From Thozetella sp. PMI_491 (taxonomy: Eukaryota > Ascomycota > Sordariomycetes > Chaetosphaeriales > Chaetosphaeriaceae), in assembly GCA_021432635.1 (NCBI GenBank), contig MU270032.1, positions 992,001 to 1,056,000 on the forward strand: DNA of 64,000 nt, in the 5' to 3' direction. The notes under the pieces are model-generated. The model saw nothing but the letters and a program-made list of their open reading frames with translations. It did not search any database and had not been told where the DNA came from. Both the position numbers and the translations under genes were made by a program. Shown piece by piece: positions 1 through 64,000 of the stretch. Each line of letters begins with the position of its first letter. Within the stretch, counting starts at the first letter, position 1.

Positions 1-1
1 T

Positions 2-1798
2 GGCCCAGGGGCGCGAGGTGTCAAGCGCGTGATCCCTCCTCTTCCGCAACGCATTCCTCAGCCTGCCCCACCAGACCCCCTCCAACCATCCATCGACCAA
101 AGTGGAGGATCGAGGTGATTGTCCAGTCCTAGATAGCTAGAGGTGTGGAGATTGCCGGCTGACTCAAACTAAAGCATATTATCGCACAACTTACCTGGCT
201 TCTCGTTCGACACCTTGTTCAGCTCTACAAGCACAACATCGGCCCCGGCCAACAACCAACAGTACGGCGGAGTGGGACAAGGCCTAGACCACGGTTCCGT
301 GCCACATCTTTCATTTCACTTTCCAAATGATGGACAAGAGGATGGTCAAGGAGGAACCCCACTTCACCGTGCAGTCATCAACGGAAACACGCAGCAAGTG
401 CAATCACTCCTCTTCGCCGGGGCTGCCATTAACGTGAAGGATCAATTGGGGAAAGAGCCTCTACACTACGCTCTAGAGGGAGGAATGGTAGAGAACACCC
501 AGCTCCTTCTCAGATTTGGCGCCAATGTCAATACCAAAGGTCCTCTCGGCCGCTCCCCACTTCACCTGGCGACGACGAACGCAAGCGTTCTCGAAGCCCT
601 GCTCCAGCAAGGTCCGGAATTGTCTGTCCAAGATGACAAAGGCGACACACCGCTTCACCTTGCCGTGTCTATGAAGAATTTTGCGACTATAGACCTTCTG
701 GTTGGAGCCAAGTGCGATGTCAACAAACACAATAAAGAGGGCTTCACACCATTTCACAGACTTGTTAGTCTCAAGTACGACGACGCGGTTTACGACAGGA
801 TCAGGGCCTTTCTCGTGTGCGATGCAGATGTCAACATACCACTCCCCGATGGCAGAACACCATTCCAGGTGGTACTTTCAGCATTTGATGAGAACACAGC
901 ATATCATCGGTACAGCGGGGGAATAAGCCCTGTGATAGTTAAACTCTTTCTAGAAAAAGGTGCCAGCGTACTTACACCGGTAAAGTCCGGGGAACCTTTT
1001 GTAGAACATTTCTTTCAAAAAGTCTTTGCTCGATGGCGAACAGAAAGAGAGCTGAGCATAATTCTCTGCAGAGTTTCTGGCGATGGCCATTTTAACCGCC
1101 TCGGTCTATCCCTTTTACACATATTATCAGCCAAGTGCAAGAATATTTACGGCCAAGAAAAAGTACCACGCTTGATTAAGATCGTTCTTGATAATGGATC
1201 AAACCCAAACTATCGCAACGCTGACGGCCAGACGCCTCTATTGGTTCTCCTCAAAACGAAAACAAACGCATGCAGAAATGTCCAAAATGCCGTGTCCTTA
1301 CTCCTAGCCCGTGGGGCTGACCCGTTTATGCAAGATTCGTCTAGTGCCTGTCCAATATTCGAGGTGCCAACACTATTCGCCGAGAACAGTGCAAAGGTCT
1401 TCCGTCTCTTCCTGGAAGCAGACATCAGCCGCCGCCGAGGATCGGAGATGGCAGAGGATGGGCACAACGACGCATCAGAGAACCCCGCCTGGGTAGAATG
1501 GAATCAGGCTGTGAGGTCAGATTCCTGGCCCCAATCGATGCACCTGATCCTCGACTCGACAGTACCGCTTTCCTCTACTATGGGCAAGTCTTTGAAAGAG
1601 GTCGCCTGTGCAGTCCTGGCGGAGGTATATGTTCGAGAAGCGATGAATGGTTCGAAGGACCAATTTGATGACATGGCTCAGAAAAGAGGCTACGTAGCTG
1701 GGATTCTTCAGGATTGTCGAGCTAACCATGCCCCCGTGGCCGTCGAAACCTTCGACCTCCTTCTAGATCTGTGCGAACGGGAGATGGGATCGGAATAA
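2..1798 (+). CDS. Ankyrin-repeat protein, 5' end outside window
   Basis: The frame from 215 to the stop at 1796-1798 encodes a chain of ankyrin repeats with TPLHRAV, PLHYAL, SPLHLA and TPLHLAV signatures, followed by a less regular helical C-terminus. The stretch ahead of the first repeat has no ATG: position 215 is TTG and the frame is already open from 173. A candidate intron (donor GTGATT at 115, branch CTGAC near 159, acceptor AG at 173-174, 60 bp) joins an open frame covering bases 2-114 to this frame in phase 2. The gene therefore most likely begins left of the window. Ankyrin repeats mediate protein-protein contacts; no enzymatic or membrane domain is visible in this part, so the partner is unknown. 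An N-terminal effector or NACHT-type domain could lie upstream. I am confident of the repeats and moderately confident of the intron. Confidence 0.82.
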
Positions 1799-2565
1799 AC
1801 GAACAGTCTCTTCAGAGCATCTGCTACTTGTACATATGCACAGAAAAGCTTCCCTCGTTAAGACTGGCCTTTGACTCGTTACCACCCCAGCCGGATATGC
1901 AAGAGTAGAGGGTTGGTTTTCATACCACTTGGAACTAATGGTTCCCTAAATCACTTGGCCATTAGATTCGAAACGTAGAGCAGGTGAGACAGAGTTCGCT
2001 TTATGTATTCCGGAAGAGTCCTCCAGGCTAGCCTCTCATCTAACTTGGATAGTAACGGGGATATGCTAGGTATTGCGCTTCGGCCCTTTTTGCAACTACC
2101 GCTTTCTCCACCTCCACCTCCCGAGGCTCCTCCGACAGTGGCAGCCACTACGACAGTAGATACAGGGCAATGGCCTTTTCTGTAAAAGAATAGTCTTTAC
2201 ACCTTGATCCTAGAACGTTTTTTTTTTCTTTTTTTTGGTTTGTAGAACGGCATGGTTTGGAGCCTTGTGATATCCCAAGCCCGACTGAGTTGCCGATCTA
2301 CGCTATATGGACTTAATTTATTAACTCGAATATCTTGCGGGCTCCTGCAATGCGGCCGCCAGAGTCGTATATCGTGTATTGCATATCAACAAGCCGGTCC
2401 CCTGTTTCGATCGAGCGTGGAACCTAACGCGATTCCACCACTGTGCTACCGCGACCCGCTTCCCAGAGAATTCCTGTCTTGGCAAAGGGGTATCCCCAAC
2501 TGCCGACCTGGACTTGCTCTCATACAAATTTCGTTCTCACGCGACCTTTCGATGGTCGCTCTCTA
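1799..2565. other. Intergenic, poly-T tract
   Basis: No gene is supported here. It holds the 3' flank of the ankyrin gene and a nearly pure T tract around 2219-2237. The region just before about 2570 may include remnants of the decayed 5' end of the next locus. Confidence 0.5.
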
Positions 2566-5500
2566 ACCCACAATGGTACATGATTCCGGACGCAAGCATA
2601 GAAGCCGCCACGGTGCGCGGCGATATCAAGACCATAGCAGAAGCTGGTGCAGGTGGACTTGAATTAGTCTCATTCTTCAATTACGGCAGAGGACCAATAC
2701 TGACAGACTGGACCGAGTACGGGTTTGGCACCCCGGCTTTCTAAGAACTTTTCCGCGCTGCATTGAACGCATCTGCGGGATCAGCCTTAACGTTCGATTT
2801 CGCGTTGGGCCCAAACCAAGGCCAAGGTGTGCCATCAGAGCCTGAAACACCGGGCCTTGTCTTCGAACTGGTGTATGGGAGCACAACGGTTCAGGCCGGC
2901 GAGTCTTTTAACCACACATTGCCTGCCCCGATTCTGCACTTCAACTACGACGCGCAGGCGATATTCATCAATACCCCTCTTCTGTTTGACAACAGCACCC
3001 TAGTAGCCGTCGTTGCAGCCGAGCTCGTGTCAAACTTGTCAGGAGGCGGTGTTCTTAAGGAATCGAGCGTAGTAGATCTCACTAGCCAAGTCACCGATGG
3101 CAGCCTTTCATGGGTTGCCCCAGCCGACGCTGAGAGCTACGAACTGTTTGCTTTCTACGAGAGATATACCAATGAGAGGAACTGCATCTCATTTGAGAAC
3201 GCCCAGGACTGTTCTGGGCAATGGGTCTTTCATGGTTGATCACTTCAGCGATCTTGGAGCCAAGAAATTGACAGAGTTTTGGGACCAGAATCTGTTGGAC
3301 GATGTGAAATCCGAGCGACGCTGGCAGAGGCTAGAGGTTACTGTAAGTCTACCTCCTCGGGCCCAAACAAGTTTATATATCCCCCACGATGACAAGAGCG
3401 TATCCAATTTTGCAGCATGGGAGGTCAGTCTTGAGATGTTGGCGGCGTTATGGTGGACCCCAGATTTTCTCGATCGATTCCAGAGCGCTAGGGGCTACAG
3501 CGTGGTAGGCTGCCTTCCCGTACTCTTCCGAATCGAAAACGCATGGAACTTAGTCAATGCCCCTTACAACAAGACCTTTGTTTTTGACACGGACTTGAGT
3601 AAGAACGGCGGACAGTGTAATCAGGACTATCGTACCACGCTCAATGAGGGCTATCAGGAGTACTTGTCACAGCTCCTGACATAGGCGACCTCCCTAGACA
3701 TACAACATTTTACTCAACCGGCCTACAACCTGCCACTCGATAGGGTGCGCCACTCTTCATCCCCCCATGCATATTTCTCTCGCTACAAAAATCGTGAATA
3801 CAATCCTAGTTTCGGCTCGATCCCATCATTGATAAAAGCTTCATGTGCAGATGGCAGATTACCAGTATCCCGGGGCCCGGAGTGCGAGAGTAGCCTCCAA
3901 CGAGACTATTGACGCCTACAAGCAAATTTACCAGAGCTGCACACTTAGCGAGAAAAACAACCATCTCCAGCGAAGAGGGAGCCGAGGCCATTGGAGCCTA
4001 CGCCATGTCCATCATCCCTCGTCTCCCCGGCCTTGTGCAGGGATCCTTCGCTGCCGGGATCAACACCGTAATCGTCCATGGCTTTCCGTACACTGGCAAC
4101 TATCCCGGGACCACCTGGCCCGGCTATTCGCCATTTGTGTACCAATTCTCGGAGATTTTGGGGCCACGCACGCCGACCTGGAGGCATATCAACGACAGCT
4201 TACTATACACTGCACGCACCGCCTACGTGATCAAATCGGGGACCCCACGTGTCAATTTGGCATTTTATTGGTTTGCTCAGACGTTCTCTGCGTATGAAAT
4301 TTACGGCGGTGCGGACTTTAGAGCTGCGGGTACGTATACGAATGCTCTCTCTAGGGCGTAGTCGTCAATTATTAGTGTACATGTCTCACCTGGAACCACA
4401 CGGGTTACACCCACAAGTACCTAGGGCCGGCCAATCTTGCTTCAACAGAGGTCATTGTTTCAAACCAAACTCTTGCATCTGATGGCCCTGCCTATCAGGC
4501 TTTAGTGCTCTACAACCAGACTTTCATAACACCGACGGCGGCGCAGCGCTGGTTAACTTCGCCAGAGAAGGTCTTCTCATCTTCGTTGTAGGGACCTTTC
4601 CCACTGTCACAATAGGGAACACTGGGCAGAATGAGGTCTCCGCGAGCATGGCTAACCTCAGAACCCAATCCAACGTCTAGTTCATGTCAGACAATGACTT
4701 TGGGCCTGACGTCCTTGCCGCTGTCAGTGTGAACCCTAGGATAGGCGTCTTGTCCTCGGCCCAGGGAAGTGCCGCACAGCTCTACACGACATGCAGAAGC
4801 GATGCGACTGAGGGCCTCGAAACTGCATTTCTTTACAACCGCGGTGCCGCGGACGTGTTTAGGCTTAGCGTGAATGCCCAGCCAGGGTCGAGGCCCTGGA
4901 CTCTGGACGCATGGACTGGCGTGCAGGCCCCTCTTGCCATCTACACCCGAGAGAATAACTCGATTGTAGTGGACCTGGAGCTAAAGCAAGGACAAACAGC
5001 TCTTTTAGGCTTCACATCTAGCCAGGTGGGTGACCCTGTGATTCATACCACCGGTCACTCAGACAACATCGCCAATGTTCGTTCACCCAGGACGGCTCCC
5101 TCGAGGCGTGGGTGCGCGAGGATGGAAACAATGCCACACTCTCTCTGTCTAAAGGCACCTTCATAACTAATCTCTCTGGGAAATTGGTCTCCAGTCTGTC
5201 TTTGGGATCGTGGGATCTGACAATCGACTCCTATGTCCCGCTAGATGTATCTCGTCGGCCCAAGGGGAGATCCAATCGCTCGATGCCGTGCAGCTGCCTG
5301 TATTGATCCCCTGGACCCAAATCTCGGGGCTTGAAACTATCAGCAGGGTCGGTGTCTACACCACTGAATTTACAATCTCGGCAGAGACACCCGTTTCCTC
5401 CCATGCATAGTCCTAGGTTTGGGACCCGTCTTAAACACCATCAGAGCCTGGGTTAATGGCAGACTTCCGCCGCTAGACCTGGCGGACCCAACTGCAGACA

Positions 5501-5708
5501 TTTCAGAGTTCGTGAGCCAAGAAAAAACGAGCTACGAGTAGAGGTAACAAGCACTCTGTTCAACGCCGTGAAGGCGCGTCTCGATGTGCTAGGGAGCAAT
5601 TTGAAGTCGCCCTTAGTGCCTTCCTATTACACAGCGGTGAACTATACAGAATTCGGGCTCTTAGGGCCTGTAGAAGTTCAATTTTTCCGCCGCGTAGTGG
5701 TAGTCTGA
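2566..5708 (+). pseudogene. Decayed GH106-like alpha-L-rhamnosidase gene
   Basis: Successive fragments on the plus strand spell out a fungal secreted GH106-type glycoside hydrolase: an N-terminal piece with PDASIEA and GAGGLELVSFFNYG, a middle piece with AWEVSLEMLAALWWTPDFL and TQPAYNLPLD, an active-site-like region with INTVIVHGFPYTG and TTWPGYSPF, then KYLGPANLAS, ALVLYNQTFITP and a C-terminal jelly-roll-like part ending near 5708. The reading frame is broken many times. There are in-frame stops at 2742 (TAA), 3682 (TAG) and 4675-4678 (TAG), and frame changes near 3200-3215, 3800-3910, 4330-4400, about 4540, 5065-5110, 5240-5280 and after 5400. A GT-AG pair at 3343-3415 might be an old intron, but its phase no longer fits. 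An intact family member would be a secreted enzyme cleaving rhamnose from plant polysaccharides or glycosides. Function is almost surely lost. The family call rests on remembered motifs. Confidence 0.8.
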
Positions 5709-5923
5709 ACATGGTGGAGCATGCCTATTTATAGTCCAGTTTAGAATCAAGCATAGCAAAGCTCCTAGTAATTGGTTTGGACGAGCGACCACCAACGAGA
5801 TCGCCAAGACAGCCGGACCCCTTCCTCGCCGTGCAAATCAAAGAAATTTAACAAAATATCCGACACACTCTTTAAGTTTACAATCTTTTCTGCCACGGCG
5901 CAGAATAACTCCAAATTCAGTCT
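5709..5923. other. Short intergenic between convergent loci
   Basis: About 215 bp separate the decayed glycosidase from the stop codon of the next gene, which runs the other way. No feature is seen beyond shared 3' flanks. Confidence 0.4.
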
Positions 5924-8452
5924 TCAGGCTCTGTGCTTCCTAGGTCTCTGCGGTGGACCCTCTCTAGCCCGGGCCGCCGCCGCTGCGGCCAGGAAATCTT
6001 GCTGTTGTTGCTGCTGCTGTTGATGTTGTTGCTGATGCTGCTGCTGCTGCCGAATTAAAGCTTGATTCAATTCAGTCGCCTGCTTCTCCGCCTGAGCGCG
6101 CTTCTGTCTCTCCTCAGTTGACCTTTCGATTCTCTTCAAGGCTTCAGCCGCCCACTTCGCGCTACCGGCATCGGTTGAGCCCTGTAACTCGACACAGATC
6201 TCCCGCGCGTCCTCGTCTCGCCCAAGCGTCATCAAGCAGCTGGCGAGATCGAATGCGTACTTGTGCGTCCCAGGTAGGCCTCTTCCGTTCCTGTTCTTCA
6301 CTCGCTGCAGGATCTCCTGTGCTTTCTTGAAGTTGCCCAGTCGCATAAGGATACGTCCATAATTGATGTCGCAACTGTCGGACTGCATGCTCGGGATACG
6401 TCCATCGAGGCATCCCAAAATATGTTCCGCGGCCTCGTCCGCCGGCCGAGTCCCGATGTCGACGAGAACTTCTCCTGCGACCTTACCCAGACTTGTCCGG
6501 TGTTCATCCGCATGTGCAGTATCCCATATCACATTGCTCAACACTGGAGCGATGCTTTGCAAGTGGATCTGCTGCTCCCTAAGGCATTCTAGAAGATGCT
6601 GGCCTGCCTTGGTGATAAAGGATGACTTATCCCCGGGCTTAAAGCTGAGCAGCCTGGGTCCTTGTTCGCAGACAACGCGGAAGGCTACCGCGGCGGTCTG
6701 ATACAGCTCCTCTGGTTCCCCCAGTCTCGTTGACTTATTCTGAGACCGGGCAATTCTGAATAGAAGCCTCGCGTAGAAGAACAAGATTTCTAGACTCTTC
6801 ATTGTCACCTTGCTTGCATCTCTGCACTGCTTCCTCGTGGCGTCGAAGACAACTCGCATCGTAGTTGCCGCCTCCACTAGGCGATCCTCCTGGCCTGAGT
6901 TTGACATTAGGATGCCTAGCTGGTGGCCACGATCGATGGACACTGGGTCGGCCGGGTCGAAGGTTAGGCTTTTCACGTTGTACAGTTCAGTCAGGACTTT
7001 CTCGGCCTTGAGGGCTTCGCCGTAGTTCCGAGATCGATAGATGAAATCTAGGCCTTCGAGGAGGCGTTTCCGCTCTCCCGGGTCGAGCGCGGCCGAGTTG
7101 GACTCCAAGATCCATTCCAAAAACTCCGTTGCCACGTTCCACTTGTTCCTCTCCTGGATTCCGGCCTTCCCTTGGGAGAAATAGCGGTCGCCTGTCTTGA
7201 ACATGACCCGTATCACATCATCGGGTGGCTTGCGGGAAGCGCTACCATCGAACGCCTTTCGTATCTCCCGGAGTATGTCGAGACTCTTATCCGTGTAATA
7301 TTGAATGTCCACAGCACTGCCCCCTCTCTCAGCCTTCTGACGCCACAGGGCTGCGAGATATAGAGCATAGGTGACCGTTTCTGGACGATCTAGCTCGACA
7401 GTGCCTCCCACCATGCGCCACAGCTTTTCCTGTGTCTCTCTAGCCTCCTCGAAGTTGCCTAGCTCTTCACAGACCGACGCTAGCAGAGCAGTGACCTCGA
7501 ATTCCCAATATTCCTCTAGTTTGTTCTGTAGAAGCTCGGTTCGCAAGAGCCGCTCCGCCTTCTTCGGTTGTATCTTCCGATCTGCTTGAATGCTGTGCTT
7601 AAAGGCGTCTCGGTATTTCTGGTCTCTGCTTCCGCTGCGCTCCTTGATGACTTCGTCTAGGAGCTTGCTTGCAAGGTCGTATTCCTCGTCTTTCATGAGG
7701 CGCTCGGCCAGGGCGTGCTTGAAACCGAGAAGGGTAGCGAGCTCTTCTCGATTCCCTCTTGCCATAAGCGAGAGGCTCGCTAAGATATCCTGCGCCTTTT
7801 TGGCTTCCCCAGCTTTGATTAGTAGTCGTAGGTTCTCGTACCGGAGCTGGCGTGCCTCTTCCTGCAGAGCAAGCAGCTCACTCTGCGCACTATGCACGTC
7901 GTCTTTGAGTTTCTTTTTCTCTTTTTCTGCGGATGTTGCGGTGTCCATCCAGAACTTCAAATCTTCAGTGATCTTTGAGTTCTTGCCTTCTAACCCGCGA
8001 ACCGCGTCGTGTGCCTTGTCAAGTTCAATGGTAAGTTCCGGACAAACGGGACAGCTGTTATTGGTCGCCAAGAACTCCGCCAACTTAGGATACAGTACTT
8101 CGCCCAGTAGGACGTGGAGGTTACAGGGTCTGTGGCAGTATGTGTAGATCGTTAGTACATTGAGAGAGGATGTAGCAGGATATTCTAGCATGCTTCTGGT
8201 GTTTTACCTCAGAAGACGTTCCCAAGCATTGATATCCTGGTCATCCGGCTTATATCCCCGACTGATGTCGTCTGGGTACAGCGGTGTGTCGCCGAGCCCA
8301 CTTGTTGCACACATACTCTCCAAATCACTGCTGCTTCTATGGCTGCCAATTCTGGTGTATCTTGGCGGATCGTGGCCATTGAAAATTTCAGCCATTGGTG
8401 GAGTTGACCTACCGGTTGCTGTAGCAGACGGAGGGCTAGTCGCGCTGACCAT
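5924..8452 (-). CDS. Coiled-coil/TPR-like protein with polyQ tail
   Basis: Two exons. Exon 1 runs from 8452 to 8208, an intron (8130-8207, donor GTAAAA, branch CTAAC, acceptor CACAG) is removed in phase 2, and exon 2 ends at 5924, giving about 816 aa. The spliced frame reads LLRPCNLHVLLGEV across the junction. After a Ser/Thr-rich N-terminus comes a coiled coil (heptads around TIELDKAH to LRYENLRLL), then a long array of helical pairs of TPR character (for example EELGNFEEARETQEKLW and LGNFKKAQEILQRV). The end is a charged region, a glutamine run with histidines, and an alanine run. The start is uncertain: in-frame ATGs lie at 8698, 8452 and 8395, and the stretch before 8452 looks like 5' leader. 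TPR arrays are protein-binding scaffolds; I recognise no named family and no catalytic motif. The split gene model is well supported. Confidence 0.8.
5999..6052 (-). repeat. CAG/CAA microsatellite coding polyQ
   Basis: An imperfect trinucleotide tract (CTG/TTG on the plus strand) encodes the glutamine-rich run with interspersed histidines near the C-terminus of the TPR-like protein. A GCC/GCT run beside it encodes alanines. Such tracts commonly vary in length between strains. Confidence 0.85.
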
Positions 8453-8951
8453 GGCTGCTCCGATAGAGCAGAGAAGCAGGTTACGTGACCTCGCTTTTCT
8501 TCGAGTGGAATGAATTTGGACGGATGAGAGAGAAGTATCAGCAGTCCGGGAGCTGTTGCAGGGAAGAGGAGCATGGGAACGGACTAGTCCTCGGGTGAAG
8601 CCGAACTTCTTATCCGCAGCGCAAGGCGGCGACTCGGTGTAGAAACACCAATCGTTGCCGATCCTGCCTTTGCACGCATCAATTTCGTCCTCTTGCATGC
8701 CGCGGGCGGAAATGCACGATTGCGCACACCAATGGCGACCTCAGGGACTGAAGAGTGGTGCGTTGGCATGGCGCCTCCGAGCATTTAGGCGTCCCAATAG
8801 TGTCGATTGCCTCAGGTGACAACCCCGCATCAATGCTGCTGCCACACCTTGGGCGACAACATGATTCGATCAATCCTCCGGATCGACAGAGCCTTGTATC
8901 ACCGATTACGCCCGGCTGTAGTGCAAAAGAAGCCTTGCTTCTCGCCCAGTT

Positions 8952-8997
8952 GGTGTGGTCCGGCGTGGTCGGTGTGGTCGGCGTGGTCGGCGTACCC
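8952..8997. repeat. Period-9 tandem repeat GGYGTGGTC
   Basis: Four units of the form GGYGTGGTC, alternating T and C at the third base, follow each other with one extra C after the first unit. A fifth unit is degenerate (GGCGTACCC). Confidence 0.85.
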
Positions 8998-9900
8998 GCT
9001 GTTTGGGGCCGTCCACATCAAGGAGTGGTAGTCCGCCTCGTAGACAGCCGTGGGGCTTGGCGAGGGCTGTTGAAGCGATTTTGTCTGAGTGTGAGGAAGC
9101 TTAGGGATTAGAGCATTTTGCACTGCCTCGTTGTTAGAGAGCGAAATAGTAGGCCGGGACAGCGGTACCACAGTACATTTTCTTAGTCGCGGACATCCTG
9201 GGGATTGTATTCCGTTTTAAATGAATAGCCTCACCTCCCTTTCTCGTCTCTGTCCTCCATTTAGTAGAGCTTCTTGTGGCTTTGGTGTAGGTCCATTAGT
9301 CCTGTTCCTATAGCGAGGAAGTCCTTGAAAGTTATAAAATCGTATAAGCGTCAGGTCGTTTCACCCCAAAATACCACAAGCAGTCAGACAGCAGATCCAC
9401 AACTATCTGGGTTGCACCTACCTTTCATTAAATGTGTATTGCTGCCTGTCAAACTCTGTGCTTGCGTGTCCTTCTGACAGAGATGCACACGATGTAGCTC
9501 GCGGTCAGCATCTGTTTCGAGTTGACAATCCCTGCGAGCTTGCCAGTCATGAATTACGTCTACAAAGCGCTAGATCCGAACTATCCTACCCGCAGACAGT
9601 GACTTGAGTTAATTAATGTAGATCGGCAACGAGATAGTGAGGCAGTTGGCTACCTATGCTTGAAACTGAGAGGTGGCAGGGCGCCAGAGGGACACGCGTG
9701 GGGTAAGCACGAGGATTCCGTTAGGACGAGGCGCCTTACTCAGTCTTTTCCGGGCTGATCTTCGACTATGTGGCAAGATGAGGCGGCAAGATGATATTGC
9801 CAGTGAGAGCGATGCTGCGAATCTATCCCTATCAGCACCTATCGTCTCCTCTCATCGGTTAGCCGGCGCAAGGAATGGAGGAGTTTTAGATCGGTCTTAA

Positions 9901-10071
9901 CAACGTCGATCCTTTTGCGACAGATTGGGCCATAGCCAGCGATATTGGGACGACCTGGTACAGTACCAAGGCAGAGGTCCGACAACGTCGATCCTTTTGC
10001 GACAGATTGGGCCATAGCCAGCGATATTGGGACGACCTGGTACAGTACCAAGGCAGAGGTCCGACAACGTC
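9901..10071. repeat. 82-bp perfect tandem duplication
   Basis: The 82-bp unit starting with CAACGTCGATCC at 9901 is repeated without visible change from 9983. The first seven bases or so of a third copy follow at 10065. The two copies lie head to tail with no spacer. The near identity points to a recent duplication by slippage or unequal exchange. Confidence 0.9.
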
Positions 10072-11742
10072 AGCAGCATTGGTCATCACCTTATCCTATC
10101 TTCGCATGCTGGCGAGAGTGGTCCTCTCGCTTACGCGGTCCTCTTCTGTGCATAGTAGCATTCATAACCTTTGCAACTACGCAATCTGGGAGGGGCCAGG
10201 CCAGCGTCGTCGCCTGGGCGAAAACCTTAAACATAAGGTAAGGCGCCCGGACGAGCCCAGTTCCATGGATAGGAGCCCACGTACGGGAGCTAAGGCTAGC
10301 GCCATCTCGACGGCAGCGACCAGCCGAACGCGAGTGATCTCATTGAGACCTGTCACTACTACTAGTCTAGGGCTACCCAGACCCGCATGGTTTCCAACTA
10401 GGTAAGGTCACGAAGTATACCTTGGTAGGGACCTGTGGTTGCGAGCAACGGTCTTGGGCGCATTCACACTTCCTCCTTGCGTGCTGCCCCCCACGCCTTC
10501 CGACCCGGCAACGACGCAACGGAAGTGGTACCCGGACCGCGATTGTCCGTGTATAGCGCGTTTAAAAAAAAATTCCACCTGGTTGGGATCGAGATGAGGT
10601 GGTTCATGGTAGCTGAAGACCCCACGGTAGTAGGATATAGTGCCCCGATGGTGGCCGGCATACTTTGACTAGCAGGCTGCACCCGACTACTAAGCCGGCA
10701 TGATTACCCCGGTCTGTTTACGGGTTGGCGCACGGCAACCCGGATGCCGAACAGGGGGGCAGCTTGAGGTTGAGCCTTGGCAAATAATCGCTGCCTATGC
10801 TCGGCCTATCGCATAGAGGTCCTCGTACTTGCTGCCGCGGGAGGTTCCCGCTGTCAACTAAAGCAGATGCCCCAAGCGCCAACACAGGTGCCACTAGCGC
10901 CGTTGCGCCGGCGCTGTGGCGAGCGAACGCCAGTGAAAATAAACTCGGGCCAGAGCTCGTAGTTGCGTAGGGTCGGGGCCCTGCATGACCCCACAGCGGA
11001 ACACAACATGTGGGATGGAGGTTGAGTCTGGACGAGGGAGCGGAATTCAAGAACTTGCAAGTGCGTATCAATTATTGACTTCGTGTCCGCTAGGAGAGAC
11101 CCTAGCGTATTCCTTCTCCGCTATTCAGTTGTTCCGATGCCTTGCATGTTGCAATAGTGTGGATTCTGGCGTCTGGTTGAAAGCACGATCAGGAAGGGGA
11201 AACTCATATTACTGTAGTTACACCACCGTCATTCAGTTGCAGCGCTATCATAATACGGCATCATCGAAGCCACAAGATCATATCCATACTAAAATAAGCA
11301 AACTTTGTGCCGGCTCTATCTATTTTGGATACTGGGGGGATCCTACCCAGATCGCCCAGGCAGAACAAAGAAAAGAAGCTCCCCGCAATTACCCGTTCCC
11401 TTGGACTGGCCCGACAGGGGCTTCACAGCGACTCGTCTAGCACGATGCCTGGGCTCTTGTCGCTCACTATGAGCTTAACTTTGTGGCTGTCGAGCGACGT
11501 TCTTGTTGAATTGCTATCGTCTTGGCCAAATGGCCAACACTACTATGAGTGCTGCGAGGAAGGGCCACACACATCCTCACTTCCTAGAGAGGGAAAGAAA
11601 AAAGTATATTAAGCCATGTCACCACCGAGGAACCGGAAAGAAAAATACTTCTATCATCACAACCTGCCTCTCTCCCCTCATCTATTGCAACAATACCAAC
11701 GCTGCTATCCAGATAGGGATCGATCCTGTCTTCACAATCATC

Positions 11743-13302
11743 ATGCCTCGATTCACATCTAGTGTCTGGCTGCTAGCGCTCCTGCTTGCGCCTAGCACTG
11801 ACGTGCTCGCTATTCCGGTTGCCGACACTGGAGCGAAAGCCGCACCTCTGGCGGCTCGCGCCCCCGCAGCTGAAGCGTACCCAGCACCACTTTACACACC
11901 ACCTCCCGCCGAGGACTTCGCCAACCTAGCTCCGAGAGTAACACACACGTCCACAAGCACGACGTTGAAGAAGACCACCAAGACTTCTACCAAGAAGACC
12001 ACCACCACCAAGAAGACTACCTCTACCAAGAAGACTACCTCTACCAAGAAGACCACATCTACCAAGAAGACTACCTCTACCAAGAAGACAACATCTACCA
12101 AGAAGACCACATCTACCAAGAAGACTACCTCTACCAAGAAGACCACATCTACCAAGAAGACCACATCTACCAAGAAGCCCACATCTACTAAGAAGACTAC
12201 ATCTACTAAGAAAACTACATCTACTAAGAAGACTACATCTACCAAGAAGCCCACAACTACCCCGAAGACCACCGCCAAGGCGACCCCAAAGACGACACCA
12301 AAAACGACCCCAAAGACAACCCCCAAGACGACCCCAAAGACGACGACCACCAAGAAGACGACCACCACCAAGAAGCCCACCACCACCACTACGACTCACA
12401 AGACGACTAGTACTACCAAGAAGCCCACCACCACCACCACCCGCAAGAGCACTACCTCGACAAAGAAGACCACCAGCACAACCCGGAAGACTACCACCAT
12501 GAAGACGACGGCCGCTAGCTCATCTTTTACCGTCAAAGTGAACGCACATAAGACGACTAGCACTACCACCACCAAGGCCACGCCGACCTCGTCTTCGTCG
12601 CAAAACATCCTGCCGCCGCCGCCGTCGTCAACGCCTGCTTCTTCCTCCTCTGGCGATTCCTCTCTCCCATCACTCTCGATCCCAGACATTACCCTACCAG
12701 TCGTTTCAATCCCGGTATCTATTCCGGTTATCTCGATCCCTACCATCTCGGTCCCAGATGTGACAGTCCCAGTTGTTTCCGTTCCGCCTATCTCGATCCC
12801 GGATGTGTCCCTTCCGGTGTCTATCCCCGTAATAACTATCCCAGGCCTCCCGGTGGACTCTAGCCCGACGCTGCCCGTTCCCGTGGTCTCTAGCACATCG
12901 CTGTCTGTTCCTTCAATATCAGTCCCATCGGTCTCAGTACCTTCTAGTGTCGCCTCTCCGATCGCAAGCGCGGTGGCAGGAGCCTGCACCGGCCTCCTCA
13001 ACGCCCTCCTGCCGTGCATAACCGGAAGCCAGTGCTCGGCTGGCGGTAAGACTTTTTCGATGAGCTGCAGCAGCTACTTCACAACCACTACACAGCTTGG
13101 ATCCAACTGCGCTCTCAACTTTGGTGCCTGCATGGATAACTGCGGATCGACGAACGGCTGCGTCGGCGTGAACTTCGACCCCAACATTCTAGCATCGACC
13201 GGCTGCGGCCTGCTTGGTACTTCCCACAACTGCTTTCTCCTCAAGGCCGGGAGCGGTCTTACTTCCAATTCCGGTTTGTGGAGTGCGCAGGTGGTATCTT
13301 AG
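11743..13302 (+). CDS. Secreted Thr/Lys-repeat cell-surface protein
   Basis: Single exon, 519 aa from the ATG at 11743; the frame is open further upstream, but this ATG opens a clear signal peptide (SSVWLLALLLAPSTDVLA). A short Ala/Pro-rich part follows. Then comes about 240 residues of Thr/Lys repeat (units of TSTKKT, later TTPK and TTTKK), which should be heavily O-glycosylated. Next is a proline-spaced segment with SIPVVSIP-like pentads. The end is a cysteine-rich domain of about 110 residues with ten cysteines and GCVGVNFDPN and CFLLKAG, which resembles the PAN/apple-type ends of fungal wall proteins. The architecture suggests a stalk that presents a small binding domain at the wall or in the medium. 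No GPI-type hydrophobic tail is seen. The ligand is unknown. The large open frames on the opposite strand here are shadows of the repeat. Confidence 0.85.
   Translation: MPRFTSSVWLLALLLAPSTDVLAIPVADTGAKAAPLAARAPAAEAYPAPLYTPPPAEDFANLAPRVTHTSTSTTLKKTTKTSTKKTTTTKKTTSTKKTTSTKKTTSTKKTTSTKKTTSTKKTTSTKKTTSTKKTTSTKKTTSTKKPTSTKKTTSTKKTTSTKKTTSTKKPTTTPKTTAKATPKTTPKTTPKTTPKTTPKTTTTKKTTTTKKPTTTTTTHKTTSTTKKPTTTTTRKSTTSTKKTTSTTRKTTTMKTTAASSSFTVKVNAHKTTSTTTTKATPTSSSSQNILPPPPSSTPASSSSGDSSLPSLSIPDITLPVVSIPVSIPVISIPTISVPDVTVPVVSVPPISIPDVSLPVSIPVITIPGLPVDSSPTLPVPVVSSTSLSVPSISVPSVSVPSSVASPIASAVAGACTGLLNALLPCITGSQCSAGGKTFSMSCSSYFTTTTQLGSNCALNFGACMDNCGSTNGCVGVNFDPNILASTGCGLLGTSHNCFLLKAGSGLTSNSGLWSAQVVS
11990..12245 (+). 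repeat. 18-bp coding repeat (TSTKKT)n
   Basis: About 13 copies of an 18-bp unit of the form AAGACTACCTCTACCAAG, with a few synonymous changes and some CCC for ACT/ACC changes, encode the Thr/Lys stalk. A second, looser series of 12-15 bp units continues to about 12500. Confidence 0.9.
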
Positions 13303-14263
13303 GCCTCACGACTACGCCGTGAATCTTATATAACCCCCGCCCAAAGAGTTCCTCCGCTGCCTTTGGGCCGCCGGGGCACGGAACGGGGTCGCCGTCCCAC
13401 AGCACGACCGCCACAATGTAGCATTCAAAATGCTCTGAACCTCGTCGTGATTCACGTGGTGCGATGGAGACTTGCTCAGACCCTTGAATAGAGGCAGCTG
13501 ATTCAAGCAAACAAAACGCCACCACGGTCATTGCTCATATAGCCCACAACTTTTCTGGGTGCCGGTACACTCGCTAGTTTCTTGAGACTAAGAGCGATTT
13601 CTCACACTCTTTCATTTCAAACTTTCTATTTCGGTGGGATAGGATGGGAACAGGAACTAGTTTACTGGCGTTCAACTTTGAGGTTAACCCTGGAGGTGAC
13701 GAGGGCCAGGATAAGCCCATACTTCTACGAGAATGAACATCATATATATCTGTACTGAGTAGTATTGGTTCTTCCAATACTCTACCTCACTCTCTAATAA
13801 TACAATTCATCTTCAAGTTTACAGCCTACCCGCATCCTAAATCTAATTTTGAAACTGCTACAGTTGCTTTCCCGATAGTCAATCATAGATATCTAACTTG
13901 GCCAAATCAAAAACAAGGCTCTACAGTCGGTACCTTATCCGCAACCACTAGCATAGTATAACTATGTGAGACCCATTTTTACGACTTCTCGACTCTTCCG
14001 TAGGACTTGAGGGCCTCTTTCTTCCAGGTTTATCCTGCGATACAAACCCTCTTGCCTAAACCCCAGAGGTGGGTACGCCTAATCCTGCTGAATCCGCAAG
14101 TACCACTGCTGTTCGCAAGCTGGATTGCCCGAAGGGCGAGTGAAGTGCCCCATCTATCGGTGGGCAGTCTAATGCTCAGGCTAAGTGTCATTGCAGATAT
14201 GCCGCTGCCCCCAAGCCATCGCATCACGCCAGCAATTGTTACTTGAGAGGAGCACGTGCGCAA
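13303..14263. other. Intergenic
   Basis: No gene supported. It holds the 3' flanks of the Thr/Lys-repeat gene (plus strand) and the SDR gene (minus strand). Short frames here have no recognisable content. Confidence 0.5.
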
Positions 14264-15389
14264 CTAGAGATACTTCTCGACCTGCTCTTGATTCCAATCC
14301 CAAAACGCAGCGGCGTGCCCGTTGCCCCCTTCATCCTTCAGCTTCGTGGCATCGATCAGGTCCTTTCGAATCGGACTCACGCGGCCCCACGGTATGACTA
14401 GATGCGATGTTAGCTTCTCGGCTCTCTGTTGTCATGTTCTATTGCGTCCGCGATCTGCGACACTTACTCCAGCTGCCGCTGTTCTCCATTCCCAATTCAG
14501 GAGATAAGCCAGCGAAAAGCAGTGTATAGCCTCCGTTCACCGGCGGATATACGATGGCGCGGATGACAAACCGGAAGGCGGCGGGGAATTCGCGTGCCAG
14601 GTTAGTTGACAGGTTACCAGGGTTAAGAGGGAAACTGGCGATGCCTTCCTTCTTCAGGCGCCTCGCGCACTCGACCCCTAATAGCCACACTCCGGCTTTG
14701 CTCAAGCCGTACCTATCCATGCCTGACTTCTTCTCATACGCCTTGAGGTCGTCAACTTTCATGCCGAAGGATTCTTCCCCAATGCTCTCTGTGCCGTACG
14801 ATGAAGTCCAGACAACCCGTACGGATCCTGCAGGCTCGTTCTTTGCAGTCGAAGCAAGCACTGGGGTGAGGAACTTCGTAAATAGAAAGGGCGCGATGAT
14901 GTTGACGCCCAGGTTGACCTCGTAGCCCTGTGCCGTGCGGTCTGGGCCGGCATTCACACCCATGACGCCAGCATTGTTAAAGAGAACATCCAGTCTCGCC
15001 TCCTTAGCCAAGAACGACTCTGCAGAGGCTTTGATCGTGGTAAGGTCGTTCAGATCCAGTTTCAGAAATACGATCTCGCCCTTGGAGCTCGGCACTGCCT
15101 TCTTGATAGCCGCGGTCGCCTCGCTCGCCCGGTGCTCCGACCGAGCCGCCAGGTAGACCTTGGCGTTTTTTGCATAAAGCATTTGCACCAGCTCTTTGCC
15201 TATGCCACTGTTGCCACCAGTGACAATGTATACCTGTGACGTGACTGATCAGCACCAATGCCTAGGGCCACAGCGACGGACCAGCTTCGGTAGACGCACC
15301 TTGCCTACGAGACTGGAGACATTTTTGTCTGTAAACACAGCCTTCGGTGGGAAGAACTGAGTCCAAGTGGAAGTGGGTTTTGGGGGCAT
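14264..15389 (-). CDS. Short-chain dehydrogenase/reductase (RDH/WWOX-like)
   Basis: Three exons give 329 aa: 15389-15300, 15233-14468 and 14397-14264, with introns 15234-15299 (66 bp, phase 0) and 14398-14467 (70 bp, phase 2). The Rossmann fold starts with VYIVTGGNSGIG (TGxxxGxG at residues 35-42). It continues with LDLND, NNAGVMG (116 on), the catalytic serine in VWTSS (about 175) and YGLSK (Tyr205, Lys209), so the full SDR catalytic set is present. The C-terminal exon encodes WGRVSPIRKDL and a Trp/Glu-rich tail typical of fungal retinol-dehydrogenase-like SDRs. It should be a soluble NAD(P)-dependent oxidoreductase; the substrate is not predictable. Without the two introns the gene would appear to lack its nucleotide-binding motif, so the splice model matters. 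Confidence 0.92.
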
Positions 15390-17364
15390 CTTGCCCGGCT
15401 ACTCTGGGCAGGTAATTTGGTCGGGGATATTATGGCTTGTAGGAGAGGATGTTGGGGGCAGTGGTAAGTGGGGCCACATGCTGTTGTGGGTGATGGGATA
15501 CGTGTATTTATATGTTTTCATGTCCCTTGCCTTTCGGAGCCCATCTTGCCTCCGGAATACTCTCTGTGCCCTCGCTAATCCTAAAGCTCCCTTAGTCTAT
15601 ATTGCCTCATCAAGGCACGCCCGATCGCCTCCAAGAACCACCCAGTACAGCGCGCGGGGCGTTGCACCGCCGCCAGGAGAGAGGTACGAATAGAGGATTG
15701 TGTAATGGAACCGGAGGCGGGTACCAGGTCGTTCCCGAGAAATCTGCGGTTCAATGTGCGCACATCGTCGTGATGTGCTTGGAAATCAAGCCGAATGAGC
15801 CAACCAGAGTTTGTGTTTTCCGAGCTGCTGGGCAGCCAATGGAGAGCGAATGATCATGAGTAGAAATCTGGTCAAATTGGCCAATCAGCGCCCGAGTTTC
15901 CCGAGCGTTCGAGTGGGGCAGTCTTCTGGGCATCAAGCTTCTTGAGTCCTTACACCCCCCTTGCATGCAATTACCCTCTTTTGGGGCAGATGGTGGCTAC
16001 GGAATTCGTGACCTTCCACACATCCTATACATGCAGCGCTCACCTGTGAGCGACGGAAATCGGAGCCGCTAGATCCCCGGCCGTCCGGTGCCGTCAGCCT
16101 AGCAGCTACAACTGGGCATCTGGGGATTTGGGGATTTGACGTCCACGGCAAGACATGGTCAAGCAAGACAAGGTTGACCCCGTTTGCCGAACATGGTGTA
16201 GGGGCAAAGAGAGCAAAGATGAAGGCTGTCTCGGCGAGTGGAACCTCAAAGGCGCACATGCCTGTGCTTCCTGTAGTCCCTAGCGGCCACCAGCTGTTGC
16301 AAACGGCTAAAAGTGTGTTTTCCCACACGTGTCTTTGGGCAGTCCGTGTCGCATGTCTCATCTGGGGACACGAGTTCAAGATGACTTGCTCGGCGCCATA
16401 CCCTCTCGGCGAGTCACAAATGGAGTCTAGGCTTGCTTAATGCTTGGGCTAGTTACCGCCTGGTCGGAGGAATTGCCGAGACATGCTGGCTGGGCGAGGT
16501 TTGCCGCAAAGAAAATAGGGAGCTAAGACCCAGCTCCACTGGCTTGGTTGGCTGCGTCTTCTGTGCCGCACTGGCACACGCCACGCCCGCTCTCTCTTGC
16601 CGCCTTGTCCAGACATCCCAATTTTGCTTGGCCTTCATTGGCAGTGGCAAAAGCAGCGGGTGGAGAAAGACCCTTAGGTACCCATTGCTTGACTTGGTTG
16701 TCCTAATTAGGAATAGTCTCGGAACGAGTGCACGGCTCGTAACAACCCAAAAGCGGTAATGCAAAATACGACGAGGACATACCTGTCCGTAGAGGCCAGC
16801 ATCGACCAGTTCGACGAAATTAGGCAAGATATCAGGGTTTGCGGTCCGGTGTAGCTAGAAAGTTCGATCCGCCCAGTCATATTTCCGCATCTCGTAACAA
16901 CCCCAAAGTAGTAATGTCAATACGACAAGCCTTAGAGGCCAGCTACACCACCAACACCAAACTGTCTAGGCGCAGTCTCACACAACTCTTAAAGCTAAAC
17001 CACCCAGCAGCGTTACCTTCCTCTCGGTCTTTTATCTCTAGCCCTTCCTACGTGTCAGATCCTTCCTTCTCTTCTTTTCTTTGGATTGTTTCTGGACCAA
17101 ACTTCAAGAGCAAGCGAGCTGAGATCAAGCCAACTCGAGACGACCCCAGGACCATGGTCAAACAGTCCAGTTGCGATACCAAGGCCTGACAGGGCTGATA
17201 GAAGTGGTATTCGGATAAACAAGCTACTTTCTCTTGGTAGCATATTCTCTGCCAGTTTTCCGGTTCGTTGTAGACAAAATTGGCTTCTACTGGAGGGGAT
17301 CGAGCTAACCTTGAATACGTCCTCCTAGGTCCACGACCGAGAACCTCGCTCCCCAGTTTACAAC
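15390..17364. other. Intergenic between divergent genes
   Basis: About 2 kb between the SDR start (minus) and the ABC transporter start (plus), with no supported gene. It contains two copies of an imperfect repeat (16736-16800 and 16891-16942). A CT-rich tract around 17020-17090 before the transporter may mark its promoter or transcript start. Confidence 0.5.
16736..16942. repeat. Imperfect direct repeat, two copies
   Basis: CTCGTAACAACCC at 16736 recurs at 16891. Both are followed by an AAAG..GTAATG stretch, TACGAC and, after a gap of different length, TAGAGGCCAG. The second copy lacks roughly 15 bp. The copies are about 155 bp apart. Confidence 0.7.
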
Positions 17365-20300
17365 ATGGCCGACGACCTAGAGACCCCGAGCGACCATGTC
17401 GAAGGTACGGACACCCTGTCGCCAATGAGGTCAGAGCGAACCCCAAAACTATCCGACTATCTCCGCGTCTTCACCTACGCCACGAAGTGGGACTATTGCA
17501 CTTATGCAGCTGCTTCGCTGGCGTCGATCGGTGCCGGGGTGACGATGCCGCTTTCCTTCATCGTCTTCGGCCAGCTCACCAGCCAGATCACCGAATACTT
17601 CAAGCACCCGTCCAACACAACCCCCGAAGAGCTCGAGGGGCTTCTAGCGAAGCAAGCACTGTTCATTATGGGTCTTTTCTTAGCTCGGTGGGGCCTCAAT
17701 TCCATCAACAAGTTCTGCTTCCGCATGATTGGGATTCGCCTGTCGTCTGCCGTGCGCCTCCACTACTTGCAGTCACTCTTGTCGCAGTCGATCCACGTCA
17801 TAGATACCATGCCCCCGGGCGCCCCGGCCACCGCCATCACCACCACCACAAACACACTGCAGATGGGAATCTCGGAACGCCTGGGGACGTTCCTGACCTT
17901 TACCAGCACCATCGTGGCTGCTTTTGCGGTTTCTTTTACTTGGAGCTGGAATATAACCTTGGTGACATCATCGCTGATCCTTTACACCATGGCCGAGCTC
18001 GCAATTGCCCTGCCGTTCATTCTCAAAAGGCAGACTGCCACGGCGCAAGCGGACCTCCAGGCCACAGCCATCGCGAGCGAGGCTCTTGAGAGCATCCGAC
18101 TGGTCCATGCCTGTGGCGCGCAAGATCGGATTATCTCTCGGTACGGCGAATGGGTCAACAAGGCCATGAAGCTGGCGCAAGGGATGGGCCCAGCCACGGG
18201 TGGCCATTTTGGCCTGATTGTACGTATCTATGCTTATCTCGCGCCTGTGCATTTCCGAAAGTCCAGAGACTGACGTGAGAGACAGTCGTTTGGCATGTAC
18301 GGGGCGTTTGGCCTGGCGTTCTGGTATGGCATCCAGCGGTACATGGCTGGTGCTATCGACAACCCAGGCGTCGTCATTATTGTGATTATGTCGGTCATGC
18401 TGGTTCTCACATCCGTGGAGCGCATCTCAACCCCGCTGATCGCCGTCAATCAAGCCATAGTAGCCGCCTGCGAACTGTTTACCGTCATCGACATGCCTCC
18501 TCCCGCCTCCGGCACCCTCAGACCCGATCTTGCCTTCAAAGATCTTGTCTTTGAGGGCGTAACCTTCGAATACCCCAGCCGTCCCGGTGTCAGGGTTCTG
18601 GATGATCTAAGCTTCCGCATCCGCTCGGGCCAGAATACTGCTCTCGTGGGCCCGTCTGGCTCCGGGAAGAGCACAATCGTCGGCTTACTGGAGCGGTGGT
18701 ACTCACTCACGCCACCACCCGAGCTGCCCCGAATCGTGAAGACCAAGAAGGCGACGGAAATGACTGATGAGAAAGAGAGTGAACCCGACAGTGAGATTGA
18801 ACGGTCTGCCAAACCCCAGCTTTCTGGGTCAGTTCGCGTTGGCGAAGATAACTTGGAGGATTTGGACTCCAGATGGTGGAGGGCCAACGTCGGTCTGGTG
18901 CAGCAAGAACCGTTTCTCTTCAACGATACCATCTTCCATAATCTCGCCAACGGTCTCGTAGGGACCGAGTGGCAGGACGCACCCGAGGATCGCAAGCGAG
19001 ATATGGTCGAGGAAGCATGCCGGGAAGCCCACGCTCATGACTTCATCCGCCGCCTACCCGATGTGAGTTGATACCTTCTTCGCATCATCTTCGCTAGCCA
19101 TGACACGTCCCCTTTTCCCTGTTATTACCCTTTCTAACTGACTCTGCTACAGGGATACGACACTCGCGTCGGCGATGGGGGCGCTAAGCTATCGGGCGGC
19201 CAGAAACAACGCGTCGCAATCGCGAGAAGCATCATCAAAAAACCCCAGATCCTGATTCTCGACGAGGCTACCAGCGCGATTGATGTCAAGAGCGAAAGAA
19301 TAGTGCAGGCTGCCTTGGATAGAGTCTCACGCAATCGGACGACAATCACCATCGCCCATCGCCTCTCGACCATCAGTAAAGCCGATCATATTGTTGTGTT
19401 ACAAGGCGGTAGAGCGGTTGAGCAAGGCACGCACCAGTCTCTACTGATGAACGAGGCTGGTGTATATAGCGGCTTGGTCCGAGCTCAACTGCTTCATTTG
19501 ACCTCGCCCGAGGCCGAGGCAGCAGAAGACGAAGAAGAGTTAGCACCGAGCGGCGGTGCGCACATGGAGAAAATGGCGAGCGGCCGCAAGGTGGTTGCGC
19601 GACTAGCAGAGACTGACGAAAGGCAAGAAATATCTTCCAAGACGCGGCCGCTACTTTACAGCTTCGGGAGTCTCTTGTACGAACAACGTGCCAAGTGGCT
19701 GTTCTTCCTCGGCATTGTCGTTTCCGCCATGGGGGTAGGAGCCGCCACACCAATCCAGGCCTGGCTCATTGCGAAAACTATCAACGTCTTCCTCCTAGGA
19801 GGTGGTGATCTGAAGAGAGAAGGAGACTTTTGGGGTCTGATGTGGCTAGCCCTGGCCGCTGGCATTGGCTTTTCCTACGTTCTCGAGGGTGCACTCGGCC
19901 TCCACATCCAGTACTTTGTCAGCGCCGTCCTGAAGATGCAGTACTTCGCCGGCATGCTGCACCAGAGGCTCAGCTTCTTCGACCAGGATAATAATGCAGC
20001 CGGCTCTCTGAGCTCTCGAATCTCAGGCGACGCGAAGCGCGTGGAAGAACTGCTCGGCATGAACCTTGCGGCTGCGCTGTCCGCGTGCTTCGCCCTTGTT
20101 GGCTGTGTTGTCATTGCCCTTGTTTTTTCTTGGAAGCTCGGAATTGTCGGCTTATTTGTCACCATGCCTATCATGATTTTCTCGGGATTTTGGAAACTCA
20201 GACACGAGCTGCAGTTTGACCAGATGAACACCGCCGTCTTCATGGAGAGCTCCCAGTTCGCGACGGAAGCGATAGGTGCCATCAGGACCGTGTCTGCCCT

Positions 20301-21472
20301 TACGATGGAAGATTCCATCACTGCCCGTTACCAAAAACTTCTGGATGGACATGTCCAAGCTGCTCGTCGTAAGGCCCAGTGGACGGCGGCCCTATTTGGT
20401 TTCGCCGACAGCTCCAGTCTGGGTTGCCAAGCCTTGATTTTCTGGTATGGCAGCAAACTCCTGACAAGCGGCGAGCTTGGCCTTGTCGCATTTTTCGTTT
20501 GTTATACGGCTATAATACAAGGAGTCGAGGCAGGCAGCCAAGTCCTCGGCGTCGCGCCGAATGCCGCTCAAGCGGCAGCGGCAGCGAATCGCATCCTCGA
20601 CATACACGAATCAGAGACCACCCGACTCAAGACCAAGAATAGCAAGGACTTTCCAGAAATAGGCGGTGGTGTAAACATCGAACTTCGAAATGTTCACTTT
20701 AAATACCCTGCGCGGGACGTTGTTGTGTTCGACAATCTGAGTCTCAGCATCGAGCGAGGCCAGTATGTGGCGCTTGTCGGGCCTTCGGGGTGCGGGAAAA
20801 CAACCATCATTTCTCTTTTGGAGCGATTCTACGACCTTGAGCCCGACTGTGGAGAAATTACCTGCAACGGGTTGAACATCAAGGATTTCGGCATCGACGA
20901 ATACAGACAGAATCTATCTCTCGTAGCACAGGAGCCAACTCTGTTCCGTGGAACTATCAGGGACAGCATCCTCTTCGGGGTTGCCAATCCGGCCTCTATA
21001 TCGGAAGAGAGGATTCACGAGGTGTGCCGCGACGCATTCATCCACGACTTCATTATCTCGCTTCCTGAGGGTTACGACACAGAAGTTGGCCAAAAAGGTG
21101 TTTCCATGTCTGGGGGGCAGAAGCAGCGAATTGCCATTGCGCGTGCGTTGATCCGCAACCCGAAGATTCTACTCCTAGACGAAGCAACCTCGGCACTTGA
21201 TTCTGAATCTGAAAAGATTGTCCAGGAAGCATTTGAGAAGGCGCGACGAGGGCGGACTATGATTGCTGTAGCGCATCGACTCTCCACCATCCAAAACGCT
21301 GACGTCATCTTTGTCTTTGACGACGGAAGGGTGGTGGAAAGGGGCTCTCACGACGATCTGATCAGGAAGAAGGGGGTATATTGGGAAATGGTATGCTATC
21401 TGTTCCATCAACGTTTTAAGGCTGCATTTAACTAACGAAATTTAGTGTCGGAGTCAGGCTTTGGACCAGTAG
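17365..21472 (+). CDS. Full-size ABCB-type multidrug exporter
   Basis: Four exons (17365-18219, 18286-19062, 19153-21390, 21446-21472) give about 1298 aa arranged TMD-NBD-TMD-NBD, the usual length for fungal ABCB1/MDR-like pumps. Introns are 66, 90 and 55 bp and the frame holds at each. The last exon encodes only CRSQALDQ, matching the family's conserved tail. NBD1 has Walker A GPSGSGKST, signature LSGGQKQR and Walker B ILILDEATSAID. NBD2 has GPSGCGKTT, MSGGQKQR and ILLLDEATSALD. NBD1 also has a charged insert of about 35 residues between Walker A and the Q-loop, full of Lys, Glu and Asp. Both ATP sites look intact. The protein should export lipophilic compounds across the plasma membrane, and a link to self-protection for a nearby pathway is plausible but inferred. 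Its convergent neighbour is a Zn2Cys6 regulator. Confidence 0.95.
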
Positions 21473-21807
21473 TAATGGCAGCATGGTGCACAGGCGGGAG
21501 ACGAGACTGCCTAGCAAACCCACACTTCACTACCTAGCCGATTCGAAAGTCACAGGCCACACTATCCAAATACTTATGCCCGCGTAACCCTCAAGTTCAT
21601 TCATATCTCAGTGATCCCACTTTTCTCTGCGTCTTCACAACTTCTCTTCGGGGACAGAAATGCCAACTACGTTACCCTCCAACTCTACCGTTGCCCCTCT
21701 ACTTCATCTCAGCCTCCAATATTTGCACGGACAGACAAATAGAACTAGAGAGATATATAAGCTCCATAGATGATCTCCTATCTGCCATAATTGCAATCCA
21801 TTGCTTA
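21473..21807. other. Convergent intergenic
   Basis: About 335 bp between the 3' ends of the transporter (plus) and the Zn2Cys6 regulator (minus). It has pyrimidine-rich stretches and no gene. Confidence 0.4.
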
Positions 21808-23688
21808 CTAGGCTTCTCCAGTGACGTCCATCTCATACAAGTATCCCAGAAGCAGCCCGCCGAATCCTGTGAGCGGCTGGCGTTTCCATACCACGTTTTC
21901 GGGTTCTCCTTGAACCTCGGCGACCTCCTCCACTAAATCCCAGCTCCCTGTCGCCTCGTTTTTGCTCGAGAAACGAACCACGATACGACCGCCAGCGTCT
22001 TCAAAGCAGAATTCCCGGCGCAGCAGCCGCTGCCACTGTTCGTCCAGCGTGCCTTCAATTGCGTTCTCTCGCTCCACGTCGCGATTCTTAAGGGCCAGTA
22101 TGTGAAGGGCACGCGTACTCCATAGCCCGTCCTGGCCGGGATACTCTGCTAGCATCCAGATGGCCTCCTCGCGTACTAGGTGATCGCGGCAGAAGAACGC
22201 CACGATCATCAGCTGGAGCGCCAGGCCGCATTGCAAGGACAGCTGATGCGCTGGGTTCTTGATCTGTCGCTTGGCTGTACGCAAGGCGATTTGTGCCAGC
22301 GTCAGGTATTCGCGAAAATGAGGCGTCTGGGCGTGCATTTTCTCCACATCTAGGTAAGCTGCGGTGTCCTCAAAAATGTATGCGCCCAAGAACTGCAGGC
22401 GTAGGTGGATCGCCCTCAGGTATGTGGGTGAATCAATGTCGAATGTGGTGATATGGTTGAAGAGCGGCCGGAATGCGGCATTCATCTCTTCCATCGTCGT
22501 CCTCCAATTCGTGCAGAATTCCTGGACTTGGGTGTTCCCGAGTATTTCCGTGTAAAAATCTTTGATGGCCCCTTCGTGGCACGAGTTGACTATTCCCGTG
22601 GCCTGGATGACCTCCACCATGATCAGGCTGATAGCAGCGTTGCTACGCCGGGTGCCGACCCAGTGCGCCTCAAATTCGTCAAGGCTCTCGAAGGCCGCCG
22701 GCGTGCGTCTCATGGAGGAAGGCGAGTCAGGGATCTGGCTGAGCAGAACCATGAAGGACTCCATGGTCTGCTTCTTCTCGCGCAAACGCCGGGAAAAGTG
22801 CGGAAGCGGCCGGCCGTGACCGAGTTTGCCGGGGATAATCATACGAGTCTGCGATGCTAGGTGAGAAAACACGTCCGCCACAGTGGTAAGGAGAGGCTGC
22901 GGGTTTGGCGCGAGGTCGGCTACGAGACGGGGTCCATCTACGTCAGTTAGGACCGAGAGCAGGAGCGCCAGGCCGTGGCTGGTATGGTCCATGGCGGCCT
23001 TCCTGTCACCCCGGAGCGTCTCGAAGAAGAGCGAGAGCACAGACAGGAAGACAGCATCCTGCACAGAAGTTCGCTGGCTCTGCACCTTGAGGGCGTGGCA
23101 GTAGTAAGCGACGGCGCGGAGGTACTGCGCGTCGCGCTCGATATCCGGGACCGCAGGTGCCAGCGCCTCGTGCAGCGACGTGCGCCCCGAGTCGGCGTGC
23201 CACAAGCTCAGCGCTCCGATGGCCATGGCGGCATAGCGGAGAGCGTCGTTGTTGCGCGTGACCTGCGGCAGGGTCACGGCCCACAGGTCGCCGATAGACA
23301 CGGCGGTGGTCCAAGGCCCGCGGGCCAGGCTGACGAACTCGTCAAAGCAGCGGAGGCCCACGGCATCGCGGAAGTCGAGCAAATCGGGGTCGAGCTGCAG
23401 CTGCGTCCTCGGAGGGGCGGTGCGTGTGAACTCCCGGGGATCCCAGCGAAGTAGGACAGGGCCTTTTGGCTTGCTCTGGCGGTCGGGCGCATAGCCTTCG
23501 CAACGACCGCGGCTCTTGAGGCAGTTGGTACAAGACGGCCTGCCTTCGTCGCATTTGATGTGCCGCTTCTTGCAGGTGATGCAACCTGTCCGTACCTTCG
23601 GGACGCTTGTCCGGGAAAGTTTGGGTTTGTCGGGCGGAGGCCGAGCCCGGACTACCAGTTTTGTCTCGGGATGCTCAGGTCTATTCAT
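21808..23688 (-). CDS. Zn2Cys6 transcription factor
   Basis: A single exon of 626 aa. The zinc binuclear cluster lies at residues 36-63 with all six cysteines (C36, C39, C46, C53, C56, C63) in GCITCKKRHIKC and SCTNCLKSRGRC, followed by a proline/arginine linker. The rest is the helical fungal-specific middle-homology region, with VGLRCFDEFVSLA, a pattern seen in C6 regulators next to biosynthetic genes. The ATG at 23688 is the first in frame and leaves about 35 residues before the cluster, as is usual. It is a nuclear DNA-binding regulator; its targets could include the convergent ABC transporter and the oxygenases to the right, but this is inferred from position. A perfect 10-bp inverted repeat lies about 200 bp upstream of its start. 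Confidence 0.95.
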   Translation of the reverse strand: MNRPEHPETKLVVRARPPPDKPKLSRTSVPKVRTGCITCKKRHIKCDEGRPSCTNCLKSRGRCEGYAPDRQSKPKGPVLLRWDPREFTRTAPPRTQLQLDPDLLDFRDAVGLRCFDEFVSLARGPWTTAVSIGDLWAVTLPQVTRNNDALRYAAMAIGALSLWHADSGRTSLHEALAPAVPDIERDAQYLRAVAYYCHALKVQSQRTSVQDAVFLSVLSLFFETLRGDRKAAMDHTSHGLALLLSVLTDVDGPRLVADLAPNPQPLLTTVADVFSHLASQTRMIIPGKLGHGRPLPHFSRRLREKKQTMESFMVLLSQIPDSPSSMRRTPAAFESLDEFEAHWVGTRRSNAAISLIMVEVIQATGIVNSCHEGAIKDFYTEILGNTQVQEFCTNWRTTMEEMNAAFRPLFNHITTFDIDSPTYLRAIHLRLQFLGAYIFEDTAAYLDVEKMHAQTPHFREYLTLAQIALRTAKRQIKNPAHQLSLQCGLALQLMIVAFFCRDHLVREEAIWMLAEYPGQDGLWSTRALHILALKNRDVERENAIEGTLDEQWQRLLRREFCFEDAGGRIVVRFSSKNEATGSWDLVEEVAEVQGEPENVVWKRQPLTGFGGLLLGYLYEMDVTGEA

Positions 23689-24590
23689 CGCATTGCGTTG
23701 TCAGCGCTCGCCGTTTCGCCATCCGGGGGACACTGAAAATGGCAGAGGCTCCCCACTTGTAAGGACAATAGGGACGTTCGTCCATGACTTGGGCGAATAC
23801 CCCAGCACATAGTCGGCCGCAGATTTCAACTATGAGTCAAGTTGGTTCCCAGGGGGGATGAGGCAATGTGGCACCAGCTGATTCATTAAAAACTACCTAG
23901 GTAGGCAGCTGGCTAGGTAGTTGTTGCTCAGAGGTCTAGCGAGCGGCCAGGTTTCACTTTTTCAAGGGTCTAGAAGGGCCTAATCACGTGCACACTTGCT
24001 TGTGTGGTGCTACCGCCCTCTCGCGACGGCCCACAATGATTCCAAGAGACAGAGGAGAGATCTTTCCCAACCAGATAACCACCGATCCCCAAAGTTGCTT
24101 TTGGACGGCTAAAACCTAGTTTGGAAGATGCATGAGAAAGAAGATTCCAGATGATTCCGAATTGTCTCGCTCTTTGTAGCTGTCAGGCTCGTTATGCCCC
24201 AGTGGCCAAATAGCCGAAATGAAACCCTCCCATGGAAAACGTGGCGGCAATCCAGAGAGAGCTATGCTTTGGGAACGGAACTTGTTGACGAAGTCGGCAA
24301 TATTTTTTCGAGTTCTCAACCTCTTTGGGGAAAGAGCAAGGGATTTTCTCGGGCCTGGAACAGCCATTCAATCTTACCATCGTACAATTTTACAGAACAA
24401 GCGAGCAACTACCGCTCTCATTGCTATTAGTTACAAATCGAGAGTCGTGTGAAGCTATCTACTAAGTCAGAACTCGCAGCTCAGCAATTTCCCCGTAGTT
24501 ACTTTAGAGCGGCGTGTCCTATCTAACCGGCTTGAAACGATGGTTTGCTTCCAAACTTGCCAAATTTCGGCGTGCCAGAGTCACCAGGTC
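23689..24590. other. Promoter region and 3' flank
   Basis: Holds the upstream region of the Zn2Cys6 gene, including the inverted repeat at 23891-23922, and the 3' flank of the AsaB-like gene. No further gene is supported. Confidence 0.5.
23891..23922. promoter_or_regulatory. Inverted repeat AACTACCTAG ... CTAGGTAGTT
   Basis: Two perfect 10-bp arms separated by 12 bases. The left arm continues into the 12-bp palindrome CTACCTAGGTAG (23893-23904). It lies about 200 bp upstream of the Zn2Cys6 start codon and could be an operator or a DNA hairpin. Related TAGGTA-core motifs occur in several other promoters of this window. Confidence 0.5.
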
Positions 24591-25715
24591 TCACCAGATG
24601 CACAGACATCGGAGTTCTATCGACTCCCTCGCCTCTTCGTCCTCCGTGCCCGGCAGATCCACGCTAGAGTGTAGTGTGCCCCCGGAGGCCTTGCCCCCGT
24701 CCTTCTCGGCATGGCTGTCGAAGAGGCCGATCACCAACACCTCTTCGGGCTGCTGGCCCGCCACCCAGTGCCACTTGTGCCCCTCCGAATATCTGGCGAG
24801 GTAGCTTTCTGCGTCATGAGTCTCGGTCACACCCGGTCGCCCGAGATATGGCGTGCGGACAGTGACGGGCACGTAGTCGTCTCCTCGGAAGGTCCGCTGA
24901 TCCCCCAGCGCGAGGGGATCCCGTTTGACGGACTTAATCGGACGCCAGATAGAGAACAGCGCCCAGCGCGGTCCGTCACTATCATGATAGCACTCCTTTA
25001 AGCTCTTGCCCGCTGCTAGAATACAATCTTCGCTCCGAATTATATCTGCAGCCGCCGCCGCCAGCTCTGGATGGTAGTAGCGTATATGTTTGCGAGCGCC
25101 GTCCGGCGCGTAATCGAGGTGTATCTTGGGCGCGGGGCTCGCCCCGCCTTGGGTGGCATTGAACCCGATGAACTGAGGAAAACCGGTCTCGAGGTCTGAC
25201 AGCTCCTTCTCCTGTGGTTTCTCTTCCTCGTCCGCCGATCTGTTCTGGTCGCCGTGACCGCCGTGGGTAGCGAGCGCATCGCTCTCAGTCCAAGTGGCCG
25301 ACCGAAGCAAAAGTCCTTCAGTGATGACGGTCTTGCAGCCAGTTACCTGCTTCATCATCTCGATTGTATCAGGAATGTAGTATTCTCTAAGGAGGCCGGG
25401 GTCCTTCCAGGATGAGTGGCCGAAGGGCGCAGAGTGGAGGACTGTGGGGTGGCGTATGGCCGTGAAGCCATGGACCCCAAGCTGGGCGTGAGATTCGGCC
25501 GACGGGAGCTCCTCGACGGTCGGCAATGGGCGCATGTCATGAAGGGGGAGGAGGCGCTCGTCACCAAACTCCGAAATGGCCGGCAAGTGGAAGTTGTGAG
25601 GGCTTGGTTGTGGGGTGTGTTCGGCGGCGACATAACGAAACTTGCCTAGGACGGCCTGTGGCTGAAGGAGACCTTGGCGAACATCGCTAGCGGTCGAAAT
25701 GATCGCTGCAGTCAT
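24591..25715 (-). CDS. AsaB/CmcJ-like hydroxylase-desaturase
   Basis: Single exon of 374 aa. The hallmark WRPIKSVKRDPLALGDQR (residues 257-274) and the following VTVRTPY block place it in the fungal AsaB-like group, related to cephamycin CmcJ-type proteins and GA4-desaturase-like enzymes. An Fe(II)/2-oxoglutarate-type pattern can be traced: IHLDY (His199, Asp201), a distal His335 in LFDSHAE, and an Arg near 369. Members hydroxylate or desaturate small metabolites; AsaB acts on an aspergillic-acid precursor. An acidic, Gln/Lys-rich insertion at about 145-172 is unusual and probably a surface loop. It is transcribed away from the PhyH gene with a 1.7-kb gap between starts. The family call is good; the substrate is unknown. 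Confidence 0.88.
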   Translation of the reverse strand: MTAAIISTASDVRQGLLQPQAVLGKFRYVAAEHTPQPSPHNFHLPAISEFGDERLLPLHDMRPLPTVEELPSAESHAQLGVHGFTAIRHPTVLHSAPFGHSSWKDPGLLREYYIPDTIEMMKQVTGCKTVITEGLLLRSATWTESDALATHGGHGDQNRSADEEEKPQEKELSDLETGFPQFIGFNATQGGASPAPKIHLDYAPDGARKHIRYYHPELAAAAADIIRSEDCILAAGKSLKECYHDSDGPRWALFSIWRPIKSVKRDPLALGDQRTFRGDDYVPVTVRTPYLGRPGVTETHDAESYLARYSEGHKWHWVAGQQPEEVLVIGLFDSHAEKDGGKASGGTLHSSVDLPGTEDEEARESIELRCLCIW

Positions 25716-26308
25716 TATTGCGGTTCCAAGTATGTACCGGGCACTAGAAGCGAACAGTAACTACGCTGTCTGGCAATTAAACCGTGCAGCCCAAGAACTT
25801 GATGAAGGCCGAGAAGTAAGCAGCCGGCGCCGGTGCTGACGGCTTTTGCCGGTTCACGGAGCCAACACCCAATAAGATGGGGGTTGACCCGATAAGGACC
25901 CCAACTTGAGGGCTTGATCACAAACCCATGGAGCGGAACGAGATACGCCAAATGACTGCGGTCGGCGCCCCACCAGGCATGCCGCGTTGGAGTTCAGTCC
26001 AGGTCGTAAGCGATAGCGCGGGTCTAGCGGAAGGGTAGAACCATCCCCGCGCAAGAAGCGGTCCTAGCCTAGGGCAAAAGAAAATGCTGCGTCTGGGGTT
26101 ACCGGGCGGCGGTCCTAATAGCTGGCACCAGGTTGCCGAGGTCGGCCTCAAGACATCAGGTAAGCGAGAACGATTGGTGCCGTCATAAGCACGATCTCTA
26201 CACCATGCGCTAGGTTGCCTCATCCGCCATCGCCCACGAGATGCATCCGCAGCTAGTGCAGTCAAATGTTGGGAATCCAGAGGCTGAAGGAGGATGCCTA
26301 TATCACAA

Positions 26309-26479
26309 AGTCCTCAGAGCAGGTCACGCCAATCGTTGATGCTAGCTATATCGGGAAAAGTTATCCGCAGTGAGCTCCGTCGCTATGCCAGCGAACCACA
26401 GGCTTAAAATATATATACTACAGTCCTTAAAACAACACACACCAATCGTAAATGCTAGCTATATCGGGAAAAGTTATCC
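26309..26479. repeat. 58-bp imperfect direct repeat, spacing 113 bp
   Basis: AGTCCTCAGAGC at 26309 and AGTCCTTAAAAC at 26422 begin two copies that end with an identical GCTAGCTATATCGGG plus AAAAGTTATCC. I count nine differences, six of them G-to-A or C-to-T if the first copy is ancestral. Confidence 0.8.
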
Positions 26480-27359
26480 AGCTCTGGTAGCACGGCCTAG
26501 GGCAAGACGCAAGGGGGCCCTCGTGACTGGTCGGGGATAATACTGTGACGTCGGAAGAAGACGAGAGCCGGGTCGAGCGGAGAATACGGCTGATTATCCC
26601 CCGCAAGGAGATGAGCGGCAGTCCCTGTTGGCTGCCTGGGCACCCTTGGGGCTACCACATTCGCCATCTAACATGGCATCGTAGGAACCGGGTTTGATGA
26701 CTTTCTTTCACAGGGAGGATACCATTTGGCCGCATTTTACGGGTCTAATACAAGCGACGTCTGACGTGCTCGTTCAGGCAGGCCGTCCTGTGCATCAGCA
26801 ATATATGTGGAGAAGACGGTTCTAGCTCCGGAATAGCCATCCTGCTCACTCACGTGTGGGTGCTCATCAAAGGCACCGCGGGGGAGATCACGAGTTGATG
26901 CTGGATGCACAGTGCGCCTCGTGCAGCAGCGGCCTACACTACGGCGGCAGACGACTTGTTGATGACTCAATAGCTTAGAATAATAGCAACTCCCGCTCAA
27001 CGGATGCGACGGTCCCGGAGGGTCCCATATGCAGGTGTGGGCCAATACGACCCTTGCGCTAGAGGCTTGTTGTCATGCCCGCACCCCTCACTACCTCTTA
27101 GACTCGCCTCGCATTTGTGATTTGGGCTCAGACGCCCTTATATTGATCTCGCGGTTTAAATAGTGGATAAGGACGCATGCTGCATTACAACCTAGCGCGG
27201 CCCTAGGTGTTGCTCGCGGCCCGGCCTACTTAAAGTGGTGTGATCTTAAGACTAGCCCGTCGTGCCTCATCCCCCCTTCACTTTACATCGCAACACACCG
27301 TAGACTTATCTCTGCCTCTAACCCACTCTCACAGGCAAGTCGGACTTCTTCTACCACAC

Positions 27360-27430
27360 GTAAGTATTCTGTAGGCACAGCGGTGGTCTTCAGAGCAATA
27401 GAAAACTTCACATAACTCGCTGTTAACTAG
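27360..27430 (+). other. Putative 5' leader intron of PhyH gene
   Basis: Donor GTAAGT at 27360 and acceptor CTAG ending at 27430 give a 71-bp intron that would end 24 bp before the ATG at 27455. It is predicted from splice signals only. Confidence 0.45.
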
Positions 27431-27454
27431 ACTAAGACAGTAGTGTCTTGAAAG

Positions 27455-28499
27455 ATGGCCTGCATTCACGATGTCGCTAGCCCGGCCTTTCCGACAGTAG
27501 CCGGCACTAGGCTTACCACTGTGTCAGCTGTCGACCCAAGCACGGATGCCGCGCTATTGGAATCCATCCTGCAGCGAGACGGGGCGGTCATCATTAAGTC
27601 TCTCGTGCCCGAGTCGCTCTGCCAACAGATCAGGAACGATTTGAAGCCGTCTTTTGATTCAGACCGGGCCGACAAGGCTGGTTTCTTCCCCTCTACTACC
27701 AAACGAGCGATTGGGGTTCTAGCCCACTCAGAGGCTTGCGGTCAGCTTGCCCTCAATGATCTTTTTCAGTCGATAGCGAGCCGAATGCTATCAAGCGAAT
27801 ACAAATACTGGGAGGGCCAGGAAAGAAAGTCCGTCGTCGGGAAGCCACAAATCACCAGTATCGTCGGGTTTAGAGTTGAGCCAGGAGGCCGGCAGCAGCC
27901 CTTGCACCGGGATGATTCAGACTACCACACGAGAAACTGCGACATGCCGGTGATGCTTGGCTGTGTGACTGTAAGTATATTTTGCCTCTCCTGGAGGTAG
28001 GCCACCGCTATCCCCTGGATGCTAAAATGCAGGGGCAGGCTTTGACAAGGACGACAAAGACAAATGGCGCCACGGTTGTGATTCCAAAAAGTCATCTTTG
28101 GGGCCCAGACCGCTGCCCGTTGGATGAAGAGGCCATTCCGGGGGAGCTGGAAGTTGGCGATGCCATGATTTTCGTCGGCAATGTGTACCACGCCGGGGGA
28201 TCCAACACAACTACGTACGTTCTGCTGACAATACTCCAGAAAGGATGTACTAAGACGTATCTTCTAGGGACGATGCACGAGAGACGATTGGGGTATTCAT
28301 GTGCAAAGGGACACTCCGACAAGAAGAAAATCAGTACCTAGAGGTTCCACCTGCCCTGGCTAAGAAGCGGAATCTTTCGCCCGAGCTCCTACGGCTCATG
28401 GGATATGGCATCTGTCCTCCTGCCTTAGGTCTCTATCGATACAAGGACCCGATGGAATCTGCGTTTGGAGTGCTTGACCAGGAGACAGTTCGCAGATGA
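27455..28499 (+). CDS. PhyH-type Fe(II)/2-oxoglutarate dioxygenase
   Basis: Three exons (27455-27970, 28039-28214, 28268-28499) give 307 aa; introns are 68 and 53 bp. The metal-binding triad is visible: His151 and Asp153 in LHRDD and His223 in NVYHAGG. NGATVVIPKSHLWG between them matches fungal PhyH-family enzymes such as fumitremorgin and quinolone dioxygenases. These soluble enzymes hydroxylate, desaturate, epoxidise or form endoperoxides on natural products using 2-oxoglutarate. The first acceptor is ambiguous: AG at 28032 and AG at 28038 are both in frame and differ only by a Gly-Gln pair. The shorter form (ALT after VT) fits the family better. It is divergent from the AsaB-like gene and upstream of the GST gene on the same strand, which supports a shared pathway only by position. 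Confidence 0.92.
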
Positions 28500-29391
28500 T
28501 TTGCAAGCAAGAGTAGATGTCATGGTCGTTGTAACGGGGTACGAATGTTGTTGTATTTCTCCTTCTCGGCAGATCGGCGCAGTGACCCTGCCTTTTTGCA
28601 TGTTTACAGTTTGTATCAAGTCTTTATGGAATATATTCGCTCCGCCATGCAGCCTATGTATGCTTTGCTTACGATGCGAACAGCCCTTGGATATGTAGCT
28701 CATGCCTGCAAAACACTAAGGTATCTCAGTATCTCACATCCTTCGGCCCCGCCGGTCATGATTGATGTGATTGATGTCGACGGTGGCAGAGGGTTTCTGA
28801 AAACTCGGAGATGCCCGCCCCATAGACTGGAATACTTCACGGATCGTCTTGTAATCGTGCTTGGGAAACGAAATTTTCTGCGCCGAAAGGAAACCACCAA
28901 CCTTGGAATTGGGTACGTAATTATCCCTTACTTGCATCAATGATAGCTTTATTTTGGCGTGGTAAACGGTCAATGCCGGACGATCGCGGCGGTTCCCCGA
29001 GAAGCTGACTGATCCATTTCGAGCCAAGGCCTTTTCTGATTGGGCGATGGAATCAAGACGGTGCATGATTCCAAACTTACATGCGCAACGCCCACTAATC
29101 AAAATGGGCTGCGCTTTGTTGCCCTCGCATGCGATGGGTCTTGCGAAATGTTGGAATTAGATTCAAACGCCGAAAGTGTTAAGTAATGGCCAACTCACTG
29201 CTAGATTTGGAATCACACAGAGCCTGCCTATGCCAATGGATGCCATCAGGAGTGAATTTATCTATATAGAGAGAGCCCCTTGGTCCACGGCCACTCCAGA
29301 CCATCCAGCTCAATACCAACAAGCTTCCTCATCACCAGGTTCCTAGATATTCGTATCTACTGAGAATATCCACCCAATCCGCTGCGCTAAA
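28500..29391. other. Intergenic upstream of GST gene
   Basis: No gene is supported. The last part holds a TATA-like CTATATAGA (29262-29270), about 130 bp before the GST start codon, followed by a C/A-rich leader. Confidence 0.5.
29262..29270 (+). promoter_or_regulatory. TATA-like element of GST gene
   Basis: CTATATAGA lies about 122-130 bp upstream of the GST-like ATG, at a distance usual for fungal core promoters with a short leader. Confidence 0.4.
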
Positions 29392-30365
29392 ATGGCAACG
29401 ACAAGCAAAGTAAGTCTAACATTAACCCCTCAAACGCAGGCCTCCTAACAAGTGAGCTTAGTTCACTCTGTACTCCTTCGTTGGCTCACAGTGGGCCGGG
29501 GTTCCTCACCTAGGGCTGGCGGAGAAGGGATATAGACGCGAAGAGTACGACATCGAAGAGGTAGACTTAGGTAATGGGCATCGTCTCCTTTTAACCCCAT
29601 CTTGTTCGGTACTGACGAGAAGCGACAGGGGCCGCCGAGAATTTCGACCCGGACTACCTGGACATTAACCCCAACGGCACTGTTCCGTCTCTGACGTCCC
29701 CAGGGTTGACCAAGCCTCTGATCCAGAGCACCGAAATCCTGAGATGGCTGGACACGGGTAGAGGAAGATCTCTCGTTCCCGAGGACGAAGAGTCCGAGGC
29801 CCGGATGCAGCGTATCATGGATCTCGTGCACTCTGAGGCCGTTGGCACAGACCTCATCCTATTCTACGCCCGCAGTCCCGAGGAACTAGAACTCAAGAGG
29901 TCTAGAGGCTGGCAGGATTTCTTGCAGGCCAGGCAGTCACGGCTAGAGTACGAACTCGGCCACAGGCCGGGGCACGCCTTCTATCAGACTAAGTCGAAGG
30001 ACAACGGCCACATTCTTGGCTTTTATACCCGTGACATCGGCCCCGATCACCAAGAGTTTTTTAAACAGACGCATTACATGTACAAGGAATTCGCAGTCGG
30101 GATGGATCAGTTGGAGAACCTGCTTGTCCTCCCTTACGCGGTGGGCGACCAGGTTACCGAGGCCGACCTGCACGTAGCACCTTGGCTCGCACATGCCATG
30201 CACGGTGCGGGTGCCGAGGCCGCCGATGTGCTCAACTTCGAGCCGCTCCAGACCGCGATTCAGCAAAGCGTGCCAGGTTTCGAGATTGGTCCCAAAACGA
30301 GGGCATGGTGGGCCAACTTTACGAAGAGGGAGTCATTCCAGCGGGTATACCCAACCCTCCACTAG
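29392..30365 (+). CDS. Glutathione S-transferase-like protein
   Basis: Three exons (29392-29409, 29462-29570, 29629-30365) give 287 aa. The first exon has only 18 bases (MATTSK); introns are 52 and 58 bp and the frame holds. The thioredoxin-like N-domain reads FTLYSFVGSQWAGVPHLGL, with NPNGTVPSL carrying the cis-proline and IQSTEILRWLD the glutathione-binding Ser-containing turn. The long helical C-domain includes VTEADLHVAPWLAHAM, the N-capping/hydrophobic-staple region. It should conjugate or isomerise with glutathione in the cytosol. In fungal metabolite clusters GSTs add sulfur or detoxify intermediates. It lies 0.9 kb after the PhyH gene on the same strand. The subfamily is not assigned, and the usual catalytic Tyr/Ser/Cys near the N-terminus cannot be fixed from sequence alone. 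Confidence 0.88.
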
Positions 30366-31059
30366 GTAGACATTGTGGTCGAAGGTTTCCCAACACAGTT
30401 TGAAAGATATCAAAAAGCTACGATTTTTATGCACTGTTGCGCTCGTATTCCCTTAAGGTTCTAAAATTCAGTTGAGATTGTCTCAAAGACTATCGTTGGC
30501 ATACTTAGCAAGTCCTATCTCTAACACGTTCTCTCTCTGGCAAAGTTATCGATGCAGTATAGGCCGTGGTTTTGGACCTCTATGATTAAGAGGTAATTGT
30601 CTATGCGGCTCTTCGTTGGACTTGATGTTGTGATCGATTGGTGCTCCGCTTATCTGCGTCTAAGAGGGTACGTGATTGGACGTACAACTCCTATTCCTCA
30701 GCAACCAACTGATACACTGTTTGTGCCAGCTAAACTATATAAGTCCTTGGGCAGGTGTAACACAGTGACAGACATGAGAGCGCACGGCCGCCACGGTCAC
30801 GGGGAATCCGGATCCCGCCTTTCGGGGTGACGGTCCCGTAGGACGCGCGCATCGGCTCTCATGAGGTGCCCGATCCCAACTTAGGATTCAAAATATCCTG
30901 GATATACCTGGCAAGAGCGATCAGCTGCCCGGGCTGCAGATACCCCGAGATAAATAGGTGCCGGCGGGATCCGATCAGATTGGGGGTGTGGCCCCTAGAG
31001 CAATAGCTTGAGTCTCGAGGGACGAGAGCAATGGAGATGTGCAAGATTCTTCATCTCCA
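30366..31059. other. Convergent intergenic
   Basis: Roughly 700 bp between the 3' ends of the GST and PD-(D/E)XK genes. No gene or repeat is supported. Confidence 0.5.
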
Positions 31060-32718
31060 CTAGCCGCCTGTATCCTCCTGGCTCAAACCGAGCGCATTAG
31101 CCTTGAACCAGGGCCAATAGACATTCTCCGTCCATGCTGCCAGGCGCTGGATACCCCAGAACGCCCGGTACACCCCAAGAGGGTCCGAGGTGGCACCGAA
31201 GCGCCGCTCCTGCCATAGGATAGTTTTCTGGTGGTTGCGGGTGGTGGCAACAAATTCCCAGTTGTGACCGTCCACGACGATGCCGGGCAGGAATGGGAGC
31301 CCATCTAGCGAGCCCCCGGCCTGGGCCGCAAGCCTTTCGAGGAGCCTCCAGTGTGCCATGTGCCAGATGCCGATCTGCAGCTGCGCCTCCTGCGTGTCCG
31401 ATGCCTTGCGCTTCTTCGTCTCGACACTGACCGTGAGCGGTGTGTTGCGGAATGGTGGGAACTCGGTATGATTCACGACATTTCCGGGCAGCCGCCGGCG
31501 GATCGCTCTGACTGCCTCCTGGGCTGCTGGGTCAGAATCAAGGCTGGGGTCGAGGAAGAGACTAAAGTCGACGCTCTTAGTCGTCATATCAGAAAGAAGG
31601 TACTCGGACATCACCGCTGCCGTGGTACTGGTCGAATAAAGTATCAGCTCTGCGAGGCTCTTACTAGATATTGGGGGAGGGGGGACGGGGAGCAAGTGAT
31701 CATGTCTACATACCAAGGCTCAACTCCGGCCAGCCTTCGCTGCTCAACCCCACCAGAGCTCTCTTCAGGCCCGTTTATCGCTGCGCAGAGCAGAGGGCAG
31801 TGGACCAGCATATTCCACCCCGATTCCGCCTGCTCCTTCTCTTGGCATCTCTTGGCGCTCTGCAGGATGGACGTAACGGTTTCCACCGTTGGGGCAGATC
31901 CAATGCTGTCTCGAGCAGAGGGCGAATCGGCGTACATGAAATCATGAAATTCGAAGGAAGGGTCTCGAAGGGCTCGTCGTTCGATAGAGTCCTATTTATC
32001 ACCGCCGACAAGCAGGCAGAAATCAGCATGTGCATCCACAAGAGTCGAGAGGATTCGGTACGACGGGGCTAGTGAGAGCGTCGCTTACCTTGTCAGCCGG
32101 AGAGAGCACATGATATCCAGTCTCGCACCGGCTCATCTCTTTAACAAAAGCGGCCAACGGGGCCGGTAGCGAAGGGTTAGAGAGATCTAGCTGGCGCGAC
32201 TCGAGGCCGTCGTCCTTGACCTCGAGAGCAGCTATCCTCTTCCGTGGCGAGGATCTGCCCGAGGCGCGCGAAGAACCCGAAACCGAAGACCGTCCGGATT
32301 CGGAAGCTGCGTGTGATACTGCTGCGGAGAATGCAGTATTACGGGCGGCCCGGGGCGTGATCATGCTCTCCTCATCTTCAGTTTCACCCCTCATGACGCC
32401 CGCCCTCTCGGGGCTGTCGAATCGGCCTACCGTCGCCTGGCCGGTCCGCCGCCTCTTAGGCTGTGGCTGTCCGGGAGTTGCACTCTCAGACATTTCGACG
32501 AACTCGGTTGGCGGGGAATCCGGGGGCGAGAGAGGATGTTGTCGTGCGCCGTCGCGCCGTCGTTTGGTGCCGTGGCTGCTGCTAGCCGTCGCACTCTCGG
32601 CCTGCCGAACGAGCTCGATTTCGAAGTCGCAAGGCTGTAAACTGGCAAGTGAATCAATCCAGTTCTGAATATCGATGATTTCCCTCATGGCTGGGAGGGC
32701 GATGGCGGGTGCAGTCAA
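31060..32718 (-). CDS. Fungal PD-(D/E)XK nuclease-like protein
   Basis: Three exons (32718-32090 region ending at 32089, 31991-31714, 31663-31060) give 503 aa; introns 31992-32088 (97 bp, phase 0) and 31664-31713 (50 bp, phase 2). The N-terminus has the family's FEIELVRQAES start, KRRR motifs and a Ser/Pro-rich low-complexity region with possible nuclear signals. The middle exon carries APTVETVTSILQSAKRCQ and WNMLVHCPLL. The C-terminal nuclease-fold core shows VDFSLFLDP (Asp335), SVETK (Glu384, Lys386) and AQLQIG (Gln397), that is D...ExK...Q. This matches the lineage-expanded fungal PDDEXK-like domain proteins found in accessory regions, whose role is not established. Metal-binding residues look intact, so nuclease activity is possible. 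The exon model is strongly supported by frame and family order. Confidence 0.9.
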
Positions 32719-35034
32719 TGCGACTCGCGGCCTCTAGGTCGCGTCATTAGCTGTCGGCGACAAATTGACATTGGGTCGTGCTGGTTGTCAGGGCAACACA
32801 ACCCCACCTCCATATCCCCGCATTTGGACGAATCGCAGCCCGCCTTCACGGCTCCCACCTGACGGTCAAATGACATCACGAAATCATCTAGCAATCTCGT
32901 GTGGGTTTGCAGTATTAGCCTACTATTTTCTACTTCATACTGGGCATGGGTCGCGATACTTTTTACCAGGGTATCTTACAATCTGTGAAACTTGTATCTT
33001 TGTCATGCTTGCCCTAACCCCCCCCCCCCACCCCCCCGATCTTGGCTTCTTGTGAGTGCTGTTGAACTATGGAGTGCATAGACAGGCAGCGAGTCGCACA
33101 CCTTTTCAGGAGTAACGTTACTCCGCTCGGGCTGAGATCACATCTATAAGCTCTAAAAGGAAGCACAGATCCCATATCGGCATACTAGACATTAGGTGCA
33201 GCCCGCATCGTGCAGTATCCGTTCTCTCCGACATCGTCTAGAAGTATAGACGTGATGAGACGAAGATGGCCAAGGGCGTCTTAATGCTCCATGTGTTCTT
33301 GGACTGAAATTTTTTTCCGGCTAGGAAACATGCTCGGAAGGCCTTGAAAAGGCGAGTTTTTTTTAGTTTTTTTTTTTTACTTCGGCGAGCTACATAGCAC
33401 TCGTATAGCAGACTGCTGGCCTTCGCCTTCACCTTTCAAATGTACCCACTAAGGGTGATACGCCGAGGGAGGTGGAAGCGAGACAGTGCGTTATTCCTAG
33501 CATTACCTTATTCGCTGATTTTATCGGTCCGTTGGGCGCCAAGATCGGGGATTGGCCACGAGTTCCGGGTTCGCAGCTATTCGGGGAAATCAAGATCTAG
33601 GAGGCGCTGGCCAAAAGACCCTGATCATTTAAGAGACCAGGTCAACCCGGAGTAGCCAGTACAGCTAAGGTGCTGGCAGATAATCGCCGCCAGGGCCCCA
33701 CGTGCGGAACGCAAAAGAATATAACCTATCCGGGTGTGGGCAACGTGCGGGCGACGGTATTAGATTGGGCTTAATCTGTCCAGCGAATAGTGTGGCCTGG
33801 AAGATGAGATGCCCACGCGGCTGGTGCGTAATTAATGCTGTCTACATAGACTACATCGTTTCATGTAATCCCCGCAGGGACCATAACTGGGGAAGACAAC
33901 TGCTTGTGGCGCGTCAATCTGGTCAGGGTCTCAGCATCTCTACGCACGAACCCAAACCCCCCTTCTTCCTCAACAGTAGCACTAATGAATGGCGGGTCTG
34001 TTTTTCTTCTGATATATCCCCGAGAATTTATAAATAGAAGGTCCCCTTACCATACGCACGCCTCATTCCTACAGCGGGGCTTTGTGCGTTGCTCGTTTCG
34101 GCACTTGTTTGGAGACAAATTCCTATCCCTATGTCGCGCTAACCAGCACATCAAGTGCTCGAGGACTTGAGGGGCTTAAAATGCCGTAGATGCATAGGTA
34201 ACTCGCGTGCTGGCTGCTGAGCTTGGTGCCGCTATACTGAAAAATTTGGCGCGACGCCTTATCCAGCGTGACAATGGCAACTTTGCTCGCTGACTCGGGT
34301 CAATTGCCCTCGGTCGACCGACCGACACCAATACCTTCGATCACTCTTAAGCCGCTTCATCTTGAAGTCAACTTATCGACAGGGGAGTTCACCAGAGCGC
34401 CCCCCACATAGCCGGTAGTGCGGGATTATCACCCAATATAAACTACTCCAACATCATAGTTCCGACTTCCGAGGGACGGCTCGCTAAAAGAGCAACCGCT
34501 CATAGCCGGTTGGTACCCCGACTGGTCGATGCGGCTTCCCCGCCCACCTGGACATACAATCAAGCAGCCAGAATTCTGATAGAGGCTACCGCGGTGTCGC
34601 TTCTGGCCGTTCCAATAATTAAATCACCCTGGGCAATATAACCCCAGATAGCCCCGGATCCGCACCCCAACCACTCGTTTGGCCTCATGCATTTTACCAG
34701 CATCGACAGTTGGATCAAAGCGCGTTGTCTCCGACGCAGAATCTAGATGGTCCCAGCTCGCCAAGGCGCCGTTTATGAAGATGAGATGTCTGGCACAGAG
34801 AAACACCAATGTTTCCCCTCCTCAAGCGTACTCGCCCGGGATGCAATGAGGCCGGATAAAATGTAGCATCTACCTGGCTCGCTTCCCAAGCGATGTCTAA
34901 CCTACTTGGAGCAGCATGAGCAAGGCTCCCGGGGTATAAGAGAATGGATAGCTCCGTAGAGTATGAATGACCAGTTAGTAGTAGGCACGGTTGTGTTTCT
35001 GATTACCGGGAAACTCGATTACTACCAAGGAATT
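32719..35034. other. Gene-poor region with homopolymers
   Basis: No gene is supported across 2.3 kb. It contains a C-run broken by one A (33018-33037), two T-runs split by AG (33357-33378), and a perfect 16-bp palindrome GGAGTAACGTTACTCC (33109-33124). Confidence 0.5.
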
Positions 35035-36728
35035 ATGAAGTATCTCAGCATCTTTGGGGGGCTTGGCCTCTCCCTGGCCTCCCTGGTACTTTCTCAGGAA
35101 GCTGGACCGTTGGCTCCTGCAGTGCAGCCTGTGCGACGTCAGTTTTGTGGTATGTTCGAGGACTGTGAGGGTATGTTGCGCAACTCTTGAATGTGTAGCC
35201 ATGAGCGAGCTCCTAACTGCAAAATTCTCCCCTAGACGAGTGCGGGCTGAATCGTGACTGTGAGGCGGATGAGGTTTGTCGCCAGGGTCAGTGTGTCGCC
35301 ATCCGTAGCACCACCCGGCTGCCGCTGCCCAGGAACAGCACTGCTCGCGTGCCGACAGCCACCACCCGGCCTGCAAACGTCACCGCCGGTCGGCCCACCG
35401 CCAGGCCGACCGCCGCCTGTAGATGGGCTGGGCACTGTGCCGGTGAGCCGTCACTCCTAAAGAAATGCTGTACACGACCGGCTGCTGACAGAGTTTCTAG
35501 GGGATCTCTGCGAGACATATGATGACTGTGACGGGAATATGATCTGCCGCTCTGGCCGCTGCGCTGCTCTCAATGCGACAATGACTACGCGGCAGCCGAC
35601 TGTCCCAAGTCGACCAACAATTACTGGCCGGCCGGCGAACACAACCCACATCACGATTACGCGCCGGCCCACGACGACCTTGGAGCCCCCAGCGAGACCG
35701 ACCAGCTCCTGCGATTGGGCCGGACATTGTGCTGGTAGGCACTCATAGCCCTCTTTCGTAGCCGACTCATCTCTGACATGATAATATCTAGGAGATCTGT
35801 GTGACGACGAGGATGACTGTGATGGCTTGATGATCTGCCGACAGGGTCGCTGCGCTGCCCTCAACGCGACCTTGACAACTGGGCGGCCGACCCCACCTGT
35901 GCGGTCTACGACGATAAGTGCGTCAGCAAACTCAACCATCACGCGGCGGCCGACCCCACCTGGGCGGTCTACGACGATAAGTGCGTCAGCGAACTCAACC
36001 ATCACGCGGCGGCCGACGGGCCCTGTACGGTCGACGATTAGCCCTTCGGTGAACTCGACCATCACACGCCAGCCGACACCCCCGGTACGGTCGACAACGA
36101 TCAGCCGGTCAGCGAACTCGACAATTACACAGCGGCCAACGACCCCAGTGCGGCCAACCCCCACCGTCCGCTCCACGAGTTCTAGCCACGACAACAGCAC
36201 CAGCCGCGCGACTACAAAGCCTCTACCCCCGACCTCGCGGCCAACTACCCTGCAGCCCACAGCAAGACCGACGGCGCTGTGCAGCTGGGCCGGACACTGC
36301 GCTGGTAAACACCCCTCCACAGAGACTTGTTGAAGAATCCTACCTGATGCCCTCGCCAGGTGATGAGTGCGAGACATATGACGATTGCGATGGCGACATG
36401 ATCTGCCGCGCCGGCCGCTGCGGCCCTCTTCTCGAGACTTCGACATCGCCGGCAAGACAGCCCACCACGACACATCCAGCAACAACAAGCAGCCCCACGA
36501 CTACTCGGAGTACCCCCACTATAGGCAGGCCGATCACCAGTCGCCCTGCAGGCGTGGCTCCGGGATGTAGTGCGAACAACGCGGCAGGCTGCGTTGGTAT
36601 GTGCGGCTTACCGTACACTGCCCCAATACTGAAACGAGCTAACACCCAATATAGGCCATTCCTGTAAAACTGACACCGATTGTGGCTCCGGTCTCGTACT
36701 CTGCAAGGCCGGGACGTGTAGCCTCTAA
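35035..36728 (+). CDS. Secreted modular cysteine-rich protein, symmetric exons
   Basis: Six exons (35035-35170, 35236-35442, 35501-35734, 35792-36304, 36360-36596, 36655-36728) give about 466 aa with a signal peptide (GLGLSLASLVLS). Introns are 55-65 bp and all lie in phase 1, so the four internal exons (207, 234, 513 and 237 bp) are multiples of three. Each intron falls at the same place in a repeated module. A module is C-x4-DC-x5-C-x4-C, as in LCETYDDCDGNMICRSGRC, followed by a Thr/Pro/Arg-rich linker with N-glycosylation sites and WAGHCAG. The five modules resemble dickkopf-like or small carbohydrate-binding cysteine knots, but I do not recognise the family. The fourth exon has an expanded linker of 63-bp repeats. 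An alternative first donor at 35150 would shorten exon 1 by 21 bases. It is likely an extracellular protein with repeated ligand sites. Confidence 0.85.
35884..36150 (+). repeat. 63-bp in-frame linker repeat
   Basis: Units beginning CGGCCGACCCC start at 35884, 35947, 36010, 36070 and 36133, with periods of 63, 63, 60 and 63 bp. The first two are almost identical. They encode 21-residue Thr/Pro/Ser linkers of the type RRPTPPVRSTTISASANSTI, each with an N-glycosylation sequon. Confidence 0.9.
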
Positions 36729-37654
36729 TCCCCATTTCCAGCGCTTTGCATTGTGGAAGATGGCGACCAACACCTTCTGCCCCGTGTGGACAGAGCAACC
36801 ATACTCACATGCTGTCATCAGTCACATGGTATATAGTCGCTCGGGATTTGCTTCCGTTCATTCATTTACACAGTTCCAAAATTGGTGGAAAAGAATGGAC
36901 AAAAACTGCATCGAAGCTTGCTGTGCATGAAGAAAGCTATGACAAAGATTCAGGAGCATCATGTGTAAGGTCGCTAAGACACTCAATTCTGTGTCGAGTC
37001 CGGTCTTTAGTGATATTGCCAAAATGCGAAAAACTATTTATGCCTCTGAAAGACGAGAGGGTGTTTGAGTCTCCAAGGCTCGCTAATCGGAGAAAAGTTG
37101 ACCGCCACCATATGGTTCCCGCCAAATCTTTGTAATTGTCCGGTTAATCCATATTAGATTTAACTGTAGTGTGGTAAATCTCTGTATTCCCTTTTATAGG
37201 AAGTACCGCCCCTCCTAGAAAGCACCTTATATATCCAGGGTACAGCACGTGCTTCCAGCGCTTCCAGGGCCATTTTCATCCTATCTAACAGTACTCATGG
37301 CATCTTCATGGGATTTCCATGATATCTTAGCAAATCACTAGCTACCAGAGCCATGCAATGTTAGCACTTGGTAGCACCCCAATAAACCTCTTCTACACGA
37401 AGAACACTTTGGGGCGTGGAAATATCACATTTCCTTTGATTGAGGGCGAGAGTGAAAAATTTGAAAAGACCAATCGGTATATTCCAAGCTATTTACGCAA
37501 AGAATTCGTGAAAAAAAAATACAAAGAAATTCTCCTTCTCTAGCCCACCAGAGGGTATTCACTTGTTCAACGAACAATGCCAATTTTCAAACTTTCTCTC
37601 ATGGCCACTGCTTAGCGTAGTTCAGGCACCGAGATGATGGAATGGAGATACTAC
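36729..37654. other. Convergent intergenic
   Basis: AT-richer sequence between the modular cysteine-rich gene (plus) and the Pro/Ser/Gly-rich gene (minus). No gene is supported. Confidence 0.5.
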
Positions 37655-38629
37655 TTAGGCGCTTGCGCTAGGTGCCGGGGGTTGCTGAGAACCTGTGCGG
37701 GTGCGTGTCTCAAATCCGCTTCGCGGAGCCCCAGTCGGCACGCCGGAAGGTGGAGGCCCCGAGGGAGCTGCCCCGGCGCCAGACGGGAAAGCGCCTGAGG
37801 GCATGGGCCCAGATGGAGCAGGTCCAGTGGGTGCAGAGCCGGATGGAGGAGGCGGCGGGGCGCTGGAGGTCGCACGACGGGCAAGTTCAGTGGGAGCGGC
37901 GCCCGACGGAGGGGTTCCCGAAAGGGGAGAGCCAGAAGGAGGGATGCCAGAAGGCGGGGCTCCGGACGGAGGAGTGTCTGAAGGTGGGGCACCGGAGCGA
38001 GCAGCATCAAATGCGCCAGAGGGTGCCGGACCTGATGGAGCAGCTCCGGATGGCGGAGGGCCAGAGGGGATAGCTCCCGAAGGCGGCGGGCCGGACGGGG
38101 CAGGACCGGAGCGAGTACCGGAATCTTGTCGCTTCTGCACGCTGGTGGGCAGCGCAAGGGGTGTTCCCGAAGGAGGAGCTCCCGATGGGGGAGTACCCGA
38201 GGGAGGTGGGCCAGAAAATGCGCCAGAGGGAGGGGGCCCGGTAGGGGCGGCTCCAGAGGGCGGTGTGCCGGAGTGCGGCGGCCTAGACAAGGCCGGCCCC
38301 GAGAAGGCGCCAGAGGGGGGAGAGCCATTGGGCGAGGAAGCCGTCGTCTCCGCCCTCCGCTCAACTCCGGTAGGCATATCCGAAGGCGGCACACCCGAGG
38401 GCGGCGCACCAGTAGGAGAGCCAGACGGGCGAGGGGGCGGCGTGCCAGAAGGAGGAATACCGGTAGGAGGGGCGCCGGATGGCATGCCGCTCGGGAAACC
38501 CGAGCCCATGGGCGGCGGTCCGCTCGGGGTAGCATCGAGAGAACTGACGTCCCTAGCAATGTTTGGCCCGAACCGGAAGGCCGTCACCGTGGTGGAGATC
38601 AGAGCTAGTGCGACTGCGTTGACCTTCAT
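37655..38629 (-). CDS. Secreted Pro/Ser/Gly-rich protein with Kex2-like sites
   Basis: Single exon of 324 aa with a signal peptide (VNAVALALISTTVTA). Nearly the whole mature part is made of PPSGAPPSG-like units. Three dibasic sites break the series: ERRAE (91-92), QKRQD (166-167) and ARRAT (251-252), spaced 75 and 85 residues apart. Kex2 would cut after each in the Golgi, giving four Pro/Ser/Gly-rich segments. This layout fits fungal Kex2-processed repeat proteins, some of which are surface hydrophobic peptides or precursors of modified peptides. The segments here are long and low in aromatic residues, so a wall or matrix role is at least as likely as a peptide product. The 321-residue frame on the opposite strand is a shadow of the repeat. 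The neighbour across the next gap is a P450. Confidence 0.85.
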   Translation of the reverse strand: MKVNAVALALISTTVTAFRFGPNIARDVSSLDATPSGPPPMGSGFPSGMPSGAPPTGIPPSGTPPPRPSGSPTGAPPSGVPPSDMPTGVERRAETTASSPNGSPPSGAFSGPALSRPPHSGTPPSGAAPTGPPPSGAFSGPPPSGTPPSGAPPSGTPLALPTSVQKRQDSGTRSGPAPSGPPPSGAIPSGPPPSGAAPSGPAPSGAFDAARSGAPPSDTPPSGAPPSGIPPSGSPLSGTPPSGAAPTELARRATSSAPPPPPSGSAPTGPAPSGPMPSGAFPSGAGAAPSGPPPSGVPTGAPRSGFETRTRTGSQQPPAPSASA

Positions 38630-40152
38630 CTTGTCTCGTGGGAAGACTGAAGCTGGCTAAGTTCGGGGTGACAGACGAGCTCGCAAGCAGTGACAAGGGC
38701 TAGGCACAAGTAGAAGAGAGGAATCAGAACGAGTACCTGTCTCGGAGGGATGAATTGAAGTCAAATATGAACGCAGAGAGCGGAGAAAGGAAGAGGAAGA
38801 AACGTGAAGGTTGATATGCTGTGTTGGAGCTGGATGAGCTAAAGATCAAGACATGATTCTAGGAAGCATCGCATCCTTTTATCCCCAACCAGCCTCGATG
38901 AGCTCACGTCGGCCTCTTCCAACTACAAGAGCCTAGGGCCACCAAGAGGATCATTACGACATCGCGTTCAATCTACTTGTGGCTTACAACGAACACACAA
39001 GCAAAGGGACAGCCCCTCTACGAGTTCACGGCGATGCGCCACCAGGGCTAGCACCGGACGACGAGGATCTGCGGCTTGCGGACAACGACGACTTGACGTG
39101 GATCCCAATATTTGCGTTTCCAAGCGAACCCCCTGGCTTTCGCGGCCCTAGATCGCTATTCGCCGGTTTTGTTTGCTCTGAGATCCACTTGATCGACTAC
39201 GGCCTGGCCACCAGCCCAAGGTGCCAGCTCAGCCAGTATAGGGCTGGGATGGTGGGGCCGCGCTCAGCCCACCGGCCGTCCGATTGCACCCCTGGCGGGT
39301 CCAGCTTAGAGCTCGGCTAGACACCAACAGACGAAGCATGGGCTGGAAAGGGGGTGGGGAGCTGACGACGCCTCCCAGCGAGCCATGCCAGGCCAGGGGA
39401 TCGGCGCAGGGGAACGGTCGCCGATAAACGTCGCCGCGGGGAGGCGTTTCTTTTTGACAGTGGCATGTTTCACGTTGATGCTTTGGGTGAACCGGACCCT
39501 AAACCAGGCTCATAGCTTCCGCACTAGAACACCCCAAAGAGACTGCATCTTGCCATTGCGTGTCCAGGGCCCCGCCTCAGTTCGACTCCAAAATCTGAGG
39601 GAACCAATCGCCCCTCCAGAGCATCAGCATCGCGGGCCGAGGTGCTTCGGCACATCCTGCGGGTTGAGGACTTCGCGCCTCTTGGCACAATGACTCGAGC
39701 CTGGGCTTCCGGGAGGCTGTCTACGCGCTACCGCCACCACACCGCGGCACCCACCAGCAGTGGGGACCCGGGCTCGTCACCAAGACCTTTCTATACTTAG
39801 CACATCTATGATTCGGATGATCCGCAACCTCTCGCCACCGGTGGTTTCAGTCGCGACTCCTGGCTGGCCAAGGGGCTAGGACACTGGCAGTCTGGGCCGT
39901 GGTTGCTCGTGAAGGCTTGGGATTCTCACCCGAATCGCGCCACGCGCGTTCGATAGAAGTCAATAAGCTGATCTCAAAGCGAACGGATCATATCAAGTCC
40001 CGGTGTGCCACGTAGGTCACTTCGTCACATAAGCCCCCTCACTAAATATTGGGGCTAGCTCCTCGATCGAAAGAACACACAGCCATTATTATGTTCTATC
40101 CAGTCCAAACTTCTCTCCTCATATCCAATACTCTTACTAAGAACTTCGAATC
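38630..40152. other. Intergenic
   Basis: About 1.5 kb upstream of the Pro/Ser/Gly-rich gene and beyond the 3' end of the P450 gene. Short frames occur, but none has a recognisable domain or splice structure. Confidence 0.5.
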
Positions 40153-42022
40153 CTAGACGAAACTCTTCAGGCCGGTGTCCTCCGTCACTTTCACCCACAT
40201 ATTCTCCTCGATGAAGATCATATAGCTCTGTGAGTCCCAAGGTCTAGTTGGGTCCGTGAGCTGAAAGTCAAACACACGAAAGAGCTGCACAATTCAAGCA
40301 AATGCATTAGCGCATGGCATGGTTTGATGACAGCTCACAAGGGAAGTTACCTCAAAGAACACTTTATTAAGTTCCATGAATGCCACGGGTTTGCCGGCAC
40401 ACATCCATCGGCCGTAGCCAAACGCCAGCTCGACGACCCGCTCCATCTCCACGCGGACGTCATCGGGGGCATCAGTGAAACGCTCCGGCCGGAAGAGATG
40501 AGCATCTTCTCCGAAATGCTTCTTGGACCGGAGTAGCGAGGCCGTATTCATGCCTATGGCCGTGCCACCAGGTATGAACATGCCATGGATGGTCTCACCC
40601 TCTGGAGGTACCGATTTCATAAAGGGGCCAGAAGCCGGTGCGCGAATCCGGATTCCCTCATAGATGAGTGCCTTGAGGGAAAGGGGTGGTTCAGTGCCTA
40701 TTTTATCTGACTCTCCGTGGGACAACAATCCCCGATACTAGGAGGGAGGGGGGTATGTTTTTGCTGTCAGATTAACTCACCTGCAGATACGGTATCCTAC
40801 GAGCTTGCTCAAATGTGATTGGAGTAGATGCAGTTTCTTCCTGCGCTGCTGTAGCAATGGTTTGCTTGAGCTTTTGGTATACCGTAGGGTTTACCAAAAT
40901 GTTGAGCATGGTGATTCGAATAACGGAAGCCACCGTGTCGGAACCAGCAATGATCATGAAGAGACCCTCGCTCTCGCACTCGGTCTGGCTCATACCGTGG
41001 CGCATCCAGGATTGCTTCATAAAATTCCGTCCAGCGTTAGTCACAACAGAGACAGATTCGAGTCGAAGAAATTATCATAGGCATCGTTACCATCATGTCT
41101 TTCTGATCCTTAACATCCGATGCAAACCGACGAGCTACCACATCTCGAGAGGCACTGGGCGGCGTATGTCAGAACAGCGGTCATTCTTGTCAACCATTGC
41201 GAGGTGATAACGCGTCATGAAGAGAAGTAAGAGATAGTACCTCATTACCCGGCCCATTCCCTTTTGATCAGTGTACTTTGGCCCAAGAAGCCTGAGAAAT
41301 AAGCTAGAGTACATGACCGAGCGGATCCAGGGCACGTCATTTGTCAACGAGATGATGGGCCAGTTGGCGCGGACGCCACCTAGGAAATCGTACAAGTCCG
41401 TGTCTTGTTTCAGATAGCCGAAAGGCTGGCCGAAGGCCACGTGGGTAATCACATCCATGGTGAAGAACGACGTGACGAGAGCAAAGTCGAGTGGGCGCGC
41501 ACTGGCGCCTTTGGAGAGGTACTTGCTGCGTAGCAGGGAGATGAAGGCCGCTACCTGGCTGTCAACATCGCTCTCTAGTGAGGGCGTGTCACGGCCGTTA
41601 TAACCAGCCGCAGTCTTAGCCTTCAGAGTATCGTGGGCGGCTGTGTCCGTCAGAGTGAACATGGTGTCGTAGAACGGGTTCCAGCGACTGCCACGGTACC
41701 ATGGATCGCGGTTGTAGGAACGCCTGGCACCCGAGATGCGCCGCAGGAGCTCCGCGTCGTCGGTAGTCAAGTAATTCGGTCCGATGCGTACCAGAGGACC
41801 GTAACGCTCGCCGAATTCGCGGAGCACATACCACTGTTTTCCGCTCCACGTCGTGCGGGCTAGCCATAGGTACGAAAAATGCGCAAGCCACGGCCCAGGC
41901 ACATGACGGAGGCGGTACCAAGAATGAAGCTGTGATACTAGATATACTACCACAAGAAGTAGACTGAGAGAGGGCAAGAGCCATCCACTCTGGAGGGAGA
42001 AGTCAAGGCTGGGCCGCCACAT
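40153..42022 (-). CDS. Cytochrome P450 monooxygenase
   Basis: Five exons (42022-41241, 41154-41091, 41014-40781, 40671-40351, 40284-40153) give 510 aa; introns 86, 76, 109 and 66 bp, and the frame holds at every join. The open frame extends to a TTG at 42067, but the first ATG is at 42022, just before a membrane anchor (LLPSLSLLLVVVYLVSQL). Then come the proline hinge HVPGPW, the I-helix AGSDT (305-309), ExxR as EGIR (365-368), the PERF motif and the heme loop FGYGRWMCAG with the ligand Cys451. All catalytic elements are intact. It resembles the pisatin-demethylase-type fungal P450s. It should be an ER-anchored monooxygenase acting on a small organic molecule. It is the only P450 in the window and sits 1 kb from the carbonic anhydrase. 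Confidence 0.93.
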
Positions 42023-42936
42023 GTTTGATATTGTTTGCCCGATTGCCCGGTTAGATGTTATTGCCAAGTCTAACTATTCATGCTTCAGGCTCTTGTTTAT
42101 AAAGAGATATCTACAAACCGAATCGGAGAACTCAAAGGGGCCAAGACGAGCTTCCCACCCCAAGACATTCCAAGGCAAACCAGATACTTTCTAAGAGGAG
42201 CTTACTCATCATGCGACGAGTCTCGACAATATTGGAGCTCTCCTTGGGTGGGATGTACGAGTTGGTCGACACACTCAACATGCTTTTTATGCACCCCCCC
42301 TGAAAAGCGCCAATCTCATTGTAAACCACCCAATGGCGTCAGGTTCAATGTTTACCGATGCTGCAGAGCCAAAAAATCCAACCCCCCGTGTAACCCTTGA
42401 CAGGTGCCCAGGTGTCGGTTATTTGATGACATAATTGCCAAAGAAGAAATGCTATTGCCGATCTCACGAGGTTGTTGGTTCTCGTGAGTAATCATGACAG
42501 AATTCTCAGCGACCATCTGCAGGGATTGGCATGCGTCGGCATATCAAATGGGCTTTGCTGACATCCAAACTCGTGCTCTATCGGCGCACATGCATATAGG
42601 ACTGCGGGGCAAGAGGAAGAAAGAGCACACACAATACAACCTACTCGGGCTGGTGGGGGTTGGTGAGGGGCCGGTACTAAGTACCACATGTGACAATGGA
42701 GACGGCTCAGCCAAGGCTTGCTGGATTGAGACGGAAGCTCTTTAACCCGTCTTGGCGATTTTTGTCCAGATAAGAACGAAGTTGCAGTGCACCGAGTATG
42801 GGGAGAAGCATGCATGGATGAAAGCTATCTGCTACGCGAGACCACTGGTGTGGCTACATATGGACCTGGCTGACCACGTGCACACCCATACACCCCAGTG
42901 GGCTGTACAGCAGAAGTAATCTGAGAGGCCGTGGCA
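42023..42936. other. Intergenic upstream of P450
   Basis: About 0.9 kb that must contain the P450 promoter and the 3' flank of the carbonic anhydrase gene. No further gene is seen. Confidence 0.5.
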
Positions 42937-43717
42937 TCACTCCATCTCGACCTTGTCCACCTTGCCTGTCTTGAGATCAAACACGAACCCCTGGGTGCCT
43001 TTCTTCAGTGCATCTCTAATGAATGGGCTTTCGCGGACCCATTGGAGGTCTCTTTTCACGCCCTGCACAATACTGGCGAACAATATTTCGTCAGCCCGAT
43101 GCCCTTGAGAAAGTCCTTGAGAAAGTCACAAGGAAGCATACTTACTCCGATTTCCCACCGAATGCCATTTCATCAATCTCGGCCCAGTGCGCCTTGTCGA
43201 CCCACTCCTTGACAGATGAGCGAATCTGATCATCCGTAAAGCAGAGGGTGCCACAATCAGTATGGTGCACTATGGCAATCTCTTCAAGCTTAAATAATGT
43301 GTCGAGAATGAGAATGTCCCTCAGAGCGTCGCGAATCGCTCCTCCGGCATTGCGGTGAACGATTGCTTCTATTGCGCAAAGTAAGCACGGACTGAGTATA
43401 CTGCGTACCCGTTTAGTCACTTACGGAGGTGAGTGAGGTCAAAATACTGCTCCGGGATGCAGCGAGGGTCACAGCAGGTTACTTGATGGTAGTTAGTAGA
43501 CATAGAAGAGCCATGCATGGACTTCCTCCTTGCATGAAACCACTGTGCGACATACCGACAAGCGTCCTGACGGGTCGTTTCCCAGATGCCCTCAGTTCCG
43601 CGAGAGTATGCAAGGGGACATGATCAACGGCCCTGGTCCACAATCTTAGCGTTGACTCCGCAGGAAAGGAGAGGTGACAGACTTATTTCTCTCCAGGAGC
43701 TCAGCAATGGTGGCCAT
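42937..43717 (-). CDS. Beta-carbonic anhydrase, compact form
   Basis: Five exons (43717-43683, 43632-43556, 43481-43425, 43368-43146, 43072-42937) give 175 aa. Introns are 50, 74, 56 and 73 bp; every junction preserves frame and rebuilds the family motifs, for example VVTCCDPRC across the second junction and LQAIVHRNAGG across the third. Zinc ligands are Cys40, His92 and Cys95 (HHTDCG), and the Asp42-Arg44 dyad is present, so the active site looks complete. The first intron uses the weak donor GTCTGT, which frame and family order nevertheless support. The enzyme interconverts CO2 and bicarbonate. Lacking an N-terminal extension, it is likely cytosolic, of the short fungal beta-CA class. It supports pH or bicarbonate supply and has no obvious tie to the neighbouring P450. 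Confidence 0.92.
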
Positions 43718-44432
43718 TTTTTCGGCGGTAGCAACAATTAGCTAAATTGGTTTATATGAAGACTATAATTTGAAGATGTGGCCTCGAAAATTTCGCCAGG
43801 TGCCTCGGTATAAATAGAGGTTCCGCAAACCTGCGAGAAGAAGAATGAAATAGATCGCAAGCGAGCTCGCTCATAGAATAGCCGTACAACTTGATTGAGG
43901 CCCAGCCCAGGGAGGCAACGCCGACAAGCCTGCATGTCATGTTTCCAGGGGTGCCAATGCCTGAAAGAGGCAACCGCGCAATGTGACTAGGCGCAAGGCT
44001 CGGGAAGAACGGAGATACTCGAGCTCCCTTTTTTTGGTGGACATGGTAACGTAACTTGGTAGGTATTCCGAGCTACCGAATAGCTTACCTCAGTCAGTCA
44101 GTAGCCATTCGTGTCTGGCCGGAATGACCCAGTCTGTGCCTAGCTGCCACTCTAGTACGAGCCAATGTTGGTGGTCAGCACTCCTCGGGATGCAGAGGCG
44201 CCATACTTATTTGGGGCTGTGGTACCCCTGCCTCCACGATTGACGAGCGTGGCTGCTGTTCCACTCGCCACTAGCCCGCCCCGGTCATCTCGGAATAACA
44301 ATGCGCTCAAATACCTCTACCATTGGGATCTCTTCCCTGCCACAGATCGATCATGACACACCGAAGAATGATCTTTCTTCCGCACACGAGGCCTAAAGCA
44401 GTATCTGGTACCCCAGCTGGACACAATACGAA
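43718..44432. other. Divergent intergenic
   Basis: About 0.7 kb between the carbonic anhydrase start (minus) and the regulator-like gene (plus). It presumably carries both promoters. A TAGGTA-type core occurs near 44057. Confidence 0.5.
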
Positions 44433-46177
44433 ATGCGCGACCCCGCTAAGGAGGCTGTACCGGTATTCGTTCACTATGAAGGGCCAAGGCTCCCGCGAGG
44501 CTTGGGAGTTCGGAGGCTCATTCGCCGGCGAGCCATGAGAGACGTTGCGGCAGCACGGCGGAAGAAAGGGGACTATGGAAAACACAATCTCGGCCAGTAT
44601 CCGCAATTCCAGGAAACAAGTGTCCAGGCCGAAACGAAGTCACCTGAGGATCCACGCCTAGCTCTTCCTAGAGTTCTCGTCCGACAGCATCACGTGAATC
44701 CAAAAAGCCAAGAGTGTCTAATTCGAGTTTCCGCGGCACCATCCTGTGGTGCAAGCTACTTTCTTGTGCCTCCTACCCCGGCACCGGCGTCTAATCTGCC
44801 CGTGTTGAAGGACTTCGCGATACTGCTGACCCTTAGACAACTGACAGGACTTCGCCTGGGGGTCGGCACGGTTACACTATCTCAAAGGTTCTCTGAACCA
44901 GGAGAGTCTTCTGCCAGCTCAAGTTTAGGCAGCTGGAACCTAGTCTCCTTTCTCCCGAGCAGGTATGGAAGGGTCCCGGCGCTGAGGCATGCGACCGACT
45001 GCGTCATTGCGAAACTACGACGGAAACACGACTCGAGCAGTGGGGTTCCTCACAGAGACGTATCAGTGTTGGCCCACTACCACAAGGCGTTATGTGCTCT
45101 TCAGGCGGCGCTTGACGACGAATCGCAGCGTATGCTCCCCGAAACACTATTCGCTGCCCAGCTCCTGGGCATATTCGAGGCATGTTTGGCTCGCTACCTT
45201 CTACCAGGCTCACAAGCCCTGTTTCCCATGTGTGCTAATATATATCAGAGCAGTTGCTAGATGAAAACCCCGAGACCCGCTCTTGGAGGCGTCATGCCCG
45301 AGGTGCCGCACGGCTGATTGAGGTTCGGGGTGCGCAGAGGTTCCACAGCGACTTCGAGTCGGAGTTATTCATAGCGCATGTCGGTTCTATTGTAAGCGGT
45401 ACTAGTCTAGCACACTCTAAAGGCTTCTGGCGACTGACAGCTTGCTGTTGCGTTTAGGTAACAGAGGCATTCCTCAGCAACACGCCCTGCTTCTTGGCCG
45501 ACGGACAATGGAAATCCGTCATGAGGTCGGCTATCTGCCGTGATGTATCATTTTCAGGTCACCAAGAGATTGCGCTACGGCTTTGGGGCCATCTCGTCGA
45601 TGGTCCACGCGCATTCAAGGAAACGACAGACTTGATTTTGTCACCTGTGATGCCGCCCCAGGCCGTCATCGAGGACACGATACAGTTCCTCCATAAGGAC
45701 AGAGAAGGGCAGCTCAGATGGTTAGAAATGGCTAAACAAGAACTTGGGCCGGGAACTAGCAAGAAACCTGATCTTTGGAGCGATGCTTGGGCAGAGTCTT
45801 TGCAGCCCTCACTTGCCAAGATCGAGCCATATGACAAGGACATCACCCGATTTGCACTGGGCGGAACATATATCTTCTGCCGAATGCTGAAAGCGCGCTT
45901 ACTTTTCGCGCTCGCACCTTCGAGGTTTCCAGAATTAGAGGCCGAAAGCCAGGATTTAGCTGCCAGGATTGTGTCGCTTAGCGATCGTTGGGCTGGGGCA
46001 GCGGGTGAGGGACTCGTTCAGAGCTTGTTTATGTCTCAGAGTGCCTGGCTTGCGAGAGGGGTTTTAGAAACCAGGGAAGCCTGGAGCAACGGATGGGGCC
46101 AAGAAGGCGGAATGATTGAAAAATGGAGGTTCGAGGCTTGGTGCAGAGCGATTGGGCGACAAATTCCGGCCATTTGA
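44433..46177 (+). CDS. Fungal transcription-factor-like protein lacking zinc cluster
   Basis: Three exons (44433-45179, 45254-45391, 45458-46177) give about 534 aa. The N-terminus has FVHYEG and RRLIRRRAMRDVAAARRK, the conserved opening of a group of fungal C6-regulator-like proteins that lack a Zn2Cys6 domain. The middle part matches the fungal transcription-factor region (LLGIFE, ELLD-type helix, SWRRHARGAARLIEVRG, FLSNTPCFL). The first intron (45180-45253, 74 bp) appears to be GC-AG, with donor GCATGT: only this join links GIFE to LLDEN in frame, while the GT candidates give a stop. The second intron is a normal GT-AG (45392-45457). The role is inferred as nuclear regulation; without a zinc cluster it may act with a partner or be an orphan. 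Confidence 0.8.
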
Positions 46178-46491
46178 TGACAGAATCTTGGGCGCGACAT
46201 GTGACATCCATAAGAAAGGCCACGAAGGGCGCAAGAAGGAGCGTGGTGCCATCAATCTCAGTACTATGTTATTTTGGTCTTATTATATACGCTAGAAGTA
46301 AAAGGGCATGTGCAGTATACTGAAAAGTCTCGATTCTTTGTACATTCTGTAGGATTTGACTGATGTTTCCGAAGTCTTAACGCATCATTGACATATTTTT
46401 GTAACCCACCCAGAAAGATCTGATGTAGAGGACCACTTAGATATCTCTGTATCACTGGATGTGCTTATACAATACGAAGCGTAAATTGAAG
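46178..46491. other. Convergent intergenic
   Basis: About 315 bp of shared 3' flank between the regulator-like gene and the aminopeptidase gene. Nothing further is seen. Confidence 0.4.
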
Positions 46492-47992
46492 CTAGAAGTA
46501 AGCGGCCTCAACGAGGAAGCCAACAGTGAGCTATAAGTTGTCAGCTTAAGGTGGATGGTAGAGTCTCAGGGCTTAGCAAACTACCTTCGCATGCTCCAGC
46601 ACATGAGGGATGCTGACGGTTGATACGGCATCTTGGGCTGAATGGATATATGGGCTAGAATCCTCCATATTCTCCTATTTCGGTTCAAGTCAGTCGTCAC
46701 TTCTCAATAAAGATTGACCTCTGGGGGCGAGGGTATTACGCACATCGCAGACATAGGCTGCGGGGAAGCCGGCATCGCGAGCCGAAGCACTGAGCAGAGT
46801 TAGCTCCACTCATAGGCTCGCGGGCCCGAGGTTAGGTGAGACATACTGGTCCGAGCAGGCGTAGCCACACTTGTCGGTCGACAAAGGAAGCGATGAGTAT
46901 ACTGGGACCAGCTTTTGAATATAAGCAGTAAGCCCAGAATCCACATAGTCAGTGTATACGGCAATGACATTATTGGGAGAGAACCCCGTCATGTCCTGGT
47001 TCATCACGGCAACAACATTGACGCCACTGCTGGCGTAAGACTGCATGACATCGCGGGATCCGAGCATACCTCCTTCTTCGCCTGTAGGCTGTTAATTTGG
47101 AGCACAGAAGCCATGTTCTCCGAACTCACCAGAGTAAAAGTGGAACTCGAGAGTGTTCGTGGGCTTGTATTTGGCCTCAGCGAAGACTCGCAGAGCCTCA
47201 AGAATCACGATTACGCCCTATAATGTTGAGCATTCCTCGTTAGTCACTGATTCGGTTGCTATCCCCAACATAGCCGGAAGGGTGTACATATGGCTCTCAC
47301 CGAAGCATTGTCGTCGGCGCCTGGCGCCCGGCCACTCGTAGTAGACCCTATGCTGTCGTAGTGTGCCGACACAACCACAACCTTGCCCGAGGTGCCGGGA
47401 ATGGCGGCGATAACGCTGGGTTGGTTGTACGAGTGAGTGAAACGCTTGACGGTGATTGCAGAGTTCGCCGAGGCGACGCTGGTGACCGTGTCGAACATCC
47501 ACGTGGCGCTGGATGCCGCATAAGAACCTCGGTAGTAACGATTGTAGAAGTTGGCCATAGCATTGAGCCAAGTACTGAGGTTGCTCTGCACCAACTTCGC
47601 AATAAGGGTCTTCGCTTCGGTCTGGTGAGTGGCCCCGCTTGGGAAGGTAGCCCGCACCTCTAGGACCTTCTCTCGGCCTGCTGCGGTCTCTCGAGCCATG
47701 CGCATAGCCTCTAGTTCCTAGAAGCTGTTAGTTCGGTCCCATAGCTACCGCTGTCTCTCACCGCCGGGGCCATCCGCACCAGGGTGTCTGTGATGTCCAT
47801 GAACCCGATACGCTGCGATATGAGCTGGTCAAATTTCTCTTCCTCCGTCATCCACACTCCCGGGTCATCGTCCGAGGTCTTGATAAGCCGCAGCCCATGT
47901 GCCTGTCGGCCCGGCATGTTCCTGGAAGGAGATGCACCGAGCACGGTGAAGGCTCTCATCAGCAATACGATAGAAAGCGCCGTCACCTTCAT
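46492..47992 (-). CDS. Secreted M28 leucine aminopeptidase (LAP1-like)
   Basis: Seven exons (47992-47762, 47717-47301, 47217-47130, 47081-46847, 46789-46744, 46674-46585, 46530-46492) give 381 aa, close to the usual 385-390. A signal peptide (ALSIVLLMRAFTVLG) precedes a propeptide. The two-zinc site is complete: His196 and Asp198 in SAHYDS, Asp in GADDN (212-213), Glu247-Glu248 in SGEEGG, Asp275 in NQDMTG and His324 in ACSDH, the last rebuilt by a phase-2 splice. Two cysteines (about 317 and 321) form the family disulfide loop. The final exon encodes only LTVGFLVEAAYF. The first intron is just 44 bp. The enzyme releases N-terminal residues from peptides outside the cell, serving nutrition or invasion. 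A TAGGTA motif lies about 70 bp upstream of the ATG. Confidence 0.94.
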
Positions 47993-48726
47993 TGTCTTCG
48001 CTTAGACCCTTCTCAGGGCTCCTTGTGGCTGAAATAGGCTATGGGGACTGAGCACAGTGCGGCCTAGGTAGGTAGAGAACTACTCTGAAATAGACAGTAA
48101 CGAGCAGATCACGCAACTATATGGCACGGATTGCTAGGAGCGAGCAGTATTCTATATACGGTACATAACATTGTTACAATATGGCTCACAGAATGCAATG
48201 GACACCAACGCAGCGATATGCCTTCCAGTTTCAGCATAGTGTGCCGAGAACTACAGCTAGGGAACTGCTTTCTACGGTACCGAGGTCCGCTATGCCAAGG
48301 CGTCTTGGCACAGCGAAGTGCCGGTAGGGTTACTTCGCCAAGGACGTTATCAACAGGTCAATTGGCCACTACAGACCACTGCTACCACGTACTGCCCGGG
48401 GACTAAGAGCAGTGCCCAGATTAGGACAGTCGAAAAGATTGAAAATACTACCTAGATGGGCCATCAAGAATTATTCTATGCGTCTGACTCGTTTGTCGTT
48501 TCTATCTGATGCTTCAGGGCATCCATTCATTATTCTAAACCCTCTTGTTTTCATTTTTAGTGGACACCAGTAACCTCAATTCCTTTGCCTTATATCTAGA
48601 TTGCAACAAATACGACTCAGGCAGGCACACTTGAAGTCATGACCACATCCCGGCCTCTAGGCGTAAATGTAGCCCGACAGTTTGAGCGGGCGAATTGTAT
48701 GTCTTTAATACGCCCGAGGCTTCTCA
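47993..48726. other. Intergenic upstream of aminopeptidase
   Basis: Promoter region of the aminopeptidase with a CCTAGGTAGGTAG element at 48063-48075, then the 3' flank of the EthD-like gene. A frame on the plus strand from 48639 is antisense to that gene's last exon and is not a gene. Confidence 0.5.
48063..48075. promoter_or_regulatory. CCTAGGTAGGTAG promoter motif
   Basis: The element lies about 70 bp upstream of the aminopeptidase start codon. The same TAGGTA core recurs upstream of several genes in this window, so it may be a shared regulatory or genome-wide promoter motif. Confidence 0.35.
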
Positions 48727-49538
48727 TTAAGACCCTGTCTTCCCAATTTTCTCTTGCAAGTTGCCTTTCTCAAAGATCAAACCGTATGAGTCATGGTCGT
48801 AGACTTTGGCACCGGAGATAACCTGCTTGGCCCAGTCGGAGCTCATCAATGCGCTGCTGGCGAAAGAATCCGTATTGACACTATCCGTCTCATGCAGAGC
48901 CAAGAATCTCGGCTTCGACCCGTCAGATGACTTCCATCTAGTCGTTCGTCGATAGCCCGGGAGCTTTGACAGCTTGTCAAGATACTAAACGCTCTTGTAA
49001 GCAAATTTCCCTGTTCTCCTCTAGTCCAGGCGGACGGGGTTGATCAAACCTCTGTTCGATACCACTTGTCCAAATCGTCATCCTTTCCTTGCGCCGGTTC
49101 GATCTTTTCCACCAGTATATAAGTGGGCTGGGCTGTAGCGTTGGACGTCCCTTCAAAGGTCTGCAATGGCAGCCAATAGGTGAAAACCCAGTCGCTCCAC
49201 GTCGTCACCGGCCTGGTCTTGTCTGGCAAGCTCTCATGGGCGAGCGGCAGGTGATCCATCGCTCCTGGGACCTGGAGGAAATGGATGTCGGGCACATTGT
49301 ATAGCGCTAGGTAATGAGAGGCGAGGGATATGGTGCTCTCGATTGGCACTGTCTGGCCGATCGAGTAGTTTGTGTAGCGCAGGGCAAGACTAGCAAATTT
49401 ATTGTTCACCATGTCGCGTACGTGTATGTTGCTATACCAGTTGTTGAATACCGCCGGCGTGAGAACCGGATTCGAGATCTTAGCAGTGACCATCATAAGT
49501 CCCGGCACGGCGGCGCCGAGGGCATCTATGGCGACCAT
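48727..49538 (-). CDS. EthD-like/dimeric alpha-beta barrel protein
   Basis: Two exons (49538-49050 and 48984-48727) give 248 aa, joined by a 65-bp intron (donor GTTTGA, acceptor TTTAG, phase 0). The join produces LDKWYRTEYLDKLSKLPGYRR, the signature of the second half of fungal EthD-like proteins. The first half has the matching FNNWYSNIHVRDM pattern, so the protein holds two tandem ferredoxin-like units. Members of this superfamily act as small-molecule isomerases, cyclases or monooxygenase-like enzymes, and in some pathways they shape polyketides. There is no signal peptide. The exact reaction cannot be told from sequence. It lies 1 kb from an SDR transcribed in the same direction. Confidence 0.85.
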
Positions 49539-50509
49539 GTCGGACTCACTCTGGCAGGAGCACCAAGATCAAATGTAAGTGTGGTTCTGGTGTCAGATTC
49601 CGGCGCTAAAGAGGAGCAATCTCAATCTGGGGACATGGCACAGCGTTTATATAGACGTAGAGCTAGGTAAGCCGCATCGATGCAGCCTGAAGTTAGATAG
49701 GTAGTTCACAGCTCTGAATTGAGTGAGACCAGTGTTCAATAGCCCCGCATCCTAAGCGATCTAATCATGTACCCACTGTCATAAAGAGCTTTCGACTCTC
49801 GGCAGACCCTGAGCGCAATGTGCGTGCTTGGCGCGTGCTCAGGTGGCGCATTTCAGAGGATGGGTGTCTAGGTAGTTATTTGTCCTTAACCGAACGAAGC
49901 AAACAGCACCGTTTTAATAGCAGGGAGATTTCTGTACATGTATAGACTGGCCGGCAAAACTCCATTGGCTATATAGTATCTGGGAAAACGACTGCTGTGA
50001 GACGGCACATTGGGTCGAGCCCGTCTCGCTGGGCGCGCCTCCAGTTAAGGCTGTATCGCGGTTAAATCTCGCGGGAACTCATGTCGGATCTTGAGCTACG
50101 TGGTATACCTAAACGCACAAGTCCAATGGAATACCCAAGGCAAGTAAGAGGGGTAGCGCCTACCCAATTTCGGGAGATGGGAAAGGAGCTTTTGAAGCAT
50201 ACTCAGCATTGGTACTTCAATAGAACATGCAAGAAATACAGAGCCTCAGCCACGATCACCAAATTCTATCCTCGTTTTGGTTAAGGACTGCTGGTATAGT
50301 GACCTAGACCCTGGTGTGTCCAACCTAGCAGGACATGGCCACGAAATACGTCTCCTGCTGCCGCATCCTGAAGCCCCGAACTCCCAATATCATCGCACCT
50401 CGCCAAACTGCACGATTATAATGATCAACCATTGTGTTTGTTCGCTTGTGCTGTAAAAGCTCCCTACATAAGGAGCAATTGTTTTCTTTGCGCCGTGACT
50501 GGCCCGCTC
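49539..50509. other. Intergenic
   Basis: About 1 kb between two genes on the minus strand. TAGGTAG cores occur at about 49698 and 49869, upstream of the EthD-like start. No gene is supported. Confidence 0.5.
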
Positions 50510-51514
50510 TCAGGCCTTCTTGAGACTCTCCAGAGCTTCGATCCGCATGTCCGTCACGGTCTTGGACAGAAAGCGGTCCCGTAGCCACAGGGGCATAGCT
50601 TCTAAAACCCAGACGAATACTGCGTGCGGTAGGTACGGCATGACATTTGGGTAGCCGCAGCCAATGCACCTGACGACAGCCTTGGCAAAGGTGTCGGCGT
50701 GCGGCAACATGAAGCTCACAGGGTCTTTGATCGTCGCGGTGCCGGTGGCTGACATCAGATTTACGCTGAGCACCTCAATGTCGTATCCCTCGACCAGGCT
50801 CTCCAAGCGCAACTCGGCCGCGGACTCCATAGTAAATGCTTTGGCTGGCCCGTATGAAGGGAACAGGGGGAATCCTAGAGCCGCGATAGAGCCGAGATTG
50901 ACGATGAGGGCCGGCTGGAGGCGCACTAGCTGAGGGTAGACGGCGCGTGTCAACAGCAGTGGGAATATGGCGTTGCCCGATGCGTTCTGCAGAAGGTCGT
51001 CGTAGGTGAAGGTCTGGATCGCGTCAAACGCCGTGCGGATCTCAGGGCGCCCCTGGGGCATTCCGACGTTGTTGATGAGGATCCGCAGTGGGATGTCCTC
51101 TAGGCTCTTGGCCACCTCGTCAAGCCGGGCTCCAAGTTCAGTGCGGTCAAGCAGCGCACACTGGCGGGCATCGAAGACGAGCATCCTCACCGCTCGGGAG
51201 GGATGGGCTGCCCGCAGCTCCTCCTGCACCTTCTGGAGCTTGGCCGTGTTAGACCCGTGGAGGACGATGTTAAAACCCCGGCCAGCGAGCTCGAAAGCGA
51301 GGGAGCGCCCGATGCCGGATCCCGAGCCGGTGATTAGCGCCCATGACTCTCCGGTATCCCGAAGACTTGCGTCTGATGGGGGCTCGAGATAACGTCCGAT
51401 CTGCCCCGATCGGAAGAAGTAGAAGCGAATATTAGAGAGCAAGCCATAGCACCAACGGGCCCCGACCAGCAACCCAAAGCAGGCTGCGAGCGTTGTGAGA
51501 CGCTCGTCCATCAT
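50510..51514 (-). CDS. 17beta-HSD12/Ifa38-type short-chain dehydrogenase
   Basis: Single exon of 334 aa. A hydrophobic N-terminal segment (LTTLAACFGLLVG) probably anchors it to a membrane. The Rossmann motif ITGSGSGIG (61-69), the characteristic INNVG (147-151), Ser209 in VNLGSIA and YGPAK (Tyr221, Lys225) are all present. NNVG and the long C-terminus point to the very-long-chain 3-oxoacyl reductase/17beta-hydroxysteroid dehydrogenase type 12 group, which reduces keto groups on acyl or steroid-like substrates at the ER. The sequence need not be the housekeeping enzyme; its place beside a Zn2Cys6 gene suggests a specialised copy. Its start is 0.9 kb from the divergent regulator. Confidence 0.93.
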   Translation of the reverse strand: MMDERLTTLAACFGLLVGARWCYGLLSNIRFYFFRSGQIGRYLEPPSDASLRDTGESWALITGSGSGIGRSLAFELAGRGFNIVLHGSNTAKLQKVQEELRAAHPSRAVRMLVFDARQCALLDRTELGARLDEVAKSLEDIPLRILINNVGMPQGRPEIRTAFDAIQTFTYDDLLQNASGNAIFPLLLTRAVYPQLVRLQPALIVNLGSIAALGFPLFPSYGPAKAFTMESAAELRLESLVEGYDIEVLSVNLMSATGTATIKDPVSFMLPHADTFAKAVVRCIGCGYPNVMPYLPHAVFVWVLEAMPLWLRDRFLSKTVTDMRIEALESLKKA

Positions 51515-52417
51515 GGCGATGTCTTGCCTGCCCGAAGAGTATCAGATGCTCGCAAGGAAAGGTATTAATGCCACAATGCCCGTCTATCGGCGATGGGTGC
51601 ACGTTGAAGTGGCTCGTATCTCAGAGGTCCGGTGGTTTCCGCTTAGGTGGCTCAGAAGCTGGATATGGCCAGAGTCTAAGGAAACTTCGAGTGCTCGGTC
51701 AGGGTTAGAAAGGATTGTAACGAGCAGAGAGGAAACTGCACTCGGCGCTTGCCCAGCATCTGGGGTTGGTTGGTAGGTAGGTACTTATGCCTACTCCGTA
51801 CTTCGCAAAGACTGCTCTTAGTGTTTATTGCATTAACATACACTTCGGTCTTGCGGCAGTCTACACCGCTAACTGCTCCGAGCAGACGTCATGTACTCGG
51901 TCGGATTGCTTCGGACTCCACCAGGCTGGAGGCGTGAGGCGGTACTTCTGTCTCTCGCCCCGGGCCGCCTACCTAATTTCTTCCGTTGGTATTCCGTAGT
52001 ATAGCTCGAGTTCTTACTGGGAGCCCCAACCGACAAGACCAATCAGCAGCGCTCAAGAAACACAAGAGCTCATCGACCCAGCACCGTGACTGTGGTTGCT
52101 GACGGTACTCCACTGGATCTACTTCAAAGCTTCAGTCTAACCAACTGCGTAATAGCTCAAGAGGGATGCTCAAGCAGACTCCACACCAGCCCCTCGTTCC
52201 GCACGACATACCACTGGTCAGCCGGCGCACAAGCACTTGGCCAATCTTACAGGCCAATCAAGCGTGGCTCTATACAGCGTACATCGTACCCCCACCGAGC
52301 CCGACTCGAAAGGGAAGCCTGTTTTCCCCATTACTGCAATGCGGTTGACCACCAAGCTCCCGTTCCCCCCGTTCCTCTAGACTTCTCATTCGAGCGTTCC
52401 TCGTCAGGCCGTACACG
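51515..52417. promoter_or_regulatory. Shared divergent promoter with GGTAGGTAGGTAC
   Basis: About 0.9 kb lies between the SDR (minus) and the Zn2Cys6 regulator (plus) starts, so it must drive both. A GGTAGGTAGGTAC element sits at 51772-51784. No gene is seen inside. Confidence 0.45.
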
Positions 52418-53635
52418 ATGCGCAGATTTCACAGCAAGTCGAGATTGGGCTGCAGGGAGTGCAAGTCGCGCCGCGTCAAGTGCGACGAGCGGCGGCCGGG
52501 CTGCGAACGATGCTCCCAGGCCGGCCGGACTTGTTCCTTCCTGGCACAGGCACCGGTGCTGCCATCGCCGCCTCCATCGGTGACCGGAGGCAGTGGTGGA
52601 GGCACGCCGCCAGCCCCCCACTCCGTGGCGAGAGCCCCTCACAAGAATTCACGGGTGGTCTTGGAACCCTTACCATCACCTCCCACTACCAATCACTGCC
52701 AGCCGCCCCGCCCGGACGAGCGCTTCAGCGAGCGCTACAGCTTGCTGCACCTCCAGCTGCTGCACCACGTCGAGCATGGCCTATACGAAGACACCAAAGC
52801 CCTCCACCATGATCTGGACAAGATGCTGCGCATGTTTGTAGAGCTTGCTTTCGTGACTCCCTATCTCATGGACCAACTACTGGCCTATGCCGCCGCGCAC
52901 AAGAGCACCGTGGTGGACGGCGATTCAGCACGCGACCAGTACCTAGGCGAAGCGACCAGGCTCCAGACGAGGGCCCTAAGCGAGTACAACAGTGCCGCTC
53001 GTGAAATCAGAGAAGATAGCTGCTTGCCCATGTTCATCTTCTCGTCGCTCCTCAGCCACCACGTTTTATTTAGCGTGTCCCTAGGCGCCCACTGCGACCT
53101 CGGCACAGTGCTGGACGGCTTGACTCAGTCCATTGCAATCCACCGGGGGCTCAGCGCTATAGCCAGGGAGGCGTGGCCCATGTTTTCTCAGTCAGTCCAG
53201 AACCAAATGATGCGCAGCTGCCATCGCGATCATCTTCCCTTGTCCAGGGCCAGCATTAATTCTCGCGGCGAGTGCGATACCCTCCTCGGGCGTCTCCAGG
53301 CGGCAGACCTCGGTCCCGCGTCGCTCACAACACTCTGCGAGGCCGTAAGCGTCCTCCAGGAGCGGTTCGACGCCGTGAGCGACGAGGATACGCATTCCTC
53401 CTGGGCCGCGTGCCAGGACTGGCTGATCGCCATCCCCGAGGGCTACGTCCGGTCGCTCGAACAGAGGCGTCCAGAAGCACTGGTAATTCTCGCCCACTTT
53501 GCCGTGCTAGTTCACCGCGCCTCGGAACACTGGTTTGTAAGGGACCTAGGCCGGCGCCTGGTCCATCTCGTTAACGACCACCTCGGCCAGTTCTATGTAG
53601 ATTGGCTTGAGTGGCCGAACCGGGCGGTACAATAG
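52418..53635 (+). CDS. Zn2Cys6 transcription factor, short form
   Basis: Single exon of 405 aa. The zinc cluster is close to the N-terminus with all six cysteines (C12, C15, C22, C29, C32, C39) in GCRECKSRRVKC and GCERCSQAGRTC. A Pro/Ser/Gly linker follows, then a helical domain starting with YSLLHLQLLHHVEH. This is the layout of the Upc2-like group, which in yeasts senses sterols, although many filamentous-fungal members control unrelated pathways. The ATG at 52418 leaves only 11 residues before the cluster, as is common. It is divergent from the 17beta-HSD12-like SDR, so control of that gene is a reasonable guess. Confidence 0.94.
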   Translation: MRRFHSKSRLGCRECKSRRVKCDERRPGCERCSQAGRTCSFLAQAPVLPSPPPSVTGGSGGGTPPAPHSVARAPHKNSRVVLEPLPSPPTTNHCQPPRPDERFSERYSLLHLQLLHHVEHGLYEDTKALHHDLDKMLRMFVELAFVTPYLMDQLLAYAAAHKSTVVDGDSARDQYLGEATRLQTRALSEYNSAAREIREDSCLPMFIFSSLLSHHVLFSVSLGAHCDLGTVLDGLTQSIAIHRGLSAIAREAWPMFSQSVQNQMMRSCHRDHLPLSRASINSRGECDTLLGRLQAADLGPASLTTLCEAVSVLQERFDAVSDEDTHSSWAACQDWLIAIPEGYVRSLEQRRPEALVILAHFAVLVHRASEHWFVRDLGRRLVHLVNDHLGQFYVDWLEWPNRAVQ

Positions 53636-55158
53636 ATGGGGCGTTTTGGCGAAGGAGTGACCAGCTCCTCCCACCCTACTTACACGACTGCCTAGCCAAT
53701 AGTGCTAGTATCATTCCTGCAAGTCACGACCTCTAGACTGCTCGAGACTGGATGCAGTGCAATGGCTGAGAACGCGGGGCCAGGATCTATCTGCCGGAAA
53801 GGCCAATCAAATGTCCCGAAACATTCAGGAATTCCGCATCTCTGCACTTGGGCGACGCTGGCGACGCTAGGAGCTATACGATATCAAGTTCTTGGATAGT
53901 AGACATGTCTTACGCTAGCGTACCACGGCATGCGAACCGGCCCTAACCTTAGACGGTCCCCCCTTCACTACCTAGGAGGTAATTGAAAGCAGCATGCCGC
54001 TCGTAATTCCCAATCTATACACTAGGAATTGTAACACCAAAGCAAAAATACCAAATTATCCAAACTAGAATCCCTTTAGCAGGATCAACTATGTTCACTA
54101 GCTGATGCATTTAGATACCTGGGTATCACGCGCGAGTACCGTACCTTTGCATCGTATGCGGACCGTATCTAGGTTATTCTCTTTACCGCCTTAGGCTAGG
54201 TTGCTATAGACCGCTTATGAGATCGGGAATGTTTATATTCTTTGTGGAGCGACAGCGACGGATAAGTCTCGCTAAGCTTGCTGATCCTATTCTATGCACA
54301 AGACTCACCACCAACCAGCTGTCTACGAGTTCTGTCGACAGTGAATGATAAGAGAGACGAGCAATACAGAATGCATTCTATGTATGTATTAATGCCGTGA
54401 TGGGAGAGATCTGACTTTGGCACAAAGCAGCGGTCGCATCTCCCGTCGAGTCGGGCGACGTCTAGGCCAAGTAAGGTAGGGAGCCAAACGACCGGCCAAC
54501 GCCGGGCCGAAGGCGGCCTAACTGGAGACACTTCGAATACTTGGGTTGAGGTGCTGCTTGGTATACTTCGCATTCAATATCTACTACTACCTACACTATC
54601 TAATTGGCCTTTTGACTGGGCAGAGCCGCTGATGCTAGGCAGCCGCGCTATACCCTTGTTCCCCGCATAACCATGTTTGACGCTATCCTAACCCACCATT
54701 TCTGACGCACAGTACACGATGCAACCCCCTGCAGTGACAGTAGATTCTACCCCCGATGCCAGGGTTCCCTAGAGATGGTGCGACACCGTTTGTGAGTCCG
54801 GCAGCGCTTCATTGCGTTTGTCCCATCTCATTGATGCCAAGATTTCCAAGTCGCCTTGATCATCCCTAGGGATCGAATCCCTCGACACCTCCTTGCCTAG
54901 TCTTGATTAGTTCTTTGGAGCCTTGACTGCCCTTTCTTTTTCACCTCTGGCGCGTGCGTCGAACATAGTGAAGAATAACTAGCACTAAATCCATTTTCAG
55001 TAATGCCACTCCACCTCGCATCTCTCGATACCTCTCGTCTTTGTGAAGAGTAGCAATACATGTCCAAATGCCAAACGTCGCATCCAATTAGGGTAACCGG
55101 AGGCCAGTTTCCTAGTTGCTCTTAAATCCGTCTTCAACTACACCGCCGGCCAGCGGCC
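53636..55158. other. Intergenic, about 1.5 kb
   Basis: No gene is supported between the regulator and the DUF3433 gene. It is AT-richer than its neighbours and contains several short CCTAGG-type palindromes. A tRNA-like T-arm near 54870 has no matching A box. Confidence 0.5.
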
Positions 55159-55206
55159 ATGCCCTATCGTGCAGGAAGCAGACGCCAAAATGGATCTCCA
55201 GGATGA
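55159..55206 (+). other. Overlapping upstream ORF
   Basis: An ATG at 55159 opens a 15-codon frame that ends with TGA at 55204-55206. It overlaps the ATG of the DUF3433 gene (55190) in another frame. If it lies in the transcript it could lower translation of the main product. Confidence 0.4.
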
Positions 55207-58200
55207 GCGTGGCGAAGGCGGCACAATGAAAACAGCCGGCCCTCAAGCAAGGGCTGGCGCATGGCGGGATGGGATGGAACCGGACGGAATGATATGGTTA
55301 CGTCGCTTCTTCCTCCCAGGGATGGCGCTGGTATTCGCTGGGATGATTGCAGCGCTCGAGGTGCTCAATTACTACTCGGGGCGCAACCAAGGCCTGGCTA
55401 CTGAATTGGAGGACCAGCACTACCTCTGGACATATGGACCAACACTTGGTGAGCGACTCCGTCTCCACCCTTTTACGGCAGGCTAGGAAGTGAGCTAATA
55501 TGAGACGATTCCCAGTCTTGACCGGCGTAGCCATTGTGTGGGCTCGGGTCGAGTATGGCCTGGCGCAGGTAATGCCGTGGCTGCTCCTGAAGCGCAACTC
55601 TAGCGCTCGGTCCGCCAACGGGCTTCTTATTGATTATGTGACTCCTTTCAGCGTGGTGTCGCTCTTCCAATCCCTCCAGCGCAAGCATTTCCCTGTAACC
55701 CTCGGATTTCTTGGTGGGTTGGTCCTCAAAGCGTTGATCGTTGTCTCCACGGGCTTGCTGGCACCCCAGACCATTGAGCGGGATGGAGTGGCCAATTATA
55801 CCACCGTGAGCCAGTTCAATTTGAGCGCCTTGTCTAGAGAAACGGTTGTGGACAGCGGGGTGACGATATGGTCCATCAAAAACCAGTCGATGCCCTTCCC
55901 ACCTGGCACCACGTCGACCTTTGCCACGCAGGTATTCAAGCCAGCCGACGTCGACTCACCCACCTCTCTCACCGTGGCCGCGAATGTGTCCGTCTTTGAA
56001 GCCACAGCGAACTGCCAGGCTTACAGCTGGCAAATTGACACGGCACTAGTCAGGAACACAAGCCACAATATTGAGGAGTACCTCCCTGCAGAAGACGTAG
56101 CTCAATTAGCGCCGTACTGCATCATCGGGCTCGAGGGAACCGTGGATCTAGAGTTTGGAAATTTTACAAGCAGTGGCAGCGATCGGATAGAGACATTACG
56201 CGTTCTCGATCTCTGTCCCAACAGTGCAGCGCTTGACGATGGGGACACACATCGCCTGTTCTTCCCATTTCGGTACGATCTCTCTGCCAACACTACTGGT
56301 GTGTCAGCGCTGCTCTGCCGCCCCGCCTACTCCATCACCCGGCGGCAGATGTCGACCGCCGGGATGGGCACGGCCATCAGCCAGGATTGGATCGACATGG
56401 GGGAAACTGTACTCTCCAACATCAGCATTGGGGTCAAGCCACTCGCTGTCACTTTCGAAATAACAGCCTCGGTCGGCAACGTTCTCTTAGACGCGGTGGG
56501 CGCCGGGTCCGGCGACCAGTATAATCAAGTTAACGGGTGGTACGGCATCATGAACCTAACCTCACCGCGAGCCTCCCTACAGGTGTACCGCAATATGAGC
56601 TACTTTCGAGATACCTTCGAGTCGGCGTACCAGTCTGCAGCAGCGCTAGCCATCAACACGAGAGCCACAGTCCCCGATAATGCCACCATTGCGGGCAACA
56701 TAGTCTATCTGGATTCTCGGCTAGTCATCGTCGACGTTTCGTTGCGGGCGATGGAGACCCTCTTGGGCGTGATGACCATCGCGTGCCTCAGCCTCTGCTT
56801 CTACAACTATTCCGGCCTACCGGGGAACCTAGGCTCGCTGCTTACTGCTGCATCAGTCCTATCTCGAAGCGATGATCTGCGACAGCTGCTGCGCGGTAGT
56901 GGATCACAGGGCCTCCACGATCTGCGTCGCGCCTTAAGCGGTCTTCAGTTCGAATCTACAACTGTGGCTCGGCCAGGCAGAGAAGTAAGAATCCAACTAC
57001 AGGGCGATATACCAGTCTCAATGCCGCAGGTCAAGATTTCCACAAACCGCGACGTCGACACTGAGTGGTGGATGCCAACGGCGGCTTCTCTCTACTTCAG
57101 AGTTGGGCTCATATGCTTCTCTTTCATCCTCGTAGGGGCACTCGAGATCCTTCTGCAGCTCTCTCGGGCACACTCAGGGCTCCTAAATGTGCCAAACGAG
57201 GGGTATATCAAGTATACGTGGCTATTTCTACCCACCTTGCTAGCTTCTTGCATCACATTAGCCTTCGGGGCAGTCGGCACCAGCGCAAAGATGTTACATC
57301 CTTACCAAGAGTTACGACGCAGCCGCCTCGAGAACCAAGATGCCTTAGAGTTTGACCCCCTGAGCCGAGTTGCGCTCGTGTCGATGCCTCGTAGCCTCAG
57401 GCGGGGATATTGGGGCCTCTCAGCTGCCATGTTTCTCTCTGTTCTCAGCCCGTTCCTCACAATCGCCGCCAGCGGTCTCTATACGGCACAGTTTGTTCCC
57501 GGAGCACAACCGATGGACATCCCTCTGTCCGAGTGGTTTGACCTCCGAAATGCTACAACTGCCGACGGTATCGCCCTGATGAATGGCGATCTCCCGAGTG
57601 GCCCGCCCACAAAGGACGCCGTCTTCAACATGGCGGTGCAATTCAACAACCTCTCGTTCCCCGCAGGAACCTACGACGAGTTCGCATTTGCCCAGATTGA
57701 CGCTTCCTCGCTCTTGCCACTCCTTGAAAAAGTAAACACTTCTACTACGACGCTACAAGTACGGATACCCGCTATTCGTGGCGAGCTCAACTGCACCACC
57801 ACGTCTGTCACTGAGGCCGCGGAGAGTCAGCCATCTCTCTCCAAACGGAGTTCCGCTGTGTTCCCTGGACTTGTGTCTGTCGAGATCCCGCCCGGCTGTA
57901 CCCCCGATACTGTGCCGTCCAATCATACTGTGCTACAGCTGGTGAGGCAGGGTGGTTTTGACAGCGCCCAGAATGGATTCTTTGGGTACTGGGCCGACAC
58001 CATATGGATGGCACCAAACAGCACTGATGTGTTTGATCGCCGTGACCCATTCTCCGTCTGCAATGATGCTCGGCAGCACATATTCTTCTTCTACGGACAC
58101 TGCAATAAGACAACCCCTGCCACCAGGGCCCCGCTCATCGAGACGGCCGACCAGCTAGACATTCTGCACTGCATGCCATATGTGGAAGCCATGTATGTCG

Positions 58201-58976
58201 ACGCGACGCTGGCGCTACCCAGCCTGAACATTGACCCAACCGCGTCTCCTCCAACCCCAGTGGATGGTAGCATTATGATGTGGGATGCGACTAATGCATC
58301 GGCAAACACGCTCCCGTTTCCTGGCATGGCTGCCGCGGTCAACCTTGACACCAATCTCGAGGGTATCTTCGCCGCGCTGGTGCGTGGGTATCAAGCGCAG
58401 CCTGCAGAAGAGATCATCGGGGGACGCAACGCCACACGGATGATCGGCAGCCTGAACCACCTGTTCCGCCAGATGGTAGCACAGTCGCTCCACTTCAACT
58501 ATCGAGCATCGCTCTCCCGTCCACGCGCGTCCACTCGGCGGCGGAGGGCTGAAACTACGGGTGCCTTTGGCACTACGTCGGTCTTCGTCGAGGGGCCTGC
58601 GGCAGGTGTCCTGCTCGACGCCGCCCAGACACGTCTCGTGCAGAGCGATATTTCAACGCGGCTCCTTCAGGCTCTGCTTGTGGTCTTCGTTCTTTGCACT
58701 GCACTCGTGTGCATCCTGACTGGCGACTCGCGTGTGGTCCCAAAAAACCCAGGCTCGCTGGCAGCACGGATGAGCCTCTTTGCTGACGGAGACATTCCGA
58801 GGCGCATAGCGGAGTGGAGCAGCCTACCGGAGAGGCATTCGTTGTTGGAGGAGGGCGAATCCTTCACTCTCGGCTGGTGGTACCCTGGTGGTAACAGGGA
58901 AGAGAAGAAATACTATGGAATAGGGGTGTGGAAGAACGAGGCTAGGATTCCCATCCTGGGCAGGAAATCTGGATGA
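55190..58976 (+). CDS. DUF3433-type multi-spanning membrane protein
   Basis: Two exons (55190-55448 and 55516-58976; intron 67 bp, phase 1) give about 1239 aa. The first exon encodes FLPGMALVFAGMIAALEVL and HYLWTYGPT, the opening of the fungal DUF3433 family; without it the protein would lack this conserved start. The second half repeats the same plan (ICFSFILVGALEILL, KYTWLFLPTLLASCI, SVLSPFLTIAASGLY), so the protein consists of two related halves. Each half has membrane spans and a large extracytoplasmic domain rich in N-glycosylation sequons. A final span near LLVVFVLCTALVCIL precedes a short tail. The family is found in the plasma membrane or secretory route and its role is not known. ATG at 55190 is the first in frame; the frame before it opens with GTG. 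Confidence 0.88.
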
Positions 58977-59385
58977 ACTAGTCAATTTTTTGGTTTTGCA
59001 AATAGTAATTCGCATGTCTAGAGATACCCCTGAACAATGAAAGTGGCCCCTAGCCACGTCTTTATCTCCTCAGTTTTGGCAAGCGAACGTACCACTTGGG
59101 GAAATTGGAACTAGCCGACCAACTCTGATCCGGGGAACGCAAGGGCTACGAAGCACAGGAAGTACTCATAGTGTCGCCTAAAGTAAATACCAAAAGGATA
59201 GAGCTGGTGAGGCATGTACCGTTGATCGATCCTGGAGAAGCAACCCAGTAAAAGATCTCCCTGTCTAAGGTAGGTAACCATTGGAACCTTCCTCTAACAC
59301 AGTAGCTTGTAGTTCGGAACAGTTCGACAAGCAGCATCCGGTTTAATTCATCAGGTTTGTTATAGCTACGACATGGAGGCCAACG
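58977..59385. other. Convergent intergenic
   Basis: About 400 bp between the DUF3433 gene and the Zn2Cys6 gene. An AAGGTAGGTAAC element occurs near 59268. No gene is supported. Confidence 0.45.
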
Positions 59386-61083
59386 CTACCATTCGGTGAT
59401 ATCCAACGCCAAAAAGAGTCTATAGCAGTCCATATCGCTGCCCCAACGCGTCAGCGACCTGCTTCCGGCCCTAAGTGATCCAGCCTGCTCATCCATTTTG
59501 CTGCACAGTTGTACCACCTTGACCAAAGACCGGCCATCCCACGGCCCTTCACGCGCAGTACACTCTGATAGGAGTCCTAGGATTCTCTCCTTGAGCTCCA
59601 GGTCTGTCGTGTATACGCATCCATAGTACAATGCAGCGACCACGCCCGGTTCGACTGTGAAGTCTAGGGGCGAGTTGAGCTTCTGCCTGATGGCCCTCAT
59701 TTCTCGGAAGAGCTTCTCAGCATAGTGCACAACCTCTAACAGCCTATTGGCTTGTTGGTGCTGGGCCGAAATGTCGGGTGGCATCAGTTCGACCATGCCT
59801 CGCATGGTAACCGTATGGACAAAATCCTGATAGCAACTGGCGGACTCGCGGGTTCCCGGGGCGGGCGCGTTTGCACTCGTCATGAAGGATTTGTACCTGT
59901 CCAGTACGTCGTTTGCTCTCTGCAGCAGGCGACCGTGTCTCTTTACGGCACGCGGAGTTGACCAAAATACCGGGTCGCCACGGTGGCGGGTGATCTCTGA
60001 GTCATATCCCATGACATCATTTACTAGCTCAGACACTGCACGGTGGGCGTCGTCGAGACTAGTGAACATGACAGCGACGCAGGAGCTGTCGTCTAGACGG
60101 GAGCTGTCGTAAAAACGTCGCGTGACGGTAAGCGGCACATCAAAAGCGAAGAGGCGTGTGGAGATCTCCAGATGGCGGAAGCAGATGGCCACATCCCTTA
60201 GCTCATCGTCTGACACCAGCGCGCTGACAGGTCGGTCTTTGGTAGCCGGGTGGCGGGACAGAGAGGGGTTGAACAGGCGCCTCAGGTCGAAGGCCTTGTC
60301 CATGATCTGCGCGCCATTCTTAAGGTGCGTGATAGCCGCGCCGAGATTAAAACGGAGGTTCTCGAGGCAGACAAAGACGATACAGCAAACAAGTGCCGAT
60401 ATGACGGCGCCCGACTGTGGCGACGCGATGCAGCTTCGGAGCTTGCTGATGGCGAGGTTGTAGTTTCGGATGATAAAGACTTCGAACTTTTGGATCTGGC
60501 CTTGGTATGCGGATTGGTAGCGGCTGCTAGATACAGACCTTGAGCCTTCCTTGGTAAGCTTGAAGAAATGGTAGGTCGCTCCGAGGGCGATCAGCGCATG
60601 GCGGACCGCCTCATCGTGGTGAGCAAGCCTGGGAGCCAGGTTCGCCCAGAACGATGCTACTGTGTCCACCTGGATTGTGACACCCTCTTGGGTGGCGGCC
60701 CGGAAGCAATGGAAGAAGCGACGCTCGTTCTCCGTGCCGGGGATAGTACCTGCAGAGGGCTGCAGCAGGGGAGGACAAGTGGACTGTGTCTTGTGGCGCA
60801 AGCTATCGTATTCCCTCACGACCGCGTATCCGTCGCAGACCCGGCCCGTAGATGTGCATCTCCGGCAGGCTGGCTTCTCCTCGTCACACTTAACCTTTCG
60901 AATCCTACAAAAGCGCACAGGTCAGCCGGGGCGGCCACGTACGGTGCGGACGCGCGAGGGTGTCTCGGCTTACTTGCTAGCTTTCTCGTTAGCGCTGGCT
61001 GTCCGCTCCCAAAGGCGGCGGAGAGGGTCTTACCACGTCGTGCACCCCGTCCTCGACTTCTTCTTTTTTTGCTGCAGGGGCAT
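59386..61083 (-). CDS. Zn2Cys6 regulator with intron inside zinc cluster
   Basis: Two exons. Exon 1 (61083-61034) encodes a lysine-rich start ending GCTT, and exon 2 (60904-59386) encodes RKVKCDEEKPAC, RRCTSTGRVCDGY and the fungal middle-homology region. The intron 60905-61033 (129 bp) has donor GTAAGA and acceptor TTGTAG and gives 522 aa. With this splice the second zinc ligand becomes Trp and one residue is missing (CTTWIRKVKC). The expected CTTCRIRKVKC would need a join three bases earlier, after TTTTG, which is not an AG. So either the acceptor is unusual or the cluster is damaged. The long effector-like domain is otherwise intact. The gene is divergent from the alpha/beta-hydrolase gene. 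Confidence 0.8.
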
Positions 61084-61861
61084 TTGGGAGGAAATTGATC
61101 CGATCGAGCAAATGAGGATTGCGCGGGGGTCTTGTGGTTCCCAAACGAGACGATCCCGAGGTTGGAACGCGCAAAACGGTCGTGGAGCTGGCGCCGAGGC
61201 GATGGTGGTGCTATGCTAGTTAGTGCACTGGTCTGCTGCGGGTCTCCATAGGTACAGTTGGTACTAAACTGACCACCTGAGTACCTAAGTACCTTTAGTA
61301 TTGGACAAAACAGCTGCAAGGGGGAATTTTCCCGAGCGAGCCAATCAGACGCTGGCGCTTCACATTAGACCCCAACGGGGAGCAGGTAAGCAGCTCGGTC
61401 GCAAACTTCCCACTGGCCTATCTTGTGCGACAAGTAGGACGTGATGCAGCGCTACGCAGTACGAGACATCCATGAGCCGTTTGTTTTCTCCGCTTTGGTT
61501 TCCCTAGTACTGCTTGCTATGTAGATGGCAAAGTGGCTCCTATGGCCTACCGCAATCAAAGGGCTAGACTCAGGTACCGAGTTTACCAGGGCCAGTGAGC
61601 TCCTACTAAGCCCAACCCAGCATGACCACAACAAGGATCGAGCTACCAGAAGGCGTCGATTCCTCCGCAAGAGACATAAGCTGCTATTGGCTAGGTCGGG
61701 CAAATTTCCGCCTCAGTCATTCGTCTGTAGGTGTAGGAGGGCCAGCTCCGGAGCGTATAAATGACGACCGTGTCAGTCATCCAGCAGCGGACCAGAGGTT
61801 GAGCTCACCTGTCGTATCCGCCGCCACCTTGAATTTTCGTCACCAGATAGACAGGTAAAAA
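61084..61861. promoter_or_regulatory. Shared divergent promoter region
   Basis: Nearly 0.8 kb between the start of the Zn2Cys6 regulator (minus) and the alpha/beta-hydrolase (plus). It contains GTACCTAAGTACC (61281-61293), an imperfect palindrome, and no gene. Confidence 0.45.
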
Positions 61862-62698
61862 ATGGCACCTTCTCACATCTTCTTTGCGCCCGGAATGTTC
61901 ACTGGTCCTGCGCCGTTCGAGCCATGCGCTGCGCTACTCCGGGCCGCTGGGTTCACTACCCATCTCGGCCGCATCCGTACCACCAACACGAAGTCCCCGG
62001 GCAACCCGACAATCGCGGACAACCTCGAGCAGTTTCGAGAAGACATTACAGCTTTTGTGGAAGAAGCTGGTGAGGCTGAGGTCATTGTATTTTGCCACTC
62101 CGCCGCCGGTCACTACTGCAGCGGAGCGCTCAAGGACCTGGGCGTCCAGCAGCGCAAATCCAATGGGAGATCGGGCGGAGTGGCCCATCTCATCTTTTTG
62201 GCGGCGATTATAGTAGAAGAGGGAAATGCTGAGGATTTGGTATACATGATCGCAAGCCTGCGTTCCTTAGGCAGTGCCTCTTTCGACCTAGGTAGTGAGG
62301 GCTAACATAGTGCACAGACGCCGAAGGGAGTATCCGTGGCTACGCTGCAGGCGGCTGGTGTGGTTTCAGTCCAAGGTGGGCAAATATTCATCAAAGACCC
62401 TCTCAAGGTGTTCTTTCACGACCTACCGACGGAAGAGGCTCAGGCGTGGGCCACCAGGGTGCTCCCAGAGCCAACGGAGGGTTGGGAAAAGCCGATCACG
62501 TACATGGGATGGCGCGATATCCCGAGTCATTACATCATCTGCGAGGACGACCAAATGATCCCCGCCCTGGTCCAGGAGCAGCTGGGTACGCTAGCCGGGA
62601 GCGCTCTTGTTCGGATGCCGGGCGGCCACTTTCCCCAGTTAAGCCGGCCTGCCGAGTTGGCTCATGCCATACAGCAGATTGCATCAGAGCTCAAGTAG
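61862..62698 (+). CDS. Alpha/beta-hydrolase (esterase/HNL-like)
   Basis: Two exons (61862-62239 and 62318-62698; intron 78 bp, donor GTATAC, branch CTAAC, acceptor CACAG) give 252 aa. The join reads EGNAEDLTPKGVSVATLQ. The nucleophile elbow is FCHSAAG, the acid is in CEDDQMIP and the catalytic His in GGHFPQLSRP, so the Ser-Asp-His triad is complete. The oxyanion-hole start HIFFAPGMF and the short length fit the plant-esterase-like AB_hydrolase group (methyl-ester esterases, hydroxynitrile lyases), common next to fungal metabolite genes. There is no signal peptide. The two open frames lie in the same frame with a stop between them, so the intron was set by splice signals and by its length being a multiple of three. 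The divergent neighbour is a Zn2Cys6 regulator. Confidence 0.9.
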
Positions 62699-64000
62699 AA
62701 AGGTTAGTATATAACCAGCCCAATACCGTTTACGTACTTCTCAACCCGTTGAGCTGTGTTGAATAGAGGCGTCTCGACTGTACTAATCGCCGCATCTCTG
62801 AAAATAGCTCACAGTGTATTGTTCTGTTCCGTGAGTAATTATCGTGCTCTACTTCCTTGCTTAGGAGATGTCGGATAGGTTTGTGTCGTCCCTGTCATCG
62901 CAGGTAAGTTCGAAAGTCTAAGTAAATGCAGTTCAAAAACGTGCGGTCGCTGGTATGCGCCGTCCCAAGATGACGGGCATGTGTCAGCTCGTAACTGAAA
63001 TGCTCTAGAACGTATGAACTCATGAGATGACTCTGAGGTCAGGCTCTGGATGAAACGTCATGTAGAAGTCGTCCATAGCAGCTGTTACGGCCATCTCGCT
63101 CATGAAACCTATAACCAATCATTTCTTCACGAGTCCAGTCACCAGCGTAGGAGAATACATACAGCTTATCCGTTCCGTCGTGATTTTGGATCCCCCTCCT
63201 CCTCCCCCGCGGCAACAACCCGTACTATATGACGTGAGCCGCTCTCCACTCCCCTGGAGTGAGCCAGGAAATTCAAATTCCTTAGAGCCACACACGGAGA
63301 GGTAGTCTACGTAAGAGGCTTAGTCAGAATACAGACAAACGCATCGCCTACTGTATGTGGCCAGACACCATCGCTGCCCAACGCGACAGTTAACAGAGTG
63401 GTCTGCGGACAATTGAACTGCCAATTTACAGACGAGGCTTGGCGCCAGATATGGCCCCGAACTTGCGATCCCATAGAGCCAGGTTCATTCTCCCGCATGA
63501 AGGCAAATCCACCATCGAACCTCGAGCTCCTATGCCTTGGTCGGAAACCCATGTTGCCCTGGCGCGGGTCATTTACTCGGGAGCCAGGTTGTGTCTCGTT
63601 AATATCTCATGAGCGCCTTGGACGAAAAAACGGCAGACGTGTTCTTGGATTCAAATAAGATGGTGATGCGAGGAGACGTTTACACCGTGATAGCTGGTGG
63701 TCCCCAAGAGCTGTTGCGGCGAAATAGGACGTTTGTAGGGCCGCTTCGTAAGGCGAGACATCCATTGAAGCTGAAACGAGAACCATAGCTAGGTACTCTC
63801 TACGTCCCTCCCTGATTTAGGTAGCGTTTACTCCATTTGGAGTGTGCGGGACCTTGATTCCATCCACTAGGGGACTCCATATTGGCAAGCCAGTTCCCGC
63901 CACTAAGGTCAAGGTACCTGGGGTAGGCAGCGTCGTCTCGAAATATCTATGCTACTTGCAAGGTTGCAGTTGGGAACCCTGTAGCTAGTCCTTGGAGGAG
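62699..64000. other. Right-end intergenic
   Basis: No gene is supported to the window edge. There is a C/T-rich tract at about 63190-63212 and several short frames of random composition. A gene could begin just beyond the edge. Confidence 0.45.

Follow-up and report, generated by a model that had tools for sequence, protein, structure and literature searches.

A predicted secreted fungal protein with five DUF7107 modules, each split at the same point by a phase-1 intron

The window (the whole 64,000-nucleotide stretch of DNA analysed here, which lies within contig C18) carries on its plus strand, at 35035..36728, a gene with six exons and five GT-AG introns, whose CDS of 1401 nt, including the stop, encodes a product of 466 residues. 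The gene structure modelled by a first-pass annotation was confirmed at the level of the sequence. Exon 1 (35035..35170) encodes a signal peptide, as judged by eye, a short pro-region with a dibasic VRRQ, and the first two cysteines (Cys1-Cys2) of module 1. Each internal exon then encodes the last four cysteines (Cys3-Cys6) of one module and, beyond a linker, the first two of its successor: exon 2 (35236..35442, 207 nt) joins modules 1 and 2, exon 3 (35501..35734, 234 nt) modules 2 and 3, exon 4 (35792..36304, 513 nt) modules 3 and 4 across a long Ser/Thr/Pro linker, and exon 5 (36360..36596, 237 nt) modules 4 and 5. Exon 6 (36655..36728) encodes Cys3-Cys6 of module 5 and the stop. The introns measure 55-65 nt (intron 1, 35171..35235, 65 nt; intron 2, 35443..35500, 58 nt; intron 3, 35735..35791, 57 nt; intron 4, 36305..36359, 55 nt; intron 5, 36597..36654, 58 nt), and every one of the five contains one CTRAY branch-like site 12-19 nt upstream of its end. 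All five are phase 1 in this model, as had been claimed, and the four internal exons, with phase 1 on both sides, are symmetric 1-1 exons. Their predicted dispensability was reproduced in silico: each of the four single skips kept the frame and left 24 cysteines in four complete modules. Retention in silico of intron 1, 2, 3 or 4 gave a truncated protein of 51, 140, 196 or 372 residues, respectively, and retention of intron 5 altered the protein end. On the minus strand, a 347-codon stop-free stretch (35460-36500) runs antisense to the exons and introns of the gene and is perhaps a by-product of composition and repeats.

The 30 cysteines of the product form five six-cysteine modules, located from Cys1 to Cys6 at 35146..35294, 35418..35562, 35710..35853, 36280..36421 and 36566..36719 of the plus strand and split by introns 1 to 5, respectively. 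Their plan is C-x5-C-x4-C-x5-C-x5-C-x4-C, with x3 between Cys2 and Cys3 in module 1 and with x7 and x6 loops in module 5. Of the two motifs said to be common to the modules, C-x4-DC-x5-C-x4-C was found in four of the five, the last module having x6 between Cys4 and Cys5, and WAGHCAG was confined to modules 2, 3 and 4, modules 1 and 5 being divergent. The assertion that all modules are cut at the same point stood in 5/5 cases: the intron interrupts a codon between Cys2 and Cys3, that of the residue two places after Cys2. The equation of exon with module did not stand, since an internal exon is a permuted unit in which a linker separates the second half of one module from the first half of the module that follows. 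For this reason, skipping a single internal exon joins two half-modules into a whole one.

The linkers are rich in Ser/Thr/Pro (34-62% of the measured stretches), and the protein contains 10 N-glycosylation sequons. The exon 4 linker holds a tandem repeat of 63 nt in 4.1 copies (35882..36137, plus strand), and the repeats carry NST sequons. Such linkers, the sequons and the linker minisatellite would fit a structural glycoprotein of the wall or spore surface, whose modules would serve only for disulfide cross-linking while the glycosylated linkers had the working role, as would the Pro-rich, secreted-looking ORF that adjoins the gene. Against this, the spacing of the module and several of its non-cysteine positions are kept across genes, enzymes included, and we regard a purely structural role as rather unlikely. 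Four dibasic sites were also present, the VRRQ just before module 1 and three RRP in linkers, and a three-module paralogue in the same genome likewise has a dibasic site before its module 1. These sites raise the idea of a Kex2-processed precursor that releases separate modules. Kex2, however, disfavours dibasic sites before Pro, which is the setting of three of the only four sites, and no dibasic site was found between modules 1 and 2 or between modules 4 and 5 of the window protein; we consider such processing very improbable.

In a Pfam search the whole window protein matched DUF7107 (PF23416) with 40.9 bits against a cut-off of 24.6, and four stretches were matched. It is thus a member of a catalogued family, which corrects the statement of the first-pass annotation that the domain family was unrecognised; DUF7107 itself is a 48-position profile with no named function. 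Single modules scored below the cut-off on their own (15.7-21.7 bits; 21.7, 20.7, 15.7 and 17.5 bits for the four window modules scored singly, which were the two before and the two after module 3). No Pfam family other than DUF7107, and no GH75 match, was found in the window protein at E up to 1, and searches of NCBIfam and of PDB sequences (E up to 1) with it returned no match.

We then consider the genome (72.3 Mb, 157 contigs), in which five further genes with the split module or a part of it were found. The paralogue on C72 encodes 187 aa with three modules and three introns and scored 35.7 bits against DUF7107. Two genes, on C1 and C84, encode GH75 chitosanases with one C-terminal module each, and a gene on C2 encodes a 208-aa protein with one module. 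The single modules of C2, C1 and C84 scored 21.7, 18.7 and 18.0 bits, all below the cut-off, and the grounds for counting these single-module genes as kin are limited to the cysteine frame, the motif and the shared intron. The fifth gene, on C12 (L019, reverse complement 2170-2961), encodes a protein that is Gly-rich and looks secreted; its final exon, which follows a phase-1 intron, encodes a single half-module, Cys3-Cys6. The gene is possibly an exon-shuffling product, or else a decayed member. The family comprises at least six genes, a lower bound because the genome searches score only the best candidates, so that a divergent intronless copy may have been missed.

A six-frame search of the genome with the DUF7107 profile (E up to 1) gave 10 matches, none above the cut-off, nine of them in the six family genes and one at L017; this threshold admits chance matches, since one of 14 control genomes also matched. 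A pattern combining the front half with a donor site matched 14 times in the same genome, a raw count not clearly above chance because a reversed control pattern gave 11. Seven of these were read as module front halves (C1, C2, three on C18, C72 and C84), retained for the GHC motif and a half-module downstream, and the other seven had no back half within about 200 nt. Uninterrupted W-type modules gave four pattern matches (one for the control), none of which proved on reading to be a module. The term DUF7107 was not found in a search of the open-licence literature, nor did the titles and abstract openings of the open-licence matches listed contain an account of the module family or of its chitosanase link.

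L017 itself (2899-4920, minus strand, on C1) is an intronless 673-codon ORF with a glycosidase-like front, as judged by eye, followed by eight tandem CSWGC-type repeats. It reached 17.4 bits against DUF7107 (E 0.475) and was left out of the family because its repeat spacing differs; if it were kin after all, it would be an intronless counterexample. A query made from the repeats gave eight matches at E up to 1, every one of them inside the L017 gene. Pfam gave no family for the whole protein at E up to 0.1 or for its first 360 residues at E up to 10, a repeat piece (a partly blended query) gave no DUF7107 match at E up to 1, and a PDB search with the first 477 residues was empty at E up to 1. 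The C2 protein, which looks barrel-like by eye, was likewise set aside in that respect: Pfam assigned no family to its first 155 residues at E up to 10, and the PDB gave only four unrelated matches (E 0.43 to 1). Elsewhere in the window, the minus strand carries a Pro-rich ORF of 333 codons (37658-38656) with a signal-peptide-like start, as judged by eye, and SGPPPSG-type repeats, for which no Pfam family was found at E up to 10, and an ORF of the PD-(D/E)XK nuclease superfamily (31063-31719; PF20516, 183 bits). Zn2Cys6 regulators are also present, and the gene content points to a filamentous fungus.

All 12 module introns found in the six genes (5+3+1+1+1+1) are phase 1 and lie at the same place, the C12 intron being judged from the Cys3 side. 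Introns at unrelated positions in homologues, which the first-pass annotation had named as refuting its view, did not occur among the family genes found in this genome. Among the non-module introns of the related genes and the module-free GH75 gene, six of nine are phase 1 as well and three are phase 0, so it is the position of the intron, not its phase, that carries the signal. According to a study of Fusarium verticillioides core genes, 172/534 introns are phase 1 (PMC5677156), and from that rate the chance of five phase-1 introns out of five would be ~0.35% if they were independent. Introns copied from a single ancestor lack that independence, however, and uniform phase alone is therefore weak evidence; the shared intron position is the strong part of it. 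Pairwise similarity among the five window introns was unclear, the two best z values among the ten pairs being 2.7 and 2.1, so that the introns offer no direct view of exon duplication itself.

The number of modules differs by exon units: the window gene has five modules and the C72 paralogue three, with the same junctions, in one gene pair of the same genome. At non-cysteine positions, window module 5 and paralogue module 3 are reciprocal best matches (50%), and the first modules of both genes match best (36%), the paralogue's being tied with window module 4. Window modules 2-4 are 70-83% alike and 61-70% like the middle module of the paralogue. Fixed end modules with a differing internal number are the pattern predicted by internal exon gain or loss; this comparison is outgroup-free and leaves the direction unset. 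We propose that an ancestral module held one phase-1 intron and that module copies kept it, by virtue of which the stretch from intron to intron would be a 1-1 exon; the copy number could then change by whole exons between the fixed first and last modules, leaving the frame and the modules unbroken.

The same arrangement might have arisen with no exon-driven evolution at all, if ordinary unequal exchange within the gene multiplied the modules and the introns were carried along. This account competes with the evolutionary half of our reading only. The divergence of the window introns, the frequency of phase 1 in the other introns of these genes and the 63-nt repeat in exon 4, which suggests local slippage, all speak for it. 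The varying unit nevertheless corresponds to the stretch from one intron to the next, the end modules being fixed. In the C12 gene, a Gly-rich protein carries nothing of the module but its terminal half, on an exon attached at the same phase-1 junction, although this gene could be a decayed member. We hold unequal exchange to be a serious contender, at somewhat less than even odds.

Three full-length GH75 genes (PF07335) were found in the genome, and those on C1 and C84 end in the split module, in one case after a Ser/Thr linker and in the other almost directly after the enzyme part. The third (L043, 884-1917) lacks the module and has a GPI-anchor-like hydrophobic tail, as judged by eye; two further weak GH75 matches lie on C20 and C36. 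Enzymes with carbohydrate-binding modules have this architecture, a catalytic domain and then a small module at the C-terminus. Fusion to a carbohydrate-active enzyme, as expected of such a module, was thus seen in two of the three full-length GH75 genes and is absent from the window gene. The link between GH75 and the module rests on two genes of one genome, and a survey of eight Aphanocladium album GH75 proteins counts against a general rule, because a figure legend in it names only GH75 and alginate-lyase domains (PMC10223446).

The presence of the module at the ends of chitosanases suggests that it binds wall sugars, its copy number changing one exon at a time. Our main reading, to which we assign a probability of roughly 0.5, is that the gene encodes a secreted multivalent protein, a putative binder of a wall polymer (chitosan, chitin or a related one), with a copy number changed by whole exons. 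Five DUF7107 modules would sit on Ser/Thr/Pro-rich, sequon-bearing linkers like beads along a mucin-like string. Disulfides would hold the fold of each module, and the ligand, bound in the fashion of carbohydrate-binding modules, would be chitosan, chitin or a related polymer of the wall; several modules in a row would give higher avidity. Among the 11 full modules of the family genes, eight have Trp at the third place and seven have W-x-G-H-C; a surface Trp could stack on sugar. Neither the Trp nor the GH motif is present in modules 1 and 5 of the window protein, and the five modules therefore need not all act alike.

A profile of the 11 full modules, searched against 177635 sequences, ranked the kissper region of kiwellin first (two sequences, PDB 4pmk and 4x9u; E 0.0068). 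With E up to 10 there were 15 hits, which comprised, beyond kissper, one unrelated enzyme and 12 small peptides, which by their names we take to be cystine-knot peptides. The kissper segment scored 24.0 bits, where its shuffles with fixed cysteines averaged 4.3 and 0/5000 of them reached it, a test that flatters kissper because it is the best of 177635 sequences; a squash inhibitor segment scored 14.8 bits and was reached by 5/5000 shuffles. The activity of kissper in lipid bilayers is pore formation. This ranking, the shuffle result and a published mention of kissper activity in synthetic lipid bilayers (PMC9813671) would accord with a secreted knottin-like activity, whether in defence, against microbes, as an inhibitor or on membranes, the protein then being a multi-headed peptide or effector and not a sugar binder. 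Fusion to GH75 chitosanases suits a targeting module better, short cysteine-rich matches are prone to convergence, and the sixth cysteine is placed differently from that of kissper. We judge such an activity unlikely, though well worth keeping in view, and retain the sugar-binding reading.

On its ordinary side, the gene encodes a secreted cysteine-rich fungal protein of a catalogued family; what is uncommon is the phase-1 split module common to six genes and its link to chitosanases. In a small fungal family with the same phase-1 intron in every copy found, with whole-exon differences in number and joined to chitosan-degrading enzymes, ordinary genomics and binding assays can directly address both the question of exon shuffling in fungi and what an uncharacterised Pfam domain does. 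As a speculation that we think doubtful but attractive, the fungus may use class 1-1 exon shuffling, treated as restricted to animals in one review (PMC8001218), to multiply and spread a split, kissper-like, putative wall-polymer-binding module through a five-module string, a three-module paralogue, two chitosanases, the small C2 secreted protein and, as the terminal half-module exon only, a Gly-rich protein; the plant kissper and the fungal module could even share ancestry, each with a double-psi barrel partner. The abstract of another paper takes exon-domain agreement to be widespread among eukaryotes (PMC6547436).

Several known systems invite comparison. The EB module (PF01683) and Dickkopf_N (PF04706) resemble single modules in cysteine pattern, with all scores below the cut-offs, and, unlike the GH75 chitosanases, the window protein has no enzyme part of that family. 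Kissper (4pmk, 4x9u) shares the C-x3-C-x5-C-x5-C-x4-C core and the DCDGxxICxxGxC residues of modules 2-4. It differs in that only five cysteines are in shared spacing, the sixth lying upstream in the window modules and downstream, as an extra cysteine, in kissper. Kissper is N-terminal to a barrel in kiwellin, whereas the module is C-terminal in the chitosanases, and the combination of a kissper region and a double-psi barrel in one protein, which defines a kiwellin, was not seen in the window protein, where Pfam found only DUF7107 (E up to 1). One paper describes kiwellins as not present in fungi and counts one among 783 fungal species (PMC9813671). Another reports that a soil-virus chitosanase, which its authors relate to GH75, has a double-psi barrel like that of kiwellin, which gives a lead: a small module of the kissper sort may accompany a double-psi barrel in plants and in fungi (PMC9485262).

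An evolutionary parallel is with the class 1-1 exon-shuffled modules of animals, which are likewise extracellular and cysteine-rich and whose phase-1 introns, too, fall mostly in Gly codons, a pattern discussed in the same review (PMC8001218). The window gene shares with them symmetric phase-1 exons (207, 234, 513 and 237 nt) and, in one gene pair only, whole-exon differences in copy number (five modules versus three). Its introns lie inside the module, between Cys2 and Cys3, and not at module borders, and the host here, unlike that of the animal systems, is a fungus.
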